A stretch of DNA of 64,000 nt from assembly GCF_001463765.1 (NCBI RefSeq), contig NZ_BBWK01000002.1, forward strand, positions 235,133 to 299,132, given 5' to 3'. The position numbers were made by a program, and so were the translations under genes. Positions 1-64,000 of this stretch are shown here, in pieces; positions within the stretch are counted from its first letter, which is position 1; the number at the start of each line of letters is the position of its first letter. Under the pieces are notes generated by a model. That model was given only the letters and a program-made list of their open reading frames with translations, ran no database searches and was not told where the DNA came from. Source of the DNA: Aureimonas sp. AU4. Its GTDB lineage: Bacteria > Pseudomonadota > Alphaproteobacteria > Rhizobiales > Rhizobiaceae.

Positions 1-933
1 CAGAACGAAGCCGCCCGCACGATCATCAGTCGCAACGACTCGCCGGACATCTCCTTCGAGCAGTCCGTGAATCCTTACCGTGGCTGCGAGCACGGTTGCG
101 TCTACTGTTTCGCGCGGCCGACGCACGCTTACATGGGCCTGTCGGCGGGACTGGACTTCGAGTCGAAGCTCTTTGCAAAGCGCAACGCGGCCGAACTTCT
201 GGAGGCCGAGATCTCAAAGGCCGGCTACGAGCCGAAGGCGCTCGCCATCGGGGCGAACACCGATCCCTACCAGCCGATCGAGAAGCGTGAGCGCATCATG
301 CGCGAGATCCTGGAGGTGCTGGAGGCCGCCAACCATCCGGTCGGCATCGTCACGAAGTCGGCGCTCGTGCTGCGCGATCTCGACATCCTCTCGCGCATGG
401 CGGCCAAGGGCCTCGCGAAGGTCGCCCTGTCGGTGACGACCCTCGACCGCACCATGGCGCGTTTGATGGAACCTCGTGCGGCGACGCCTGCAAAGCGTCT
501 CGACACGGTTCGCCAACTCAGCGAGGCCGGCGTACCGACGATGGTAATGACGGCACCCATCGTCCCGGGCCTGACGGATTGCGAGATCGAGCGCCTGCTG
601 GAGGCCGCCGCCGCCGCTGGGGCGAGAGAGGTCGGATACGTTCTTCTGCGCCTTCCGCTCGAAGTGTCGCCCCTCTTCCGGGAATGGCTGGAGCAGCACT
701 ATCCGAACCGCTACCGGCACGTGATGGCGCTCCTGCGCTCGATGCGCGACGGCAAGGACTACGACGCCGAGTGGGGCCGTCGCATGTCGGGCAAGGGACC
801 CTACGCGATGCAGATCCGTCGCCGCTTCGAGATCGCGGCCAAGCGACTGGACCTCAATCTCGAGCGAACCAGGCTGCGGACCGATCTCTTCCGAGCACCG
901 CGCGGCGCGGGCGTACAGCTCGCCCTTCTCTAA
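1..933 (+). CDS. PA0069-family radical SAM protein (5' end outside window)
   Basis: The open frame runs in from base 1, so the N-terminus is missing. A radical SAM cluster motif is visible at bases 85-108 (C-E-H-G-C-V-Y-C, a CX3CX2C arrangement inside NPYRGCEHGC). Downstream are segments typical of the SplB-like/PA0069 group, including ALAIGANTDPYQPIE and VALSVTTLD. The three cysteines should hold a [4Fe-4S] cluster that cleaves S-adenosylmethionine. The substrate of this family is not established, so no reaction is assigned. The first GTG in the window (base 67) lies just before the motif and is not the true start, because the frame stays open and conserved upstream. rnhB follows in the same direction. 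Confidence 0.85.
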   Translation, partial: QNEAARTIISRNDSPDISFEQSVNPYRGCEHGCVYCFARPTHAYMGLSAGLDFESKLFAKRNAAELLEAEISKAGYEPKALAIGANTDPYQPIEKRERIMREILEVLEAANHPVGIVTKSALVLRDLDILSRMAAKGLAKVALSVTTLDRTMARLMEPRAATPAKRLDTVRQLSEAGVPTMVMTAPIVPGLTDCEIERLLEAAAAAGAREVGYVLLRLPLEVSPLFREWLEQHYPNRYRHVMALLRSMRDGKDYDAEWGRRMSGKGPYAMQIRRRFEIAAKRLDLNLERTRLRTDLFRAPRGAGVQLALL

Positions 934-997
934 CGACCGAAAGGCGAACCCGGACCTGAACCTTGCGCGCACAGTGCCGATCCGGCAAGCCACGCCT

Positions 998-1630
998 ATG
1001 CCCCGTTCCGCGCGTCCCGCCACCGTTCCGAGCTTCACGATAGAGGATGAGGTGGCTGGCCCCGTTTGCGGCGTCGACGAAGCGGGTCGCGGTCCGCTCG
1101 CGGGACCGGTCGTTGCGGCGGCGGTGATCCTGAACCGGAATATCGTGCCGGAGGGAATCGGTGACTCGAAGGCCCTGACGGCAGCGCAGCGGGAGAAGGT
1201 CTTCCGGGAAATCCTGTCCGTCGCGGACGTGTCCTTCGCCTTCGCCTCGGCAAGGGAGATCGATCGGTTGAACATTCGGCGCGCAACGCTTCTGGCGATG
1301 CGCCGCGCCGTGGCCGCCCTGCCGGTTCCTCCCGCGACCGTGCTGATCGACGGTCGCGACGTACCGCCCGGGCTCGTGCAGCCGGCGCGCGCGGTCATCG
1401 GCGGGGATGCGCTGTCGCTGTCGATCGGCGCCGCGTCCATCGTCGCCAAGGTCATGCGTGATCGAGCGATGCAGCGGCTCGAAGCTCAGGACGCCCGCTA
1501 TGGCTTCGGACGGCACATGGGCTATCCGACCGTGGAACATCGTCGGGCGATCGAACACCATGGCCCCTCGCCGCACCATCGCATGACCTTCGGCCCGCTC
1601 AAGGACTGGCCCGGCCCGTCCCGGCGATAG
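998..1630 (+). CDS. rnhB: Ribonuclease HII
   Basis: RNase HII removes RNA from RNA/DNA hybrids and initiates excision of single misincorporated ribonucleotides. The signature GVDEAGRGPLAGPV supplies the catalytic Asp-Glu pair. Further acidic sites lie in VLIDGRD and in the SIVAKVMRD segment, and the YGFGRHMGYPT block is conserved, although the usual Lys of HKGYPT is Met here. From the ATG at 998 the product is 210 residues, normal for the family. An in-frame GTG at 974 would add eight residues; neither has a convincing ribosome-binding site. It lies about 65 bases after the radical SAM gene and may share its transcript. Confidence 0.93.
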   Translation: MPRSARPATVPSFTIEDEVAGPVCGVDEAGRGPLAGPVVAAAVILNRNIVPEGIGDSKALTAAQREKVFREILSVADVSFAFASAREIDRLNIRRATLLAMRRAVAALPVPPATVLIDGRDVPPGLVQPARAVIGGDALSLSIGAASIVAKVMRDRAMQRLEAQDARYGFGRHMGYPTVEHRRAIEHHGPSPHHRMTFGPLKDWPGPSRR

Positions 1631-1632
1631 GC

Positions 1633-1669
1633 AAAAAAAGAGCCGGTCGCAGAACACCGCGACCGGCTC
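1633..1669 (-). terminator. Rho-independent terminator of the F0 ATP synthase operon
   Basis: An 11-bp perfect stem (1640-1650 with 1659-1669, GAGCCGGTCGC and its complement) with an 8-base loop is followed on the minus strand by seven Ts (1639-1633). It sits just past the stop of the b-subunit gene. On the plus strand there is no T-run, so it serves the minus-strand operon. Confidence 0.85.
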
Positions 1670-1692
1670 TCGAAACACCTGGACGGTGCGGA

Positions 1693-2175
1693 CTAGTTCA
1701 GACGGCGACGCACATCGTCGATCGACTGGTCGAGAAGCCGTGTGTCGCCCCCGACGTTGCGCTCGGCGATGATGCGGGTCGCGGCGTTCACCGCGATATC
1801 GACCGCCGTCGAGCGCACTTCGGCGATCGCGTCCGCCTCGGCCTGGGCGATCTTCTGCTCGGCGATCTGCGTGCGGCGCGCGACGTAGTCCTCGCTCTTC
1901 TGCCGGGCTTCGTCGACCAGAGCGGCGGCCTCGCGCTGCGCGGCGGCGACGATATCGCGCGCCTCGGTCTCGGCCTCGCGGCGGCGACGCTGATACTCGG
2001 CGAGCTGCCGCTTGGATTCTTCCTTCAGCGCTTGAGCCTCGGCAAGTTCGTTGCGGATGCGCTGCGCGCGACGATCGAGGGTCTGGCTGAGCTTCGAAGG
2101 CGCCTTCAGGTAGGCGACGAGAACGAAGAAGAGAATGAGGCCGATGAAAGCCCAGAAGCTATTGTCGAACGCCAT
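1693..2175 (-). CDS. atpF: F0F1 ATP synthase subunit b
   Basis: This is the peripheral-stalk subunit joining the membrane F0 sector to F1. The 160-residue product has one N-terminal membrane span (around residues 8-24) followed by a long charged alpha-helix rich in Ala, Glu, Arg and Gln. It is the last gene of the atpI-B-E-B'-b operon, ten bases after the b' gene. As usual in Alphaproteobacteria, the F1 genes are not adjacent. Photosynthetic and alphaproteobacterial enzymes carry b and b' as a heterodimer, which explains the two related genes here. Confidence 0.93.
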   Translation of the reverse strand: MAFDNSFWAFIGLILFFVLVAYLKAPSKLSQTLDRRAQRIRNELAEAQALKEESKRQLAEYQRRRREAETEARDIVAAAQREAAALVDEARQKSEDYVARRTQIAEQKIAQAEADAIAEVRSTAVDIAVNAATRIIAERNVGGDTRLLDQSIDDVRRRLN

Positions 2176-2185
2176 GGGTTTCCTC

Positions 2186-2800
2186 TCAGGCCCGAACGGA
2201 GCGCACGGCGCGGGACACGTCTTCGCGCGGCACCTGCTGGCCGGTCAGCTCGGTCAGAATGGCGTCGGTCGCATCTTCCGCGATGGCGTCGACGTCGGCC
2301 AGTGCCTTCGCCTTGATGTCCTCGATCCGGGCCTGCGCGGATTCGAGACGTCCGTCGAGTTCGGCCTCGATACGTTTGCGCTGAGCGTCCGCATCGGTGC
2401 GGGCGGCGTCACGCGCCTGGATGGCGATGCGGTGCGAGTTCTCGCGCGCGGAGGCGAGTTCCTGCTCGTAGGCGGCCTGCGCCTCGTCCGCATCGGCGCG
2501 CATGCGCTCGGCGGCTTCGAGGTCGGTCGTGATCCGCCCCTGGCGATTCTCGAGGATCTCCGCGATGCGTGGCATGATCGTCTTCGACAGGACGTAGTAG
2601 AAGACGCCGAAGGTGATCGCGAGCCAAAGAAGCTGGGACGCGAAGTATTCGGGGTTCATCGGCGGAAAAGGCGCCGACTCGTGACCGCCCTCGTGGGCGA
2701 CGGTCTCGGCATTGGTCGGCATCACAGGAACGGCGTTCGGTGGCGCCGAATGGTCGGTGCCGGTTGTGTGGTCTTGCGCAAGCGCTTGCGTCACGAACAT
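2186..2800 (-). CDS. atpG: F0F1 ATP synthase subunit b'
   Basis: This is the second peripheral-stalk subunit, expected to pair with b. The 204-residue protein starts with a flexible His/Pro-rich extension of about 50 residues before a single membrane span (LLWLAITFGVFYYVL, around residues 58-75). A long amphipathic helix of coiled-coil character follows. The extension and operon position just after atpE distinguish b' from b. The symbol follows the alphaproteobacterial habit of calling b' atpG or atpF2 and should not be confused with the gamma subunit. Confidence 0.9.
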   Translation of the reverse strand: MFVTQALAQDHTTGTDHSAPPNAVPVMPTNAETVAHEGGHESAPFPPMNPEYFASQLLWLAITFGVFYYVLSKTIMPRIAEILENRQGRITTDLEAAERMRADADEAQAAYEQELASARENSHRIAIQARDAARTDADAQRKRIEAELDGRLESAQARIEDIKAKALADVDAIAEDATDAILTELTGQQVPREDVSRAVRSVRA

Positions 2801-2879
2801 CTCGATCCTCGATGATATGGGACCGGCCGCGCCCCGGATCGGGCGCGGCCGGGCGGCACAATCCCTGCCGGACGCAGTC

Positions 2880-3107
2880 TTAGACGGCGAACAGCAGCAG
2901 AAGAGCGATCAGCAGCGAGAAGATGCCGAGCGCCTCGGTCACGGCGAAGCCGAAGATCAGGCGGCCGAACTGGCCGTCCGCAGCCGAGGGGTTGCGCAGC
3001 GCGCCCGAGAGGAACTGGGCGAACATGTTGCCGAGGCCGAGAGCGGTACCCGCCATGCCGAAGCAGGCCAGACCAGCGCCGATGTAACGTGCAGCTTCCG
3101 CGTCCAT
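2880..3107 (-). CDS. atpE: F0F1 ATP synthase subunit c
   Basis: This 75-residue proteolipid forms the proton-driven rotor ring. Two hydrophobic hairpin helices flank a polar loop (RNPSAADGQ). The Gly-rich first helix contains AGTALGLG. The ion-binding carboxylate is Glu58, in [10 protein letters not shown] of the second helix. Size and order between the a and b' genes fit the family. The sequence ([17 protein letters not shown]) matches proton-type rather than sodium-type rings, though ion choice is inferred. Confidence 0.95.
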
Positions 3108-3178
3108 GGGATACTCCTTTGATTGGATCGTGCGGGATCGGTGATCCGCGACCGGCCGGCCGCGAATGGTGGGCGCGG

Positions 3179-3928
3179 TCAGTGGTGAGCGTGAACCGCG
3201 TCGTTCAGGTACATGCAGGTCAGAACCGCGAAGACGTAGGCCTGGAGGAAGGCCACAAGGAATTCGAGCGCGGTGATGGCGACCGTCATGACGAGGGGCA
3301 GGATCGAGCCGAGGACGCCGAAGGCGCCGAGGCTGCTGAGCGACACCACGAAGCCCGCGAAGACCTTGAGCGTGATGTGGCCCGCCAGCATGTTGGCGAA
3401 GAGACGAACCGAGAGAGAGATCGGGCGCGACAGGAACGAGATGATCTCGATCAGGACGACGAAGGGCAGGATGACGCCCGGGACGCCGGAGGGCACGAAG
3501 ATGCCGAACCAGCCGGCGCCGTTCTTCTTGATGCCGTAAAAGACCACGGTTCCGATCACGAGCAGCGCCAGCGCGAAGGTGACGATGATGTGGCTGGTGA
3601 CCGTGAAGAAGTAGGGGAACATTCCGATCAGGTTCGCGACCAGAATGAAGCTGAAGAGCGAGAACACGAGCGGGAAGAACTGCATTCCAGCAGACCCGGT
3701 CGCATCGCGGAGCATCTTCGCGATGAACTCGTAGGAAAGCTCGGACACCGATTGGGAGCGGTTCGGCACGAGGCCACGGCTGCGCGTCGACCAGTAAAGG
3801 AAGCCCGTGGTCACGGCGACGGTCGCCACCATGAACAGCGAAGAATTCGTGAAGGAAAAGTCGAGGCCGCCGATCTCGATCGGGACGATCCGAGAAATCT
3901 GGAACTGATGAAGCGGATCGTTCGCCAA
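3179..3928 (-). CDS. atpB: F0F1 ATP synthase subunit a
   Basis: Subunit a forms the two proton half-channels against the c-ring. The best start is a TTG at 3928, giving 249 residues beginning (M)[17 protein letters not shown], the usual alphaproteobacterial N-terminus, with AAGGGTGAGA upstream as ribosome-binding site. The frame stays open to an ATG at 4111, but those extra 61 residues are low-complexity and unlike the family. Multiple membrane spans are evident. The essential Arg lies in the [14 protein letters not shown] segment, and conserved C-terminal helices end near [11 protein letters not shown]. It follows atpI by about 124 bases. Confidence 0.93.
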
Positions 3929-4052
3929 CGTCTCACCCTTTTGATGCGGAGCCCGTTCCGGGCGCCACTGCCATAGCGTCACGATCCCTGCTTCGCAACC
4001 TCCACGGGGCGATTTGGATGATGTTGGAGTGACTTCGCCGCGATGCGCGCGT

Positions 4053-4382
4053 TCACGGCGCGGTCGGCTTGCGCCCCGCGCTGCGAATGACGTTGAGAAC
4101 GCCTGCGGCAAAGCCCAAGAGCAGGAAGACGATGAGCCCGAACGGCGTGGTGCCGAACAGTTGATCGATGCCGTAGCCGATCACGGCCCCCACGACGATG
4201 CCCGCGATGAACTCGCTCGCGATCTTGAAACCCTCGGCCATTCCTTTCACCGCACGCGACGGCTCCGGGGCGTCGTCGGCGGTCCGGCTCGACTTCAGCG
4301 CATCGAGCCTTGCGTGAAGCGAGGCGCGGTCGCGTGCCAGTTCGGCGTCGCTGCGCAGGTCGGGGCGCTCTGGCTCACTCAT
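4053..4382 (-). CDS. atpI: ATP synthase assembly protein AtpI
   Basis: This is a small membrane protein encoded first in the F0 operon. The family helps c-ring assembly and may carry magnesium. Two hydrophobic helices (around [16 protein letters not shown] and [16 protein letters not shown]) follow a charged N-terminal 40 residues. An AGGA motif five bases before the ATG at 4382 favours this start (109 residues) over the ATG two codons upstream at 4388. The gap to the hydrolase stop at 4450 is 62 bases, so read-through from the hydrolase gene is possible. Confidence 0.88.
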
Positions 4383-4449
4383 GGTCATCCTGTCGTCGCG
4401 CCGGCCGGATCGGGCGTCGCCTCTCGCGCGATGATAGGCGGGCGGCAGC

Positions 4450-5583
4450 CTAGTTCCAACCGCCGTTGAAGGTGCGATAGAAGATATGAAGGCCGATCTT
4501 GTCGACCTTCTCCATCGCCCGGGCCCAGCGCGGCTTCACATAGGCTGCGTGGTAGTGGGTCGCCGAGCCCACCTCCGGTATCCAGGTCTTGCCGCGCGTC
4601 ACCTCGTCGGCGATTCGCTCGGCGACCTGGTAGGCGCGGCGGTTCCAGATGACATCCTTGATGCCGTCGCAGGCGAAGGAGAACTGGCAGCGGTTGCGCC
4701 AGTCGGCGTTCTGATAGACGACGCCGCAGATGGTCTTCGGATAGGTCGGATTGCGAACCCGGTTCAGAATGACCTGCCCGACCGCCGCCTGCCCTTCTTC
4801 CGACTCGCCCCGCGCCTCGAAGTAAATGGCGGTCGCGAGGCATTTCTGCTCGTCGGCGCCGAAGACCGAGGGCGGGAGTGTCGCCGCGGCCCAGGCGTGA
4901 TCCTTGCCACCGATCGGCGGAACGAAGGCGCCCCCGTCCGGCGCGGGCTTCAGCACGTTGTCGAACAGGCTGGCGGCACCCGACCCCTCGGACGGCGCAT
5001 AGGCCGCCATCGCCGCCAGCGAGGCGGGCGAAGCGTCGACGCGCTCGGCTACCGCGACGTCATGGAGAATCGGAACCGGCCCGGTGGTACGGGCGATTTC
5101 GGCCATCAGCGTCGACTGCGAGGGATCGCGGAATTGCGCGGCGATGCGCATCCGCTCACCGAAGGGCTGTGGCCCGGCGAGAGCGGTCCGCATCTCGCTG
5201 TCGCCGAGCGCCATGCCGGCGCGCAGAAGGCCAGACACGGCGCCCAGGCTGCCGGCGGCAAAACGCGGCTGAACGGCGGCAAGACGATGCGGCGCGACCC
5301 GCCCGCCCCGCTCCGCCATCCGTGAACGTCCGCCGTCCGCGACATACACCGGGCCCGCGTTCCGTGCGGCGTCGCCTACGACGTCGTCGGCGAAATCAGG
5401 CGCGTCGGAAAGTGCGGACAGCGAGGCGATGACGGAGCCGCCATCCCTGTCCACCAATTGCTCGACCGGTGACGCGACCAGGAACGCCGAGGCGAAGGCA
5501 GCAAACGCCACCGCGCCGCGGAGGCGGCGACGGCGGAGGGATCGAGCGGCGCGGCGATCGACATTCCTGGAGATGATCGGCAT
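4450..5583 (-). CDS. SleB-type cell wall hydrolase, membrane-anchored or exported
   Basis: This is a probable peptidoglycan hydrolase. The 377-residue product has a basic N-terminus followed by a hydrophobic segment (about residues 23-40), which is a signal anchor or signal peptide. A long low-conservation linker leads to a hydrolase_2 (SleB/CwlJ) domain at about residues 244-377. The likely catalytic Glu is Glu256 in AIYFEARGES. Other family blocks are AVGQVILNRV, CQFSF and ATHYHA. Members cleave the glycan strand as lytic transglycosylases, but the exact bond is not proven here. Upstream at about 5627 is a TTAACC element. It stands between der and the ATP synthase genes. Confidence 0.85.
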   Translation of the reverse strand: MPIISRNVDRRAARSLRRRRLRGAVAFAAFASAFLVASPVEQLVDRDGGSVIASLSALSDAPDFADDVVGDAARNAGPVYVADGGRSRMAERGGRVAPHRLAAVQPRFAAGSLGAVSGLLRAGMALGDSEMRTALAGPQPFGERMRIAAQFRDPSQSTLMAEIARTTGPVPILHDVAVAERVDASPASLAAMAAYAPSEGSGAASLFDNVLKPAPDGGAFVPPIGGKDHAWAAATLPPSVFGADEQKCLATAIYFEARGESEEGQAAVGQVILNRVRNPTYPKTICGVVYQNADWRNRCQFSFACDGIKDVIWNRRAYQVAERIADEVTRGKTWIPEVGSATHYHAAYVKPRWARAMEKVDKIGLHIFYRTFNGGWN

Positions 5584-5660
5584 GACCCGGCCTCGATCGT
5601 TGCGGTCGAGGTCAGAACATCTCCCATTAACCTTAGCGGCGCGTTAATGCTCCGGAGGGC

Positions 5661-7082
5661 TCACGAGCGCTTGCGTGCGCCGGCATAGGGATTGTCCGGC
5701 TTGCGCAAATGGATGCGCACCGGCACGCCGGTCAGCTGGAAGTGATCGCGCAGGCCATTGATGAGGTAGCGCTGATAGGCCGCCGTGATCGCTTCCGGCC
5801 GCGTGGTCGACATGACGAAGGTCGGAGGCCGCGTCTTGATCTGCGTCATGTACTTCACGTTGACGCGGCGCCCCGCCACGGCCGGGGGCGGATGGTGCGC
5901 CACCATGCGCTCCAGCCACTGGTTCAGCTTCGCGGTGGAGATGCGGCGGTTCCAGGTCTCGTGCGCCTGCACCACCGCCTGCATCAGACGGTCGAGCCCC
6001 TCGCCGGTCTCGCCCGAGACGGTCGCAGTGCGAACGCCGCGCAGCTGCGGCAGAAGCCGCTCCGTCTTCTCGTGCAGGTCGGCCAGCGCCTCCTGCCGAT
6101 CCTCCACGAGGTCCCACTTGTTGAAGGCGAGCACGGGCGCGCGACCCTCGCGCGCGATGAGGTCGGCAATCGAGAGATCCTGCTTCTCGAAGGGCACGGT
6201 CACGTCGAGGACGACGACCACGATCTCGGCGAACTTGATGGCTCGCAGGGCATCGGCGACCGAGAGCTTCTCCAGCTTTTCCTGGATGCGCGCCTTGCGG
6301 CGCAGGCCCGCCGTGTCGAACATCTTGATCCGCCGGCCGCGCCATTCCCACTCGACCGAGATGGAGTCGCGCGTGATGCCGGCCTCGGGTCCCGTCAGAA
6401 GCCGGTCGGTGCCCAGGAAGCGGTTGACCAGTGTCGACTTGCCGGCATTCGGACGGCCGACGATCGCGATGTTGAGCGGCTTCGTCGCATCGTATCGCTC
6501 GACCGGCTCGCCGTCCTCGTCGGTTTCGACGTCGATGGCGGTCTCGTCCACCAACTCGTTCTCATTGTCCGCGAAGACCTCGTAGCCGAGCGCATCCACG
6601 ATCGCGTCGCGCAGGTCGCTCATGCCCTCGCCGTGCTCGGCGGAGATCGGACAGGGCTCGCCCAGACCCAGCGAATACGAATCGTAGAAGCCCGCATCGG
6701 ATCCGCGCGCCTCGGACTTGTTGGCGACGAGGACCACCGGCTTGTTACGACGCCGCAGCATCTCGGCGAAGACTTCGTCGTGGGGCGCAAGGCCTTCCTT
6801 GGCGTCCACGATGAAAAGCGAAAGATCGGCCTGGTCGATGGCCGCCTCGGTCTGGGCGCGCATACGCCCTTCCAGCGTCTCGGCCCCGGCTTCCTCGAGC
6901 CCGGCCGTGTCGATGACGCGGAACTCGATGTCTTGGAGCTTGGCCTCGCCTTCCCGGCGGTCGCGCGTGACGCCCGGGCGATCGTCGACGAGCGCGAGGC
7001 GCTTGCCGACGAGACGATTGAAGAGCGTCGACTTGCCGACGTTCGGCCGGCCGACAAGAGCGATCGTGACGGGACGCGTCAT
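5661..7082 (-). CDS. der: Ribosome biogenesis GTPase Der (EngA)
   Basis: This is a tandem-domain GTPase needed for 50S subunit assembly. The first G domain begins with [12 protein letters not shown] (residues 11-22) and the second carries [12 protein letters not shown] near residue 215. The two are linked by an acidic stretch ([20 protein letters not shown]), and a KH-like C-terminal domain ends in [14 protein letters not shown]. At 473 residues it has normal length. Its ATG overlaps the stop of the upstream YfgM-like gene by four bases, indicating translational coupling. Confidence 0.96.
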
Positions 7083-7843
7083 GCGGGCGGTTGTCCTGCG
7101 GGTGCGGCGGGAGTGGAGGACGCAGGCGCAGCACCACCCTCGACCGGAGCGGAGGCGGGTGCCGGTGCCGATGCGGCGGGCGCGGCGGCAGGCGTGGACG
7201 CGGCGATCGTCTCGACCATCAGTCCGGCGCGCTGCTTGATGCCGCGCGGCGTTCCCAGATCCTCGGCCAGTTGCTGGAAGAGAGGTCGCGCAGTCTCGAC
7301 GTCGCCGGCCTTGAAGGCGGAAAGCGCCACGGCCTCGCGGGCGACGTATCGCATGGGTTCGCTCTCGACCGTCAGCCGTTCGACGCGCGCACGAACGTCC
7401 TGCAGCGTTCCCGTATCGACGAGAATGTAGGCGGCACGCACGGCGGCCGCGTCGCGCAGGTTCTGCGGGGCCGAGCCGTCGTTGGCGACGGCGTCGAACA
7501 GCGGAACCGCGGCGGCGGGATCGCCTGCCTGCGCGAGATCCGCCAGACGGAGCCGGGCGAGCGTCGGATAGGCGGCGACACCGTTCGACGCCAGCGCTTC
7601 GAGGATGGGCCGCGCCTCGTCAGGCTTGCCGCCGTCGATCAGCGCGCCGGCCTCGACGAAACGGGTGCCGTCGGCCGCTTCCAGCCCCTCGCGATACCGC
7701 TCCCACAACACATAGGCGCCGACGCCAAGCACGATCGCGACGGCCACGGCGATCGCGATCGCGCCGTATCGCCGGCCGAGCCGTTCCATCCGTTCCCGGC
7801 GAACTTCCTCGTTCACCTCGCGAATGAATGTGTCGTTGGTCAT
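7079..7843 (-). CDS. YfgM-like tetratricopeptide membrane protein
   Basis: The protein has 254 residues. A charged N-terminus ([20 protein letters not shown]) is followed by one membrane span (about residues 28-49) and a periplasmic TPR_21-type helical region. The tail is Ala/Pro-rich low complexity. E. coli YfgM is an ancillary SecYEG factor linked to periplasmic chaperones; function here is by homology only. A strong AGGTGAG ribosome-binding site precedes the ATG. It overlaps der by four bases, and the two are commonly neighbours. Confidence 0.8.
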
Positions 7844-7964
7844 CGCTGCTCACCTGCGTCGGCCGGGCGCTGGCGCGCTGGACCTTCTGAAAACTCGATC
7901 GTGGAGGGCTTTCTAACGGATTTTCCGTTTCGCGAAAGGGACCTAGCTCAGCAGGACCGACGCC

Positions 7965-9521
7965 TCACTCCCACTCGATCGTGCCCGGCGGCTTCGACGT
8001 GATGTCGTAGACCACCCGGTTGATGCCCTTCACCTCGTTGATGATGCGCGTGGCGACCTGCCCCATGAAGTCCATGTCGAACGGGTAGAAGTCGGCGGTC
8101 ATGCCGTCCACCGACGTCACCGCGCGCAACGCGCAGACGAACTCGTAGGTCCGCCCGTCGCCCATGACCCCGACGGTCTGAACCGGCAGAAGCACCGCGA
8201 AAGCCTGCCAGATGGCGTCGTAGAGCCCTGCCTTGCGGATTTCGTCGAGATAGATGGCGTCCGCCTGCTGGAGGATCGCGATCTTCTCGCGCGTCACGCC
8301 GCCGGGGCAGCGGATCGCGAGCCCAGGACCGGGGAACGGGTGGCGGGCGACGAAAGGCTCGGGCAGGCCGAGCTCGCGGCCGAGAACGCGCACCTCGTCC
8401 TTGAAGAGCTCGCGCAGCGGCTCGACGAGCTTCATGTTCATGCGCTCCGGCAGGCCGCCGACATTGTGATGCGACTTGATCGTCACCGAAGGTCCGCCCG
8501 TGAAGGAAACGGATTCGATCACGTCCGGATAAAGCGTGCCCTGCGCGAGGAACGACGCGCCGCCGATCTTCTTGGCCTCCGCCTCGAAGGTCTCGATGAA
8601 GAGACGCCCGATGGTCTTGCGCTTCACCTCCGGGTCCATCTCCCCCGCCAGGGCATCGATGAACAGGTCCTGCGCCTGAACGTGGACAAGGGGAATGTTG
8701 TAGTGATCGCGGAACATGGTGACGACCTGCTCCGCCTCGCCCATGCGAAGCAGACCGTGATCGACGAAGATGCAGGTCAGCTGATCACCGATCGCCTCGT
8801 GCAGGAGGACGGCCGCGACCGACGAATCGACGCCGCCCGACAGGCCGCAGATGACCTTCTCGCGTCCGACCTTGGCGCGGATCTCCTCGACCGCCTGCTC
8901 GCGGAAGGCCGCCATGGTCCAATCGCCCGGGGCGCCGACGATCTTGTGGACGAAGTTGGAGATGAGCTTCGCGCCATCGGGCGTGTGAGCCACCTCCGGG
9001 TGGAACTGAACGCCATAGAAGCGGCGCGCCTCGTCCGCGATCGCCGCGAACGGTGCGCCGGCCGACGTCGCTACGATCTCGAAGCCCTTCGGCAGTGCCG
9101 TCACCCGGTCGCCGTGGCTCATCCACACCTGGTGGCGCGTGCCCTCCGCCCAGATGCCGTCGAAGAGAGGCGACGGCTTCTGAACCTCGACGAAGGCACG
9201 GCCGAACTCGCGGTGGAGACCGCCCTCGATCCGGCCGCCAAGCTGTGCGCACATGGTCTGCTGGCCATAGCAGATGCCCAGAACCGGAACGCCCGCGGTA
9301 AAGATCGCGTCGGGCGCACGGGGTGAGTCCGCTTCCGTCGTCGAGGCCGGCGAGCCGGACAGGATGACGCCCTTTGGCCTGAGCCGCAGGAAACCCTCTT
9401 CCGCCGACTGGAAGGGCACGATCTCGGAATAAACGCCCGCCTCGCGCACACGCCGCGCGATGAGCTGCGTGACCTGGGAGCCGAAGTCGACGATGAGGAT
9501 GGTGTCTGGGTGCTGGGTCAT
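7965..9521 (-). CDS. guaA: GMP synthase (glutamine-hydrolysing)
   Basis: This enzyme converts XMP to GMP using ATP and glutamine, the last step of guanine nucleotide synthesis. An N-terminal class I glutamine amidotransferase domain has its nucleophile Cys84 in LGICYGQQ and the His-Glu part in FHPEVAHT. An ATP-pyrophosphatase domain follows with the P-loop [12 protein letters not shown], and the dimerisation domain ends PPGTIEWE. The length of 518 residues is typical. guaB, the preceding enzyme of the pathway, is in the same window at 17-18.6 kb but not in the same operon. Confidence 0.97.
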
Positions 9522-9680
9522 GGCGGACTTCTAGATAAGAAGTCCGGAAAGGCAAGGCCCGGCGCGGGTGCGAGGGGCCGCCAACCGCATGTTTCATCAA
9601 TCCGTCGCGTCCTCGTAGCCTCCCTGTCATGGTTCGGAGGTCTTTCCCGGGTCGCCGATCACTCGCCGCCGGAGCCCGAC

Positions 9681-11039
9681 ATGAAATCGATTCTCGCCGC
9701 CCTTCCCCTCGTTGCGCTCTGCGTGAGCGGCGCTTCGGCGCAGTCGCCTGAGGGTCAGTCTTTCCCGGCCACGCTGGATGCGCAGGTCGTCCTGCCGGCG
9801 GACACGCTAATCGCCGCCCCTGAGAACGCGCCCGAGCATCTTCGCCATGCCGGCAAGTTCACGACGCCGGACCGTCAGCGTAGCGAGGCGCTCGGCTCCG
9901 TGCCGGGTATGGACGGCAAGCGCCCGACGAATGCCGGCCTGCCGCTGGACGGGCAGGCCGTGCAGGGCTTCTCCGGCATACGCGCCATGCCGGACGGCGC
10001 GTTTTGGACCCTGTCGGACAACGGCTTCGGCTCGAAGAGCAACTCGAGCGACGCCATGCTCATGCTCCACAAGCTCGGTTTCGATTGGGAGGGCGGACGC
10101 GTCGATCGCAAGGAGACCGTCTTCCTGAGCGACCCGAACAAGGTCGCCCCGTTCCCGATCGTCCTCGAGGGAACCGATACGCGTTACCTGACCGGCGCGG
10201 ATTTTGATGTCGAATCCATCCAACCGGTCGAGGACGGCTTCTGGATCGGCGAGGAGTTCGGTCCCTACCTCCTTCATTTCGACCGCGAAGGCCGCCTGAC
10301 CTCGGTCCATGCCACGCGGGTCGGAGAAACGGAGATCCGCTCGCCCGATCACCCGGCGCTGTCTCTGCCGGCCGATCCGACCAAGCCCCTGCCCGCCTTC
10401 AACCTGAAGCGTTCGGGCGGCTTCGAGGGCCTCGCGCGCTCACCGGACGGCTCGCGCCTGTATGGCATCCTGGAAGGTCCGGTCTACAAGGACGGCGCGG
10501 CTGAAAAGACCGCGGACGGGCGCACGGCGCTGCGGATCGTCGAGTTCGATACGGCCAGGCGCGACTGGACCGGCCGCTCCTGGCTGTATCCGCTCGGCGA
10601 AGGCGGCGTCGCGATCGGCGACTTCAACATGCTCGACGATTCGACCGCGCTGGTGATCGAGCGCGACAACGGCGCCGGCCGCGCCGCGCAGGCCTGCCAG
10701 CGCGAGCCGGACGCCGGCTGCTTCGCGACGCCTGCCAAGGTGAAGCGCGTCTATAAGATCGAGGTCAACGAGGCGAATGTCGGCCAGGCCGCCCGCAAGA
10801 TCGGCTTCATCGACCTTCTCGACATCCGCGACCCGGCGGGCAAGGCGCGTCAGGGAGGCGAGAACGGGCGCTACGACATGCCCGTCGTGACGATCGAGAA
10901 CGTCGACCGTATCGACGAGAACCACATCGTCGTCGGCAACGACAACAACTACCCCTTCTCCGCCGGCCGAGCGCTCAACGAGACCGACGACAACGAGTTC
11001 GTCCGGCTCGAGGTCGGCGACTTCCTGCGCGCCCGCTGA
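9681..11039 (+). CDS. Exported esterase-like/phytase-family protein
   Basis: The 452-residue product begins with a clear signal peptide (MKSILAALPLVALCVSGASA, cleavage before QS). The mature part matches the 'esterase-like activity of phytase' family, with a predicted beta-propeller. Recognisable segments are GFSGIRAMPDGAFWTLSDNG, FWIGEEFGPYLLHFD, GGFEGLARSPDG and VGNDNNYPFS. Family members are periplasmic or secreted, and a phosphatase/esterase activity has been proposed; the substrate is unknown. GGAG lies upstream of the ATG. The gene is divergent from guaA and convergent with mgtE. Confidence 0.82.
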   Translation: MKSILAALPLVALCVSGASAQSPEGQSFPATLDAQVVLPADTLIAAPENAPEHLRHAGKFTTPDRQRSEALGSVPGMDGKRPTNAGLPLDGQAVQGFSGIRAMPDGAFWTLSDNGFGSKSNSSDAMLMLHKLGFDWEGGRVDRKETVFLSDPNKVAPFPIVLEGTDTRYLTGADFDVESIQPVEDGFWIGEEFGPYLLHFDREGRLTSVHATRVGETEIRSPDHPALSLPADPTKPLPAFNLKRSGGFEGLARSPDGSRLYGILEGPVYKDGAAEKTADGRTALRIVEFDTARRDWTGRSWLYPLGEGGVAIGDFNMLDDSTALVIERDNGAGRAAQACQREPDAGCFATPAKVKRVYKIEVNEANVGQAARKIGFIDLLDIRDPAGKARQGGENGRYDMPVVTIENVDRIDENHIVVGNDNNYPFSAGRALNETDDNEFVRLEVGDFLRAR

Positions 11040-11057
11040 CGCAACCCGAAAAGCAAA

Positions 11058-11083
11058 GTGCCGGGCGGCCACCCGCCCGGCAC
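11058..11083. terminator. Hairpin between convergent genes
   Basis: A perfect 11-bp GC-rich stem (11058-11068 with 11073-11083) and 4-base loop lie between the stops of the phytase-like gene and mgtE. No T-run follows on either strand, so intrinsic termination is plausible but unproven. Confidence 0.45.
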
Positions 11084-11090
11084 GGCGGAC

Positions 11091-12449
11091 TCAGAGAAGC
11101 GTTCCGCTGAGGACCGCCAGCGCGACCGAGAAGTAGATCACCAGACCCGTCACATCGACGAGCGTCGCCACGAACGGGGCCGAGGCGCTGGCCGGATCGA
11201 AGCCGAGACGCTGCAGCGCGAAGGGCAGCAGCGAACCGGCCACCGATCCGAAGGTCACGATACCGACGAGACCCAGACCGACCGTCAGCGCGATCAGATG
11301 CCAGTAGGTGCCGTAGTCGTAGAAGCCGAGTTGCTGCCAGAGCGCGATCCGCAGCATTCCCACCACTCCGAGGATCGTGCCCAGCACGACGCCGGTCGGA
11401 ACCTCGCGCAGCACAACACGCCACCAGTCGCGCAGCCGCAGCTCTCCCACCGCGAGCGCACGGATGATGAGCGAGGTGGCCTGGCTTCCCGAGTTCCCGC
11501 CCGAGCTCATGATGAGCGGAATGAAGAGCGTCAGCAGCACCGCCCGCTCCAGCTCCGTCTCGAAGTGCTGCATCGCGCTGGCCGTCAGCATCTCCGAGAG
11601 GAACAGCGCGCTCAGCCAGCCGGCCCGCTTCCCGATCATCGGCCAGAAACCGATCTTCAGGTAGGACTCGTCGAAGGCGGCGACACCGCCGAATTTCTGA
11701 GTGTCCTCGTTGTGCTCCTCGACGATGGCATCGATCACGTCGTCCACCGTGACGATGCCCAGCATCCGGTCGTCCGCATCGACCACGGGCGCGGCCAGAA
11801 GGTCGCGACGCCGGATGATCCGCGCGACCTCCTCGCGATCCGTGTCCGGCCGCAGCTTTATCGATGTCGGATCACGGGCCAGTTCCGCGATGCCCATATC
11901 GGGCGCAGCGATCACGAGCTGCCGCAACGAGACCGTGCCGCGCAGCCGCCCGGTCACGTGATCGAGCACGTAGATCGCATAGATCGTCTCGCGGCTGCGC
12001 TCGACCGTGCGGACATGGTCCAAGGTCTGCGCGACGGTCGCGTCGTCGGGCATGGCGACGAATTCCGTCGTCATCATGCCGCCCGCCGTATCGCGCGGGT
12101 AGGCCAGCAGCGCGTTCAGAGACGTGCGGACCGGGACCGGCAGCTGGGTGACGATGGCGGTTCGGGCCTCGTCCGGAATCTCCGCCAGCACATCGGCCGC
12201 GCGATCTGCCGACATCTCGTTCACGAGGCGGGCGGCGCGCGCCGGGGCGAGCGCTGCCAGAACGTCGGCGGCGGCGGCGAATTCAGGCTGGTCCAGTGCA
12301 TCGACGGCCAGGCGCATCGGGCTGGCCTCGATCGCCTCGACGGCCTTTTCGAGGGGTTGCGAATTCAGCCGATCGACGAGGTCCGACGCAGCCTCGTGGG
12401 CGGCGAGCATCCGGGTGTCGCCGACGCGGATATCCATCTCTTCCTGCAT
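11091..12449 (-). CDS. mgtE: Magnesium transporter MgtE
   Basis: This is a Mg2+ channel gated by cytoplasmic Mg2+. The 452-residue protein has the family order: an N-terminal helical domain of about 120 residues, a CBS pair (VLDHVTGRLRGTVSL and DLLAAPVVDADDRMLGIVTVDD), then five membrane helices. The pore signature SSGGNSGSQATSL lies in the membrane part. The leader between 12450 and 12664 contains GC-rich potential hairpins, but I could not recognise an M-box or ykoK-type riboswitch in it. Confidence 0.93.
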   Translation of the reverse strand: MQEEMDIRVGDTRMLAAHEAASDLVDRLNSQPLEKAVEAIEASPMRLAVDALDQPEFAAAADVLAALAPARAARLVNEMSADRAADVLAEIPDEARTAIVTQLPVPVRTSLNALLAYPRDTAGGMMTTEFVAMPDDATVAQTLDHVRTVERSRETIYAIYVLDHVTGRLRGTVSLRQLVIAAPDMGIAELARDPTSIKLRPDTDREEVARIIRRRDLLAAPVVDADDRMLGIVTVDDVIDAIVEEHNEDTQKFGGVAAFDESYLKIGFWPMIGKRAGWLSALFLSEMLTASAMQHFETELERAVLLTLFIPLIMSSGGNSGSQATSLIIRALAVGELRLRDWWRVVLREVPTGVVLGTILGVVGMLRIALWQQLGFYDYGTYWHLIALTVGLGLVGIVTFGSVAGSLLPFALQRLGFDPASASAPFVATLVDVTGLVIYFSVALAVLSGTLL

Positions 12450-12664
12450 GGGTCTCGTCTCCGCCCGCGCGTGGCGGCGGACGAGGCCAGCAAGGCGCTA
12501 GCGAACGACCACCGCTCCTGTAGCGGGCCTGTTACAACTGTCGCTAGACATGGTTTCCCGTGGGGTTCGCGCGGCTCGACGAGCGGGTCGCAGAGGCGCC
12601 AATGCTCCTCCGCCGTCCGGCTGTCAAATGAACTCGGCGCAATGCAGACTTGCGGCGCGAATCG

Positions 12665-13114
12665 TCAGTTCAACGCGACGATCGTGCCGTTCAGCAGCGT
12701 CGCGAAGGCGACCCAGGTCGCATAGGGAACGAAGCACCAGAACGCCGACCGGTCCTTCGCGGCGCTTCGACCAAGAAACGCGAGAATCGAGACCAGCAGG
12801 CCGACGATCACGAGAAGCGCGACGACGGGTGCGTGGGCCGAGAAGAAGATCGGCGACCAGAGAAAGTTCAGGACCATCTGGACGATCCAGGCCGTCACAA
12901 GCGGTCGAGAACCCGACCGCCAGGCACGCCACCCGGCGACCCCGATCAGAACGTAGAGCGCCGTCCAGACCGGCGCGAAGAGCCAGCCGGGCGGCGTGAA
13001 CCAGGGCTTGGCTAGATGCCGGTACCAGTCGTCCGGAGCGTTTGCGCTACCGATCAAGGCGCCCCCGCCAACGGATATCGCAAGGAAGACGAGCAGTTGC
13101 AGCCATCGCTTCAT
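12665..13114 (-). CDS. tspO: TspO/MBR family tryptophan-rich sensory protein
   Basis: This is an integral membrane protein of the translocator-protein family. It binds porphyrins and cholesterol-like ligands, and in Rhodobacter it influences tetrapyrrole-regulated gene expression. At 149 residues with five predicted membrane helices it matches the family. Trp-rich blocks are visible in KPWFTPPGWLFAPVWT and VLNFLWSPIFF. The ATG at 13114 overlaps the stop of the rRNA methyltransferase gene by four bases (ATGA), so the two are translationally coupled. A longer open frame extends upstream but is out-of-frame shadow of the methyltransferase. Confidence 0.9.
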   Translation of the reverse strand: MKRWLQLLVFLAISVGGGALIGSANAPDDWYRHLAKPWFTPPGWLFAPVWTALYVLIGVAGWRAWRSGSRPLVTAWIVQMVLNFLWSPIFFSAHAPVVALLVIVGLLVSILAFLGRSAAKDRSAFWCFVPYATWVAFATLLNGTIVALN

Positions 13115-14409
13115 GCGATACTTCGCTCCAGCATCGCGAAGAAGAACCCGTCCGTTCCGGACAGGCGCGGGGTTAGGGTCAGCACCGAACCGGTCCCGAT
13201 CCGCGCGGCTCGATAGGTCTTGGGCACTCCCGGCAGGCGTTCCGCCCAAAGCGCTTCGGCGTCGAGGAGCCGCCAGCCGGTGCGGCCGGCCAGGAAGCTC
13301 TCGACGCGCTCGGCGTTCTCCTCCCGCAAAACGGAGCAGGTGATGTAGGCAAGCCTGCCGCCGGGGGCCGTGAACTCGGACGCGCGTTCCAGCACGTGGT
13401 CCTGCTCGCCCATGCGCTTGCGAAGCTGGGCTTCGGTCAGCCGCCATTTCGCGTCCGGGCGGCGGCGCCAGGTGCCGGACCCCGTGCAGGGCGCGTCGAC
13501 GACCACGAGGTTCATCGCACCATGCAGCGCCGACAGATCCTCTCGCGGCTGATGGACCACGGCCTCCGCGCCGGCGCGAGCGAGCCGATCCCAGATCGGC
13601 GCCAGGCGCTGCCGATCGGCGTCGAAGGCGTGGATCTCGGCCTCGTTGCCGCTGGCGGCCGCCAACGCCAGCGTCTTGCCCCCTGCGCCCGCGCAATAGT
13701 CCAGCACGCGCTCACCCGGGGCGGCGCCCGCCAGAAGCGCCGCGATCTGCGAGCCCTCGTCCTGGATCTCGAACAGGCCGGTTTGGAAGCCGCGCTCGAC
13801 CTGGACATTCGGGTGGCGACCGTCGCCCTCGATCGGATCGATCCGCAGCCCCCAGGGCGACAGCGCGCTTGGCCGCGCGCCGAGCGGCCCGAGATCCGCC
13901 ACCACGTCGTCGCGCGTTGTCTTCAGGAGGTTGGCCCGCAGGTCGAGCGGCGGACGATCGGAGAGGCCACGCGCTTCAGCAATCCAATCGCTTCCGAACG
14001 AAACCTCAAGTGGCGCTGCAAGCCAGTCCGGCACGTCGGCCATGGCCGCAGGCGGCGCATCGTCGGGTAGCGCACCCGAGGCGAAGCGTTCCAGTTGGCC
14101 GATCGGCGGCAAGGCCGGCGCGAAGCGGTCGCCCTCGACCGCTGCCAGGAGCGTGTCGACGCCCGTGCCCGCGTCCAGAACCGCGCCGTAGACGAGGTCC
14201 GCGTTCGTTTCGCATCCGATGCGGGCCGCGAGCGAGCGGCGCCGGCGCAGGACGTCGTATACGAGGTTGCCGATCGCCGAGCGATCGCCCGATCCCGCAA
14301 AGCGGTGCGACAGGCCCCAGTCCTTCAGCGCGTCGGCAACGGGACGACGCCGGGCCGCCATGTCGTCGAGCACCTCGGCGGCGGCTGCGATGCGTCCGCC
14401 TAAGCGCAT
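13111..14409 (-). CDS. RsmB/NOP-family RNA (cytosine-C5) methyltransferase
   Basis: This is a probable 16S rRNA m5C methyltransferase. An N-terminal NusB-like helical domain (AIGNLVYDVLRRRRSL) precedes a Rossmann methyltransferase fold. The SAM-binding motif is LDYCAGAGGKTLALAAAS. The two catalytic cysteines are in VVDAPCTGSGTWRRRPD and YITCSVLREENAE. The start at 14409 gives 432 residues; the frame extends 51 residues upstream to 14562 with no conserved content. The position methylated cannot be told from the sequence. It is coupled to tspO downstream. Confidence 0.9.
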   Translation of the reverse strand: MRLGGRIAAAAEVLDDMAARRRPVADALKDWGLSHRFAGSGDRSAIGNLVYDVLRRRRSLAARIGCETNADLVYGAVLDAGTGVDTLLAAVEGDRFAPALPPIGQLERFASGALPDDAPPAAMADVPDWLAAPLEVSFGSDWIAEARGLSDRPPLDLRANLLKTTRDDVVADLGPLGARPSALSPWGLRIDPIEGDGRHPNVQVERGFQTGLFEIQDEGSQIAALLAGAAPGERVLDYCAGAGGKTLALAAASGNEAEIHAFDADRQRLAPIWDRLARAGAEAVVHQPREDLSALHGAMNLVVVDAPCTGSGTWRRRPDAKWRLTEAQLRKRMGEQDHVLERASEFTAPGGRLAYITCSVLREENAERVESFLAGRTGWRLLDAEALWAERLPGVPKTYRAARIGTGSVLTLTPRLSGTDGFFFAMLERSIA

Positions 14410-14534
14410 CGCCACACCTGGAAAAGGGTCGGGATCGATTGGGTCATGCGGGCTCGCGTCGCAGTAAGGGACAGATCGCAGGGCGAATACACCGCCCGCC
14501 GCGTTCGCAACAGGCACAACGCCAAAACGCGAAA

Positions 14535-14556
14535 GGGCCGGCATGGCTGCCGGCCC
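14535..14556 (-). terminator. Probable terminator of katA
   Basis: A 9-bp perfect stem (14535-14543 with 14548-14556) with a TGGC loop is followed on the minus strand by CTTTCG. It lies 30 bases past the katA stop. The T-run is short, so strength is uncertain. Confidence 0.5.
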
Positions 14557-14585
14557 CCGCATTCGTGCTTCGAATTGCTGACGCC

Positions 14586-16094
14586 CTACTCGGCGGCTTC
14601 GGCACCATGGCTCGTCGTCAGGCTCGCCTGCGCGTCGTCGCGGCCCTGCTCGGACAGCGCCTTGCGCACGCCGGCGCCATAGGCCGGGTCGACCTTGTCG
14701 AAGTGGGCCAGCTGCCGGTCGATGATGAACTGCGGCACGCCCTGCATCGCGCCCGCCAGTGTCTTGAACAGACGCTGCTTGTGGGCGTCGTCGAACAGGT
14801 TGAACAACGCGCGCGGCTGCGAGTAGTGATCCGCCTCGCCGCGGAACTCGTAGCGCCCCACCTCGCCGGAATAGCGATGCGGCGGCTCCTCCACGCTCGG
14901 GTCCTCGACCGGGCCGCCGAACGAGTTAGGCTCGTAATAGGCGTCCGGGTTGGTCTTGAGGCCGAAGGGCATCGAGCCGTCGCGGTTGTAGTGCGCGACG
15001 GGGCAGCGCGGCTTGTTCACCTCGAGCGATTCGTAGTGAACGCCGATGCGGTAGCGGTGCGCGTCCGGATACGAGAACAGGCGACCCTGGAGCATCTTGT
15101 CCGGCGAGAAGCCGATGCCGGGAACGACGTTCGACGGGTTGAAGGCCGACTGCTCGATCTCGGTGAAGTAGTTGTCCGGGTTGCGGTTGAGCTCGAATTC
15201 GCCGACCTTGATCAGCGGGTACATGCCGTGCGGCCAGACCTTGGTGAGGTCGAACGCGCTCCAGCCTGTCTTCCGCTCGAACTCCTCGGCCTCCATCTCC
15301 GGCATGACCTGGATGAAGAAGTCCCACTTCGGGAACTCACCGGCCTCGATCATGCCGTAGAGCGCTTCCTGATAGCTCTCGCGCGACTTCGCGATGACCT
15401 TCTCCGCCTCCTCGTTCGTGAAGGTCTTGTGGCCCTGACGGGTCTTGAAGTGGAACTTCACCCAGAAGCGCTCGCCCGCCGCATTCCAGAGCGAGAAGGT
15501 GTGGCTGCCGTAACCGTTCATGCGGCTGGGATCGACAGGGATGCCGCGATCCGACATCAGGATCGTCACCTGATGCAGCGACTCCGGGCAGAGCGACCAG
15601 AAGTCCCACATGGCGGTCGCCGAGCGCAGGTTGGTGCGCGGATGGCGCTTCTGCGTGTGGATGAAGTCGGGGAACTTGTACGGGTCGCCGACGAAGAAGA
15701 CGGGCGTGTTGTTGCCAACGACGTCCCAGTTGCCCTCCTCGGTGTAGAACTTCAACGAGAAGCCACGCACGTCGCGCTCGGCGTCGGCCGCACCCTGCTC
15801 GCCGGCGACCGTCGAGAAGCGGGCCAGCATCTCCGTCTTCTTGCCGACCTGGCTGAAGACCTTCGCGCGCGAGTAGCGCGTGATGTCCTCGGTCACGGTC
15901 AACGTGCCGTAGGCGCCCCAGCCCTTGGCGTGCACCACGCGCTCGGGAACGCGCTCGCGGTTCTGATGGGCCAGCTTCTCGATGAGCTGGTAGTCCTCGA
16001 GCAGAACCGGGCCGCGCGGGCCGACCGTCTTGGCGTTCTGGTTGGAGGAAAGCGGTGCGCCCGCCGTCGTCGTCAGCCTCGGTCTATCGGACAT
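14586..16094 (-). CDS. katA: Monofunctional haem catalase
   Basis: This enzyme dismutates hydrogen peroxide to water and oxygen. The product is 502 residues from the ATG at 16094 ([20 protein letters not shown]), the size of small-subunit clade 3 catalases. The distal His is in [12 protein letters not shown] and the active-site Asn in [13 protein letters not shown]. The proximal haem-ligand Tyr is in [12 protein letters not shown]. The start 26 codons upstream at 16172 is rejected because that sequence is not conserved. The gene diverges from an OxyR-type regulator 106 bases away, which probably controls it. Confidence 0.96.
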
Positions 16095-16181
16095 GGTCGT
16101 CGTCTCCCTGCTGGACCCTGGGTTAGACCCGTTCCAACAGATTCCACCGATCACATCCAATCGTATTTTCAAACCCGCCCG

Positions 16182-16196
16182 ATCAGATTATCGGAT
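16182..16196. promoter_or_regulatory. Candidate LysR-type (OxyR) binding site
   Basis: ATC-N9-GAT with an imperfect dyad (ATCAGATTATCGGAT) lies directly before the oxyR start in the katA-oxyR intergenic region. The spacing fits a LysR-family half-site. The assignment is inferred from position and shape only. Confidence 0.4.
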
Positions 16197-16200
16197 CGAC

Positions 16201-18713
<2,513 letters not shown>

Positions 18714-19712
18714 CTAGAGAAGCGTCGCGTAACTCTCCGGCATGAAGCGATAGGCGTCGCCGTCCTTCACCACGGTGCCGACCGCCGGGAACGGCAGGTG
18801 GAAGCCCGCGAAGGTGATGTTCTCCGCCGCCAGCATCTCGGCGAAGCGCTTGCGGGTCGCGGCCGCCGCCTCCTTGTCCATATCGAAGCGGACGTGCCAT
18901 TCGGGGTGCTGAAACGACACCACGAACTGGCTGAACGTGTCGGCCATGAACATCATGCGCCGCTCGCCGGAGCGCAGCTCGAAGGCCAACATTCCGGGCG
19001 TATGCCCGAAGGCGGCGCGCGCCGTCAGGCCGGGCACCACCTCGTCGCCGTCCTCCAGCATGGTCGCGCGGTCGCGAAGCGGCACCACCATCTGGGCGAC
19101 CATCTTCGCATTCCCGGCAGCGGCGCCCGCCAACGCCTCGTCGGACGTCCAGAACTCGAGCTCGCGCTCGCCGATCGCATAGCGGGCATTCGGGAAGGCC
19201 GGCGATCCGCCTTCCATCAGTCCGCCGATATGATCGCCGTGAAGATGGGTCAGGACGACCAGATCGACGTCCTCAGGTGCGTAGCCGGCGGAACCCATAC
19301 GCTGCAGCAGGAGACCCGAGCCGTTCCCGCGTCCGCCCTCGCCCATTCCCGTGTCGATCAGGATGAGCTGGTCGCCGAGCTCGATCAGCGTCGGCTGGAA
19401 GAAGTTCACGAAGCGATCGCGCGGCAGACCGTTGGCCGCCATCAGGTCGCCAACCGCCTCGGCCGTCTGGTTCTCGCCGAAGGTCGGAAACGGCCCCTCG
19501 CCCGGCCGAATGCCGTCGAGGATCTGCACGACGACCGCATCGCCGACCGTGAAGCGCCGCCAGCCGGGGGCACCGGGGTTCTCGTCGATCAAGGTCTCGA
19601 TCTCCATGGTTCCCTCCTGTGCGGACGCGCCCATCGGCATGGCGCCCGCGGCCATGCCGCCGGCCGCCAGCATCAGGGCGTGGCGTCGATTGATTCCGGT
19701 CCTGACTGGCAT
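18714..19712 (-). CDS. Tat-exported metallo-beta-lactamase-fold hydrolase
   Basis: The 332-residue product has a twin-arginine signal (INRRHALMLAAGG, cleavage after ASA). The metallo-beta-lactamase fold has its zinc motif in LTHLHGDHIGG, with later ligands in FGHTPGMLAF, MADT and AGFHLPFP. Family members include lactonases, sulfatases and glyoxalases, so the reaction cannot be named. Tat export suggests it folds with metal in the cytoplasm and works in the periplasm. It is divergent from the DHA2 transporter. Confidence 0.85.
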   Translation of the reverse strand: MPVRTGINRRHALMLAAGGMAAGAMPMGASAQEGTMEIETLIDENPGAPGWRRFTVGDAVVVQILDGIRPGEGPFPTFGENQTAEAVGDLMAANGLPRDRFVNFFQPTLIELGDQLILIDTGMGEGGRGNGSGLLLQRMGSAGYAPEDVDLVVLTHLHGDHIGGLMEGGSPAFPNARYAIGERELEFWTSDEALAGAAAGNAKMVAQMVVPLRDRATMLEDGDEVVPGLTARAAFGHTPGMLAFELRSGERRMMFMADTFSQFVVSFQHPEWHVRFDMDKEAAAATRKRFAEMLAAENITFAGFHLPFPAVGTVVKDGDAYRFMPESYATLL

Positions 19713-19895
19713 CGGCTCGCTTCCGCATAAGGAGATGGGTTCTGGCTGGCGACAAGATGAGGCGCCGGACCGGCGAGGCAATACGGGCGCAACGGAACGC
19801 GAACGCCCTTACGGAGCTTTCACGATCACGCTCTTGCGAGGGCGCTAAGTCGAGCTTACAGCCTATCCCCATCCCGCCCTACCGGACAAACGACC

Positions 19896-21284
19896 TTGAA
19901 ACGCATCGTTCCGGTTGTCCTCGCCGTCGCGCTGTTCATGGAGAACATCGACTCGACGGTGATCGCGACCTCGCTCGCCACCATCGCGCACGACATCGGC
20001 GCGAGTCCCATCGCGTTGAAGCTCGCGCTGACGAGCTATTACGTCTCGCTCGCCGTCTTCATCCCGATCTCGGGACGGATCGCGGACCGCTTCGGCGCCA
20101 AGCCCGTGTTTCAGATGGCGATCGCCGTCTTCATGCTGGGATCGCTCGCCTGCGGCTTCGCCTCCTCGCTAGAAGGGTTCGTGGCGGCGCGGTTCCTGCA
20201 GGGGATGGGCGGGGCAATGATGACGCCGGTCGGGCGCCTGCTTCTGATCCGCGCGGTTCCCAAATCCGATCTGGTCAGCGCCATGGCGTGGTTCACCTTC
20301 CCCGCCCTGATCGGACCGCTGATCGGCCCGCCCATCGGTGGCGCGATCGCGACCTATGCGGACTGGCGCTGGATTTTCTTCATCAACCTGCCCATCGGCG
20401 TCATCGGCATGGCGCTTGCGCAGCGATATCTTCCGCGCATCGAGACGATGCCGGAGGTGCGCTTCGACTGGACGGGCTTCGTCCTGTCGGGTCTTGCCTG
20501 CTCGGGCGTCGTGTTCGGCCTCTCTGTCGTGTCGCTTCCCGCGCTGCCGCCGCTGTTCGGCATCGCCATGACAGCGCTCGGACTGCTGTTCGCCTCCTTC
20601 TACGTGCGCCATGCGGGGCGAACCGAGCGTCCTGTCCTCGATCTGCGGCTCGCGAAGCTGCAGACGCTGCGCACCGCGATCATCGGCGGCGGCGTGTTCC
20701 GCATCGGGGCCGGCGCCGTGCCGTTCCTGTTTCCGCTGATGCTGCAACTTGGCTTCGGCTACACGCCGTTTCAGTCGGGCCTTCTCAGTGCGGTTTCCAT
20801 CGGCGGCGCGATGACGATGAAGGTTCTGGTACGCCCGATCCTGCGCAACCTCGGCTTCCGCACGACGCTCACCGGAGCCGCGATCCTGGGCGGACTTCTG
20901 ATCGGGGCGATCGGCTTCTACGAGCCGTCGACGCCCGTGCCGATCCTCGTGGTGCTGCTGTTGATAGGCGGCTTCTTCCGCTCGCTCTTCTTCACGAGCA
21001 CGAACGTCCTCGCCTTCGCCGACGTGCCGAAGCTGCGGACCGGCGACGCGACCTCGATGGTCGCGGCCTTCCAGCAGGTAGCGATCGCGGGCGGCGTCGC
21101 GATGGCAGGCGGGATCTTGGAGGCGGGCATCCTCCTCAACGGGACGGGACATCCGACGCTCTGGAACTTCCAGGTCGCCTTCTTCGCGGTGGGCCTCGTG
21201 ACGATCTTCGCGGCCTGGCCGTTTCGCCGTCTCCCCGACGAGGCGGGCGCCGAGGTCTCGGGGCAGCGCGTTCCGGCGGAGTAG
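19896..21284 (+). CDS. DHA2-type MFS drug/proton antiporter
   Basis: The protein has 462 residues and about 14 hydrophobic spans. Recognisable family motifs are FMENIDSTVIATSLATIAHDIG in the first helix and the motif A region ISGRIADRFGAKPVF. The motif C-like GPLIGPPIGGAIATYADWRWIFFINLPIG is typical of EmrB/QacA-type exporters. The start is a TTG at 19896 (reading MKRIVPVVLAVALFMEN); no better ATG lies in frame upstream of the first helix. The substrate is unknown. There is no membrane-fusion partner beside it. Confidence 0.87.
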   Translation: MKRIVPVVLAVALFMENIDSTVIATSLATIAHDIGASPIALKLALTSYYVSLAVFIPISGRIADRFGAKPVFQMAIAVFMLGSLACGFASSLEGFVAARFLQGMGGAMMTPVGRLLLIRAVPKSDLVSAMAWFTFPALIGPLIGPPIGGAIATYADWRWIFFINLPIGVIGMALAQRYLPRIETMPEVRFDWTGFVLSGLACSGVVFGLSVVSLPALPPLFGIAMTALGLLFASFYVRHAGRTERPVLDLRLAKLQTLRTAIIGGGVFRIGAGAVPFLFPLMLQLGFGYTPFQSGLLSAVSIGGAMTMKVLVRPILRNLGFRTTLTGAAILGGLLIGAIGFYEPSTPVPILVVLLLIGGFFRSLFFTSTNVLAFADVPKLRTGDATSMVAAFQQVAIAGGVAMAGGILEAGILLNGTGHPTLWNFQVAFFAVGLVTIFAAWPFRRLPDEAGAEVSGQRVPAE

Positions 21285-21294
21285 CCGAGGCCGC

Positions 21295-21759
21295 TCAGGC
21301 CTCCTGGAAGCCCATCTTCGCGTAGAGGCCGCGTGCCGGCGCATTGCCGGGCAGCACCTTCAGGTCCATCGCGCTGAAGCCCCGCTGGCGGTAGGACTCG
21401 GCCAGGGAGAGAACGAGGGCTTCCCCGAGCCCCTGTCCGCGGGCGACCCGCGCCACGCAGACGTCCTTCAGGAAGGCGCTGGTCCAGCCGTGGCACACGC
21501 CGACGATGCGCTGCGTCTCGACATCCCGTGCCAGGAGCACGAGTGCCGGGTCCCACTCGTCGTCGCGCGATACCCTCGCATACCAGTCGTCACCGCCTTC
21601 GAACGCGCCCGCATAGCCGTCGTGGTAGGCGTCGATCAGGACCCGCAGCGCTTCCGGCGCGTCCGCCGGGCGAAAGGGAGCGAGAACGACACCCGTCGGC
21701 CAGTTCGCAGCTCGCGGCTCGTCGAGCCGCAGCCGCAATCGGATCGAATCGTCGCTCAG
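21295..21759 (-). CDS. GNAT-family acetyltransferase with probable CTG start
   Basis: This is an acyl-CoA N-acetyltransferase fold. The CoA-binding loop is [15 protein letters not shown], followed by the C-terminal GLYAKMGF typical of GNAT proteins. There is no ATG, GTG or TTG at a sensible position. The conserved region starts just after the rlmE stop, where CTGA would overlap the stop by four bases exactly as the ATGA junctions of this operon do, with GGAG ten bases upstream. This gives 154 residues. The substrate is unknown. Confidence 0.72.
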
Positions 21760-22460
21760 GTCTCGCTCTCCTCGTCGCGTCGGGCCTGTCCGCGAAAATC
21801 CTTGGCGAGCAGATAGAGCTCGACCGAGCCATCGCGCGAGGCCGGCGGCTTGACGTGATGGACGGAGCGGAACTCCCGCTTCAGCATGGCGAGCAGATCG
21901 CCCTCCGTCCCGCCCTGGAACGTCTTCGTCAGGAAGTGACCGCCGGGCTTCAGTGTTCGCACGGCAAAGTCGGCCGCGACCTCGCACAGGTGCATTGTGC
22001 GCAGGTGATCCGTCCGGCGATGGCCGGTGGTCGGCGCAGCCATGTCGGACAGGACGATGTCGGGCGTGCCGCCCAGGGTCTCGATCAAGCGACCCGGCGC
22101 CGTGTCGTCGAGGAAGTCGAGTTCCAAGATCGTCGCGCCCGGAATCGGATCGACGGGGAGATAGTCGATGCCGACCACCGCCCCCTCGCCGCCCGACAGG
22201 CACCGCGCCACGGCGACCTGGCACCAGCCTCCGGGGGCCGCACCCAGATCCACCACGCGCTGGCCCGGCTTCAGGAGGTGGTAGCGATCATCGATCTCGA
22301 TGAGCTTGTAGGCCGCACGCGAACGATAGCCGTCCGCCTTGGAACGGCGCACGTAGGGATCGTTCAGCTGGCGCTCAAGCCAGCGCCGCGACGAGGCGGT
22401 GAGCCCGCGCTTCTTCTTGACCCGGACCTGCAGCCCCCGGTCGTCGCCCCGTCCCGTCAT
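21756..22460 (-). CDS. rlmE: 23S rRNA 2'-O-methyltransferase RlmE (FtsJ)
   Basis: RlmE methylates U2552 in the A-loop of 23S rRNA. The 234-residue protein has the K-D-K-E catalytic arrangement: Lys in [12 protein letters not shown], Asp in VLSDMAAP, Lys in [12 protein letters not shown], and Glu in [13 protein letters not shown]. The SAM motif is [15 protein letters not shown]. The ATG at 22460 overlaps the ppx stop by four bases and is preferred to the in-frame ATG at 22499. The length is about 25 residues above E. coli RlmE owing to a basic N-terminus. Confidence 0.95.
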
Positions 22461-23893
22461 GCCGTCACTCGCATTCCACCGGCGCTGGAACGGCGCCATA
22501 CGCCGTCCGCCACCATCATTTCCGTCAAAAGGCCCTCGCGCAGGCCGCGATCGGCCACGCGAAGCATGCGCGCTGGCCAGATGCGCCGAATCCCTTCGAG
22601 GATCGCGCAGCCGGCCAGGACCAGATCGGCCCGGTCGGAACCGATGCAGGGATTGGCGACGCGCTCCTCGAACGTCCAGCCGCGGATGCGGTCGACGAGT
22701 TCGTCCACCTCGTCATCCTTCAGCCACAGCCCGTCGACCTGACGCCGGTCGTAACGCTCGAGTTTCAGTTGCACCCCCGCCAACGTCGTGACGGTTCCCG
22801 AGGTGCCGAGAAGGTGGAAACCGTCGCGGCCGACGAGCGCCGCAAGCCTGTCGCGACCCGGGAAGGCGTGAATCAACGTGACGACCTCGCCGACCATGCG
22901 CTCGAAAAGCTCAGGCGTCACGTCGCGCCCGCCGTGGCGCTCCGCCAACGAGACGACGCCGACGGGCAGCGAGGTCCAGGCCACGATATGATTCGACAGA
23001 CGCCGGCTGGTCCCGCCGCGCAGGTCCAGGAGCGCGATCTCCGAGGAACCGCCGCCGATATCGAACAGGACCGCGCCCCGGGCATTGCGGTCCACCAGCG
23101 AGCCGCAACCGGATACGGCGAGTCGCGCCTCGGTTTCCCGGCTGACGATCTCGAGCCGAAGTCCCGTCTCGGCCCAGACGCGCTCGATGAACTCCGCTCC
23201 GTTGGCCGCCGCGCGGCACGCCTCGGTCGCAATCAGGCGGGCGCCGGAGATCTCGCGCGCGGAGAGCTTCTGCGCACAAATCTCCAGCGCCGCCACGGCG
23301 CGATCCATCGCCGTGGCCGCGAGGCTTCCCGTCCGGCCGAGCCCTTCGCCGAGCCGTACGATGCGCGAGAAGGCATCAATGACCCGGAACTGGCCGGGGC
23401 GCGTCGGCACGGCGACAAGCAGGCGGCAGTTGTTCGTGCCAAGATCCAGCGCCGCATAGGCAGGCATCCTGGGAGGCGCAGCCGGCACGTCACCGGCTGG
23501 CACCCGGATCTCGATCGGGGTAGCCAGCGGCACCTGGGGCCTGGCGGCCCGATCCTCCTCCTGGCGCAGGAGAAGCGCGCGCTCGGCCTGACGCAACTTC
23601 GCATCGAGCGAAGGCGGCAGAGCCCTTGCCCCCTGCAACGCGGATGGGACCTGGGATGGTCCCGCCTTCCGCCCGCGCCGCCTGCGATTCCGTTTGTTTC
23701 GTCGCTTTCCGTCGGTTTCGCGATCCACCTCGGCCAGAAGGTCGCAATCCGCCGTTCCCGCCGCGACCGGGACGACGACTTCGCTGTTTGAACTCAAGGG
23801 CTGTGCGTCGCGGCGGCTCTGCTGCGTGTCATGGATCACAATCTGTCTCCGGAGCCGGCCCGAAGGGCGCTCCTGGGACCGCGAAACGGTCAT
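22457..23893 (-). CDS. ppx: Ppx/GppA-family phosphatase with basic N-terminal extension
   Basis: This is an exopolyphosphatase/guanosine pentaphosphate phosphatase-type hydrolase. The ASKHA domain starts near residue 143 with [15 protein letters not shown], and the phosphate-2 loop is [15 protein letters not shown]. In front lies an unusual extension of about 140 residues with a strongly basic run (residues 63-76, [14 protein letters not shown]) and Pro-rich stretches. I chose the ATG at 23893; another at 23932 is possible. It heads the ppx-rlmE-GNAT operon with four-base overlaps. Whether polyphosphate or (p)ppGpp is the substrate is not decidable here. Confidence 0.85.
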
Positions 23894-24012
23894 GTCGTTG
23901 CTTCGGAGTGTAGCAATTGAACAACGATGCACAAGAGACGTGTTTTCGGACTCACAGCTTGCCTTGAAACAGCCGTTGTCCTTCCAATGCGCAAAAGCCC
24001 GTCAAACGCCTG

Positions 24013-24041
24013 TTGACGCAGGCCGGCTCGTCGACTAATTC
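24013..24041 (+). promoter_or_regulatory. Candidate promoter of tRNA-Gln
   Basis: TTGACG (24013-24018) and TAATTC (24036-24041) are separated by 17 bases, about 70 bases upstream of the tRNA. This fits a housekeeping sigma-70-type promoter in an otherwise GC-rich stretch. Confidence 0.45.
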
Positions 24042-24109
24042 ACCTCCCGCAGCGCCGACGCAGTCGCCGCTGCCGGGCCCGACCGGATGGTCGACGTTCC
24101 GATCCCTGC

Positions 24110-24183
24110 TGGGGGATAGTTTAAGGGTAGAACAGCGGACTCTGACTCCGTTAGTCTTGGTTCGAATCCAGGTCCCCCAGCCA
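24110..24183 (+). tRNA. tRNA-Gln (anticodon CTG)
   Basis: The acceptor stem TGGGGGA pairs with TCCCCCA (24173-24179), with discriminator G at 24180 and an encoded CCA at 24181-24183. The anticodon stem GCGGA/TCCGT encloses the loop CTCTGAC, giving anticodon CTG for CAG codons. The T arm has the GGTTCGAATCC loop context, and the D arm contains AGTTTAAGGGTAGAAC. All arms fold without mismatch beyond G-U pairs. Confidence 0.96.
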
Positions 24184-24240
24184 CTCCTTCCCGTTCACGC
24201 AATGCCGCTTGCCTGCCTCATGGTCGTCACGCATTGGCGA

Positions 24241-24263
24241 CCGGCGGCGAAAGTCGCCGCCGG
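24241..24263. terminator. Hairpin between tRNA-Gln and BOF/PepSY gene
   Basis: A perfect 10-bp stem (24241-24250 with 24254-24263) with a three-base loop lies between convergent transcripts. There is no real T-run, so it may be only a weak or Rho-assisted terminator. Confidence 0.35.
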
Positions 24264-24283
24264 CCGGTGATTTCGTGGACTGC

Positions 24284-25147
24284 TCAGCTGTCGAGACGCT
24301 CCTTGCGCAGCGTGCCGTCGGCGTTCAGCTCGATTCGCACCTGGCGTCCGCCCGCGTCCCTGGCGTCCATCTCGACATGGTCGCCCCGGACGGCATAGTC
24401 GGACAGGTCCGTGTAGCCGAGGCGGCCTGCCGCCGCCCGGGCGGCATCCTCCGCCAAGGGGGCGACGAAGGGACGGCGTTCGGCGATCTGGTTGTCCTCG
24501 TCAACGCGCAGCTGCCAAGCCGCCCCCTTCGCATCCTTCGCCGTGAACTCGGCGTGATGCTTCTTCGTATCGATCAGGGCGACGTCGGTGTAGCCGGCCG
24601 TTTCGAGGGCGGCCTTGGCTGCGGTCTCGTCGACGCCGCCCCGGGCGAACCAGTCCATCGGTCCTCCACGGCGCTCGGCGCGGTCGCCGTCCGGGCGGGG
24701 GCCGTCCGGGCCATCGGGACCGCCCGGGCCGCCATGACGACCGGGGCCACGCGGGCCGGGAGGTCCGTCGCGGTCCGGGCGCGGACGCTCGATGCGCGTC
24801 GTCTGCCCGTTAGCGCCGGTCAGCGCTTCGGCATGGAGCTTGCCGCGATCGAAGCGGCCGATAACCGAAACGCTGTCGCCAACTGCAACGAGCGACTGCC
24901 GGTCACCTTGCGGCCCGGTGTCGACGAGCGCGCGCCCCGTGGCGTCCTCGATCACGAAGCTGTTGCCGTAGACCTCCGCGACACGCCCCTGCAGGGTGAT
25001 CGCGCTCATGTCGCGCAGCTGGTTGATCGGCGTGGCGGCGACGGCGGGCGCGGATGCCGGCGTCTGGGCGACCGCAGCTGCCGTTCCGGCAAGGAGTGGG
25101 GCGGCCAAAGCCGCCATGGCGAGGCGCTTCTTCATGGAGTTCGTCAT
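24284..25147 (-). CDS. Exported BOF (OB-fold) plus PepSY-like protein with collagen-like linker
   Basis: The protein has 287 residues. A signal peptide ends near AVAQ (residue 28). Residues 43-112 resemble the bacterial OB-fold of YgiW (LRDMSAITLQGRVAEVYGNS, FVIEDATGRALVD). Residues 127-155 form a G-x-y collagen-like stretch (GPPGPRGPGRHGGPGGPDG). Residues 168-287 resemble PepSY repeats (GVDETAAKAALETAGYTDV, AWQLRVDEDNQI). The start at 25147 has GGAAAG upstream. It is divergent from a two-component system, as ygiW is next to qseBC in E. coli, so it is probably a regulon member or periplasmic modulator of that sensor. Biochemical activity is unknown. Confidence 0.75.
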   Translation of the reverse strand: MTNSMKKRLAMAALAAPLLAGTAAAVAQTPASAPAVAATPINQLRDMSAITLQGRVAEVYGNSFVIEDATGRALVDTGPQGDRQSLVAVGDSVSVIGRFDRGKLHAEALTGANGQTTRIERPRPDRDGPPGPRGPGRHGGPGGPDGPDGPRPDGDRAERRGGPMDWFARGGVDETAAKAALETAGYTDVALIDTKKHHAEFTAKDAKGAAWQLRVDEDNQIAERRPFVAPLAEDAARAAAGRLGYTDLSDYAVRGDHVEMDARDAGGRQVRIELNADGTLRKERLDS

Positions 25148-25206
25148 CGCGTCTTTCCTTTTCCTGAGGCGATGCCGCAGCTGTAGCCAGCCGCTTGAAA
25201 CCGATC

Positions 25207-25235
25207 CTGAACCGGGCGGTTCAGCTTCCATTCAG
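25207..25235 (+). promoter_or_regulatory. Candidate operator of the two-component regulator
   Basis: Two TTCAG half-sites start at 25220 and 25231, an exact 11-base step as bound by OmpR/PhoB-family dimers. A third copy in inverse orientation (CTGAA, 25207-25211) makes the palindrome CTGAACC-N4-GGTTCAG. It lies between the divergent BOF/PepSY gene and the regulator and suggests autoregulation. Confidence 0.5.
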
Positions 25236-25298
25236 CCGCCGCGCCTAGCGAAGCGGGCGGGCGCGGCGACCTGTGGGCGATGGCGGAGAGACGGACTG

Positions 25299-25964
25299 AT
25301 GCGCGTACTTGTGGTCGAGGACGATGCGGCACTCTCGGCCGAAATCGTCGCCGCGCTTCGTGCCGAGAACTTCGCTGTCGATCATGCCGCCGACGGCGAG
25401 GACGGCTGGCATCTCGGCGACACGGAAGGCTACGACGCGGCCGTTCTCGACCTCGGCCTGCCGACCCTGTCCGGCATCGAGGTGCTGCAGGCGTGGCGCA
25501 GCGCCGGACGAACTCTGCCCGTTCTGATCCTGACCGCGCGAGACGGCTGGGGCGATAAGGTGCAGGGGTTCAAGGCGGGCGCGGACGACTATCTCGTCAA
25601 GCCGTTCCGCATCGAGGAGCTCGTCATGCGCCTGCGGGCGCTCGTGCGCCGTTCTCGCGGCCACGCCGACACGCGCATCAACTGCGGCCCGCTCACCTTC
25701 GACGCGCAGATCGGCGCATTCGAGAAGGACGGGCTTCCCCTCAAGCTGACCGGGCTCGAATGGCGCGTCCTATCCTGCCTCATGCTGCGAAAGGAGGTCG
25801 TCGTCACCCGCGCGGACCTCGCCGAGCGTGTCTACGAGGGCGACGTCGACGTCGACAGCAACTCGCTCGAGGTCATCATCGCGCGGCTACGCCGCAAGAT
25901 CGGCCACGACATGATCGAGACCTCGCGCGGCCTGGGCTACCGTCTAACGGCGGCCGAGCGATGA
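25299..25964 (+). CDS. OmpR/PhoP-family response regulator
   Basis: The protein has 221 residues. The receiver domain has acidic residues Asp8/Asp9, phosphoacceptor Asp51 (AAVLDLGLPTLSG) and Lys101 (GADDYLVKPFR). A winged-helix DNA-binding domain from about residue 125 ends in the wing motif [13 protein letters not shown]. The best relatives are the PhoP/QseB group. The stop overlaps the sensor start in ATGA. Its target sites are probably the TTCAG direct repeats just upstream. Confidence 0.94.
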   Translation: MRVLVVEDDAALSAEIVAALRAENFAVDHAADGEDGWHLGDTEGYDAAVLDLGLPTLSGIEVLQAWRSAGRTLPVLILTARDGWGDKVQGFKAGADDYLVKPFRIEELVMRLRALVRRSRGHADTRINCGPLTFDAQIGAFEKDGLPLKLTGLEWRVLSCLMLRKEVVVTRADLAERVYEGDVDVDSNSLEVIIARLRRKIGHDMIETSRGLGYRLTAAER

Positions 25965-27376
25965 AACCGCCTCGGCCGCCCCCGCATCGCCCCCCCTTGG
26001 CCGGACGCTCCCTGCGCGAGCGGCTTCTTGCGTCGGCGGCGATCTTCATCCTGCTGGCGATCGCCGCGACCGGCTACGTCATGAACGACCTCCTCGAACG
26101 CTTCGTGCGCGCCGACATCGCCGGCCGCCTCGACCTGCAGATCGCCGGCTTGGAGGCGGAGCTCGAGCGCCCCGCACCACCCCGTGAGGGAGAACCGCGC
26201 CATCTTCGCCGTGCCCCCTTCGACGGACCGCCCGACGGGCCACCTGACGGGCGCGGCCCCAACGGTTGGTATTGGCAGATCGAATCGGGAGGGCGCATTC
26301 TCGACGCCTCGCCGAACCTCGACGGCGATCCCCTGCCTCCCATTGCGCCGGAGGCGGGGCGCCGGGGTCCACCGAACCGGCTGACCGATCTGACGGGGCC
26401 GCATGGCCAGCCCCTCGTCGCGCGCAGCCGCACGCTGCCGGGACCAGACGGAGGCATCGTCCTGACGGCCACGGCACCGCTGGAAGCGATCAGGGCCCCG
26501 CTCCGCGACGCAGCTTTGACGATCGCGCTGACCCTTGGCCTGCTCGGCATCGGTCTCGGCGCCGCGATCGCCGTGCAGGTGCGCTTCGCGCTGAGCCCGC
26601 TCGACCGCCTGCGGCGCATGCTGGCCGAGATCCGCGCCGGCCGGCGCGAGCGGATCGACGGGCCGCAGCCGGCCGAGCTGCGCCCCTTGACCGAGGAGTT
26701 GAACGCGCTGATCGAGCATGACGCGGAAACGCTGCGGCAGGCGCGGCGCCACGTGGCCAATTTGGGGCACGGTCTGAAGACCCCGCTAGCAACGCTCAGC
26801 GCGCAGGCCGCTCGCCTTCCGGACGGGCCGATGCGGCGCGAGTGGCAGTCGCTGACGGAACTTATGGACCGGCGCATCCGCCACCATCTCCGTCGGGCCA
26901 GGAGCGCCGCGCAGGGCGGGCCGATCCGCCACCGCACGCCGGTCGCCTCGCACGCCAAGGACCTCGCCGACATGCTCGAGAAGTTCATGTCGGGATCGCG
27001 GGTCGCCATCTCGCTCGCGGTGCCGCAGCATCTCGCGGTTGCGGTGGACGGAGAGGATCTGGACGAGATGCTCGGAAATCTCCTCGACAACGCCTGCCGG
27101 CACGCGAGCGGCCGCGTCGATATCGGAGCGGCCCGAAGCGGACGCACCGTGACGATCTCGATCGCCGACGACGGGCCGGGCCTGGAGGCAGACGAGATCG
27201 CCCGCGTGCTGAAGCCGGGCGCACGGCTCGACGAGACACTGCCCGGCCACGGTTTCGGACTGCCGATCACGTCCGAGATCGCCGAACTCTACGGCGGGTC
27301 GCTGCATCTCCGGCGCGGCGATAGGGGCGGTCTCCTCGCAACACTCACGCTTCCCGCCCCGGTGGAGCCGGCCTGA
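25961..27376 (+). CDS. PhoQ/QseC-like sensor histidine kinase
   Basis: The protein has 471 residues. The first membrane span is at about 24-43. A periplasmic sensor of about 140 residues contains the Pro/Asp/Gly-rich [18 protein letters not shown], and the second span is at about 185-206, followed by HAMP. His270 in [12 protein letters not shown] is the phosphorylation site; the HxLKTPL form is that of PhoQ-type kinases. The N box is [15 protein letters not shown] and the G box [11 protein letters not shown]. It is coupled to the regulator gene. The ligand is unknown; PhoQ relatives sense divalent cations, acid or cationic peptides. Confidence 0.92.
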
Positions 27377-27451
27377 ACAACCGGACCGGGGCCTCTGAAA
27401 ACGTGCCGTCCCGCGCGTCGGAGCAACGGCGCCCGCTAAGGCCGCCTGCCT

Positions 27452-27479
27452 TTGCGCGTCGGGGCTCGGGTGGTATAGC
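27452..27479 (+). promoter_or_regulatory. Candidate icd promoter
   Basis: TTGCGC and TATAGC are separated by 16 bases, about 85 bases upstream of the icd start. The match is moderate. Confidence 0.35.
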
Positions 27480-27564
27480 CGCCCCATGCCGGCGACCTCG
27501 CGCCGCCGCGCCGCCGATGCCCGCCGTTCGGCCGGGCCGCCAACCCCAGAGGAATCCCAGCACG

Positions 27565-28779
27565 ATGGCGAAGATCAAGGTCGCAAACCCGGTCGTGGAA
27601 CTCGACGGCGACGAGATGACCCGGATCATCTGGCAGCTTATCAAGGACAAGCTGATCCACCCCTATCTCGACATCGACCTGGAATATTACGACCTCTCGG
27701 TCGAGAATCGCGATGCGACCAACGATCAGGTGACGATCGATTCCGCCAACGCGATCAAGAAGCACGGCGTCGGCGTGAAGTGCGCCACGATCACCCCCGA
27801 CGAGCAGCGCGTCGAGGAGTTCAAGCTCAAGAAGATGTGGAAGTCGCCCAACGGCACGATCCGTAACATCCTGGGCGGCGTGATCTTCCGCGAGCCCATC
27901 ATCATGAAGAACGTGCCGCGCCTCGTGCCGGGCTGGACCCAGCCGATCGTCGTCGGCCGTCACGCGTTCGGCGACCAGTACCGCGCGACGGACTTCAAGT
28001 TCCCAGGCAAGGGCACGCTCACGATCAAGTTCGTCGGCGAGGACGGACAGGTCATCGAGCATGAGGTCTACCAGGCGCCGTCCGCCGGCGTCGCGCTCGC
28101 CATGTACAACCTCGACGAGTCGATCCGCGAGTTCGCCCGAGCCTCGTTCAACTACGGCCTGCTCCGTAACTTCCCGGTCTATCTCTCGACCAAGAACACC
28201 ATCCTCAAAGCCTATGACGGCCGCTTCAAGGACATCTTCCAGGAGGTCTTCGACGCCGAGTTCAAGGCTGAGTTCGACAAGCGCAAGCTCACCTACGAGC
28301 ACCGCCTGATCGACGACATGGTCGCCTCGGCGCTCAAGTGGTCGGGCGGCTACGTTTGGGCCTGCAAGAACTACGACGGCGACGTGCAGTCCGACATCGT
28401 GGCGCAAGGCTTCGGCTCGCTCGGCCTGATGACCTCGGTGCTTCTCTCGCCGGACGGCCAGACCGTCGAGGCGGAGGCCGCGCACGGCACGGTGACGCGT
28501 CACTACCGCCAGCACCAGAAGGGCCAGGAGACCTCGACCAACTCCATCGCCTCGATCTTCGCCTGGACGCGCGGCCTCGCCCATCGTGCCAAGCTGGACG
28601 GCAACGAGGAGCTGAAGCGCTTCTCCGAGACGCTCGAGAAGGTCTGCATCGACACGGTCGAGGCCGGTCACATGACCAAGGACCTCGCGCTGCTCATCGG
28701 TCCCGACCAGCCTTGGCTTTCCACGACGGGCTTCCTCGACAAGATCGACGAGAACCTAAAGACGGCGATGGCCGCCTGA
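27565..28779 (+). CDS. icd: NADP-dependent isocitrate dehydrogenase
   Basis: This enzyme catalyses oxidative decarboxylation of isocitrate to 2-oxoglutarate in the TCA cycle. The 404-residue protein belongs to the eukaryote-like subfamily II used by Alphaproteobacteria ([20 protein letters not shown]). Substrate-binding segments include [19 protein letters not shown], and the NADP region is [17 protein letters not shown]. The start at 27565 has AGAGGAA upstream; the frame is open 54 codons further back but without conserved content. A strong terminator follows. Confidence 0.97.
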
Positions 28780-28806
28780 GGCGTCAGACCAGATCGAAGC
28801 GAAAGA

Positions 28807-28831
28807 GCCCGGCCCATTCGGCCGGGTTTTT
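28807..28831 (+). terminator. Rho-independent terminator of icd
   Basis: A seven-bp stem (CCCGGCC, 28808-28814, with 28820-28826, extendable by a G-T pair) and a five-base loop are followed by TTTTTC, 28 bases after the icd stop. Confidence 0.85.
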
Positions 28832-28913
28832 CATTTCAGGCTCGTCGGTCGCTCGGGAACCTCGCGCGTGAAACGGTCGTTAGCGATCCATCAATTCCGA
28901 TGGAGAGTTCTGA

Positions 28914-29282
28914 ATGAACCGTCTGCTTCTTGCTGCCACCGCCGCCCTCCTCATGTCCGGCGCCGCAGTCCAGGCTCAGGACGCCGCCCTCGTCGAGGTC
29001 GGCGAGAACGTCATGCTGATGCCTTGGAACAAGTCCGTCGACGCTATCGAGGACGCCAAGGTTCTCAAGCCAGGCGATGGCGTCGAGCTCGGGGAAGTGG
29101 AGAAGGTGCTCGGCACCGATGCCAAGACCCCGGTTGCCTTGGTCGTCGACTTCGAAGGTTCGACCACCGGGTTTACCGGCAGCAAGGTGATCCCGATCGA
29201 CCGCTTCACGCCGGACGGCAACCGCCTGACCCTCAAGACGTCGGCCGCCGAGGTCGCCTCGTTCCCGAATTACGCGGGCTGA
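28914..29282 (+). CDS. Small exported protein of unknown function
   Basis: The product is 122 residues with a signal peptide (MNRLLLAATAALLMSGAAVQA, cleavage before QD). The mature 100 residues include VGENVMLMPWNKSVDAIEDAKV and a Thr-rich VDFEGSTTGFTGSKVIPIDRF. The size and beta-rich look are reminiscent of short periplasmic PRC-barrel-like proteins, but I cannot place it in a family. GGAGAG precedes the ATG. It is monocistronic between the icd terminator and a bidirectional terminator. Confidence 0.75.
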   Translation: MNRLLLAATAALLMSGAAVQAQDAALVEVGENVMLMPWNKSVDAIEDAKVLKPGDGVELGEVEKVLGTDAKTPVALVVDFEGSTTGFTGSKVIPIDRFTPDGNRLTLKTSAAEVASFPNYAG

Positions 29283-29290
29283 CCGTAAGG

Positions 29291-29319
29291 AAAAGGGGCG
29301 CCGGACGGCGCCCCTTTTT
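29291..29319. terminator. Bidirectional terminator
   Basis: An 8-bp GGGGCGCC stem (29295-29302 with 29307-29314) is flanked by AAAA upstream and TTTTT downstream. It can therefore end transcripts of the small exported gene on the plus strand and alaS on the minus strand. Confidence 0.85.
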
Positions 29320-29388
29320 CAATTATCCGAATTGTCGGATGGGCCGATGACGATTCGGCTGCGCCGTGGCGACACCCCGTTCGTTGGA

Positions 29389-32043
29389 TCAGGCTGCCAG
29401 TCTGGCCTCGATCGCACCTATGGCGTCGCCGGCTTTTTCTGCCTCGGGTCCGCCTGCCTGTGCCATATCCGGACGTCCTCCGCCGCCCTTGCCGCCGATC
29501 GCTTCGGAAGCGGCACGGACCAGATCGACGGCGCTGAAGCGCTCGGTGAGATCGGAGGTCACGCCAACGACGACGCTGGCCTTTCCGTCCGCCACACCCA
29601 CGAAGGCGACCACCCCGGACCCAAGCGAGGCTTTTGCCTCGTCCACCAACCCCTTGAGATCCTTCGCCCCGACTCCGTCCAGTACGCGGCCGAGGAAGGA
29701 AACGCCTGCGATTTCGCGCGCGGCGGGCGCTGCGACGTTTCCATCACCCGCCATGGCGAGACGCTTCCTGGCCTCGGTCAGCTCCCGCTCGAGCTTGCGG
29801 CGCTCCTCGACGAGCTGCTCGACACGGTCCCCGATCTCGGCCGGACCGACCTTCAGCGCGGATGCGATACGGCGCACACGAGCATCCTGCTCCAGAAGGT
29901 AGTCGCGCGCGGCCTGTCCCGTCAGCGCCTCGACACGACGCACGCCCGCGCCGACCGCGCCCTCGGAAACCACATGGACGAGACCGATGTCGCCGGTGGC
30001 GCGCGCATGCGTTCCGCCGCATAGCTCGATCGAGTAGGCCGCGCGGTTCGAACCCTCGCCCGGGCGTCCCATCGACACGACGCGGACCTCGTCGCCGTAC
30101 TTCTCGCCGAACAGCGCCATAGCGCCGAGCGCGATCGCATCGTCCACCGCCATCAGCCGCGTCTCGACCGGCGCGTTCTCGAGGATCACGCGGTTGGCAA
30201 GCGCCTCGACCTCGGCCAGTTCCGCGGGCTCAAGTGGCTTGGGATGCGAGAAGTCGAAGCGCAGACGATCGGGCGAGACCTGCGAGCCCTTCTGCGCGAC
30301 ATGCGTGCCGAGCACTTCCCGCAGACCCTCATGCAGAAGGTGGGTGGCCGAGTGGTTGGCGCGGATGCGCGTGCGACGCGCATGGTCCACCACGAGTTCA
30401 AGCGGCGCATCGACCTGAAGCGTCCCCTCCTCGACCCGGCCGCGATGCACGAAGAGGCCGCCTGCGACCTTCTGCGTATCGCCGACGCGGAAGCGTACGC
30501 CCTCACCAGTGAGCACGCCCGTATCGCCGACCTGACCACCGGACTCGCCGTAGAACGGCGTCTGGTTGAGGACCACGGCGACTTCCTCGCCGGCCGAGGC
30601 GCTACGGACCTCCTCCTTGCCGCGAACGAGGGCGCGCACGACGCCCTCGGCCCGCTCGGTGTCGTAGCCGAGGAACTCGGTCGCGCCCTCGCGCTCGCGA
30701 ATGGCGAACCAGACGCTCTCGTCCGCCGCCTCGCCGGAGCCGACCCAGCTCGCCCGCGCTTCCGCCTTCTGGCGCTCCATGGCCGCCTGGAAGGAGCCGA
30801 GATCGACCGACACCCCGCGCGCGCGCAGGGCGTCCTGCGTGAGGTCGAGCGGGAAACCGTAGGTGTCGTAGAGCTTGAAGGCGACCTCGCCGTCGAGCTT
30901 GTCACCCCGGCCCATGCCGTCCGTTGCCTCGTTGAGAAGCACGAGACCGCGATCGAGCGTGGCCAGGAAGCGCTTCTCTTCGAGCTTCAGCGTCTCGGAG
31001 ATCAGCTGCTCCGCGCGCACCAGCTCGGGATAGGCCCGGCCCATCTCGGACACGAGCGCCGGCAGGACCTTGTAGATGACCGGCTCGCGCGCGCCGAGCA
31101 GCTTTGCGTGGCGCATGGCGCGACGCATGATGCGGCGGAGCACGTAGCCGCGACCCTCGTTGGAGGGCAGAACGCCGTCGGCGATCAGGAAGGCGGTCGC
31201 GCGCAGGTGATCGGCGATCACGCGGTGCGAGGCGAGCGCGTCGCCCTCGGGACGCGAGCCGATCGCCTCCGCGACGGCGCCGATCAGGCGGCGGAACAGA
31301 TCGGTCTCGTAGTTCGACTGGACGCCCTGAAGAATGGCCGCCATGCGCTCGAGGCCCATGCCCGTGTCGATCGAAGGCCGGGGCAGGTTCAGCCGCTCGC
31401 CCGGCGCGACCTGCTCGAACTGCATGAAGACGAGATTCCAGAACTCCAGGAAACGGTCGCCGTCCTCGTCCGGCGAGCCCGGAGGTCCGCCGAAGACGCT
31501 CTCGCCCTGGTCGTAGAAGATCTCGGAGCATGGACCGCAGGGGCCCGTCTCGCCCATCGTCCAGAAGTTGTCCGAGGTCGGGATACGAATGATGCGGTCG
31601 TCGGAGAAGCCGGCGATCGAACGCCAGAGACGCGCCGCCTCCTCGTCCTCGGAATAGACGGTGACAAGCAGCCGCGACTTGTCGAGTGCGTACTCCTTCG
31701 TGACGAGGTTCCAGGCGAGGCTGATCGCCTCCTCCTTGAAGTAGTCGCCGAACGAGAAGTTTCCGAGCATCTCGAAGAAGGTGTGGTGGCGCGCGGTGTA
31801 GCCGACATTGTCGAGGTCGTTGTGCTTGCCGCCGGCCCGCACGACCTTCTGTGCCGTCGTCGCACGGGTGTAGGGGCGCTTCTCGAGACCAGTGAAGACG
31901 TTCTTGAACTGCACCATGCCGGCGTTCGTGAACATCAGGGTCGGATCGTTGCGCGGCACGAGCGGCGACGAGGCGACGGGCTCGTGTCCGTTCGCCGCGA
32001 AGTAGTCCAGAAACGTCCGCCGGATTTCGTTGACGCCACTCAT
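29389..32043 (-). CDS. alaS: Alanyl-tRNA synthetase
   Basis: The 884-residue protein has standard family architecture. An N-terminal class II catalytic domain ([38 protein letters not shown]) and a tRNA-recognition domain are followed by the editing domain. Editing-site zinc ligands are HSATHLLH and CGGTHA. The C-terminal C-Ala domain includes a coiled coil ([20 protein letters not shown]). It charges tRNA-Ala and hydrolyses mischarged Ser/Gly. It lies downstream of recA on the same strand but separated by a strong terminator. Confidence 0.97.
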
Positions 32044-32251
32044 CCGCTCAACCTCTTCGAGAACCGGACGGCATGTTGGGGGCGCAAGGCGCCGGAACCG
32101 TCCGAGCGCCGGTTTTTAACGGCGCGCATCCGCTCTGTCCATGTCGCTCCTGCGGGACGTCGGCACGCATATCTGGGGACCGCCGAACACGGAGCCGGTG
32201 CCGTTTGCGCGTGATGATCGAGCGGGACTGAGCTCGGAGACGGGACGCATG

Positions 32252-32278
32252 AAAAAGGCGCCCGCTTGCGCGGGCGCC
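32252..32278 (-). terminator. Rho-independent terminator of recA
   Basis: A nine-bp stem (GGCGCCCGC, 32257-32265, with 32270-32278) and TTGC loop are followed on the minus strand by TTTTT (32256-32252), 29 bases past the recA stop. Confidence 0.87.
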
Positions 32279-32306
32279 TCGTTTCCATCGGTCGGGCGAG
32301 AAGCCG

Positions 32307-33377
32307 TCAGACCTCGCCGTCGCTATCCTCGGGACCACCTTCCAGAAGCTGCTCGGCGATCAGGCCCATGTTCTGGCGGATCGCGGCCTCGATCTCCTGC
32401 GCGAGATCCTTGTTGTCGCGCAGCGTCTGCTTGGCGTTCTCACGCCCCTGGCCGAGGCGCTGGGAGTTGTAGGAGAACCAAGCGCCCGACTTCTCGACGA
32501 TGCCCGACTTCACGCCGAGATCGATGAGCTCGCCCATCTTGGACACGCCCTCGCCGTACATGATGTCGAACTCGACCTGCTTGAACGGAGGGGCGAGCTT
32601 GTTCTTGACGACCTTGACGCGGGTCTGGTTGCCCTTGACCTCCTCGCGCTCCTTGATCGCGCCGATGCGGCGAATATCGAGGCGCACGGAGGCGTAGAAC
32701 TTCAGCGCGTTGCCGCCCGTGGTCGTCTCGGGCGATCCGTACATGACGCCGATCTTCATGCGGATCTGGTTGATGAAGATGACCATGCACTTGGAGCGCG
32801 AGATCGAGCCGGTCAGCTTTCGCAGCGCCTGACTCATCAGGCGCGCCTGCATGCCGGGCAGCGACTCGCCCATCTCGCCCTCGATCTCGGCGCGCGGGGT
32901 GAGTGCGGCGACCGAGTCGATGACCAGAACGTCGATCGCGCCCGAGCGAACCAGCGTATCGACGATTTCCAGCGCCTGCTCGCCCGTGTCGGGCTGCGAG
33001 ATCAGGAGGTTGTCGAGGTCGACACCGAGCTTGCGGGCATAGACCGGATCGAGCGCATGCTCAGCATCCACGAAGGCGCAGATGCCGCCGGCCTTCTGGG
33101 CCTCGGCGACGGTATGGAGCGCCAGCGTCGTCTTGCCCGAGGATTCGGGGCCGTACACCTCGACGATGCGGCCCTTGGGCAGGCCGCCGATGCCGAGCGC
33201 GATGTCGAGGCCGAGCGAGCCGGTGGACACGGTTTCGATGTCGAGCTTCTCGGTCGCGCCGAGGCGCATGATCGAGCCCTTGCCGAAGGCGCGCTCGATC
33301 TGCGAAAGCGCTGCGTCGAGCGCCTTGTTCTTATCCACGGATGTTTCCTCAACGAGCCGAAGCGAGTTCTGTGCCAT
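32307..33377 (-). CDS. recA: Recombinase RecA
   Basis: This is the strand-exchange ATPase and LexA co-protease. The 356-residue protein carries the Walker A motif [13 protein letters not shown], Walker B-like [11 protein letters not shown] and the DNA-binding loop 2 region [19 protein letters not shown]. The C-terminus is acidic ([10 protein letters not shown]), as in most RecA. The start at 33377 is standard for rhizobial RecA ([11 protein letters not shown]). A promoter with an embedded LexA-type box lies about 60-90 bases upstream. Confidence 0.98.
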
Positions 33378-33437
33378 GGGGCAAGAGACCTTATTTCACG
33401 CGGAGAAGCGGGGCGCAATCACGCCGGCGATGACGAA

Positions 33438-33466
33438 TATGTACACGTTTTGTTCTCATTCCGCAA
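33438..33466 (-). promoter_or_regulatory. recA promoter with embedded LexA (SOS) box candidate
   Basis: On the minus strand, TTGCGG (33466-33461) and TACATA (33443-33438) are exactly 17 bases apart. Between and overlapping them is GAAC-N7-GTAC (33455-33441), one base off the alphaproteobacterial LexA direct repeat GAAC-N7-GAAC. LexA bound here would block RNA polymerase. Confidence 0.65.
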
Positions 33467-33512
33467 GGCGCGAACTCCGCATCGACATCCTTTTCACGCA
33501 GGATCGGTGCCG

Positions 33513-34481
33513 GTGACGGACGTCGGCTGTACGGCGCGCTTCCCGGTCGGCGGAATGCTACTCGTCGGCGCCGCGCATGTGGACCGGATCGCGCGCAGCA
33601 GCGTGTCCTTTCGGCCGGGCGCTTCGAATCCCGGCGTCCTGCGGGAGAGCATCGGCGGCGCGTCGCTGAACGCGGCCGTCGCCCTTCGCAGCTTCGGCGC
33701 GCGGGTCCGGCTCGTCTCGGCGCGCGGCGGCGATGCGGGTGCCGCCGCGGTCATCGACGAGCTGGCCCGGCACGGGATCGAGGACGAGGCCATCGTGTGG
33801 CTCGACCGCGAGACCGCAAGCTACACCGCCATCCTCGACGATACGGGCGAACTCGTCGCAGGTGTCGCCGACATGGCCATCTACGACATGGTGACGCCGC
33901 GCGCCCTGTCGCGCCGCCATCTGCGCGAGGGGTTGGCCTCGGCTTCGGCGCTGCTGGTGGACGCCAACCTTTCCGCACCGACCCTCAAGGCGCTGTGCGA
34001 GCGGACGCAGGGCTTGCGGGCAGCCATTGCGGTCTCACCCGAAAAAGTGGTTCGGCTGCGCGAGGTCGCTCCCCATCTGGACCTCGTCTTCCTGTCGCTC
34101 GCCGAAGCGCGGGCGCTCACGGGCTGCCATGGCCCGCTCGGTGAGATCCGGGCGGCGCTGAGCACTCTCGGGGTTCGGCGCGGCGTCGTCACCGACGGAC
34201 CACGCGCCGTTATGGTGATCGACGGGACGGCGGCATTCCACCAGCGGCCGGCCTCGATCACGAACGTGCGCGACGTCACCGGGGCTGGCGACACGCTGGC
34301 GGCCGTCACCTTCCTCGCCTATGCCGGTGGCCATCCGCTCGCAAGCGCGGTGCGCCTCGGGCTCGCCGCCTCGGCTCTTCGCATCACCGAGGGCCTCGGC
34401 CCGGAGACCGCGTCCCGGGCGGCCCGCATCGCCAAAGCGCTGCCGCCCGCCCTTCCCTTCATCGAGGACCCTGTCGCATGA
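33513..34481 (+). CDS. psuK: Pseudouridine kinase (PfkB family)
   Basis: The protein has 322 residues from a GTG at 33513, with AGGA nine bases upstream; an ATG at 33555 is an alternative. The PfkB ribokinase fold is shown by the GGASLNAAVALRSFGARV segment near the N-terminus and the C-terminal signature DVTGAGDTLAAVTF with its catalytic Asp. The next gene, overlapping in ATGA, is the pseudouridine-5'-phosphate glycosidase, so the expected substrate is pseudouridine. The pair degrades pseudouridine released from RNA to uracil and ribose 5-phosphate. Confidence 0.85.
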   Translation: MTDVGCTARFPVGGMLLVGAAHVDRIARSSVSFRPGASNPGVLRESIGGASLNAAVALRSFGARVRLVSARGGDAGAAAVIDELARHGIEDEAIVWLDRETASYTAILDDTGELVAGVADMAIYDMVTPRALSRRHLREGLASASALLVDANLSAPTLKALCERTQGLRAAIAVSPEKVVRLREVAPHLDLVFLSLAEARALTGCHGPLGEIRAALSTLGVRRGVVTDGPRAVMVIDGTAAFHQRPASITNVRDVTGAGDTLAAVTFLAYAGGHPLASAVRLGLAASALRITEGLGPETASRAARIAKALPPALPFIEDPVA

Positions 34482-35389
34482 CCCATTCCTATCGTCCGTC
34501 TCCAGCGGTCGCAGCCGCGCTCGCCGAGGGGAGGCCGGTGGTCGCCCTCGAATCGACCATCATCACGCATGGCATGCCGTGGCCCGACAACCTCGCCATG
34601 GCGCGCGGCGTCGAGGCGCTGGTTCGCGAGAATGGCGCCGAGCCGGCCACGATCGTTGTCATGGACGGCGAGATCCGCGTCGGTCTGGAGGATGCGGACC
34701 TCGAGAGGCTGGCACAGGCGCGCGACGTCCTGAAGCTCTCGCGCGCCGACCTTGCCTACGCCGTCAGCGCCGGACGAACCGGATCCACCACCGTCGCGGC
34801 GACCATGATCGGCGCGCATCTCGCCGGCATCCGCGTCTTTGCGACCGGCGGCATCGGCGGCGTCCATCGCGAGGCCGAGACGAGCTTCGACATCTCGGCG
34901 GATCTGGACGAACTCGCGCGCACGCCCGTGATCGTCGTATCGGCCGGCGCCAAGGCGATCCTTGATCTGAAGAAGACGTTCGAAGTGCTTGAAACAAAGG
35001 GCGTGCCGGTCGTCGGCTACGGCTGCGACGAGCTTCCGGCCTTCTGGTCGCGCGATTCCGGCATCGCGACGCCGATCCGTCTCGACGATGCGTACGCCAT
35101 CGCGAGTTTCCAGAAGACGCGCCTGTCCCTCGGCATCGAGGGCGGCATGCTCATCGCCAACCCGCTGCCGGCAGAGCATGAGATCGATAGCGGCACGATC
35201 GGTGGCTGGATCGACCAGGCGCTGGCAGACGCCTCGCGTGCGGGCATTCTCGGCAAGGCGACGACGCCCTACCTCCTGAAGCGCATCTTCGAGCTGAGCG
35301 ACGGGCGATCGCTCGCCAGCAACATCGAACTGGTGCGGTCCAACGCGCGCCTTGCCGCAGCGATCGCCACCGCGCTCGCCAAGGGCTGA
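34478..35389 (+). CDS. psuG: Pseudouridine-5'-phosphate glycosidase
   Basis: This enzyme cleaves the C-glycosidic bond of pseudouridine 5'-phosphate to uracil and ribose 5-phosphate. The 303-residue protein shows family blocks VVALESTIITHGMPWPDN, GEIRVGL, KLSRADLAYAV and GSTTVAATMIGAHLAGI. It also has FATGGIGGVHR, VVSAGAKAILDL and the C-terminal TPYLLKRIFELS. It is translationally coupled to psuK. It ends six bases from the convergent cckA stop, with no terminator between them. Confidence 0.94.
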   Translation: MTHSYRPSPAVAAALAEGRPVVALESTIITHGMPWPDNLAMARGVEALVRENGAEPATIVVMDGEIRVGLEDADLERLAQARDVLKLSRADLAYAVSAGRTGSTTVAATMIGAHLAGIRVFATGGIGGVHREAETSFDISADLDELARTPVIVVSAGAKAILDLKKTFEVLETKGVPVVGYGCDELPAFWSRDSGIATPIRLDDAYAIASFQKTRLSLGIEGGMLIANPLPAEHEIDSGTIGGWIDQALADASRAGILGKATTPYLLKRIFELSDGRSLASNIELVRSNARLAAAIATALAKG

Positions 35390-35395
35390 CGCCCG

Positions 35396-38077
35396 CTACT
35401 CCTCCAGCGCCGTCTTGACCGCGACGGCCAGCTCGCGGAGCGAGAAGGGTTTGGGCAGGAAACCGAACTTCTCGCCCTCGGGCAGGTTCTTCGCGAAGGC
35501 GTCCTCGGCATAGCCCGAGACGAAGATGAACTTGAGGTCGGGCCGACGCTTGCGCATCTCGCGCAGGAGCGTCGGTCCGTCCATTTCCGGCATGACGACG
35601 TCGGATACGACAAGATCGATATGACCGCCTTCGGCCTCGATTTCGTCGATGACGTCGAGCGCCTCGAGGCCGCTGGCTGCCTCGTGCACCTCGTATCCCC
35701 GCATCTTGAGGGCGCGTACGTTGCCGGAGCGAACGTTGTCCTCGTCCTCGACGAGAAGGATCGAGGACGTGCCCGACAGGTCCTTTGCGGCTGCCGCAGC
35801 CGAGGCCTGACTGGCGCCGGCAGCCGCGCTCTCCAGCGAAAGAACGGCCTCGCTCGGGACGTGGCGCGGCAGGAAGATGCGGAACGTCGTTCCCTCGCCC
35901 ATCACCGAGTCGACGAAGATGAATCCGCCGGACTGCTTGATGATGCCGTAGGCCATCGACAGGCCGAGGCCCGTGCCCTTGCCGATCTCCTTGGTCGTGA
36001 AGAAGGGCTCGAAGATTCGCTCGGCCACCTCGGGCGGCATGCCGGAGCCGGTATCGGCCACCTCCACCAGCACGTAGTCGGCCGGTATCAGTTCCGCATA
36101 GCCGAAGCCGGCCGTTTCGGCCGCCTCGACGTTGCGGGTGCTGATCGTCACCGTGCCGCTCTCGCGCATCGCGTCGCGCGCGTTTTGCACGAGATTGGTG
36201 ATGACCTGCTCGAACTGCCCGATATCGGCCATGACGGGCCAGAGATCGCGCGCGTGCCGCCGCTCCAGCTTCACGAGGTCACCGGAGATGCGCTTCAGGA
36301 GAAGATGCATGTCGGCGATCACGTCCGTGAGGCTCAGCATCTTGGGACGCATGGTCTGGCGGCGCGAATAGGCCAGAAGCTGGCGCACCAGCGAGGCGGC
36401 GCGGTTGGCGCTCTGCTTGATGAGGATGAGGTCCTGGAACGACGGATCGCCCGTCGGATGATTCAGGAGCAGGAAGTCGACGGATGCGGTGATGATGGTG
36501 AGAACGTTGTTGAAGTCGTGCGCGATGCCGCCGGCCAGATTGCCGATCGCCTGCATCTTCTGGCTCTGCGCGAACTGCTCCTCCAGCGCGCGCTGCTCGG
36601 TGATGTCGACGCCGTAGAGGATCGCCACCTCGCCCGACCCGTCGTGAATGTCGGAATTGGCGCTGACGTAGAGACGCGCGGCGCGCGCAGCCTCGCCTGC
36701 GAGCTGGACGTCGAGCGCGGGAATGCCGGCCTGCCCGCGCACGGCGGCCAGAAGTGCCTGCCGGATGGTCTCGCGGTTCTGGTCGCGCACGCAATCGGTG
36801 ATCATCACGCCGCCGAGCGCCGCCGCCTCGCCGAACAGCTTCGTAAAGGCCGCGTTCGCCCGAAGCACTCGGCCCATGGCGTCAAGGGCCGCAATGGCCA
36901 TGGGCGAGGAGTTGAAGAAGCGCACGAAGCGCACCTCGGCCGCACGCGCCGGATCGCCCTCGCCGCTCGGACGCTGGTTCAGGACGAGCGTGCGGGTCAG
37001 CTTGCTGCGTCCGTCGACGCGACGGCTGGAGTTGCGCAGGAGCCGGACGGGAAGTCTCTGGCCTGCCGCGGTGACGAGATCGAGGTCGAGCGTCGCGACC
37101 TCGTTGCCCGAAGCGGCGGCCTGCGCCCGCAAGAGGATGAGGCGCCCTTCCTCGGTCAGGAACTCGCTGATGGACCGCGTCTGCGGACGGAACTCGGCGA
37201 GGTCGACGCCGAGCCATGCCGCCAGGGTCGCGTTGAGATAGGTGATGCGGCCGTCCTCGTCGGACGCGAAGAATCCCGCGGGCGCATGGTCGAGATAGTC
37301 GATCGCATGCTGAAGATCGCGAAAGAAGGTCTCCTGCTCCTCGCGCTCGCTGGTGATGTCAGCGATCGTCCAGGCGAGAAGCGGCTCGCCCGTGCGGCCG
37401 AGCGCGCGAACGGTCGCGCGATACCAGCGCGGGCTCGGCGCGACGCCTTGCCGTAGGTCGCGACTGAGGCGGAACTCCTCCTCGCCCGGGACGCGCTCGC
37501 GCGCTTGATTCGCCAGGCGGTAGATGGCCTCGGAGGCTTCGGGTTCCCGAGAAAGGAGACGCTCCAGCGTGCGGACCTCGGCGGAGCTCGACGCGCCGGT
37601 CTGCTCGCCATAGGCCCGATTGGCGTAGACGATGCGGCCCTTCCGGTCGGTGATCAGGGTTCCCGTCGGAAGGTCGTCCAGGAAGTCCTTGCCGATGCCA
37701 CCGGTGCGGTCGCCGTCGCCGATTCGGATCAGGCCGAGCGCAAGGGCGAAGACCGCGGCGATGCCGACCATCGCGAGCAGGCCGAAGATCGCGACCAGCG
37801 CGGGCGCTCCGTAGGCATGTCGCGACAGCGCGAGGGCGGCCGCCAGAACGAAAAGGAATCCGGCCAGAAACAGGAGCCGCCGCAATCCGCCGGGCGTGGA
37901 ATCACGGTCGATCAAGGGCTTCTCGTCTCGTATCGAAGCCACGGGGCTCGGCTGTTCCAAGGACTCGCTCCATCTGCCCGGAACGGCCTCGAAGGCCGTT
38001 ACCGAGCGGTTTACGAGCAGACGGCGCCATGCGCATGCAATTTCGTCGAATTTGCGCCAACCCGTCGCGTTCTCCAT
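35396..38077 (-). CDS. cckA: Cell-cycle hybrid histidine kinase CckA
   Basis: CckA feeds phosphate through ChpT to CtrA and CpdR in alphaproteobacterial cell-cycle control. The 893-residue protein has two membrane spans (about 67-85 and 92-116) and PAS domains at about 130-245, 255-370 and 383-495. The dimerisation domain has His520 ([12 protein letters not shown]), followed by the ATPase domain ([22 protein letters not shown]). A receiver domain (773-893) has Asp826 ([12 protein letters not shown]). The block [13 protein letters not shown] is characteristic of CckA. The first 60 residues are not obviously conserved, so the true start may be later. Confidence 0.93.
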
Positions 38078-38208
38078 GATACACGGGAGGTGCAGAACGA
38101 GGCTGACGCGGACCTTGCGGCGTCCGAGTCGTGTCTGCCTCGTCCGAAACAGTCATGGCTTCGAGGTAACCGGCATGCGGCCCTCGGTCCCATTCGAAGG
38201 AAGAGCAT

Positions 38209-39714
38209 ATGCGTGAGTGGCTTGCCGGTCTGGTCGGCGACAGTCTGGCCCCCATCGTGAGCGTCGTCGTGTCGGCTGCGATCGTCATCCTGCTCGCACT
38301 GGTGATCATCGGGCTTGCCAAGCGCGTCTTCGCCGGAACGGGTGGCATGGGCGGGCGCTCCAGGGCACCGCGCCTCGCGATCCTGGACGTGTCGCCGGTG
38401 GATCCGAAGCGCAAGCTCGTTCTCGTGCGGCGGGACGACACCGAGCATCTCCTTCTGATCGGCGGCCAGAACGACCTCGTCGTGGAGAGCGGGATCCAGC
38501 GCGTGCGCACGCGCCCGGTCGACGCGCCCGCAGCGGGTCGGACGGAGCCGGACATGCCGACCGAGCCGAGGCCGCCCATGCCGCAACGCCGCGTGCCACC
38601 GGTCAAGCCGCAGGCCGCACCACCCCCGGTTGCGCCGACGGCACGGGAAAACGTGCCGAGCGCGACGCGCATCGTCCGCTCTCCCGCTCCGGTCCGCGAG
38701 GAGCCGGTCGAGCCAGCCGACCTTCGCACGTCACCGGCTGCGGCGCGCGCCCTCCCGCAGGACGCGTTACGCGAACGCGTCGGCGAACGGCCGCTCCCGG
38801 CTCGCGCTCCGAGCGAGGCGCGGAGCGACACGGCTGCCGACACACCGGTGCCCGCCCTTCCCGCTTTCCTGGGCGTGACGACCCAGCGCGCGCTGCCGGC
38901 TGCCCGTCCGCCGTCTGCCGCTCCGGCTCAGTCAACGGCGACGGTGCTCGCGCCGCAGCCGCCCCAGGCACCCGCTCCCGCGGCGCGGCCAGCGCCGGAG
39001 GCTCAGAGCGCTCTGCCGCAACCGAGCGATGGAACGCCGACCCAGGCGACGACGTCCGTCCAGCCTGTCCAGCCCCGCTCGATGGCGACTCCAACGCTGC
39101 CGCAGGGTTTCCCGACTCCAACGCCGCGCAGCGAGCAGATGAACCCGCGCAGCGAGGAGTCAGTCCGCAGCGAAGACGAAGACGCGGCGTCCTCGCGCAA
39201 TTCGTTGGCGCAGGCGGGTCCCCCCGTACCGGTCGCGGAGGCCGCTCCGGCTGTCGAACCCGTCTTGCCCGTTGCGCCACCGCGCCAGCCGGCGGTCTTC
39301 CGCGCCGCGGATGTCGCGGCGACCGAAGGCAGGGACGAGACCGAAGAAGCAGGGGCAACCTCCGAGCGCCAGCCGCTCTCGGTGCGCAGCTTCGCGACGA
39401 CGATCCAGGCACGCCGCGCCAACCCCGTGCAGCCGGTTGCGGCACCGGCAGCGGCGCCCGCCGTCGCTGCCGTCGAACACCAGCCCGTTACTCCGGTTGC
39501 GGCACCGCCCGTCGCCGCGGCGCGGCCTCAGCCCGCACCGGTCGAAGCACCGCATCGCCCGGCGGAGCCTGCGCCAGCCGATCGCGAACTCGGAGAACCT
39601 GCGGCGCCGCAGGCGCCAGCCGAGAGCGCGTCGCCTGCTCGCACGCTGACCTTGGAGGAGGAGATGGAACGTCTCCTGCACGACTTCACGCTGGACGTCT
39701 CGGATCGTCGCTGA
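38209..39714 (+). CDS. FliO-like membrane protein with long Pro/Ala-rich tail
   Basis: The protein has 501 residues. One membrane span (about 16-38, VSVVVSAAIVILLALVIIGL) is followed by a FliO-type small domain (PRLAILDVSPVDPKRKLVLVRRDDTEHLLLIGG, to about residue 100). The remaining 400 residues are Pro/Ala/Val-rich, repetitive and probably disordered, ending in a short acidic helix (TLEEEMERLLHDFTLD). FliO is an assembly factor of the flagellar export gate, but no other flagellar gene is near and the neighbour is cckA. A flagellar role is therefore uncertain. Confidence 0.72.
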   Translation: MREWLAGLVGDSLAPIVSVVVSAAIVILLALVIIGLAKRVFAGTGGMGGRSRAPRLAILDVSPVDPKRKLVLVRRDDTEHLLLIGGQNDLVVESGIQRVRTRPVDAPAAGRTEPDMPTEPRPPMPQRRVPPVKPQAAPPPVAPTARENVPSATRIVRSPAPVREEPVEPADLRTSPAAARALPQDALRERVGERPLPARAPSEARSDTAADTPVPALPAFLGVTTQRALPAARPPSAAPAQSTATVLAPQPPQAPAPAARPAPEAQSALPQPSDGTPTQATTSVQPVQPRSMATPTLPQGFPTPTPRSEQMNPRSEESVRSEDEDAASSRNSLAQAGPPVPVAEAAPAVEPVLPVAPPRQPAVFRAADVAATEGRDETEEAGATSERQPLSVRSFATTIQARRANPVQPVAAPAAAPAVAAVEHQPVTPVAAPPVAAARPQPAPVEAPHRPAEPAPADRELGEPAAPQAPAESASPARTLTLEEEMERLLHDFTLDVSDRR

Positions 39715-39718
39715 AACG

Positions 39719-39743
39719 AAAAAGGGCCGCAGTCGCGGCCCTT
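39719..39743 (-). terminator. Rho-independent terminator of dksA
   Basis: A 9-bp stem (AAGGGCCGC, 39722-39730, with 39735-39743) with AGTC loop runs into TTTTT on the minus strand (39723-39719). It lies just past the dksA stop and also just after the FliO-like gene. Confidence 0.8.
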
Positions 39744-39764
39744 CCCATCCGACGCGAAGGCGAT

Positions 39765-40181
39765 CTACTCGTCCCGGTAAACCTTCTCGCGGCGCTCGTG
39801 CCGCTCCTGCGCCTCGAGCGACAGGGTGGCGATCGGCCGCGCGTCGAGACGCTTCAGGCTGATAGGCTCGCCCGTCTCCTCGCAATACCCGTAGGTGCCT
39901 TCATCAATGCGCTCGATGGCGGCATCGATCTTCGAGATCAGCTTGCGCTGGCGATCACGAGCCCGCAGCTCGATCGCCCGATCCGTTTCGGACGACGCGC
40001 GGTCCGCCGCATCCGCCTGGTTCGCGTTGTCGCTGGCCAGCGCTTCGAGCGTCTCCTTCGCCTCGCGCAGGATCTCGGACTTCCAGGCCAGGAGCTTCTT
40101 GCGGAAGTATTCCTTCTGCCGATCGTTCATGAACGGCCCGTCCTCGGGGAGGCCCTGACCGAGGGGAAGGGTTTCGCTCAT
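39765..40181 (-). CDS. dksA: RNA polymerase-binding regulator DksA, single-cysteine type
   Basis: DksA enters the secondary channel of RNA polymerase and, with ppGpp, adjusts promoter activity. The 138-residue protein has the coiled coil with Asp-rich tip (DNANQADAADRASSE). In the zinc-finger region only Cys100 remains (GYCEETGEPISLKRLDARP). Positions equivalent to the other three zinc cysteines of E. coli DksA are Thr, Ser and Ala. Such one-cysteine forms are known in Alphaproteobacteria such as Rhodobacter, where the finger folds without stable zinc. Confidence 0.94.
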   Translation of the reverse strand: MSETLPLGQGLPEDGPFMNDRQKEYFRKKLLAWKSEILREAKETLEALASDNANQADAADRASSETDRAIELRARDRQRKLISKIDAAIERIDEGTYGYCEETGEPISLKRLDARPIATLSLEAQERHERREKVYRDE

Positions 40182-40509
40182 GTCGCGTTCTCCGAAGGCG
40201 CCTGCTGCGCGTGCTTATATCGACGCTCGCTTGGGGGGACAAGTTACGTGATCGACAGGTCGAAATTGGCGCCAAGACGTCACAACCCCCTGATCGCACG
40301 ACAGAAACGTCCCGCATCGGCAGGTAGCGCGATCGCGCTCGCCTCGCCCGGCACCTCTCGCCATGCGCGTGCGGCGCTCTCACCCCACATCCCTTAGTTT
40401 CGCTCCATACTTAATCCGATCGCCTTTCGCATGGCTGTAGGCCGGATAGCTGGAACGCCATCCGGGATGGCGCGTCTCGCTCAGGAAAGCACATCGGGAG
40501 GAGGATGCC
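40182..40509. other. Intergenic region dksA-sixA (328 bases)
   Basis: This must hold the divergent dksA and sixA promoters. I see the SD sequence GGAGG before sixA and AT-richer patches (CTTATATCGA near 40215 and CCATACTTAAT near 40408) that could be -10 regions. I found no RNA gene, repeat or small coding frame that I can support. Confidence 0.4.
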
Positions 40510-40998
40510 ATGACCGAGATCAAGGTGCATTTGCTGCGCCATGCTCATGCCTCGCGCGCCGTGCCGGGCGAGCGCGACCATCTTCGCGGACTGGACGATC
40601 GCGGCCGGCGCGAGGTCGAATCCATCCGGGACCGCCTCCTGCATCGGCCCGTCGACGTCGCACGGATCGTTTGCTCGACGGCGGAGCGGGCGCGTCTGAC
40701 CCTGGTTCCGCTGCTGCCGGCTCTTGGCGAACCGCCGCTCCGTTACGACGATCATCTCTATGCGATGGGCGTAGAAGCCTACGAAGCGGCATGTCTCGCC
40801 GGCGACGCCGCCTCGCCCGTTCTCCTCGTCGGCCACAACCCGACGATCGAGACGTTCGTCGCGCGCTGGTGTCCGGGAAACGACGAGCGGCTCTCCTCGG
40901 GGATCAAGCCGGCGACTTGGATCACGATGCAGCTCGGCATCGACGCGGCAGGCAGACTGCTGGAAGGACGGCTCCTGTCCCTAACGCCGCCGAACTGA
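40510..40998 (+). CDS. sixA: SixA-type histidine phosphatase
   Basis: The protein has 162 residues. The histidine-phosphatase core is visible as LLRHAHAS (phosphoacceptor His) near the N-terminus and LLVGHNPTIE with the second catalytic His. The family member SixA removes phosphate from HPt domains of phosphorelays; homologues in Alphaproteobacteria are often annotated this way without proof. A GGAGGA ribosome-binding site precedes the ATG. Given an HPt gene about 6 kb away and CckA close by, a role in phosphorelay dephosphorylation is conceivable but only inferred. Confidence 0.8.
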   Translation: MTEIKVHLLRHAHASRAVPGERDHLRGLDDRGRREVESIRDRLLHRPVDVARIVCSTAERARLTLVPLLPALGEPPLRYDDHLYAMGVEAYEAACLAGDAASPVLLVGHNPTIETFVARWCPGNDERLSSGIKPATWITMQLGIDAAGRLLEGRLLSLTPPN

Positions 40999-41065
40999 GA
41001 CCGCGCCTGTCGATCGGCGCGAGGCCCCCTTATATAGCGCCGGTCACGACAGCCGATCGGAACCC

Positions 41066-42520
41066 ATGACGACCCTTGCCGACGAAGCGCGGATCGCGCT
41101 CGACAACATCGCCGATCGCAGTGCCCACCTCTTCAACCCGACGCTGCGATTGGGTGTCGCCGGGCTGTCGCGCGCCGGCAAGACGGTCTTCATCACGTCG
41201 CTCGTCCACAACCTTCTGCACGGCGGTCGCCTTCCTCTGTTCGAGGCGCAAAGTCGCGGACGCATATCGCGCGCGCTTCTGCAGGAGCAGCCTGATGCGG
41301 GCGTGCCTCGCTTCCAGTACGAGGAGCATATCCGCACGGTGCTCGAGGACAGGCTTTGGCCGCAGTCGACCCGCGCCGTTTCGGAACTGCGCCTGACCAT
41401 CGAGTTCCAGTCCGCATCCGGCTGGTCGCGCCTGTTCTCACCCGGTCGCCTCAGCCTCGACATCGTCGACTATCCCGGCGAATGGCTGCTCGACCTTCCG
41501 CTTCTGGACAAGGACTACGCCACCTTTTCCCGCGAGTCGCTGGAGCGGGCGCGACTGCCTTCGCGCGCCAAGATGGCGGGACCCTTCCTAGCGCTACTCG
41601 ACGGTCTCGACGTCGCGCGTCCCGCCGACGAGCCGACGAGCCAGAAGCTCAGCGGCGCCTTCGCCGCATACCTGCGGGCGTGCCGTGAGGATCGCACCGC
41701 GCTGTCCACGCTGCCGCCGGGTCGCTTCCTGATGCCAGGCGATCTCGAAGGATCACCCGCGCTCACCTTCGCGCCCCTACCTGTCGAGCCGGATCGCGCC
41801 TATGGGCGTGCAAGCCTTGCCGACATCCACGGACGGCGGTTCGAGGCCTACAAGTCGATCGTTGTCAAACCCTTCTTCCGTGAGCACTTCGCGCGTCTCG
41901 ATCGGCAGGTCCTGCTGGTCGATGCCCTGCAGGCGATCAATGCCGGGCCGGAGGCGGTGGCGGACCTCGAGGCGGCGCTGACCGATATCCTGTCGTGCTT
42001 CCGACCCGGCCGCTCGTCCTGGCTCGGCTCCTTCGTCACGCGCCGTATCGACCGCATCCTCGTCGCCGCGACGAAGGCCGACCACCTGCACCGCGAAAGC
42101 CACTCCCGTCTGGAAGCGGTGGTGCGACGGCTCGTCGACGATGCCATCGGACGCGCCCAGTTTTCCGGTGCCCGAACCGAGGTCGTCGCCATGGCCGCGA
42201 TCCGGGCCACCCGCGAGGCGAACGTCACGGAGGGCGGCGATCGCCTGCCCGTCATCGTCGGCACGCCCATCTCCGGCGAAACCATCGGTGGCAGGCGCTT
42301 CGACGGCGAGACGGAAACCGCCGTCTTTCCGGGCGACCTGCCGGAAGACGTCTCCCGCCTCCTGAAAGGCGGCGAGGGCGGCGAGCGGCTCGACCCCCTC
42401 ACCTTCGTCCGGTTCAGGCCGCCGCGTCTGGAGCGCAACGAGGCCGGGCTGACCCTGTCGCTCCCGCATATCCGCCTCGACCGCGCGCTCCAGTTCCTGA
42501 TCGGGGACAAGCTGGCATGA
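41066..42520 (+). CDS. ycjX: YcjX-family P-loop GTPase/ATPase (DUF463)
   Basis: The protein has 484 residues. The P-loop is GLSRAGKT at residues 33-40, with a Walker B-like IVDYPGEWLLDLPLL and a later DKADHLH-type base motif (AATKADHLHRESH). The family is conserved in Proteobacteria and belongs to the stress-linked psp/ycj neighbourhood in E. coli; the exact role is unknown. Its stop overlaps the start of the YcjF-like gene in ATGA, keeping the usual ycjX-ycjF pairing. Confidence 0.9.
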   Translation: MTTLADEARIALDNIADRSAHLFNPTLRLGVAGLSRAGKTVFITSLVHNLLHGGRLPLFEAQSRGRISRALLQEQPDAGVPRFQYEEHIRTVLEDRLWPQSTRAVSELRLTIEFQSASGWSRLFSPGRLSLDIVDYPGEWLLDLPLLDKDYATFSRESLERARLPSRAKMAGPFLALLDGLDVARPADEPTSQKLSGAFAAYLRACREDRTALSTLPPGRFLMPGDLEGSPALTFAPLPVEPDRAYGRASLADIHGRRFEAYKSIVVKPFFREHFARLDRQVLLVDALQAINAGPEAVADLEAALTDILSCFRPGRSSWLGSFVTRRIDRILVAATKADHLHRESHSRLEAVVRRLVDDAIGRAQFSGARTEVVAMAAIRATREANVTEGGDRLPVIVGTPISGETIGGRRFDGETETAVFPGDLPEDVSRLLKGGEGGERLDPLTFVRFRPPRLERNEAGLTLSLPHIRLDRALQFLIGDKLA

Positions 42521-43572
42521 GCGATCGCCCGAGCGGCCGGCAACCCGGCGCCTTCGATCTGCCGTCCGCCCCGCCGGTGGACGTCCGACCGGCGGCACCA
42601 CGCGCGCCGCGAGCGGTGGAGGACATGACCCGCGTTGAGATCGAAGCCGACGACGCTCTCGAGCGCGTAGCTCTGGACGCGCTCGATGCAGAGCCCGCCC
42701 GCCGCCGGCCGTCGAGTCGCGGCTTCTCGTTCGGACGCCTCGCCGCAGTCGCCTTCGGCTCGCTCGCCTCCCTCGCGCTAGGTCTGTCGGTCGACCGGCT
42801 CATTTCCGAGCTCTTCGCGCGGGCCGAATGGCTGGGCTGGTTGGCCATCGGGTTGACCGCTCTGCTTCTTCTCGGCGTCGCGGGTGTCGTCCTGCGCGAG
42901 GTCATGGGCGTCATGCGTCTCGACACGGTCGAGCGCGAACGCCGCGACGGCCGCCACGCCTTTGAGACGAACGATGCCGAGGCCGCTAGGACCGTGGTCG
43001 CGCGTCTTGGTACGCTGCTCGCAGATCGAAGTGAGACCGCACGCGGGCGGGCGCAACTCTCGGAACTGCGCGACGACGTGATCGACGGTCGCGATCTCGT
43101 CGCGCTGGCCGAGCGCGAATTGCTACTGCCGCTCGACGCGCGCGCGCGCGCGCTCGTCGCGGCCTCGTCGAAGCGCGTCTCCGTGGTGACGGCCGTCAGC
43201 CCGAGGGCCGTGGTCGACCTTGCCTTCGTCTTGTTCGAAACGGTCCGGCTGATCCGCGCCATGTCGGAACTCTACGGTGCGCGTCCCGGCGCCATCGGAC
43301 TCGTGCGCCTGACGCGCGACGTTCTCGCCCACCTCGCCGTGACCGGCACGATCTCGGTGGGAGACAGCCTCATCGGGCAGGTCGTCGGTCATGGTGTCGC
43401 AGCGCGGCTTTCGGCCCGGCTCGGCGAAGGCGTCGTCAACGGACTTCTGACCGCGCGTATCGGGCTCGCGGCGATGGATCTCTGCCGTCCCCTTCCGTTC
43501 CTCACGATCCAACGCCCCAAGGCGGGCGACTTTCTCTCGGACCTTGCGAGAGGTCAGGGTGACGCGACGTGA
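42517..43572 (+). CDS. ycjF: YcjF-family inner membrane protein (TIGR01620)
   Basis: The protein has 351 residues. A Pro-rich N-terminus of about 60 residues is followed by two membrane spans (about 72-92 and 108-130). A soluble region (RHAFETNDAEAARTVVARL) and a C-terminal DUF697-like hydrophobic domain follow (VDLAFVLFETVRLIRAMSELY, ARLGEGVVNGLLTARIG). Function is unknown in the family. It is translationally coupled to ycjX. An open frame reaches back to 41995, but that part is antisense-phase shadow of ycjX. Confidence 0.88.
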   Translation: MSDRPSGRQPGAFDLPSAPPVDVRPAAPRAPRAVEDMTRVEIEADDALERVALDALDAEPARRRPSSRGFSFGRLAAVAFGSLASLALGLSVDRLISELFARAEWLGWLAIGLTALLLLGVAGVVLREVMGVMRLDTVERERRDGRHAFETNDAEAARTVVARLGTLLADRSETARGRAQLSELRDDVIDGRDLVALAERELLLPLDARARALVAASSKRVSVVTAVSPRAVVDLAFVLFETVRLIRAMSELYGARPGAIGLVRLTRDVLAHLAVTGTISVGDSLIGQVVGHGVAARLSARLGEGVVNGLLTARIGLAAMDLCRPLPFLTIQRPKAGDFLSDLARGQGDAT

Positions 43573-43652
43573 GGCGGCCGGCAAGGATCGATTAACCGTT
43601 CGAGGCGATAAACGAGGAAGACGCACTTGTCGCCTTTCTCGGATGGTCGCTC

Positions 43653-44186
43653 ATGCTCCGCCGCTCGCTCGCTGCCGGATTCTGTCTTCTTGCGTCGGTT
43701 CTCGTTCAGGCTCCGGCTTGGGCCGCCGATCCCGATGCCGTTTTCTTCGATCAGGTGTTCGGACGCTGGACGGGTCCGGGCGAGATCGTCGCCGGAAAAT
43801 ACAAGGGCACCAAGTTCACCTGCGATCTCGCCGGTGCCCGGCCCGACCGCGAGGTCGGCATGTCGCTCGATGGAACCTGCCGGGTCGGTCTCTTCTCCCA
43901 GCCGATGAGCGCTCGTTTCGTCCGGGGCGGCTCGTCCTACAAGGGCGCCTTCCTCGACGGCTCGCAGGGCAAGGGGCTGGACATCATATCCGGCAATGTC
44001 GAGGGCAACCGCGTCGTGGTCGGGCTCGACCGCAAGCAGCTGAAGGGCGCCATGGTCGCGCGGCTCGACAATACCGATAAGCTCGCGGTCACGATCTCGG
44101 TCCAGGTGGCGGGAGAACTCGTACCCGTCATCGGCATGACGCTGAAGCGCGACGGCAGCGTCCGCAAGGCGTCGATCGAGCGCTAG
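43653..44186 (+). CDS. Exported protein of unknown function
   Basis: The product is 177 residues with a signal peptide (MLRRSLAAGFCLLASVLVQA, cleaved near AWAA). The mature protein is beta-rich, with FGRWTGPGEIVAGKYKGTKFTC, two cysteines that could form a disulfide (TCDLAG and GTCRVG), and a C-terminal repeat-like IGMTLKRDGSVRKASIER. Similar exported proteins occur across rhizobia but I know no function. It overlaps the convergent folK by four bases. Confidence 0.78.
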   Translation: MLRRSLAAGFCLLASVLVQAPAWAADPDAVFFDQVFGRWTGPGEIVAGKYKGTKFTCDLAGARPDREVGMSLDGTCRVGLFSQPMSARFVRGGSSYKGAFLDGSQGKGLDIISGNVEGNRVVVGLDRKQLKGAMVARLDNTDKLAVTISVQVAGELVPVIGMTLKRDGSVRKASIER

Positions 44187-44683
44187 GCGACCGAACGCCA
44201 CCACTCTCCATCGGCGGTTTCCGACCGTATCGCCGACGCATCGAGGTCGGCGAGCCATGCCTCGACCGTCCGTCCGCCGAACTCGGCGTCCGGCGCGATC
44301 TCGGCAAGCGGAACGAGCACGAAGGCTCGTCGGGTCACCTGCGGGTGCGGCAGCGTTAGCGCATCTGTCGCCCGCCGTTCGCCCGCGCTATCGAGAATGT
44401 CGATGTCGATCGTGCGGGGTCCCCACCGCACGTCCCGCACGCGGTGCAGGCGGCGCTCCGTTTCGAGACAGCATTCCAGAAGCATTTCCGGCTCGAGCAC
44501 CGTCTGAAGTTCGGCGCAGCAGTTCAGGAAGTCGGGCTGCTCCGTCAGTCCCCAGGGCGGTGTCCGGTAGAGACGCGACACTCGGGTTATGCGGCCGGCG
44601 GCCCGATCGAGCCGCGCGAGCGCCTCGGCCATCGCCATGCGCGGATTGCCGAGGTTGCCGCCAAGGCCGAGAAGCGCCCTCAT
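44183..44683 (-). CDS. folK: 6-hydroxymethyl-7,8-dihydropterin pyrophosphokinase
   Basis: This enzyme activates hydroxymethyl-dihydropterin with ATP for dihydropteroate synthesis. The 166-residue product shows the family motifs LGGNLGNPRMAMAEAL, RVSRLYRTPPWGLTEQPDFLNC and the metal/ATP motif RWGPRTIDIDIL. LPHPQVTRRAFVLVPLAEIAP follows. It overlaps folP by four bases (ATGA) and lies downstream of it. No folB lies between them, so that step is encoded elsewhere. Confidence 0.95.
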   Translation of the reverse strand: MRALLGLGGNLGNPRMAMAEALARLDRAAGRITRVSRLYRTPPWGLTEQPDFLNCCAELQTVLEPEMLLECCLETERRLHRVRDVRWGPRTIDIDILDSAGERRATDALTLPHPQVTRRAFVLVPLAEIAPDAEFGGRTVEAWLADLDASAIRSETADGEWWRSVA

Positions 44684-45561
44684 GCGCCTGCCCGCGCGCC
44701 TTGCCGCAACATGGCGTCCGCCACCCGCAAAGCCTCGGCGTTGGCCGCGACATCGTGCACGCGGAAGATCGCGGCGCCCTTGGCGCGCAGGAGTGCCGTC
44801 GTCGCGGCCGTCGCGCGGTCTGCATCTCCGGCTTCTCCCGCCACCGCACGCACGAAGCGCTTGCGCGAGGTACCGACGAGCAGGGGCCGCTCGAGCGCGT
44901 GCAGTTCCGCGAACCGCGCCATCAACGCGAGGTTGGTCGGCACGTCCTTGGCGAAGCCGAATCCCGGATCAAGGACGATCGCCTGCTCCGTGACGCCTGC
45001 CGCGCGCGCGATGTCGAGCGAGCGCGCGAGAAACCGGACCTGGTCGAGGATCGGATCCGGTTCCACCCCCCGTTCGCGGCCGGTATGCATGAGGCAGAGG
45101 CCGGCGCCAGTCCGGGCCGCGACCTCGGCGATGGCCGGTTCGCGCTGCGCACCCCAGACGTCGTTGACGATATGGGCACCGGCGGCGATCGCACGCTCGG
45201 CGGTCTCGGCCCGGTAGGTGTCCACCGAGATCAGGCAGTCGCAGACGCGGGCCAACGCTTCGATCACGGGAAGGACGCGAGCCTGCTCGACGTCTGGCTC
45301 GACCGGTTCGGCATTCGGGCGAGTGGATTCGCCGCCGACATCGATGATTGCGGCCCCCTCCTCAACCATGCGCAGTGCCGCGGCAACGGCCTGCCCGACG
45401 CTCCCTCCATATCGGCCGCCATCGGAGAAGCTGTCGGGCGTACAGTTGAGGATGCCCATCAGGACGCCGTTCGCGCCGAGCGTCAGGTTTCGTCCATGCG
45501 CAAGACGCCAGTCGATAGGACGCGAGTAATCAGTCGAGCTGTCGATTTCTTCGGCGGTCAT
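44680..45561 (-). CDS. folP: Dihydropteroate synthase
   Basis: This enzyme condenses dihydropterin pyrophosphate with p-aminobenzoate and is the sulfonamide target. The TIM-barrel signature GILNCTPDSFSDGG is present, with GGESTRPNAEPV, SVDTYRAETAERA, IVNDVWG and the C-terminal VGTSRKRFVR. The start at 45561 gives 293 residues; the frame is open 51 codons further up, but that sequence overlaps the divergent promoter region of the DUF922 gene. Confidence 0.95.
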   Translation of the reverse strand: MTAEEIDSSTDYSRPIDWRLAHGRNLTLGANGVLMGILNCTPDSFSDGGRYGGSVGQAVAAALRMVEEGAAIIDVGGESTRPNAEPVEPDVEQARVLPVIEALARVCDCLISVDTYRAETAERAIAAGAHIVNDVWGAQREPAIAEVAARTGAGLCLMHTGRERGVEPDPILDQVRFLARSLDIARAAGVTEQAIVLDPGFGFAKDVPTNLALMARFAELHALERPLLVGTSRKRFVRAVAGEAGDADRATAATTALLRAKGAAIFRVHDVAANAEALRVADAMLRQGARAGA

Positions 45562-45656
45562 CGACGTTGCATTAATTTCATACAGAATCCTCTTGTGCCA
45601 CCAGCGCGATTCGTTAGCGTAGGAACCGAACCTTTCAAGTGTCCCGGGAGAGATGC

Positions 45657-46259
45657 ATGAAGTTTGTGGTCGCCGCGACCGCGATCGTCTCCGCGCTGGC
45701 GGCGATGCCCGCAATGGCCGGTCAGGTCAAAGAAAGCACCACTTACTTCATGGTGCGGGGCTCGACGTTCGACGAACTCGACCGCGCGATGGGCATGCAC
45801 GGGCCGCAGTTGCGCAGCGGTGGCGAGCGCCATGCTGGCTCGACGCAGGTCTCGTTCAACGGCGACGCGACCTACAGGACGGTGAACGGCCGCTGCGCAG
45901 TCGACCGAGCGAGCTATCGCCTCTCCCTCCATCAGACCCTTCCACGCTGGAACGCCCCGAAAGGCGCCGACGGGCGAACGAAGGTGCTCTGGAAGACGCT
46001 CCGCGACGACATCCTGACTCATGAGAACCAGCATTCGACCATCGCGAAGGCGGCTCTGAAACGCATCGAGGACACAGTGCGAGAGCTGCCGCCGATGGGC
46101 GACTGCAGCCAGATGGCCTCGAAGGTGAACGCCACGGTGCGCAACATCATCGAGAGCCACGATCGGGAGCAGCTGGCTTTCGATCGATCCGAGGCGCGAG
46201 CCATCGATTCTCGCCTTGCCCGCGAGCTGCGCCGCAATCTTCAGGTCGCCGGCAACTAG
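45657..46259 (+). CDS. DUF922-family exported putative zinc protease
   Basis: The product is 200 residues with a signal peptide (MKFVVAATAIVSALAAMPAMA). The family hallmark is a zincin-like motif HENQH (residues 122-126) in DDILTHENQHSTIAK. A YFMVRGSTFDELDRAM segment, where substrates may bind, precedes it. Catalysis has not been shown for most members. GGGAG lies upstream of the chosen ATG. It is divergent from folP and its stop is only four bases from the convergent ferredoxin stop. Confidence 0.82.
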   Translation: MKFVVAATAIVSALAAMPAMAGQVKESTTYFMVRGSTFDELDRAMGMHGPQLRSGGERHAGSTQVSFNGDATYRTVNGRCAVDRASYRLSLHQTLPRWNAPKGADGRTKVLWKTLRDDILTHENQHSTIAKAALKRIEDTVRELPPMGDCSQMASKVNATVRNIIESHDREQLAFDRSEARAIDSRLARELRRNLQVAGN

Positions 46260-46263
46260 CCTT

Positions 46264-46584
46264 CTAGGCCTGACGATCGGGCACCCGCAGCACAAGCCCT
46301 TCCAGCTCCGGCCGGATCCGGATCTGGCAGGACAAGCGAGATTGCGGGCGTACGTCGAGCGCGAAGTCCAGCATGTCCTCCTCCATCGCTTCCGGCTTGC
46401 CGAGAAGCGCCAGATGCGGCTCGTCGACATAGACGTGGCAGGTCGCGCAGGCACAGGCCCCGCCGCAGTCCGCGTCGATGCCCGGCACGTCGCGGCGAAT
46501 GGCGTTCTCCATGGCGCTGGAGCCGTTCGGCGCGTCGATGTCGTAGCGGGTTCCGTCCGGGGCGATGAAGGCGATCGAGGTCAT
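46264..46584 (-). CDS. fdxB: Adrenodoxin-type [2Fe-2S] ferredoxin
   Basis: The protein has 106 residues. The four cluster ligands are Cys40, Cys46 and Cys49 (DADCGGACACATC, a CX5CX2C pattern) and the Cys in RLSCQI near residue 85. An additional Cys44 lies within the loop. Such ferredoxins pass electrons to Fe-S assembly, P450s or hydroxylases; no partner gene is adjacent. It starts nine bases after the HPt gene, suggesting co-transcription with it. Confidence 0.93.
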   Translation of the reverse strand: MTSIAFIAPDGTRYDIDAPNGSSAMENAIRRDVPGIDADCGGACACATCHVYVDEPHLALLGKPEAMEEDMLDFALDVRPQSRLSCQIRIRPELEGLVLRVPDRQA

Positions 46585-46593
46585 GGCGCGCAG

Positions 46594-46986
46594 TTAGTGG
46601 GCACGCCCGCCGCCGTCAACGCGGTCCTCCATGAGCGTCAGCGCCCGGATGAAGACGAGCGCGCGGCTGAGTTCCCGCCGAAACCCGTCTAGCGCCTCGC
46701 GGTCCGCCGGCTGCGCTTCCAGCTGCCGGGCGGCGCGGGCCAGCGGGAAGGCTCCCATATTGCGTGCCGCCCCGCACAGCGCGTGGGCCAGCGAGCGCAG
46801 GTTGGTGCGCGGGTCCGGCTCCGTTGAGATCGCCAGGGCATCGCCGATTTGGCGCGCCATGATGCCGAGCACCTCGAGTTCCAGCGACTGGCTGCCCCCG
46901 GTCTGGCGGGCGAGATGGACGAGGTCGATCGGTCGCTCCCGCGAGGGGCAAAGCGAAGGCGCGGCTTGGATCTGGGTCGCAGTCAT
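46594..46986 (-). CDS. Histidine phosphotransfer (HPt) domain protein
   Basis: The protein has 130 residues, all helical in appearance. The phosphorylatable His is predicted at residue 68 in SLAHALCGAARNMGAF, which matches the HPt pattern AHxLxGxARNxGA. There is no kinase or receiver domain, so it is a stand-alone relay component. It shares a 379-base divergent promoter region with the giant GPR-like gene. Its donor and acceptor are unknown; CckA and the SixA-type phosphatase are the nearest phosphorelay genes. Confidence 0.82.
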   Translation of the reverse strand: MTATQIQAAPSLCPSRERPIDLVHLARQTGGSQSLELEVLGIMARQIGDALAISTEPDPRTNLRSLAHALCGAARNMGAFPLARAARQLEAQPADREALDGFRRELSRALVFIRALTLMEDRVDGGGRAH

Positions 46987-47365
46987 TGCGTGAGGAATAC
47001 GTCCAACGTGGCGTGCCGGCTCAGAAAGGCGGGGACAAGCCCGCCCCGTCGCAGACTCGACCTACCGATCTCCGGCTTGTCCCCACATCATGCGTGTCGA
47101 AACATGACCCGTTCCTGAACGGGGCCGTCTCGCGAAAGCGCCATCCACCGCATTCGAGATGTGAATCAGCGTTAACCAAATGTTTAAACTTGTAGGCAGT
47201 CCGCGGAATTGAGGTTTCCTAAAGTCCCCGTGCTATCTACCATTTAAGGCAGCGAAATTCCGCCTTTCCGTGCGTTGCGACGGAGGAGTTCGGGCGGATC
47301 GGGATCGGCGTCGGCGCAGCAGCCGGCGTCCGGATCCAGGTAACGAGTACGAGGCGCGGCACACC
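46987..47365. other. Divergent HPt/GPR-like intergenic region (379 bases)
   Basis: This region holds no gene that I can support. It contains an 11-bp perfect inverted repeat (GGGGACAAGCC at 47031-47041 and its complement at 47074-47084) and a compact palindrome CCCGTTCCTGAACGGG (47108-47123). An AT-rich stretch at 47171-47190 contains two TTAA elements. The last 180 bases before the GPR-like start are markedly richer in A and T than the rest of the window. Confidence 0.6.
47172..47187 (+). promoter_or_regulatory. CtrA-like TTAA repeat upstream of the GPR-like gene
   Basis: TTAACC...TTTAA with TTAA at 47172-47175 and 47184-47187. The spacing is eight bases instead of the seven of the CtrA consensus, so this is a weak candidate for cell-cycle control. 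Confidence 0.3.
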
Positions 47366-50300
47366 ATGTCGAACACCAAGACGGCCGAACAGCTTTCCGA
47401 CGACGCGGTCAACGAGTTGGAAGCCGCGTTGCAGGACACGGACTTTCTGGGCGACCCCGAACGGCTCCAGACCGGCGGCGACGCCGCCGGCCATGTCGAG
47501 GAGGAGGAGCTGAAGGCCGAGGGCGTGTCGATCGACTTCGCCTTCAGCGAGTTCGAGCGCAGCGTCGAGGAAGCGACCAGCGCCCTGCGCGAAGAGCCGG
47601 CCCCCGAGGCGCTGTCGCCTGAGGCGACCGACCCCGTCGAGATGCCGGATGGGGAGCCCGAGGAGCCGGCCGACTTCTCGCTGACCAGCGAGGACCTCCT
47701 CGATCATCCCGTCGCAGCCGCGCCCGAGGTCGAGCCCCCGACACCCTATACCGCCCCATCCGAAGCGGAGCCGCAGGCCGCTGTCGCGGCGGGCGCCGCA
47801 GCCGGCTTCACGGCTGGTCAACTCGCGTCCTCGAGGCTGCGGGCGGAGCGAGCCGCCGGTGACGCTCCCGCCCCGGAACGCGCCGAGCGTCCGCGCGCCG
47901 TCCCGCCCCAGGGCGAGCCCGTCGTCGAAAGCGTTCGATCGCGCGTCGCCAACGACGAGAAGCGATCAGCGGCCGTCATGGCCGACGCCCTGCTCAGCCG
48001 CCGCGCATCGCGCCGCACGGTTGTCGTCGGCAGCATCGTCGCCCTCGCCTGGGTCGTCCTCTCCATCGGAGCCGTGGCCGCCATGCTCAACGATCAGGCC
48101 GGCGGGCTCTCGCTCAGCGCGTCGGGCCTGTCACTGACCGTCGCCGCGATGGCTGTCATCCTGCCCGCGCTGCTGATCATCGCCTTCTCGATCATGGTCC
48201 GCCGTTCCGCCGATCTGCGCCTCATGAGCCGTTCGATGGCTGAGGTCGCCCTTCGGCTCGCCGAACCGGAGTCGATCGCCTCCGAGCGCGTCGCGAGCGT
48301 CGGTCAGGCGATCCGGCGCGAGGTGTCGGCGCTGGGCGAAGGCGTCGAGCGTGCGCTGGCGCGCATGGGCGAACTCGAAGGGCTCGTCCAGACGGAGGTC
48401 TCGTCGCTGGAGCGTGCCTACGCCGACAACGAGGTCAAGATCCGCGCCCTTGTCGCGGATCTTGCGACGGAGCGCGAGGCCATGCTCCAGCACGCCGAGC
48501 ATCTGCGGACCTCGGTGATCGGCTCGCACGAGCGTCTCGTTCAGGACGTCGACGGCGCTTCGACCCGCATTCTCGGACAGATCGAGGAAGCGACCGCACG
48601 CCTCCACACCCTGATGGACGAGCGCAGCCGTGCCCTCTCGGCGACCTACGACGAGCGGAGCCAGGATCTGGCGAACCGTCTCGAGGCGCGGGGCCGCGAA
48701 CTCGACGACGCCCTGCAGCAGTCGAGCAACGACGTTCTCGGCCGCATCGCGCGCGCCGCGGGCGAGACCACAGGCCAGCTTGAAGCGGCTTCGCGCGACC
48801 TGTCGGAGACGTTGGAGCGCCAGACGGCCGAAATCCAGGCCCGCACGGATGCGCTGGTCGAGCGTCTATCGACGGCCGGCACCGAGGCGGACGAGCGCGT
48901 CCGCGCCTCGAACGCGGCGCTGACGGAGCTCCTGGAAACGCGCTCCGAGCTTCTCACGCGCGGTACCGACACGTTCGACCGCAACCTTGCCGCCGTCTTC
49001 GACGAGCGCACGCAGCGCGCGACCGCCGACGGCGAGGCGCTGGTGGCCCGTCTGGTCTCTGCTCTCGACGACCGTTCGCAGCGCCTGACCGGCGATGGCG
49101 ACCGCTTCATCGGCCTTCTGGATCAGAGCCTCGGCGAGCGGATCGAGCGGGCGCATTCGCTGCTCGGCGAGCGAAACGGCGAGGTACTGCGGGCGCTCGA
49201 CGCGCGGCTCGCCACACTCGAGACGCTGGTCGGCGCCCGAGCCGGCGCCATCGTCGAGGCGCTCGGCGAACGTGGTGCGGAGCTTGAGCGCTCCGTCGAT
49301 CAAGCGGATGCGGCGTTGCGCATCCGCGCCGGCGAGTTCGACCGCATGCTGGCGGAGCGCGCGGCCGCGATCGGCGCAGCCTTCACCGTCGGCCAATCCC
49401 ATATCGAGAACACGGCCTCGGCCGTCGTCGGCCGCGTCGACGAGATCCTCGTCGGTCAGGGTGACCAGCTTCGCGCCCTCTTCGACGCCCGCATCGGGTC
49501 GCTCGGATCGGTCCTCAGCGACAGCGCGGCCGAGATCGACACCTCGCTCGCTTTCGCGCAGCAGAATCTGCTCGCCTCGCTGGACGAGCGGGCGCAGGCC
49601 ATCAGCGAAACGCTGGAAGGCAACACGGCCCGCATCGAAGCAGCGCTCGACGGCGCGGACGGCAGACTGGCATCCGGCGTCGCGGCGAAGACCGAGGCGA
49701 TGCGCATCGTCCTAGACCAGGGCGTCGAGCGCCTGACGGGTGTCATGGACAAGCGCAGCGAGACGCTCGGCGGCGTCTTCGCCGATCGCCTCGAGCGGAT
49801 CAACGCGCTGCTCGCCGAGCGCTCCTCGGCCATCAATGTGTCGCTTGAGGACAAGTCCCGCGCGATCGGCGAGGCGATCGAGCTGCATCGCGGCGAGCTG
49901 ACCCGGACGCTGGACGGCCGGACCGGCCGCTTCCTCGCTGACCTCGACGAACGCACGCGCGCCCTGTCGACCGAAGTCGCCGACCGTCTGGCCTCCGGCG
50001 AGACCCTGATGCGCGACAGCGGCGAGCGCCTGACGACGACGCTCGAGCACTACACGTCGCGCCTCGACGGCGACGTCATCGCCCGCCTCGAGGCGGTTCT
50101 TCTGGCGGACGAGACGCGGCGCGAGGAGTTCGTGACGCGGCTCGGCGGCCAGACGAGCGTGATCGAGGAGGCCTTCGAGGCGGCGGTGCGCCGCGTCGCC
50201 GAGACGCTGTCGGCCCGCGTTGCGGACCTGCGCGGCCAGCTCGAATCGTCGGGCGGCTCCATCGCCTCGCTCATCGAGGAGCGTACGGGCGAACTGTCGA

Positions 50301-53300
50301 CCGAGCTCGGCGTCGGCGCATCGGCGGTTCTGGCGGCGATCGAAAGCGCATCGGAACTCCTGACCGAGGGTCTGGAGACCCGCGGATCGACCCTTCGCGA
50401 AAAGGTGGAAGCAGCCCGCGCGGCGATCTTCGATGGCCTGGAGCAGCGGATCGACGCCCTGCGTCAGCTGTCCGACACGTCCGGCACCTCGCTTCTCACG
50501 GACCTCGACGCCCGTACGGAGAAGCTGGCGAGCGAGTTGGATCGCGGTCGCACGGGCATTATGACGACCTTCGACGGGAGGCTCGAGGCGCTCCGCATCG
50601 CGCTGGTCGAGTCGGACGGCCAACTCGCCACCGCGATGGACGAGCGCCGCGACAACCTGACCTCCGCGATCGAGGACGTGGCGAGCTCGCTCGCGGCGAC
50701 CCTTGGCGATCGCGCCGACGACGTGCGCCGCGCGCTCGAGCAGAGCGCCGGTCTGGTCACGCAGTCGCTGGAGGAGAAGCGGACCGAGATCGAGACGGCC
50801 CTTCAGGGCGGCGCCACGGCGCTGGCCGAGGCGGTCGATCAGCGGACCGAGACGATCTCGGCGACGCTGGACCGGGGCCTCGCCAACATCGAGCGCACGC
50901 TAAACGGCCGCGCCTCGCTGATCGCGGACACGCTGCGCGAGTCGATCGTCGCCGCGACCGCCAACCTCGGCGAGGAAGCCGACCGCGCCCGAACCGGCCT
51001 CCGGGGCGAGACCGAGCGCTTCTCGGTGATCGTCGGCGATATCGGCCGCGTGTTCCAGACGTCGTCGGAAGAAGCCCGCGCCCGCTTCGCGGAAGAAGCC
51101 GCCCGCTTCGAGGAGCGCCTGCAGAACGTCCAGGCTTCCGTCGCCGAGACGTCCGAGACGGCGCGCCAGACGCTGACCGGCGAGGCGGAGCGTATCGCCC
51201 GCGACATCGCGACGTCGGCCGAGGCCATCCGTGCCGCAGGCGAGGAGTCGCGCCAGCGCTTCACGCAGGAGGTCGAGACGCTCGGTCGCAACGTGGCCGA
51301 CGTGACGGCCCGCATGAAGGGGGATGCCGAAGAGCTCCGCGAGGCCCTGGCGCTCGAGGGAGATGCCTTCACCACGCAGATCGGCGGCGCGACGCTCGCC
51401 ATGCGGAGCGAGGCGGAAGCGGCGCGCGAGCGCCTGGCCGAGGTGGCCGGCGAGTTCGCGGGCAGCCTGGAAACGATGGCCGAGCGCCTTCGCGAGGAAG
51501 CCGATGCCGCACGCCGGAAGGTGGCCGATCAGGCCGTCGTCCTGGCCGGCGAGGTGGACGCTGCGGGCGAGCGGCTGCGCATCGTCGGCGACCAGTCGCG
51601 CGAGCGCTTCGTCACCGACGCGGCCCAGATCCGCGAAGAGATGGCGGCTGCCTCGATCGGCATGCGCGATCAGGCGGACGCCATGCGCCGCGAGGTGGGC
51701 GAGCACACGACCGCGCTCGTCACCGACTTCACAACGGCCAACGATCGCCTGCGCGAGGCGGGCGACCTCGCCCGCCGCCTGATCCGCGAGGATGCCGGTC
51801 GCATCGCGACCGACGTCGGCAACCTTGCCCTCGCCATGCGCGGCGAGACCGATGTCGCCAAGCGCGAGATCGAAGCCCACGCGCAGCGCGTCGTGACCGG
51901 CATGCAGGAGGCGACCGCCCTCCTCCAGTCGGCCACCGAAGAAGCGCAGGAGCGCATCGGAAGCGATGCGGGACGTCTGGTCGAGAACCTTGCCGCCGCT
52001 TCGGCCGCCCTCGGCCGGCAGGCCGAGGAAGCACGCACCCGCATCAGCGCGGATGCCGAGACCTTCGCGGTCAAGGTCCGCGAGGCGGCCGAGACCGTTG
52101 CCGCCGAGACCGATCGCGGCCACGAGGCGCTGGAAACGCGCGCGGTGCGCTTCGTCGAGGAACTGTCGGGCCTGTCGTCGCTGATCACCGAGGCTTTGGC
52201 CGGAGCGAACGGCGGCATGCGCCAGGAGCTGGCCGAAGCCGCCGGTCATCTGCGCAGCGAGGTGGACGCCGCCGCCGCCGGCATTCGCGAGGACTTCGCC
52301 GGTATCGCCGTCGCAATCCGGCAGGAGAGCGGTGAGGTGTCTGGCGCCATCCTGCGCGACGCGGAAGCCACGCGACGCTCCATGGTCGAGGAAGGCTCGC
52401 AGATCGCGCAGCGCCTCGCCGATGCCGCGACCGCGATCCGCATCGAGGCCGAGCAGGCGCGCGAGCGCATCCTCGTCGACACCTCGACCTTCGGTCAGGA
52501 GATCGAGCGTCAGGTCGAGGGCGCAGACCGCCTCCTCTCCCTGCGGGCGGACGATGTCGGCCAGCGCATGGACGAGCGTACCCGCGCCCTGTCCGATCTT
52601 CTGGGCGAGCGCAACGCCGAGATCGCGCGCCTGATCGAGGAGGAGACTCGTCCGATCGTCGATCGGCTGGGTGCCAGCGGGTCCGAGGCGGTCCGCGCGC
52701 TGGAGACCGCGTCCCGCGAGGTCGCCGCACGCATCCGCGCGGAGAACGCCCAAGCCGCCGAGGCCTTCTCGGTTCGCGCTCAGGAAACGATCCTGCAACT
52801 CGGCCGCTCGGCCCAGGAACTGGTCGAAGCGATCGGCCGGAAGACCGACGACGCGACGGGCGCCATCGAGGGCTCGCGCTCGATCCTGGTGGGCGAGGTC
52901 GCTCAGCTGGTCGATCGCCTGTCCACCGGCAACGCCGCGCTGCAGGAGCTTCTGGAAGAAGCCAACGGCAGCCTTGGCCGTGCGGAAAGCACGCTTCACG
53001 AGACCGGGGGCCGCTTCCGCGAGCAGGCGGAGAAGCTCGGCGACGAGATCGCCGCCTCGTCCGACCGCCTGGAGCGCAACGTCACGCAGCTCGGGCAGGC
53101 GACGAGCGGTTCCGCGGATCGGCTCGGCGCCCTCCTCGAGCGCTTCGGCGAGCACGGCCGCACGCTCGGCGAGGTGGCGAGCCTCCTCGACTCAACGCAG
53201 TCGAACCTGCAGCTGACGCTGGACGAGCGTCGCGAGGCGCTGGACACGCTTGCCCAGGGCCTGACGCAACGCTCCAGCGAGATCGATGGCATGCTGAGGT

Positions 53301-54478
53301 CGTTCGAGGGCGTCGTCGGAACGATGTTCGCCGACGTCGAGGCTCGCAGCACGAAGGTGACGCAGGGTCTACGTGAGGGCCTCACGGCCACGCTGTCCGA
53401 GACCGGGCGCCAGCTGGAGGAGACCGAGCGCCGCTCGCAGGAGGCTTCCGAGAGCGTTCGCGAATCCGTGCAGAGCGTCATCGAGGAGGCGACCGATCGC
53501 TTCGCCCAGGCGACCGGCGCGCTCCGCCAGGCCGCCAAGGACATCCGCGAGGAACTCGAGAATGCACGCGGCGAGATCCGCCGGGGCGTCTTCGAACTGC
53601 CGGACGAGACGCGGGAAAGCACGCGCGCCATGCGACGGGCGGTCTCGGACCAGATCCGCGCGCTGCGCGAACTGAGCGAGATCGTGTCGCAGTCCGGGCG
53701 CGCCCTGGATGCCCAGGTCCCGCAGTCCGGCCAGCGTGTGCGGACTGCCGAGCCGCAGCCGCAGCGTCCGGCGGCGCAGCGGCCGGCGCAGCAGGTCAGC
53801 GAAGACGAGGTCGAGAACCGCCTCGCCGGCAGTCTGATCGTCGAAGGAAACCTGGCTCGCGACATGCGGTCCGGCGGAGGCTACCAGTCGACGGCGAGCA
53901 CGCAGAGCCAGCCGTCCGCGTCGTCGACCTCGCCGGCTCCGGCGCCGCGCACCGGGTCCGCCCTGCGTCCCTCGACGCCGGCTCCGGCCCCCGCACCGGC
54001 CGCTACGGCCGAGCGTCAGGGCGGTTGGGTGTCGGATCTCCTCCGTCGTGCCTCGGAGGACGAAGACGACGCCGAGCCGATGCGCGAGCCCGAAGGCGAT
54101 CGCCGACCGGTCCAGGCCGAGCGCAGTCAGGCCCACGTGGTGGACTCGCTGAACTCTCTGTCGGTGGATATCGCCCGGGCGATCGACCACAACGCGTCGG
54201 TGGAACTGTGGGACCGCTACCGGGCGGGCGAGCGCAACGTCTTTACGCGCCGCCTCTACACCATGAAGGGGCAGCAGACGTTCGACGAGATCCGCCGGAA
54301 GTACCAGCGGGATACGGAGTTCCGTAAGGCGGTGGATCGCTACATCGCGGACTTCGAGCTGCTGCTGGCGGACGCGGCCCGGAAGGACCCCGACAACACG
54401 CGCTCCAAGGGCTACCTGACCTCCGACACCGGAAAGGTCTACACGATGCTGGCACACGCGTCGGGCCGCTTCGACTGA
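47366..54478 (+). CDS. gpr: Giant membrane-anchored repeat protein, Growth Pole Ring (GPR)-like
   Basis: The protein has 2,370 residues. An acidic N-terminus (about 1-215) is followed by two membrane spans (about 217-240 and 255-278). A very long alpha-helical region carries perfect tandem 22-residue repeats (about 418-1207), then 29-residue repeats (about 1208-1727), then further coiled coil to about 2110. A Pro/Ala/Ser-rich linker (about 2125-2230) joins a conserved C-terminal domain (VELWDRYRAGERNVFTRRLY, GYLTSDTGKVYTMLAH). This architecture and its apolipoprotein-like repeats match GPR of Agrobacterium, which forms a ring at the growing pole and is needed for rod shape. The ATG at 47366 is chosen from the conserved-looking MSNTKTAEQLSDD; identity is by architecture. 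Confidence 0.8.
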   Translation: MSNTKTAEQLSDDAVNELEAALQDTDFLGDPERLQTGGDAAGHVEEEELKAEGVSIDFAFSEFERSVEEATSALREEPAPEALSPEATDPVEMPDGEPEEPADFSLTSEDLLDHPVAAAPEVEPPTPYTAPSEAEPQAAVAAGAAAGFTAGQLASSRLRAERAAGDAPAPERAERPRAVPPQGEPVVESVRSRVANDEKRSAAVMADALLSRRASRRTVVVGSIVALAWVVLSIGAVAAMLNDQAGGLSLSASGLSLTVAAMAVILPALLIIAFSIMVRRSADLRLMSRSMAEVALRLAEPESIASERVASVGQAIRREVSALGEGVERALARMGELEGLVQTEVSSLERAYADNEVKIRALVADLATEREAMLQHAEHLRTSVIGSHERLVQDVDGASTRILGQIEEATARLHTLMDERSRALSATYDERSQDLANRLEARGRELDDALQQSSNDVLGRIARAAGETTGQLEAASRDLSETLERQTAEIQARTDALVERLSTAGTEADERVRASNAALTELLETRSELLTRGTDTFDRNLAAVFDERTQRATADGEALVARLVSALDDRSQRLTGDGDRFIGLLDQSLGERIERAHSLLGERNGEVLRALDARLATLETLVGARAGAIVEALGERGAELERSVDQADAALRIRAGEFDRMLAERAAAIGAAFTVGQSHIENTASAVVGRVDEILVGQGDQLRALFDARIGSLGSVLSDSAAEIDTSLAFAQQNLLASLDERAQAISETLEGNTARIEAALDGADGRLASGVAAKTEAMRIVLDQGVERLTGVMDKRSETLGGVFADRLERINALLAERSSAINVSLEDKSRAIGEAIELHRGELTRTLDGRTGRFLADLDERTRALSTEVADRLASGETLMRDSGERLTTTLEHYTSRLDGDVIARLEAVLLADETRREEFVTRLGGQTSVIEEAFEAAVRRVAETLSARVADLRGQLESSGGSIASLIEERTGELSTELGVGASAVLAAIESASELLTEGLETRGSTLREKVEAARAAIFDGLEQRIDALRQLSDTSGTSLLTDLDARTEKLASELDRGRTGIMTTFDGRLEALRIALVESDGQLATAMDERRDNLTSAIEDVASSLAATLGDRADDVRRALEQSAGLVTQSLEEKRTEIETALQGGATALAEAVDQRTETISATLDRGLANIERTLNGRASLIADTLRESIVAATANLGEEADRARTGLRGETERFSVIVGDIGRVFQTSSEEARARFAEEAARFEERLQNVQASVAETSETARQTLTGEAERIARDIATSAEAIRAAGEESRQRFTQEVETLGRNVADVTARMKGDAEELREALALEGDAFTTQIGGATLAMRSEAEAARERLAEVAGEFAGSLETMAERLREEADAARRKVADQAVVLAGEVDAAGERLRIVGDQSRERFVTDAAQIREEMAAASIGMRDQADAMRREVGEHTTALVTDFTTANDRLREAGDLARRLIREDAGRIATDVGNLALAMRGETDVAKREIEAHAQRVVTGMQEATALLQSATEEAQERIGSDAGRLVENLAAASAALGRQAEEARTRISADAETFAVKVREAAETVAAETDRGHEALETRAVRFVEELSGLSSLITEALAGANGGMRQELAEAAGHLRSEVDAAAAGIREDFAGIAVAIRQESGEVSGAILRDAEATRRSMVEEGSQIAQRLADAATAIRIEAEQARERILVDTSTFGQEIERQVEGADRLLSLRADDVGQRMDERTRALSDLLGERNAEIARLIEEETRPIVDRLGASGSEAVRALETASREVAARIRAENAQAAEAFSVRAQETILQLGRSAQELVEAIGRKTDDATGAIEGSRSILVGEVAQLVDRLSTGNAALQELLEEANGSLGRAESTLHETGGRFREQAEKLGDEIAASSDRLERNVTQLGQATSGSADRLGALLERFGEHGRTLGEVASLLDSTQSNLQLTLDERREALDTLAQGLTQRSSEIDGMLRSFEGVVGTMFADVEARSTKVTQGLREGLTATLSETGRQLEETERRSQEASESVRESVQSVIEEATDRFAQATGALRQAAKDIREELENARGEIRRGVFELPDETRESTRAMRRAVSDQIRALRELSEIVSQSGRALDAQVPQSGQRVRTAEPQPQRPAAQRPAQQVSEDEVENRLAGSLIVEGNLARDMRSGGGYQSTASTQSQPSASSTSPAPAPRTGSALRPSTPAPAPAPAATAERQGGWVSDLLRRASEDEDDAEPMREPEGDRRPVQAERSQAHVVDSLNSLSVDIARAIDHNASVELWDRYRAGERNVFTRRLYTMKGQQTFDEIRRKYQRDTEFRKAVDRYIADFELLLADAARKDPDNTRSKGYLTSDTGKVYTMLAHASGRFD

Positions 54479-54503
54479 CACGACGGACCAGCAAGAACAT
54501 GAG

Positions 54504-54539
54504 CGAAAGGGCCGGCTCCGCGAGGAGCCGGCCCTTTCG
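54504..54539. terminator. Strong terminator after the GPR-like gene
   Basis: A 16-bp perfect stem (54504-54519 with 54524-54539) and GCGA loop lie 26 bases past the stop. The stem ends in CTTTCG followed by TTTG, so it probably acts on both strands. Confidence 0.8.
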
Positions 54540-54697
54540 TTTGCGGACCGATCAGGCCGCCATCGCGTCGGGTCGTTTTTTGCAACGACCTTTCGCCCGA
54601 TGTAGCAGCCAGCGGTACGCCTGAGGCGATCACGCCTCGGGGCTTCCCGTTTCCCTCAACTATCTGCCGCAAAGCCGGGGCGTGGCATCCACAACGC

Positions 54698-54726
54698 AAA
54701 AGGCCCGCCTCGAAAGGTGGGCCTTT
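54698..54726 (-). terminator. Terminator of the Mla/MCE operon
   Basis: An 11-bp stem with one G-T pair (54699-54709 with 54716-54726) runs into TTTT on the minus strand. It lies 26 bases past the stop of the auxiliary lipoprotein gene. Between this and the GPR terminator (54540-54697) I see only a short GAGGCG/CGCCTC hairpin. Confidence 0.75.
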
Positions 54727-54751
54727 GGGGACCGTGCGGGATCGTGAGGTC

Positions 54752-55348
54752 TCAGACGAGACCGATCGTCCAGGCGACGATCTCATCCGCCACCGAACCG
54801 AAGGCCGCGTCGATCGCTTCGACATAGGCGGCGTTGCCGGCACCGCGCGCCGCCTGCTCACCGCGGAAGATACGGGTCGCGCGGACCTGTCCGGTCCGGT
54901 CGTTGAGGACCTTCGCGGAGATCTCGACGATCGCGGTCGGGCTCGGCGTCAGCGACATCTCGAAGCGACGGACCTCCATCACGACCTGATAGTCGATCGC
55001 CAGCCCCTGCCCCGGAACGCCGGCGGCGCCGACGCGCCCCGTGTTCTGGAACCCCTGCAGAAGGCGCAATTGCACGAGGCGCGGCAGGCGATCGGTCCAC
55101 TGGCTGTCGCCGAGATACTCGACCGTCTGGGGCGTCGGCTTGACGACGATCTGCTGGCTGTCGAGCGTCTTGGTCGCGGTCGGCTCGGGGATCAGAATCT
55201 GCGCCCGTGTCGAGGCGCGCTTCACCTGCGCGGGCGGTGGCGGCGAGAGCTCGAAGGTCGCAGGAGGCTGGCGGGTCGAGCCGCAGGCCGCAAGCGCCAG
55301 GGCCATCGCGCCGAGCATGAGATATTTCGAGAAAGCGATACGCGGCAT
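54752..55348 (-). CDS. ABC-type transport auxiliary lipoprotein (PqiC/MlaX-like)
   Basis: The product is 198 residues with a lipoprotein signal (lipobox LALAAC, Cys lipidated, followed by GSTRQPP). The mature part has the ABC_trans_aux fold features ILIPEPTATKTLDSQQIVV and VEYLGDSQWTDRLPRLVQLRLLQGF. Such lipoproteins sit on the outer membrane and partner with MCE proteins to bridge lipid transport across the periplasm. The start at 55348 is set by the signal peptide. It is the last gene of the mlaE-F-D-lipoprotein operon. Confidence 0.85.
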   Translation of the reverse strand: MPRIAFSKYLMLGAMALALAACGSTRQPPATFELSPPPPAQVKRASTRAQILIPEPTATKTLDSQQIVVKPTPQTVEYLGDSQWTDRLPRLVQLRLLQGFQNTGRVGAAGVPGQGLAIDYQVVMEVRRFEMSLTPSPTAIVEISAKVLNDRTGQVRATRIFRGEQAARGAGNAAYVEAIDAAFGSVADEIVAWTIGLV

Positions 55349-55422
55349 GGTCCCCTCAACGCAGCACACTGGCGAGGCAAGGGCGCACGGGCCCCTGCCG
55401 TCGTCCGTCTTGACGTTCCCTG

Positions 55423-57096
55423 TCACCGGCGCACCCGCCCGTCATACTCGCGAACCTGTCCGGATCCGCTTCCCCCGCCTCCGAAGAGAACGCGGCTCGG
55501 ATCGTTGGTGAGATCGACGATGGCGGTCTCGACGCGGCGAACGGCTTCCGTGGTGGTGCGGATCAGGTTGCGGACTTCCTGCAGGCCCTGACCGGAGAAG
55601 TTCTGAATATTGGCCGTGATCGGCCCGACCGAGCGCTGGATCGTCTCGGCGGTCTGGCGGATGGACTGGAGCGTCTGGCGCGCCTCGGCGGTCAGACCCT
55701 TGCCATCGGGGCTATTCACGAGACCGTCGACGGAGTTGATGAGGCCCTGAACCTGCGCCGAAGCGACGCGCAGGTTGGCGCTCGTGTCGCGGGCGTTGGT
55801 GATGAACTGGTCGATGTCCTCGCGGCGCTTTCCGATGTCGTCGGCCACGCCGCGCACGGAGTCTGCGGCGGCCGCGATGTTGGTGGTCGCGGACGACACG
55901 TTGTTGATCGCCGTGCCGACATCGGCCGGATCGATTCCGGCGAGGATCTCGTCGACGCGCGCGCGCGTTCCGTTGAGGCCCGAAAGAGCACCGTTGAGCG
56001 TGGCGAGCGCGGTGTCGGCGCCTGCAATCACCGAGCCGACGCGGCCGGACTGCGCATCGAGTGCGCCCGCGAAGCTGCTGACGCCGTCCACGGTGCGGCG
56101 AATCTGCTGGGGATCCACCGCCGCCGTGATCTCCTTGACGTCGGCGAGCGTGTTGTCGAGCCGCGCGGCAACGCTCGTCGCCGTTTCCGAAAGCGGACCG
56201 AGGCGCCCGAGGAAGGCCTGCACGCTCGGCAGGCTGTCGTTGAGCGTCTGGCCGACGCCGCCGAAGCTGCGGGCGGTCGACGTGATCGACTCGATCGCGG
56301 CGACGATATCTCCGGTCTGGTCGCGGACCGCCTGCGTGATGGAGGCGACGTTCTGGATCGACTGATTGACCGAGGCGACGTCGAGCGCGCTCACGAAGCT
56401 ACCGACCTGATCGAGGATCGGCGGCAGACGCAATGCCACGTTGTTGGCGCTCTCCGACAGACGGCCGAGGCTGCCGAGGAAGTCGTCGATCTGGTCGGCA
56501 TTGGCGGCAAGGCTCGCCGTGAAGGTCTGCACGTTCTCGGACGTGCGGCTGACGTTCTGCGCCGTGGTCAGGACGGCCGGGCCGACCGCCTGCACGATGC
56601 TCTCGAACTGGCCGAGGATGTTGTTCGCACGCTCGGCGATGTCGCGGGCCGTCGCCAGGATGTCGGTCACATCGGACGGGTTGGCGACGATCACGGGCAC
56701 GGCGCCCTGTTCGGCAGCCGAGGCGATGATGTTGCGATCGTTCACGTTGCCGCCCGACAGGCCGATGAAGCTGACGCCGGTGAGGCCCTGCGAGCCGAGC
56801 GAGGCGGTGGTCGAGGTCGTGACGGGAGTCGTGCGGTCGATCTGCGTCGTCGCGATCACGACGCGCGGGTTGTTGGGGTCGATGCGCAGGTTCGTGACGG
56901 TACCGACGCCCAGGCCGTTGAAGAGGACCTGACTTCCCTGGCTGAGTCCGGACACGGATCCCTCGATGCGCACGAGAAGGGTCGTGCGCGAGTCGCGGTC
57001 CGATACGTTGGCGGTCCAGTACACGAAGCCGAAGCTGGCGAGCAGGACGGCGACGGTGAAGATGCCGACGAGGACGTAGTTGGCCCGGTTTTCCAT
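55423..57096 (-). CDS. mlaD: MlaD-family MCE protein, long form
   Basis: This is a periplasmic lipid-binding component anchored in the inner membrane. One N-terminal span (residues 8-28) is followed by a single MCE domain (about 38-115, GSQVLFNGLGVGTVTNLRID). An extended helical tail of over 400 residues is rich in Asn, Ser and Thr. E. coli MlaD has only about 183 residues; the long tail recalls PqiB/YebT-like or actinobacterial Mce proteins that form tubes or needles. Its ATG overlaps the stop of the ATPase gene by one base. Confidence 0.9.
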   Translation of the reverse strand: MENRANYVLVGIFTVAVLLASFGFVYWTANVSDRDSRTTLLVRIEGSVSGLSQGSQVLFNGLGVGTVTNLRIDPNNPRVVIATTQIDRTTPVTTSTTASLGSQGLTGVSFIGLSGGNVNDRNIIASAAEQGAVPVIVANPSDVTDILATARDIAERANNILGQFESIVQAVGPAVLTTAQNVSRTSENVQTFTASLAANADQIDDFLGSLGRLSESANNVALRLPPILDQVGSFVSALDVASVNQSIQNVASITQAVRDQTGDIVAAIESITSTARSFGGVGQTLNDSLPSVQAFLGRLGPLSETATSVAARLDNTLADVKEITAAVDPQQIRRTVDGVSSFAGALDAQSGRVGSVIAGADTALATLNGALSGLNGTRARVDEILAGIDPADVGTAINNVSSATTNIAAAADSVRGVADDIGKRREDIDQFITNARDTSANLRVASAQVQGLINSVDGLVNSPDGKGLTAEARQTLQSIRQTAETIQRSVGPITANIQNFSGQGLQEVRNLIRTTTEAVRRVETAIVDLTNDPSRVLFGGGGSGSGQVREYDGRVRR

Positions 57097-57953
57097 CAGT
57101 GCTTCTCGTCGGTATCCGCATCGTCGTCCGGGACCACGATGGCCCGGGCGCGCTTGCCATGGAAATAGGATCGGACCCAGGGGTCGTCGTTGTCGAGCAT
57201 GGTCTGAAGCGGCCCCTCGACGAGGACCTTCTTCTTGCCGAGAACCGCGATCCGGTCGCAGGCCTGATAGAGGCTGTCGAGGTCGTGGGTCACCATGTAG
57301 ACGGTGAGCCCCAGCGTATCGCGCAGCGTCATGATGAGCTCGTCGAACTCGGCCGCGCCGATCGGGTCGAGGCCCGAGGTCGGCTCGTCCAGGAAGACGA
57401 TGTCGGGATCGAGCGACAGGGCGCGGGCCAGCGCGGCGCGCTTGATCATGCCTCCCGAGAGCTCGGAGGGGTATTTCTCGGCCGCGTCCGGGGCAAGCCC
57501 GACGAGGTCGATCTTGAGCCGCGCCAACTCGTCCATCAGCGGCGGCGACAGATCGAGATACTCGCGCATCGGGACCTGGATGTTCTCCAGAACCGTCAGC
57601 GACGAGAAGAGCGCGCCCTGCTGGAACAGGACGCCCCAGCGCTGCTCGACGGAAAGGCGCTGCTCCTCGGGCGCGCGCTCGTAGTCGATGCCGAAGACCT
57701 CGATCGTGCCGCCCTGCTTGGCGTTGAGGCCGAGAATCGTGCGCAGCAGCACGGACTTGCCGGTTCCCGAGGCGCCGACGAAGCCGAGGATCTCGCCGCG
57801 GCGCACGTCGAGCGACAGCCCGTCCAGAATCGTCTTCGAGCCGAAGCGGACGGTCACGTCGCTCGCGCGGATGATGACGTCGTGCTCGTCGCCGTGCTTC
57901 GGCCGGGGGGAATCAGTATCCGATGGCGGCATAGAAGATCGCGAAGACGGCAT
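57096..57953 (-). CDS. mlaF: MlaF-type ABC transporter ATP-binding protein
   Basis: The protein has 285 residues. Walker A is GASGTGKSVLLRTI, the signature is LSGGMIKRAALARAL, Walker B is DIVFLDEPTSGLDPIG and the H-loop is VTHDLDS. The QRWGVLFQQGALFSSLTV stretch is diagnostic of the MlaF/Ttg2A group. It energises lipid movement with MlaE. The start is uncertain: the ATG at 57953 overlaps mlaE by 41 bases, whereas the one at 57932 overlaps by 20. Neither has a clear ribosome-binding site, fitting translational coupling. Confidence 0.94.
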   Translation of the reverse strand: MPSSRSSMPPSDTDSPRPKHGDEHDVIIRASDVTVRFGSKTILDGLSLDVRRGEILGFVGASGTGKSVLLRTILGLNAKQGGTIEVFGIDYERAPEEQRLSVEQRWGVLFQQGALFSSLTVLENIQVPMREYLDLSPPLMDELARLKIDLVGLAPDAAEKYPSELSGGMIKRAALARALSLDPDIVFLDEPTSGLDPIGAAEFDELIMTLRDTLGLTVYMVTHDLDSLYQACDRIAVLGKKKVLVEGPLQTMLDNDDPWVRSYFHGKRARAIVVPDDDADTDEKH

Positions 57954-59094
57954 CGAGGAGGATGACGAGGAAGATGGATTTCACCACGGAGGCGGTGACG
58001 TGCTGGCCAAGGCTCTCGGCGCTGCCGCCGACCTTCATGCCCTCCATCGAGGCGACGACGCCGATGAGGATCGCCATGAAGGGCGCTTTCAGGAGGCCCG
58101 CGAACACCGTGCCGACCGTGACGGCGGCCCGCATGCGGGTAATGAAGGCTTCCGGCGGGATGCCGGAATAGACCCAGGTGATGGCGATGGCGCCGACGAG
58201 GCCCGCGATGTCGGCGATGAAGGCCAGAAGCGGCAGCACGATGATCAGCGCGACGAGGCGCGGGAAGACGAGGACGCCGATCGGATTGAGGCCGATGACG
58301 TGCAGCGCGTCGACCTCCTCGCGCATCTTCATCGAGCCGATCTCGGCCGTGATCGCCGAGCCCGATCGACCGGCTATCATGATGGCGGTCAGAAGGACGC
58401 CGATTTCGCGAAGCTGGAGAATGCCGACGAGGTCGACGACGAAGATCTCGGCACCGAAGTTGCGCAGCTGGAAGGCGCCCTGCTGCGCGATCACCGCCCC
58501 GATCAGAAAGCTCATGAGAGCGATGATCGGCACGGCGCGAACGCCCATCCGATCCATCTGGTTGACGATGGCGGCCGGCCGCCAACGCGTCTGCCCGGTC
58601 AGGCGCCGCCCGGCGCCGTAGAGTGCGGCGCCGACGATGTTGACGCCGGACAGGCTCTCGCGCCCGATCGCGAAGACGTTCTCGCCGATGGAGGCGAAGA
58701 AGTCCGTGACGGGCGTCTTCGGCGGCTTCTTGTTGTCGGGACGCTTGACGTCGAGCGCCTTGCGCACGGCGTCGAACAGGGTCTGGTCGCTCTTCGCGAT
58801 CCCCTCGAAGGAGACCTCTCCGCCCTTGGCCGCCAAACGTCGCGACAAACGCTCGACGAGATAGGCGCCCGACGTGTCGAAGCGGCCGACGCCGGAACAG
58901 TCGATCGTGACCTGCTTGCCGAGATCGGCCTTGCCGGTCTCCTCGACCTTGCTCTCGACCCCGCCAACGGTGCGCGCCAGCCAGTCGCCACCCAGCCGCA
59001 GCCGCAGCCCGCCGCCGTCCTTGTCGGCGTCGAGCGTCGGCGCGGACGTCTCGCGCGTCGCGTCACGCCGATCGGATTGGGGCACGTCGAGCAT
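57913..59094 (-). CDS. mlaE: MlaE-type ABC permease with fused N-terminal STAS (MlaB-like) domain
   Basis: The protein has 393 residues. Residues 1-120 resemble a STAS domain (VTIDCSGVGRFDTSGAYLVERLSRRL), the role played by separate MlaB in E. coli. The permease part follows with the MlaE signature region FLIGAVIAQQGAFQLRNFGAEIFVVDLVG and EIGSMKMREEVDALHVIGLNPI, containing the coupling helix that contacts MlaF. It is the first gene of the operon, divergent from the epimerase. Start chosen at 59094; an open frame extends far upstream but has no conserved content. Confidence 0.93.
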   Translation of the reverse strand: MLDVPQSDRRDATRETSAPTLDADKDGGGLRLRLGGDWLARTVGGVESKVEETGKADLGKQVTIDCSGVGRFDTSGAYLVERLSRRLAAKGGEVSFEGIAKSDQTLFDAVRKALDVKRPDNKKPPKTPVTDFFASIGENVFAIGRESLSGVNIVGAALYGAGRRLTGQTRWRPAAIVNQMDRMGVRAVPIIALMSFLIGAVIAQQGAFQLRNFGAEIFVVDLVGILQLREIGVLLTAIMIAGRSGSAITAEIGSMKMREEVDALHVIGLNPIGVLVFPRLVALIIVLPLLAFIADIAGLVGAIAITWVYSGIPPEAFITRMRAAVTVGTVFAGLLKAPFMAILIGVVASMEGMKVGGSAESLGQHVTASVVKSIFLVILLDAVFAIFYAAIGY

Positions 59095-59247
59095 GTGAGC
59101 GGATCGGGATCCTTGATTTCGTTGGCCGGCCGGAGCGTAGGTTGCCGATACGCGCACCCACGGTCGTCGGGCAAAGGCCGATGGCTCCAGACCTAGTGGA
59201 CCCCGTGGGGCGGGCAAAGAGTCGTTGATCGATCGTGAAGGATTAAC

Positions 59248-60237
59248 ATGCGTCGTCGTCTTTTGGTCACAGTGGAGCGCTGGCCGCTCGCCGCAGCCTT
59301 CACCATCTCGCGTGGGTCGAAGACCGAGGCCGTCGTCGTGCGTTGCCGGATCGAGGAGGACGGGGCGGCGGGACAGGGCGAATGTGTGCCCTACCCGCGC
59401 TACAACGAAACGCCGGACGGTGTAGCGTCGCTGATCGAGACCATGCGGGACGCCGTCGAGAGCGGGCTGAACCGGGACGAGCTCCAGTCGCGCCTGCCGG
59501 CCGGCGCCGCCCGCAACGCGCTCGACTGCGCCCTTTGGGACCTCGAGGCGAAGCAAACCGGAACCCCGGTCTGGAAGCTCGCCGGGCTGCCGCAGCCGGC
59601 GGCGGTCGAAACCGCCTTCACGATCTCCCTCGCCACGCCGGATGCCATGGCGGAGGCGACGCGAGCGGCAGCCTCGCGTCCCGTCCTGAAGATCAAGCTC
59701 GGCGGCGGCGACGGCCTCGACGGCGAACGCCTCGAGGCCGTGCGGCAGGCGGCACCCGAGGCGCGGCTTCTGATCGATGCCAACGAGGGCTGGCGCGGCG
59801 ACGTCCTGGCGCAGCACATGCGTCAGGCGGCGGCGATCGGTGCCTCCGTCGTCGAGCAACCCCTGCCTGCCTCCGACGACATCATGCTCGCGAACCTGTC
59901 GCGCCCGTTGCCGGTCTGCGCCGACGAGAGCGTCCACGGCGCGGACAGCATCGCCGCGCTGGCGGGGCGCTACGACTTCCTCAACCTGAAGCTCGACAAG
60001 ACGGGCGGGCTGACGGAGGGACTTCGCTTCCTGCGCGAGGCGCGCGCACATGGATTCGGCGTCATGGTCGGCTGCATGGTGGGCACCTCGCTCTCCATGG
60101 CGCCGGCCCTGCTGCTGGCGCAGGAAGCCGAGTTCGTCGATCTCGACGGACCGCTGCTTCTTTCGCGCGACCGCGAGCCGGGCCTGCGTTACGAAGGGTC
60201 GCGGGTCTTTCCCGCCACCCCCGCGCTTTGGGGCTGA
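59248..60237 (+). CDS. Dipeptide epimerase-like enolase-superfamily racemase
   Basis: The protein has 329 residues, with the muconate-lactonising subgroup fold. Catalytic Lys residues are in LKIKLGGG (KxK). Metal ligands are Asp in LLIDANEGW, Glu in VVEQPLP and Asp in VCADESVH, and the opposing catalytic Lys is in LNLKLDKTGG. Related enzymes are L-Ala-D/L-Glu epimerases of murein recycling and N-acetyl-D-Glu racemase (DgcA); without the dgcN partner I favour the dipeptide reaction only loosely. The family assignment is firm, the substrate is not. Confidence 0.85.
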   Translation: MRRRLLVTVERWPLAAAFTISRGSKTEAVVVRCRIEEDGAAGQGECVPYPRYNETPDGVASLIETMRDAVESGLNRDELQSRLPAGAARNALDCALWDLEAKQTGTPVWKLAGLPQPAAVETAFTISLATPDAMAEATRAAASRPVLKIKLGGGDGLDGERLEAVRQAAPEARLLIDANEGWRGDVLAQHMRQAAAIGASVVEQPLPASDDIMLANLSRPLPVCADESVHGADSIAALAGRYDFLNLKLDKTGGLTEGLRFLREARAHGFGVMVGCMVGTSLSMAPALLLAQEAEFVDLDGPLLLSRDREPGLRYEGSRVFPATPALWG

Positions 60238-60240
60238 GGT

Positions 60241-61278
60241 TCAGGCGGCCATCACCGCCATCTCGGGCAGCGGCCGTGCCCTGCGGCACGTCTCCGCCGC
60301 CGCGAGGAAATCCTCCGCGCAGGCGCGCCAGGTGAAATCCTGGGCGCGCTCGATCGCGAGCGAAGGATCGATGCGCAGGGCCCGGAGGCACGCGTCCCGG
60401 AGGTCGTGCGAGACGGCGCCCGCCCCGCCCGTTCCGGCGATCTCGACCGGGCCGGGCTCTGGAAAAGCGGCGAACGGCAGGCCGCAGGCCAGCGCCTCGA
60501 TCAGGACGATGCCGAACGTGTCGGTGCGCGAAGGGAAGACGAAGACGTCTCCAGCGGCATAGTGACGGACGAGATCCTCGCCCGTCCGAGCGCCTGCGAA
60601 GTGGACCGTCGGATAGCGCCGATGCAGCGATGCCAAGGCTGGCCCGTCGCCGACGACCAGCTTCGAGCCCGGCAGGTCGAGATCGAGGAAACCCTCGATG
60701 TTCTTCTCCGGCGCCAGGCGGGAGACCGTGACGAAGACCGGTCGCGGCAGGTCGAGGGCGACGGGCTCGACCGGCCGGAACTGCGAGAGATCGACCCCGC
60801 GCGTCCACGTCGCGAGCCTCTGGAAACCGCGAGCGGACAGATCGGCGCGCATCGCTTCGGTCGTCACGAGGCAGGCCGTCGCAGGCGCATGGAAGCGCCG
60901 CAGCAGAGCGTAGGACAGCGCGAGCGGTACGGGCGCACGGCTGCGGACATATTCCGGAAACCGCGTGTGGAAGCTCGTGGTGAAACGCTTGCCGATCGAA
61001 AGGCAGGCGGCACGCAACTGGACGCCGATCGGGCCCTCGGTCGCGATATGGACGATGTCGGGATCGAAGCGGCGCAGGCGGTCGAGCACCGCCTGCCGGC
61101 GCGCCCAGGCGAGGCGAATCTGCGGGTAGGTCGGACAGGCGATCGTACGGAAATCCGCCGGAGTCACGAGTTCGACCTCGTGCCCCATCGCCGCCAGTTC
61201 GGCGGTCAGGTTCGCCAGCGTGCGAACGACACCGTTGACCTGCGGCAGCCAGGCGTCGGTTCCGATCAGGATGCGCAA
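60241..61278 (-). CDS. agt: GT4 glycosyltransferase, Agt-type glycolipid synthase candidate
   Basis: The protein has 345 residues. The GT-B fold is shown by TDAWLPQVNGVVRTLANLT at the N-terminus, and the EX7E-type donor site occurs in FPSRTDTFGIVLIEALACGLP. Start is TTG at 61278, overlapping the upstream phosphoesterase stop by 13 bases. Next to a PlcP-like phosphoesterase this arrangement matches the plcP-agt cassette that replaces phospholipids with glycosyl-diacylglycerols under phosphate limitation. The named function depends on that context. Confidence 0.72.
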   Translation of the reverse strand: MRILIGTDAWLPQVNGVVRTLANLTAELAAMGHEVELVTPADFRTIACPTYPQIRLAWARRQAVLDRLRRFDPDIVHIATEGPIGVQLRAACLSIGKRFTTSFHTRFPEYVRSRAPVPLALSYALLRRFHAPATACLVTTEAMRADLSARGFQRLATWTRGVDLSQFRPVEPVALDLPRPVFVTVSRLAPEKNIEGFLDLDLPGSKLVVGDGPALASLHRRYPTVHFAGARTGEDLVRHYAAGDVFVFPSRTDTFGIVLIEALACGLPFAAFPEPGPVEIAGTGGAGAVSHDLRDACLRALRIDPSLAIERAQDFTWRACAEDFLAAAETCRRARPLPEMAVMAA

Positions 61279-62135
61279 CGGACACGCTCCGCGGCGAGGC
61301 GCTCGAACTCCGGCTCGGAGATCGTCACCCCCTGGCGACCCGATGCCAGGAGCGACAGTTCCGGTCGCCGCGCGTCGCCAAGCCGCGTCCAGCGGATGAG
61401 CTCGAGCTGGCCGTCATGCCGTTCCGCGACGGCCGAGCAGCTTTCGACCCAGTCGCCCGTGTTGACGTATTCGATACCGCCCCGGATCGCGATCTGCGGA
61501 TGGTGGATATGGCCGCAGATGACGCCATCGCAGTTCCAGCGGCTGGCCTCGTTGGCGAGCGCCGTCTCGAAGGCCCCTATGAAGGAGACGGCGTTCTTGA
61601 CCTTCAGCTTCACCCAGGACGAGAACGACCAGTAGCCGAAGCCGATCCGGCGGCGAACCATGTTCAGGACGTGGTTGATGGCGATGGCGGCGTCGTAGCC
61701 GAAGTCGCCGAGATAGGCGATGAGGCGGGCGTTGCGCACGACCACGTCGAACTCGTCTCCGTGCATGACCAGGAACCGCCGCCCATCCGCCGTCTCGTGG
61801 ACGTCGTTGAGCTTCACCTCGATGTCGCCGAAGTGGCGGCCGAGGAAGTCGCGGGCGAACTCGTCGTGGTTGCCCGGCACATAGACGACCCGCGTGCCCT
61901 TTCGGGCCTTGCCGAGAATCTTGCGGATCACGTCGTTATGGGACGGCGGCCAGTGCCAGGAGCGCTTGAGCCGCCACCCGTCCACGATGTCGCCGACGAG
62001 ATAAATCGTCTCGGCGTCGTGACGGTCCAGGAAGTCGATCAGGAGCTCGGCCTGTGCGGCGCGGGACCCGAGATGGACGTCGGACAGGAAGAGTGTCCGG
62101 TACATCGGGATCGGAGCGTGATGCGTCATGGGCAT
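61266..62135 (-). CDS. plcP: Metallophosphoesterase, PlcP/UDP-diacylglucosamine pyrophosphatase-like
   Basis: The protein has about 289 residues. The calcineurin-like signature is complete: LFLSDVHLGS, VGDIVDGW, YVPGNHDEF, MHGDEFD and VICGHIHHP. These supply a dinuclear metal site. Homologues are split between LpxH-like annotation and PlcP, the phosphate-starvation phospholipase C of rhizobia that releases diacylglycerol. Operon position before an Agt-like glycosyltransferase favours PlcP. Several ATGs (62135, 62129, 62105) could be the start; the fold begins right after 62105. Confidence 0.78.
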   Translation of the reverse strand: MPMTHHAPIPMYRTLFLSDVHLGSRAAQAELLIDFLDRHDAETIYLVGDIVDGWRLKRSWHWPPSHNDVIRKILGKARKGTRVVYVPGNHDEFARDFLGRHFGDIEVKLNDVHETADGRRFLVMHGDEFDVVVRNARLIAYLGDFGYDAAIAINHVLNMVRRRIGFGYWSFSSWVKLKVKNAVSFIGAFETALANEASRWNCDGVICGHIHHPQIAIRGGIEYVNTGDWVESCSAVAERHDGQLELIRWTRLGDARRPELSLLASGRQGVTISEPEFERLAAERVRCAS

Positions 62136-62277
62136 GCACCGTCGAAACGCCTCGTGTGCCGATCTTCCTGCCCGAGTTGCGTTGCGTGCGTATGACGGCG
62201 GCGCATTCCCGCGTTGCCCCTGCCGGAGCTTGTGCTTTAGGAGGCATGCAACATCAGCGTCTGAACGGAGCCGTCCC

Positions 62278-64000
<1,723 letters not shown>

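What the first reader, a model, noticed from the sequence alone, without database searches (positions are those of the whole stretch)
48617..52547. Exact 22-residue repeats switching abruptly to exact 29-residue repeats in one helix
By hand alignment, residues about 418-1207 divide largely into consecutive 22-mers of the type DERxxxLxxxLxxxxxxLxxxL (for example DERAQAISETL..., DQGVERLTGVM...). From residue 1208 (base 50987) the unit becomes 29 residues (ARTGL..., ARARF..., ARQTL..., SRQRF..., and on through at least 14 head-to-tail copies with no gap). 22 residues fit 3.67 residues per turn and 29 fit 3.63, so the two halves should supercoil differently. Such regularity over about 1,300 residues implies a length-defining, filament or ruler function.
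Basis: seen in the sequence. Interest (0 to 1): 0.85.

Follow-up and report, generated by a model that had tools for sequence, protein, structure and literature searches.

The report
Growth-pole rod with switching repeat lengths
This gene encodes an Aureimonas-type version of the giant bacterial growth-pole protein called GPR or RgsE, and its long, predicted helical rod is written in blocks of repeats that switch sharply from 11 (or 22) residues to 29 residues and back, which likely lets the rod be lengthened block by block while its hydrophobic seam stays in register.

Summary
ORF 47366-54478 (2370 aa) has an 11/22-residue repeat over residues 375-1190 and a 29-residue repeat from residue 1191 to about 1713; its first 14.4 units run without a slip. 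Both far exceed shuffles. "Exact" is true of unit length, not of sequence (about 20% identity between neighbouring units), and the basic unit of the first half is 11.

The protein is the orthologue of GPR/RgsE, the polar-growth scaffold of Hyphomicrobiales: two TM segments, a C-terminal domain 67% identical to the S. meliloti protein, shared folK-folP-DUF922 synteny.

Beyond the finding: in 185 homologue sequences, 924 of 931 strongly periodic stretches use a period near alpha-helix pitch (11, 18, 25, 29, 40, 47, 51 and multiples). Blocks lie in lineage-typical order, some of near-constant and others of very variable copy number. In the closest relatives insertions are mostly whole units. S. 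meliloti RgsE has the same switch. The "apolipoprotein" Pfam match survives shuffling that keeps only hendecad composition, so it is no evidence of kinship with lipid carriers.

A fixed-length ruler is not supported. A modular coiled-coil rod is most likely; oligomeric state and the switch's function are untested.

The parts
47366..54478 (+). GPR/RgsE orthologue, 2370 aa, ATG start
   Evidence: ORF, PF01442 3e-52, C-terminal 159 residues 67% identical to the 2089-aa S. meliloti protein, E 1e-68
48011..48211 (+). two hydrophobic segments, residues about 216-243 and 247-282, taken as the membrane anchor
   Evidence: Kyte-Doolittle windows above 1.6
48488..50935 (+). block A, residues 375-1190: 11/22-residue repeat, about 37 copies of 22 (74 hendecads)
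   Evidence: cyclic HMM parse, lag test, two slips
50936..52504 (+). block B, residues 1191-1713: 29-residue repeat, about 18 copies, unbroken for 1191-1607
52505..52975 (+). block A', residues 1714-1870: return of the 11/22-residue repeat, about 7 copies of 22
   Evidence: lag 22 z 6.4, shuffle maximum 4.05
52976..53671 (+). helical tail, residues 1871-2102, weak mixed 7/18/25/29 periodicity; parsed as a short 29-type stretch at 1989-2102
53720..54115 (+). proline/alanine-rich linker, residues about 2119-2250
   Evidence: proline positions, sequence
54122..54475 (+). conserved C-terminal all-helical domain, residues about 2253-2370 (...SDTGKVYTMLAHASGRFD)
   Evidence: alignment of 21 sequences, AlphaFold2 of residues 2211-2370: pTM 0.66; no PDB fold at E<=0.001, no Pfam family at E<=1
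54752..60051 (-). convergent Mla/MCE-type lipid-transport genes: auxiliary lipoprotein 54752-55426, MlaD 55423-57096, ATPase 57096-57953, MlaE within ORF 57913-60051
   Evidence: Pfam; conserved neighbour
44183..46259 (.). upstream genes shared with S. meliloti: folK-like 44183-44683 (-), folP 44680-45714 (-), DUF922 45639-46259 (+)
   Evidence: Pfam for folP and DUF922; folK named by position and by its S. meliloti counterpart, not by a Pfam scan

Best explanation
It is the GPR/RgsE growth-pole scaffold protein, and its repeat blocks most likely make a membrane-anchored modular coiled-coil rod: lengths of helix with different seam twist (11/3 weakly right-handed, 29/8 nearly straight) that can be extended in whole units between conserved parts. 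Shown here: the repeat lengths, the sharp switch, the block order and its recurrence in relatives, whole-unit length changes in close relatives, the narrow hydrophobic seam with small residues at every third (11-type) or every second (29-type) layer. Predicted: one continuous helix through the switch. Inferred: two or a few helices pair along the seam; each unit is 7a+11b residues long because only such lengths bring the seam back to the same face of an alpha-helix; the conserved C-terminal domain and the constant joints carry the contacts, while the variable blocks are spacers.
For: Identity: C-terminal 67% and N-terminal 41% identity to the 2089-aa S. meliloti protein, with folK-folP-DUF922 synteny; RgsE is 2,089 aa and cytoplasmic with two TM helices (PMC7327166 passages). 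Blocks. Period grammar: 924 of 931 strongly periodic windows from 185 sequences lie at 11k, 18k, 29k, 25, 40, 47 or 51; control, 1 of 138 windows of other frames of this window is periodic at that level. Coiled-coil-like seam: about two strongly hydrophobic positions per 11 (LIVMF 0.86-0.95) with S/G/A/T in the third layer; in 29-type units large residues at 5, 12, 16, 23 and mostly Ala or small ones at 1, 9, 19, 27. That fits the published remark that dimeric FilP and Scy keep Ala in hendecad cores (PMC9858780 passage). No proline at residues 302-1762. Helix predicted unbroken at residues 1114-1231 across the switch. Whole-unit changes: in pairs at least 85% identical, 28 of 39 gaps in 11-type blocks are multiples of 11 and 4 of 4 in 29-type blocks multiples of 29. 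Near-constant first block, joint and last block, with variable 18- and 29-blocks between, in a 30-protein clade.
Against: Oligomeric state was not modelled or measured; the AlphaFold2 model of the switch is a lone helix with short breaks at fragment residues 34 and 153-155, pTM 0.33, 19 related sequences. The only PDB sequence matches are to apolipoprotein A-IV (E 0.0035 and 0.0046). Whole-unit gaps weaken with divergence: at 75% identity or more, 138 of 176 (11-type), 30 of 79 (29-type), 8 of 32 (18-type); aligners favour in-register gaps, and proteins recur in several pairs. The 29-block is not universal: 59 of 87 other family loci and 3 of 59 order sequences have a 29-residue window, and a Shinella homologue has none.
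Confidence: 0.7

Rival explanations
1. The rod is an apolipoprotein-like amphipathic helix that lies on or gathers lipids at the growing pole, as proposed for Agrobacterium GPR; 11/22-mers are the apolipoprotein unit.
For: PF01442 at 177.5 bits, above its cut-off of 90; ApoA-IV as the only PDB match, at residues 1243-1427; published view (PMC8262873 sections); MCE/Mla-type lipid-transport genes next door in 20 of 23 Aurantimonadaceae loci, 27 of 42 other family loci and 18 of 46 order loci with at least 2 kb of downstream sequence.
Against: In residues 375-704 the PF01442 score of 46.3 bits falls only to 41.7-43.7 in three shuffles that keep just the residue composition of each hendecad position, while one full shuffle gives no match: the match needs periodicity, not descent. 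The hydrophobic face is narrow; the blocks are acidic (-6.4 to -6.5 net charges per 100) with under 1% Lys, unlike lipid-binding class A helices (recalled).
Confidence: 0.2
2. The period blocks are by-products of tandem duplication: any unit that keeps the helix seam in phase is tolerated, and the choice of 11, 18 or 29 has no function of its own.
For: Copy numbers vary widely; A. ureilytica DSM 18598 has a 116-residue (4 x 29) insertion against A. ureilytica NS365, with 83% identity at lag 58 over 58 residues, a fresh duplication; a sequence of another family, G013, has a 29-block of its own.
Against: Block type, order and place are kept: 29-blocks map to the tree with 18 changes against a shuffled mean of 55 (minimum 40 of 200), 18-blocks with 19 against 41 (minimum 33); a joint of 4.7-5.6 hendecads stands between the 18- and 29-blocks in 27 of 30 clade members.
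Confidence: 0.25
3. The rod is a ruler: total repeat length sets a fixed distance, such as ring spacing.
For: Long, regular, nearly proline-free helix; block A of the Aureimonas-like sequences is nearly constant at 36.6-37.3 copies.
Against: No fixed length: 2333-3081 aa among 29 Aurantimonadaceae sequences and 846-2940 aa open frames among 54 complete homologues of the order sample.
Confidence: 0.12

Closest known systems
GPR (Agrobacterium tumefaciens Atu1348) and RgsE (Sinorhizobium meliloti SMc00190)
   Same: N-terminal TM pair, long proline-poor helical cytoplasmic rod matching PF01442, conserved C-terminal domain, synteny with S. meliloti; the 2089-aa S. meliloti protein has the same 11 -> 29 -> 11 order (29-block near residues 980-1330).
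   Different: Longer here (2370 aa) and with a longer 29-block. The GPR sequence itself was not in hand; localisation and ring formation were not tested.
Scy and FilP (actinobacterial polar-growth coiled coils)
   Same: Polar-growth scaffolds with long non-heptad coiled coils; Scy's unit is 51 residues in 14 turns (PMC3718342 passage), again a sum of 7s and 11s, and hendecads with Ala in the core (PMC9858780 passages).
   Different: Those carry a DivIVA-like N-terminal motif; no DivIVA family was among the Pfam matches here. No sequence relation was shown, so a resemblance in kind.
SF-assemblin
   Different: Eukaryotic, about 240 helical residues, one period only; no sequence relation tested.
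Apolipoprotein A-I/A-IV/E repeats (PF01442)
   Same: 11/22-residue amphipathic periodicity.
   Different: The match is reproduced by register-wise shuffles; narrow seam and acidic composition.

Membership tests
GPR/RgsE | two N-terminal transmembrane segments before a long cytoplasmic rod | tested here: met
   hydropathy windows at 216-282; no proline at 302-1762
GPR/RgsE | repeated PF01442 matches over the rod | tested here: met
   3e-52, 9 stretches
GPR/RgsE | orthology to a studied member (sequence and gene neighbourhood) | tested here: met
   67% identity over the C-terminal 159 residues and 41% over the TM region to the 2089-aa S. meliloti protein; folK, folP and DUF922 upstream in both. 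That this record's gene is RgsE is inferred from its length and context.
GPR/RgsE | ring or foci at the growing pole; loss rounds the cell | not testable with these tools
   reported for GPR and RgsE (PMC8262873, PMC7327166); no experiment here
Apolipoprotein (lipid-carrier) superfamily by descent | sequence similarity beyond shared periodicity and composition | tested here: not met
   residues 375-704 only: real 46.3 bits, three register-wise shuffles 41.7-43.7, one full shuffle none; the 29-block was not put to this test
FilP/Scy (DivIVA-like) | DivIVA-like N-terminal motif | tested here: not met
   no DivIVA model among Pfam matches of the whole protein (E<=0.001) or of its first 374 residues (E<=1)
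ZorA (Zorya defence) | score above the NCBIfam cut-off for ZorA | tested here: not met
   26.7 bits against a cut-off of 190, in the rod only
Kinesin (label of the S. meliloti record) | motor domain | tested here: not met
   no kinesin motor among Pfam matches of this protein; the S. meliloti protein itself was not scanned

The most novel reading that the evidence does not exclude
GPR-type proteins are twist-coded, length-tunable rods: each lineage writes its growth-pole scaffold as a series of blocks whose repeat lengths are successive best fractions of the alpha-helix (11/3, 18/5, 29/8, 47/13), so that the seam runs right-handed, left-handed, straight and right-handed again between constant joints, and block copy number sets the geometry of the growth-pole ring. 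7, 11, 18, 29, 47 each sum the two before; this is the arithmetic of a pitch near 3.62, not a coincidence to be explained otherwise.
Probability: 0.3. Interest if true: 0.85.

Novelty: new variant of a known kind. Interest (0 to 1): 0.64.

Why it matters
GPR/RgsE organises unipolar growth in Hyphomicrobiales, yet its huge helical part has had no structural reading beyond 'apolipoprotein-like'. The block map gives one: it says where the rod changes twist, which parts are constant and which are free to grow, and it removes the main sequence argument for lipid-carrier kinship. It makes published deletions open to a new reading: a 21-residue deletion in a hendecad rod turns everything beyond it by about one residue (near 100 degrees), while a 22-residue one would not (inferred). 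It also makes polar-growth scaffolds of two phyla look alike in kind: Scy repeats every 51 residues, GPR every 11, 18, 29 or 47.

Tried and rejected
Considered and set aside: a fixed ruler (lengths vary); apolipoprotein descent (shuffle control); ZorA (below cut-off); DNA-level tandem array (none listed in the blocks); a heptad coiled coil (7/2 has almost no power in A or B). A first automatic choice of reading frames in the order loci failed for many loci and was replaced by frames picked at the hit coordinates; the first choice of start codons was redone. The C-terminal domain has no fold match at E<=0.001 among 90 listed at E<=10 and no PDB sequence match at E<=1. The first protein search gave 106 proteins, 1310-1803 aa as listed, and added little; the second (region 2230-2370) gave 469, of which 120 were listed.

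Limits: the two-cycle HMM was seeded from the window and trained on the sequences it then parsed, and the three-cycle one was seeded from one member of the clade; the lag tests do not depend on them. Of 30 named loci, 28 were used: L021 (start not found) and L034 (no complete frame) were dropped. The 185 sequences include 7 re-fetched duplicates and several cut by contig ends; the tree used 174, then 167 without duplicates. The 30-protein clade was picked by eye from the tree; for its copy numbers were copied by hand, and where a block was split one piece was taken (for L195's last block the two pieces were added). The MCE neighbour count is a minimum (tblastn with the window's proteins); S. 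meliloti Ak57 has an IS110 transposase and cytochrome bc1 genes there instead.
Full report
What it is. The nearest named relative is Aureimonas jatrophae (77% over the N-terminal 445 residues), so the window is from an Aureimonas-like bacterium (inferred). The protein has two hydrophobic segments at residues 216-282, no proline at residues 302-1762, a Pro/Ala-rich linker and a conserved C-terminal domain. Pfam gives PF01442 at 3e-52. A Sinorhizobium meliloti record holds a 2089-aa protein labelled kinesin that is 67% identical over the C-terminal 159 residues and 41% over the TM region, downstream of folK, folB, folP and a DUF922 gene, as here (folP and DUF922 by Pfam, folK by its likeness in place). 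RgsE is reported as 2,089 aa, cytoplasmic with two TM helices, homologous to GPR (PMC7327166, passages). I take the window gene to be the GPR/RgsE orthologue. N-terminal matches occur in 60 of 61 genomes of an order sample and 100 of 101 of a family sample.

The observation. Autocorrelation gives 11/22 multiples in residues 375-1190 and 29/58/87 in 1191-1713, far above 1000 shuffles each. Masking hydrophobic residues, Ala and Gly leaves the 29-residue signal in block B and the 11/22 signal in block A and removes the others, so both are repeats of sequence and not only of helix pitch. Fourier peaks are 3.664 and 3.630 residues per turn. The likelihood switch is at 1191. The 29-register runs 14.4 units without a slip, and the 22-register slips at 491 and 653 by +4, which equals a heptad in place of a hendecad. 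Neighbouring units share only about 20% identity.

The switch is a family trait with variable lengths. In 29 Aurantimonadaceae sequences (window plus 28 of 30 loci) a lag-22 block is followed by a lag-29 block and a lag-22 block. The parse gives 36.6-74 copies of 22, 12-22 copies of 29, a second 22-type block, and a last 29-type stretch of about 3.9 copies in 26 of 29. A model-free 29-against-22 score is at least 8.2 in all 29; in the order sample it reaches that in 1 of 54 complete proteins (G013, 14.6; next 5.9). Further family loci show many more 29-blocks. By strong windows, 29 occurs in 29 of 29, 10 of 10 (7 of these re-fetched), 59 of 87 and 3 of 59 sequences of the four sets, and 18/36 in 2, 0, 40 and 10. 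On a tree of 167 sequences the 29 label needs 18 changes against a shuffled mean of 55, the 18 label 19 against 41. The S. meliloti protein has lag 29 at z 12.8 over 980-1330 (maximum of 300 shuffles 3.7) between 11-type stretches. A Shinella homologue has none.

A grammar of periods. Over 185 sequences, 931 non-overlapping 240-residue windows pass a comb score of 6 (highest in 1000 shuffles 4.0). Of these, 924 have their best period at 11, 22, 33, 44, 55, 18, 36, 29, 58, 25, 40, 47 or 51; the seven others are 8 (2), 12, 31 (2), 38 and 43. All the common ones are sums of 7 and 11 and close to 3.6 residues per turn. In other reading frames of this window 1 of 138 windows passes. In a clade of 30 family members the order is 11, 18, a short 11-type joint, 29, 11. 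The first block is within one unit of 27.5 hendecads in 23 of 30 and the last within one unit of 25.0 in 29 of 30; the joint is 4.7-5.6 hendecads in 27 of 30. The 18-block has 1.6-62.9 copies and the 29-block 2.2-26.3. So length is changed inside blocks while the joints stay.

How blocks grow. In pairs at least 85% identical in the conserved ends, 28 of 39 gaps in 11-type blocks are multiples of 11, 4 of 4 in 29-type blocks multiples of 29 and 1 of 1 in 18-type blocks a multiple of 18; at 75% or more the counts are 138 of 176, 30 of 79 and 8 of 32. Aligners favour in-register gaps, so the cleanest cases are pairs with a single gap: L025/L028 132, L014/L016 44, and L011/L012 (two A. ureilytica) 116 = 4 x 29. 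In the longer of the last pair a 58-residue window is 83% identical at lag 58.

Physical reading. With 3.63 residues per turn for a free helix (PMC9858780, passage), 11/3 turns the seam by +0.99 degrees per residue (one turn in 363 residues), 29/8 by -0.14 and 18/5 by -0.83. So block A should be weakly right-handed and block B nearly straight (inferred). AlphaFold2 on residues 1080-1307 gives a helix without a break at 1114-1231, across the switch (mean pLDDT 77, pTM 0.33). The seam is narrow: positions 3, 10, 14 and 21 of the 22-mer are 86-95% LIVMF and no other position exceeds 33%, with Ser, Gly, Ala and Thr leading in the third layer. In the 29-mer, positions 5, 12, 16 and 23 are 85-100% LIVMF and positions 1, 9, 19 and 27 are rich in Ala. 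Net charge is -6.4 to -6.5 per 100 in all blocks, Lys under 1%. This points to a slim coiled coil with small residues in the core rather than a membrane-lying helix, but pairing was not tested.

The apolipoprotein label. For residues 375-704, PF01442 scores 46.3 bits; three shuffles keeping only the composition of each hendecad position score 41.8, 43.7 and 41.7, and one full shuffle finds nothing. The match therefore reports hendecad periodicity. The PDB matches are ApoA-IV at E 0.0035 and 0.0046, over residues 1242-1430, inside the 29-block. In GPR the best ApoA-IV match is domain A-IV-1, aa 1036-1381, whose deletion abolishes paired foci (PMC8262873 sections); by position this would be the 29-block seen at 980-1330 in S. 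meliloti (inferred; the GPR sequence was not in hand). The same paper names coiled-coil deletions of 21 aa in its abstract and residues 413-434 or 413-433 in the text, so register effects are possible but the exact length is unclear. It also states that the 1,700-residue helix would be 600 nm when extended; at 0.15 nm per residue (textbook value) a helix would be about 255 nm.

Neighbours. Convergent with gpr lie an ABC auxiliary lipoprotein, MlaD, an ATPase and MlaE. This is conserved in at least 20 of 23, 27 of 42 and 18 of 46 loci (Aurantimonadaceae, other family, order) with 2 kb or more downstream. It is a hint of a lipid link independent of the apolipoprotein label, but S. meliloti Ak57 lacks it there.

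Known and new. GPR and RgsE are known; in the two papers the words repeat (GPR paper), periodic, heptad and hendecad (both) do not occur in the main text. Searches for growth pole ring with apolipoprotein, RgsE, hendecad periodicity, newer GPR papers, Atu1348, Rhizobiales with hendecad and 29-residue repeat listed no paper that, by title and abstract, describes the blocks; only open-licence papers are held, listings were not read in full, and the first GPR paper (reference 13 of PMC8262873) was not read. Precedents in kind: Scy's 51-residue, 14-turn unit (PMC3718342), FilP/Scy hendecads (PMC9858780), SF-assemblin's 29-residue repeat (PMC6070942); enumeration of coiled-coil periods (PMC9369452, passages). 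Hence a new variant of a known kind.

Noticed in passing
54752-60051 (-): Mla/MCE-type lipid-transport genes convergent with gpr, kept in many Hyphomicrobiales loci: a possible functional link of growth-pole scaffold and lipid supply.
   Followed up: partly
L012 residues 1198-1835: Fresh duplication inside the 29-block of A. ureilytica DSM 18598: 58 residues 83% identical at lag 58, 116 residues more than strain NS365.
   Followed up: yes
54122-54475 (+): Highly conserved all-helical C-terminal domain with no Pfam family and no PDB fold match.
   Followed up: partly
G013 residues 1150-1460 (locus L068): A strong 29-residue block (z 13.2 at lag 29) in a member of another family, poorly fitted by the window's 29-model; perhaps of independent origin.
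   Followed up: partly
55423-57096 (-): The MlaD protein has a long C-terminal part with weak heptad-like periodicity (period 7, score 6.1, the only other periodic window found in this window).
   Followed up: no
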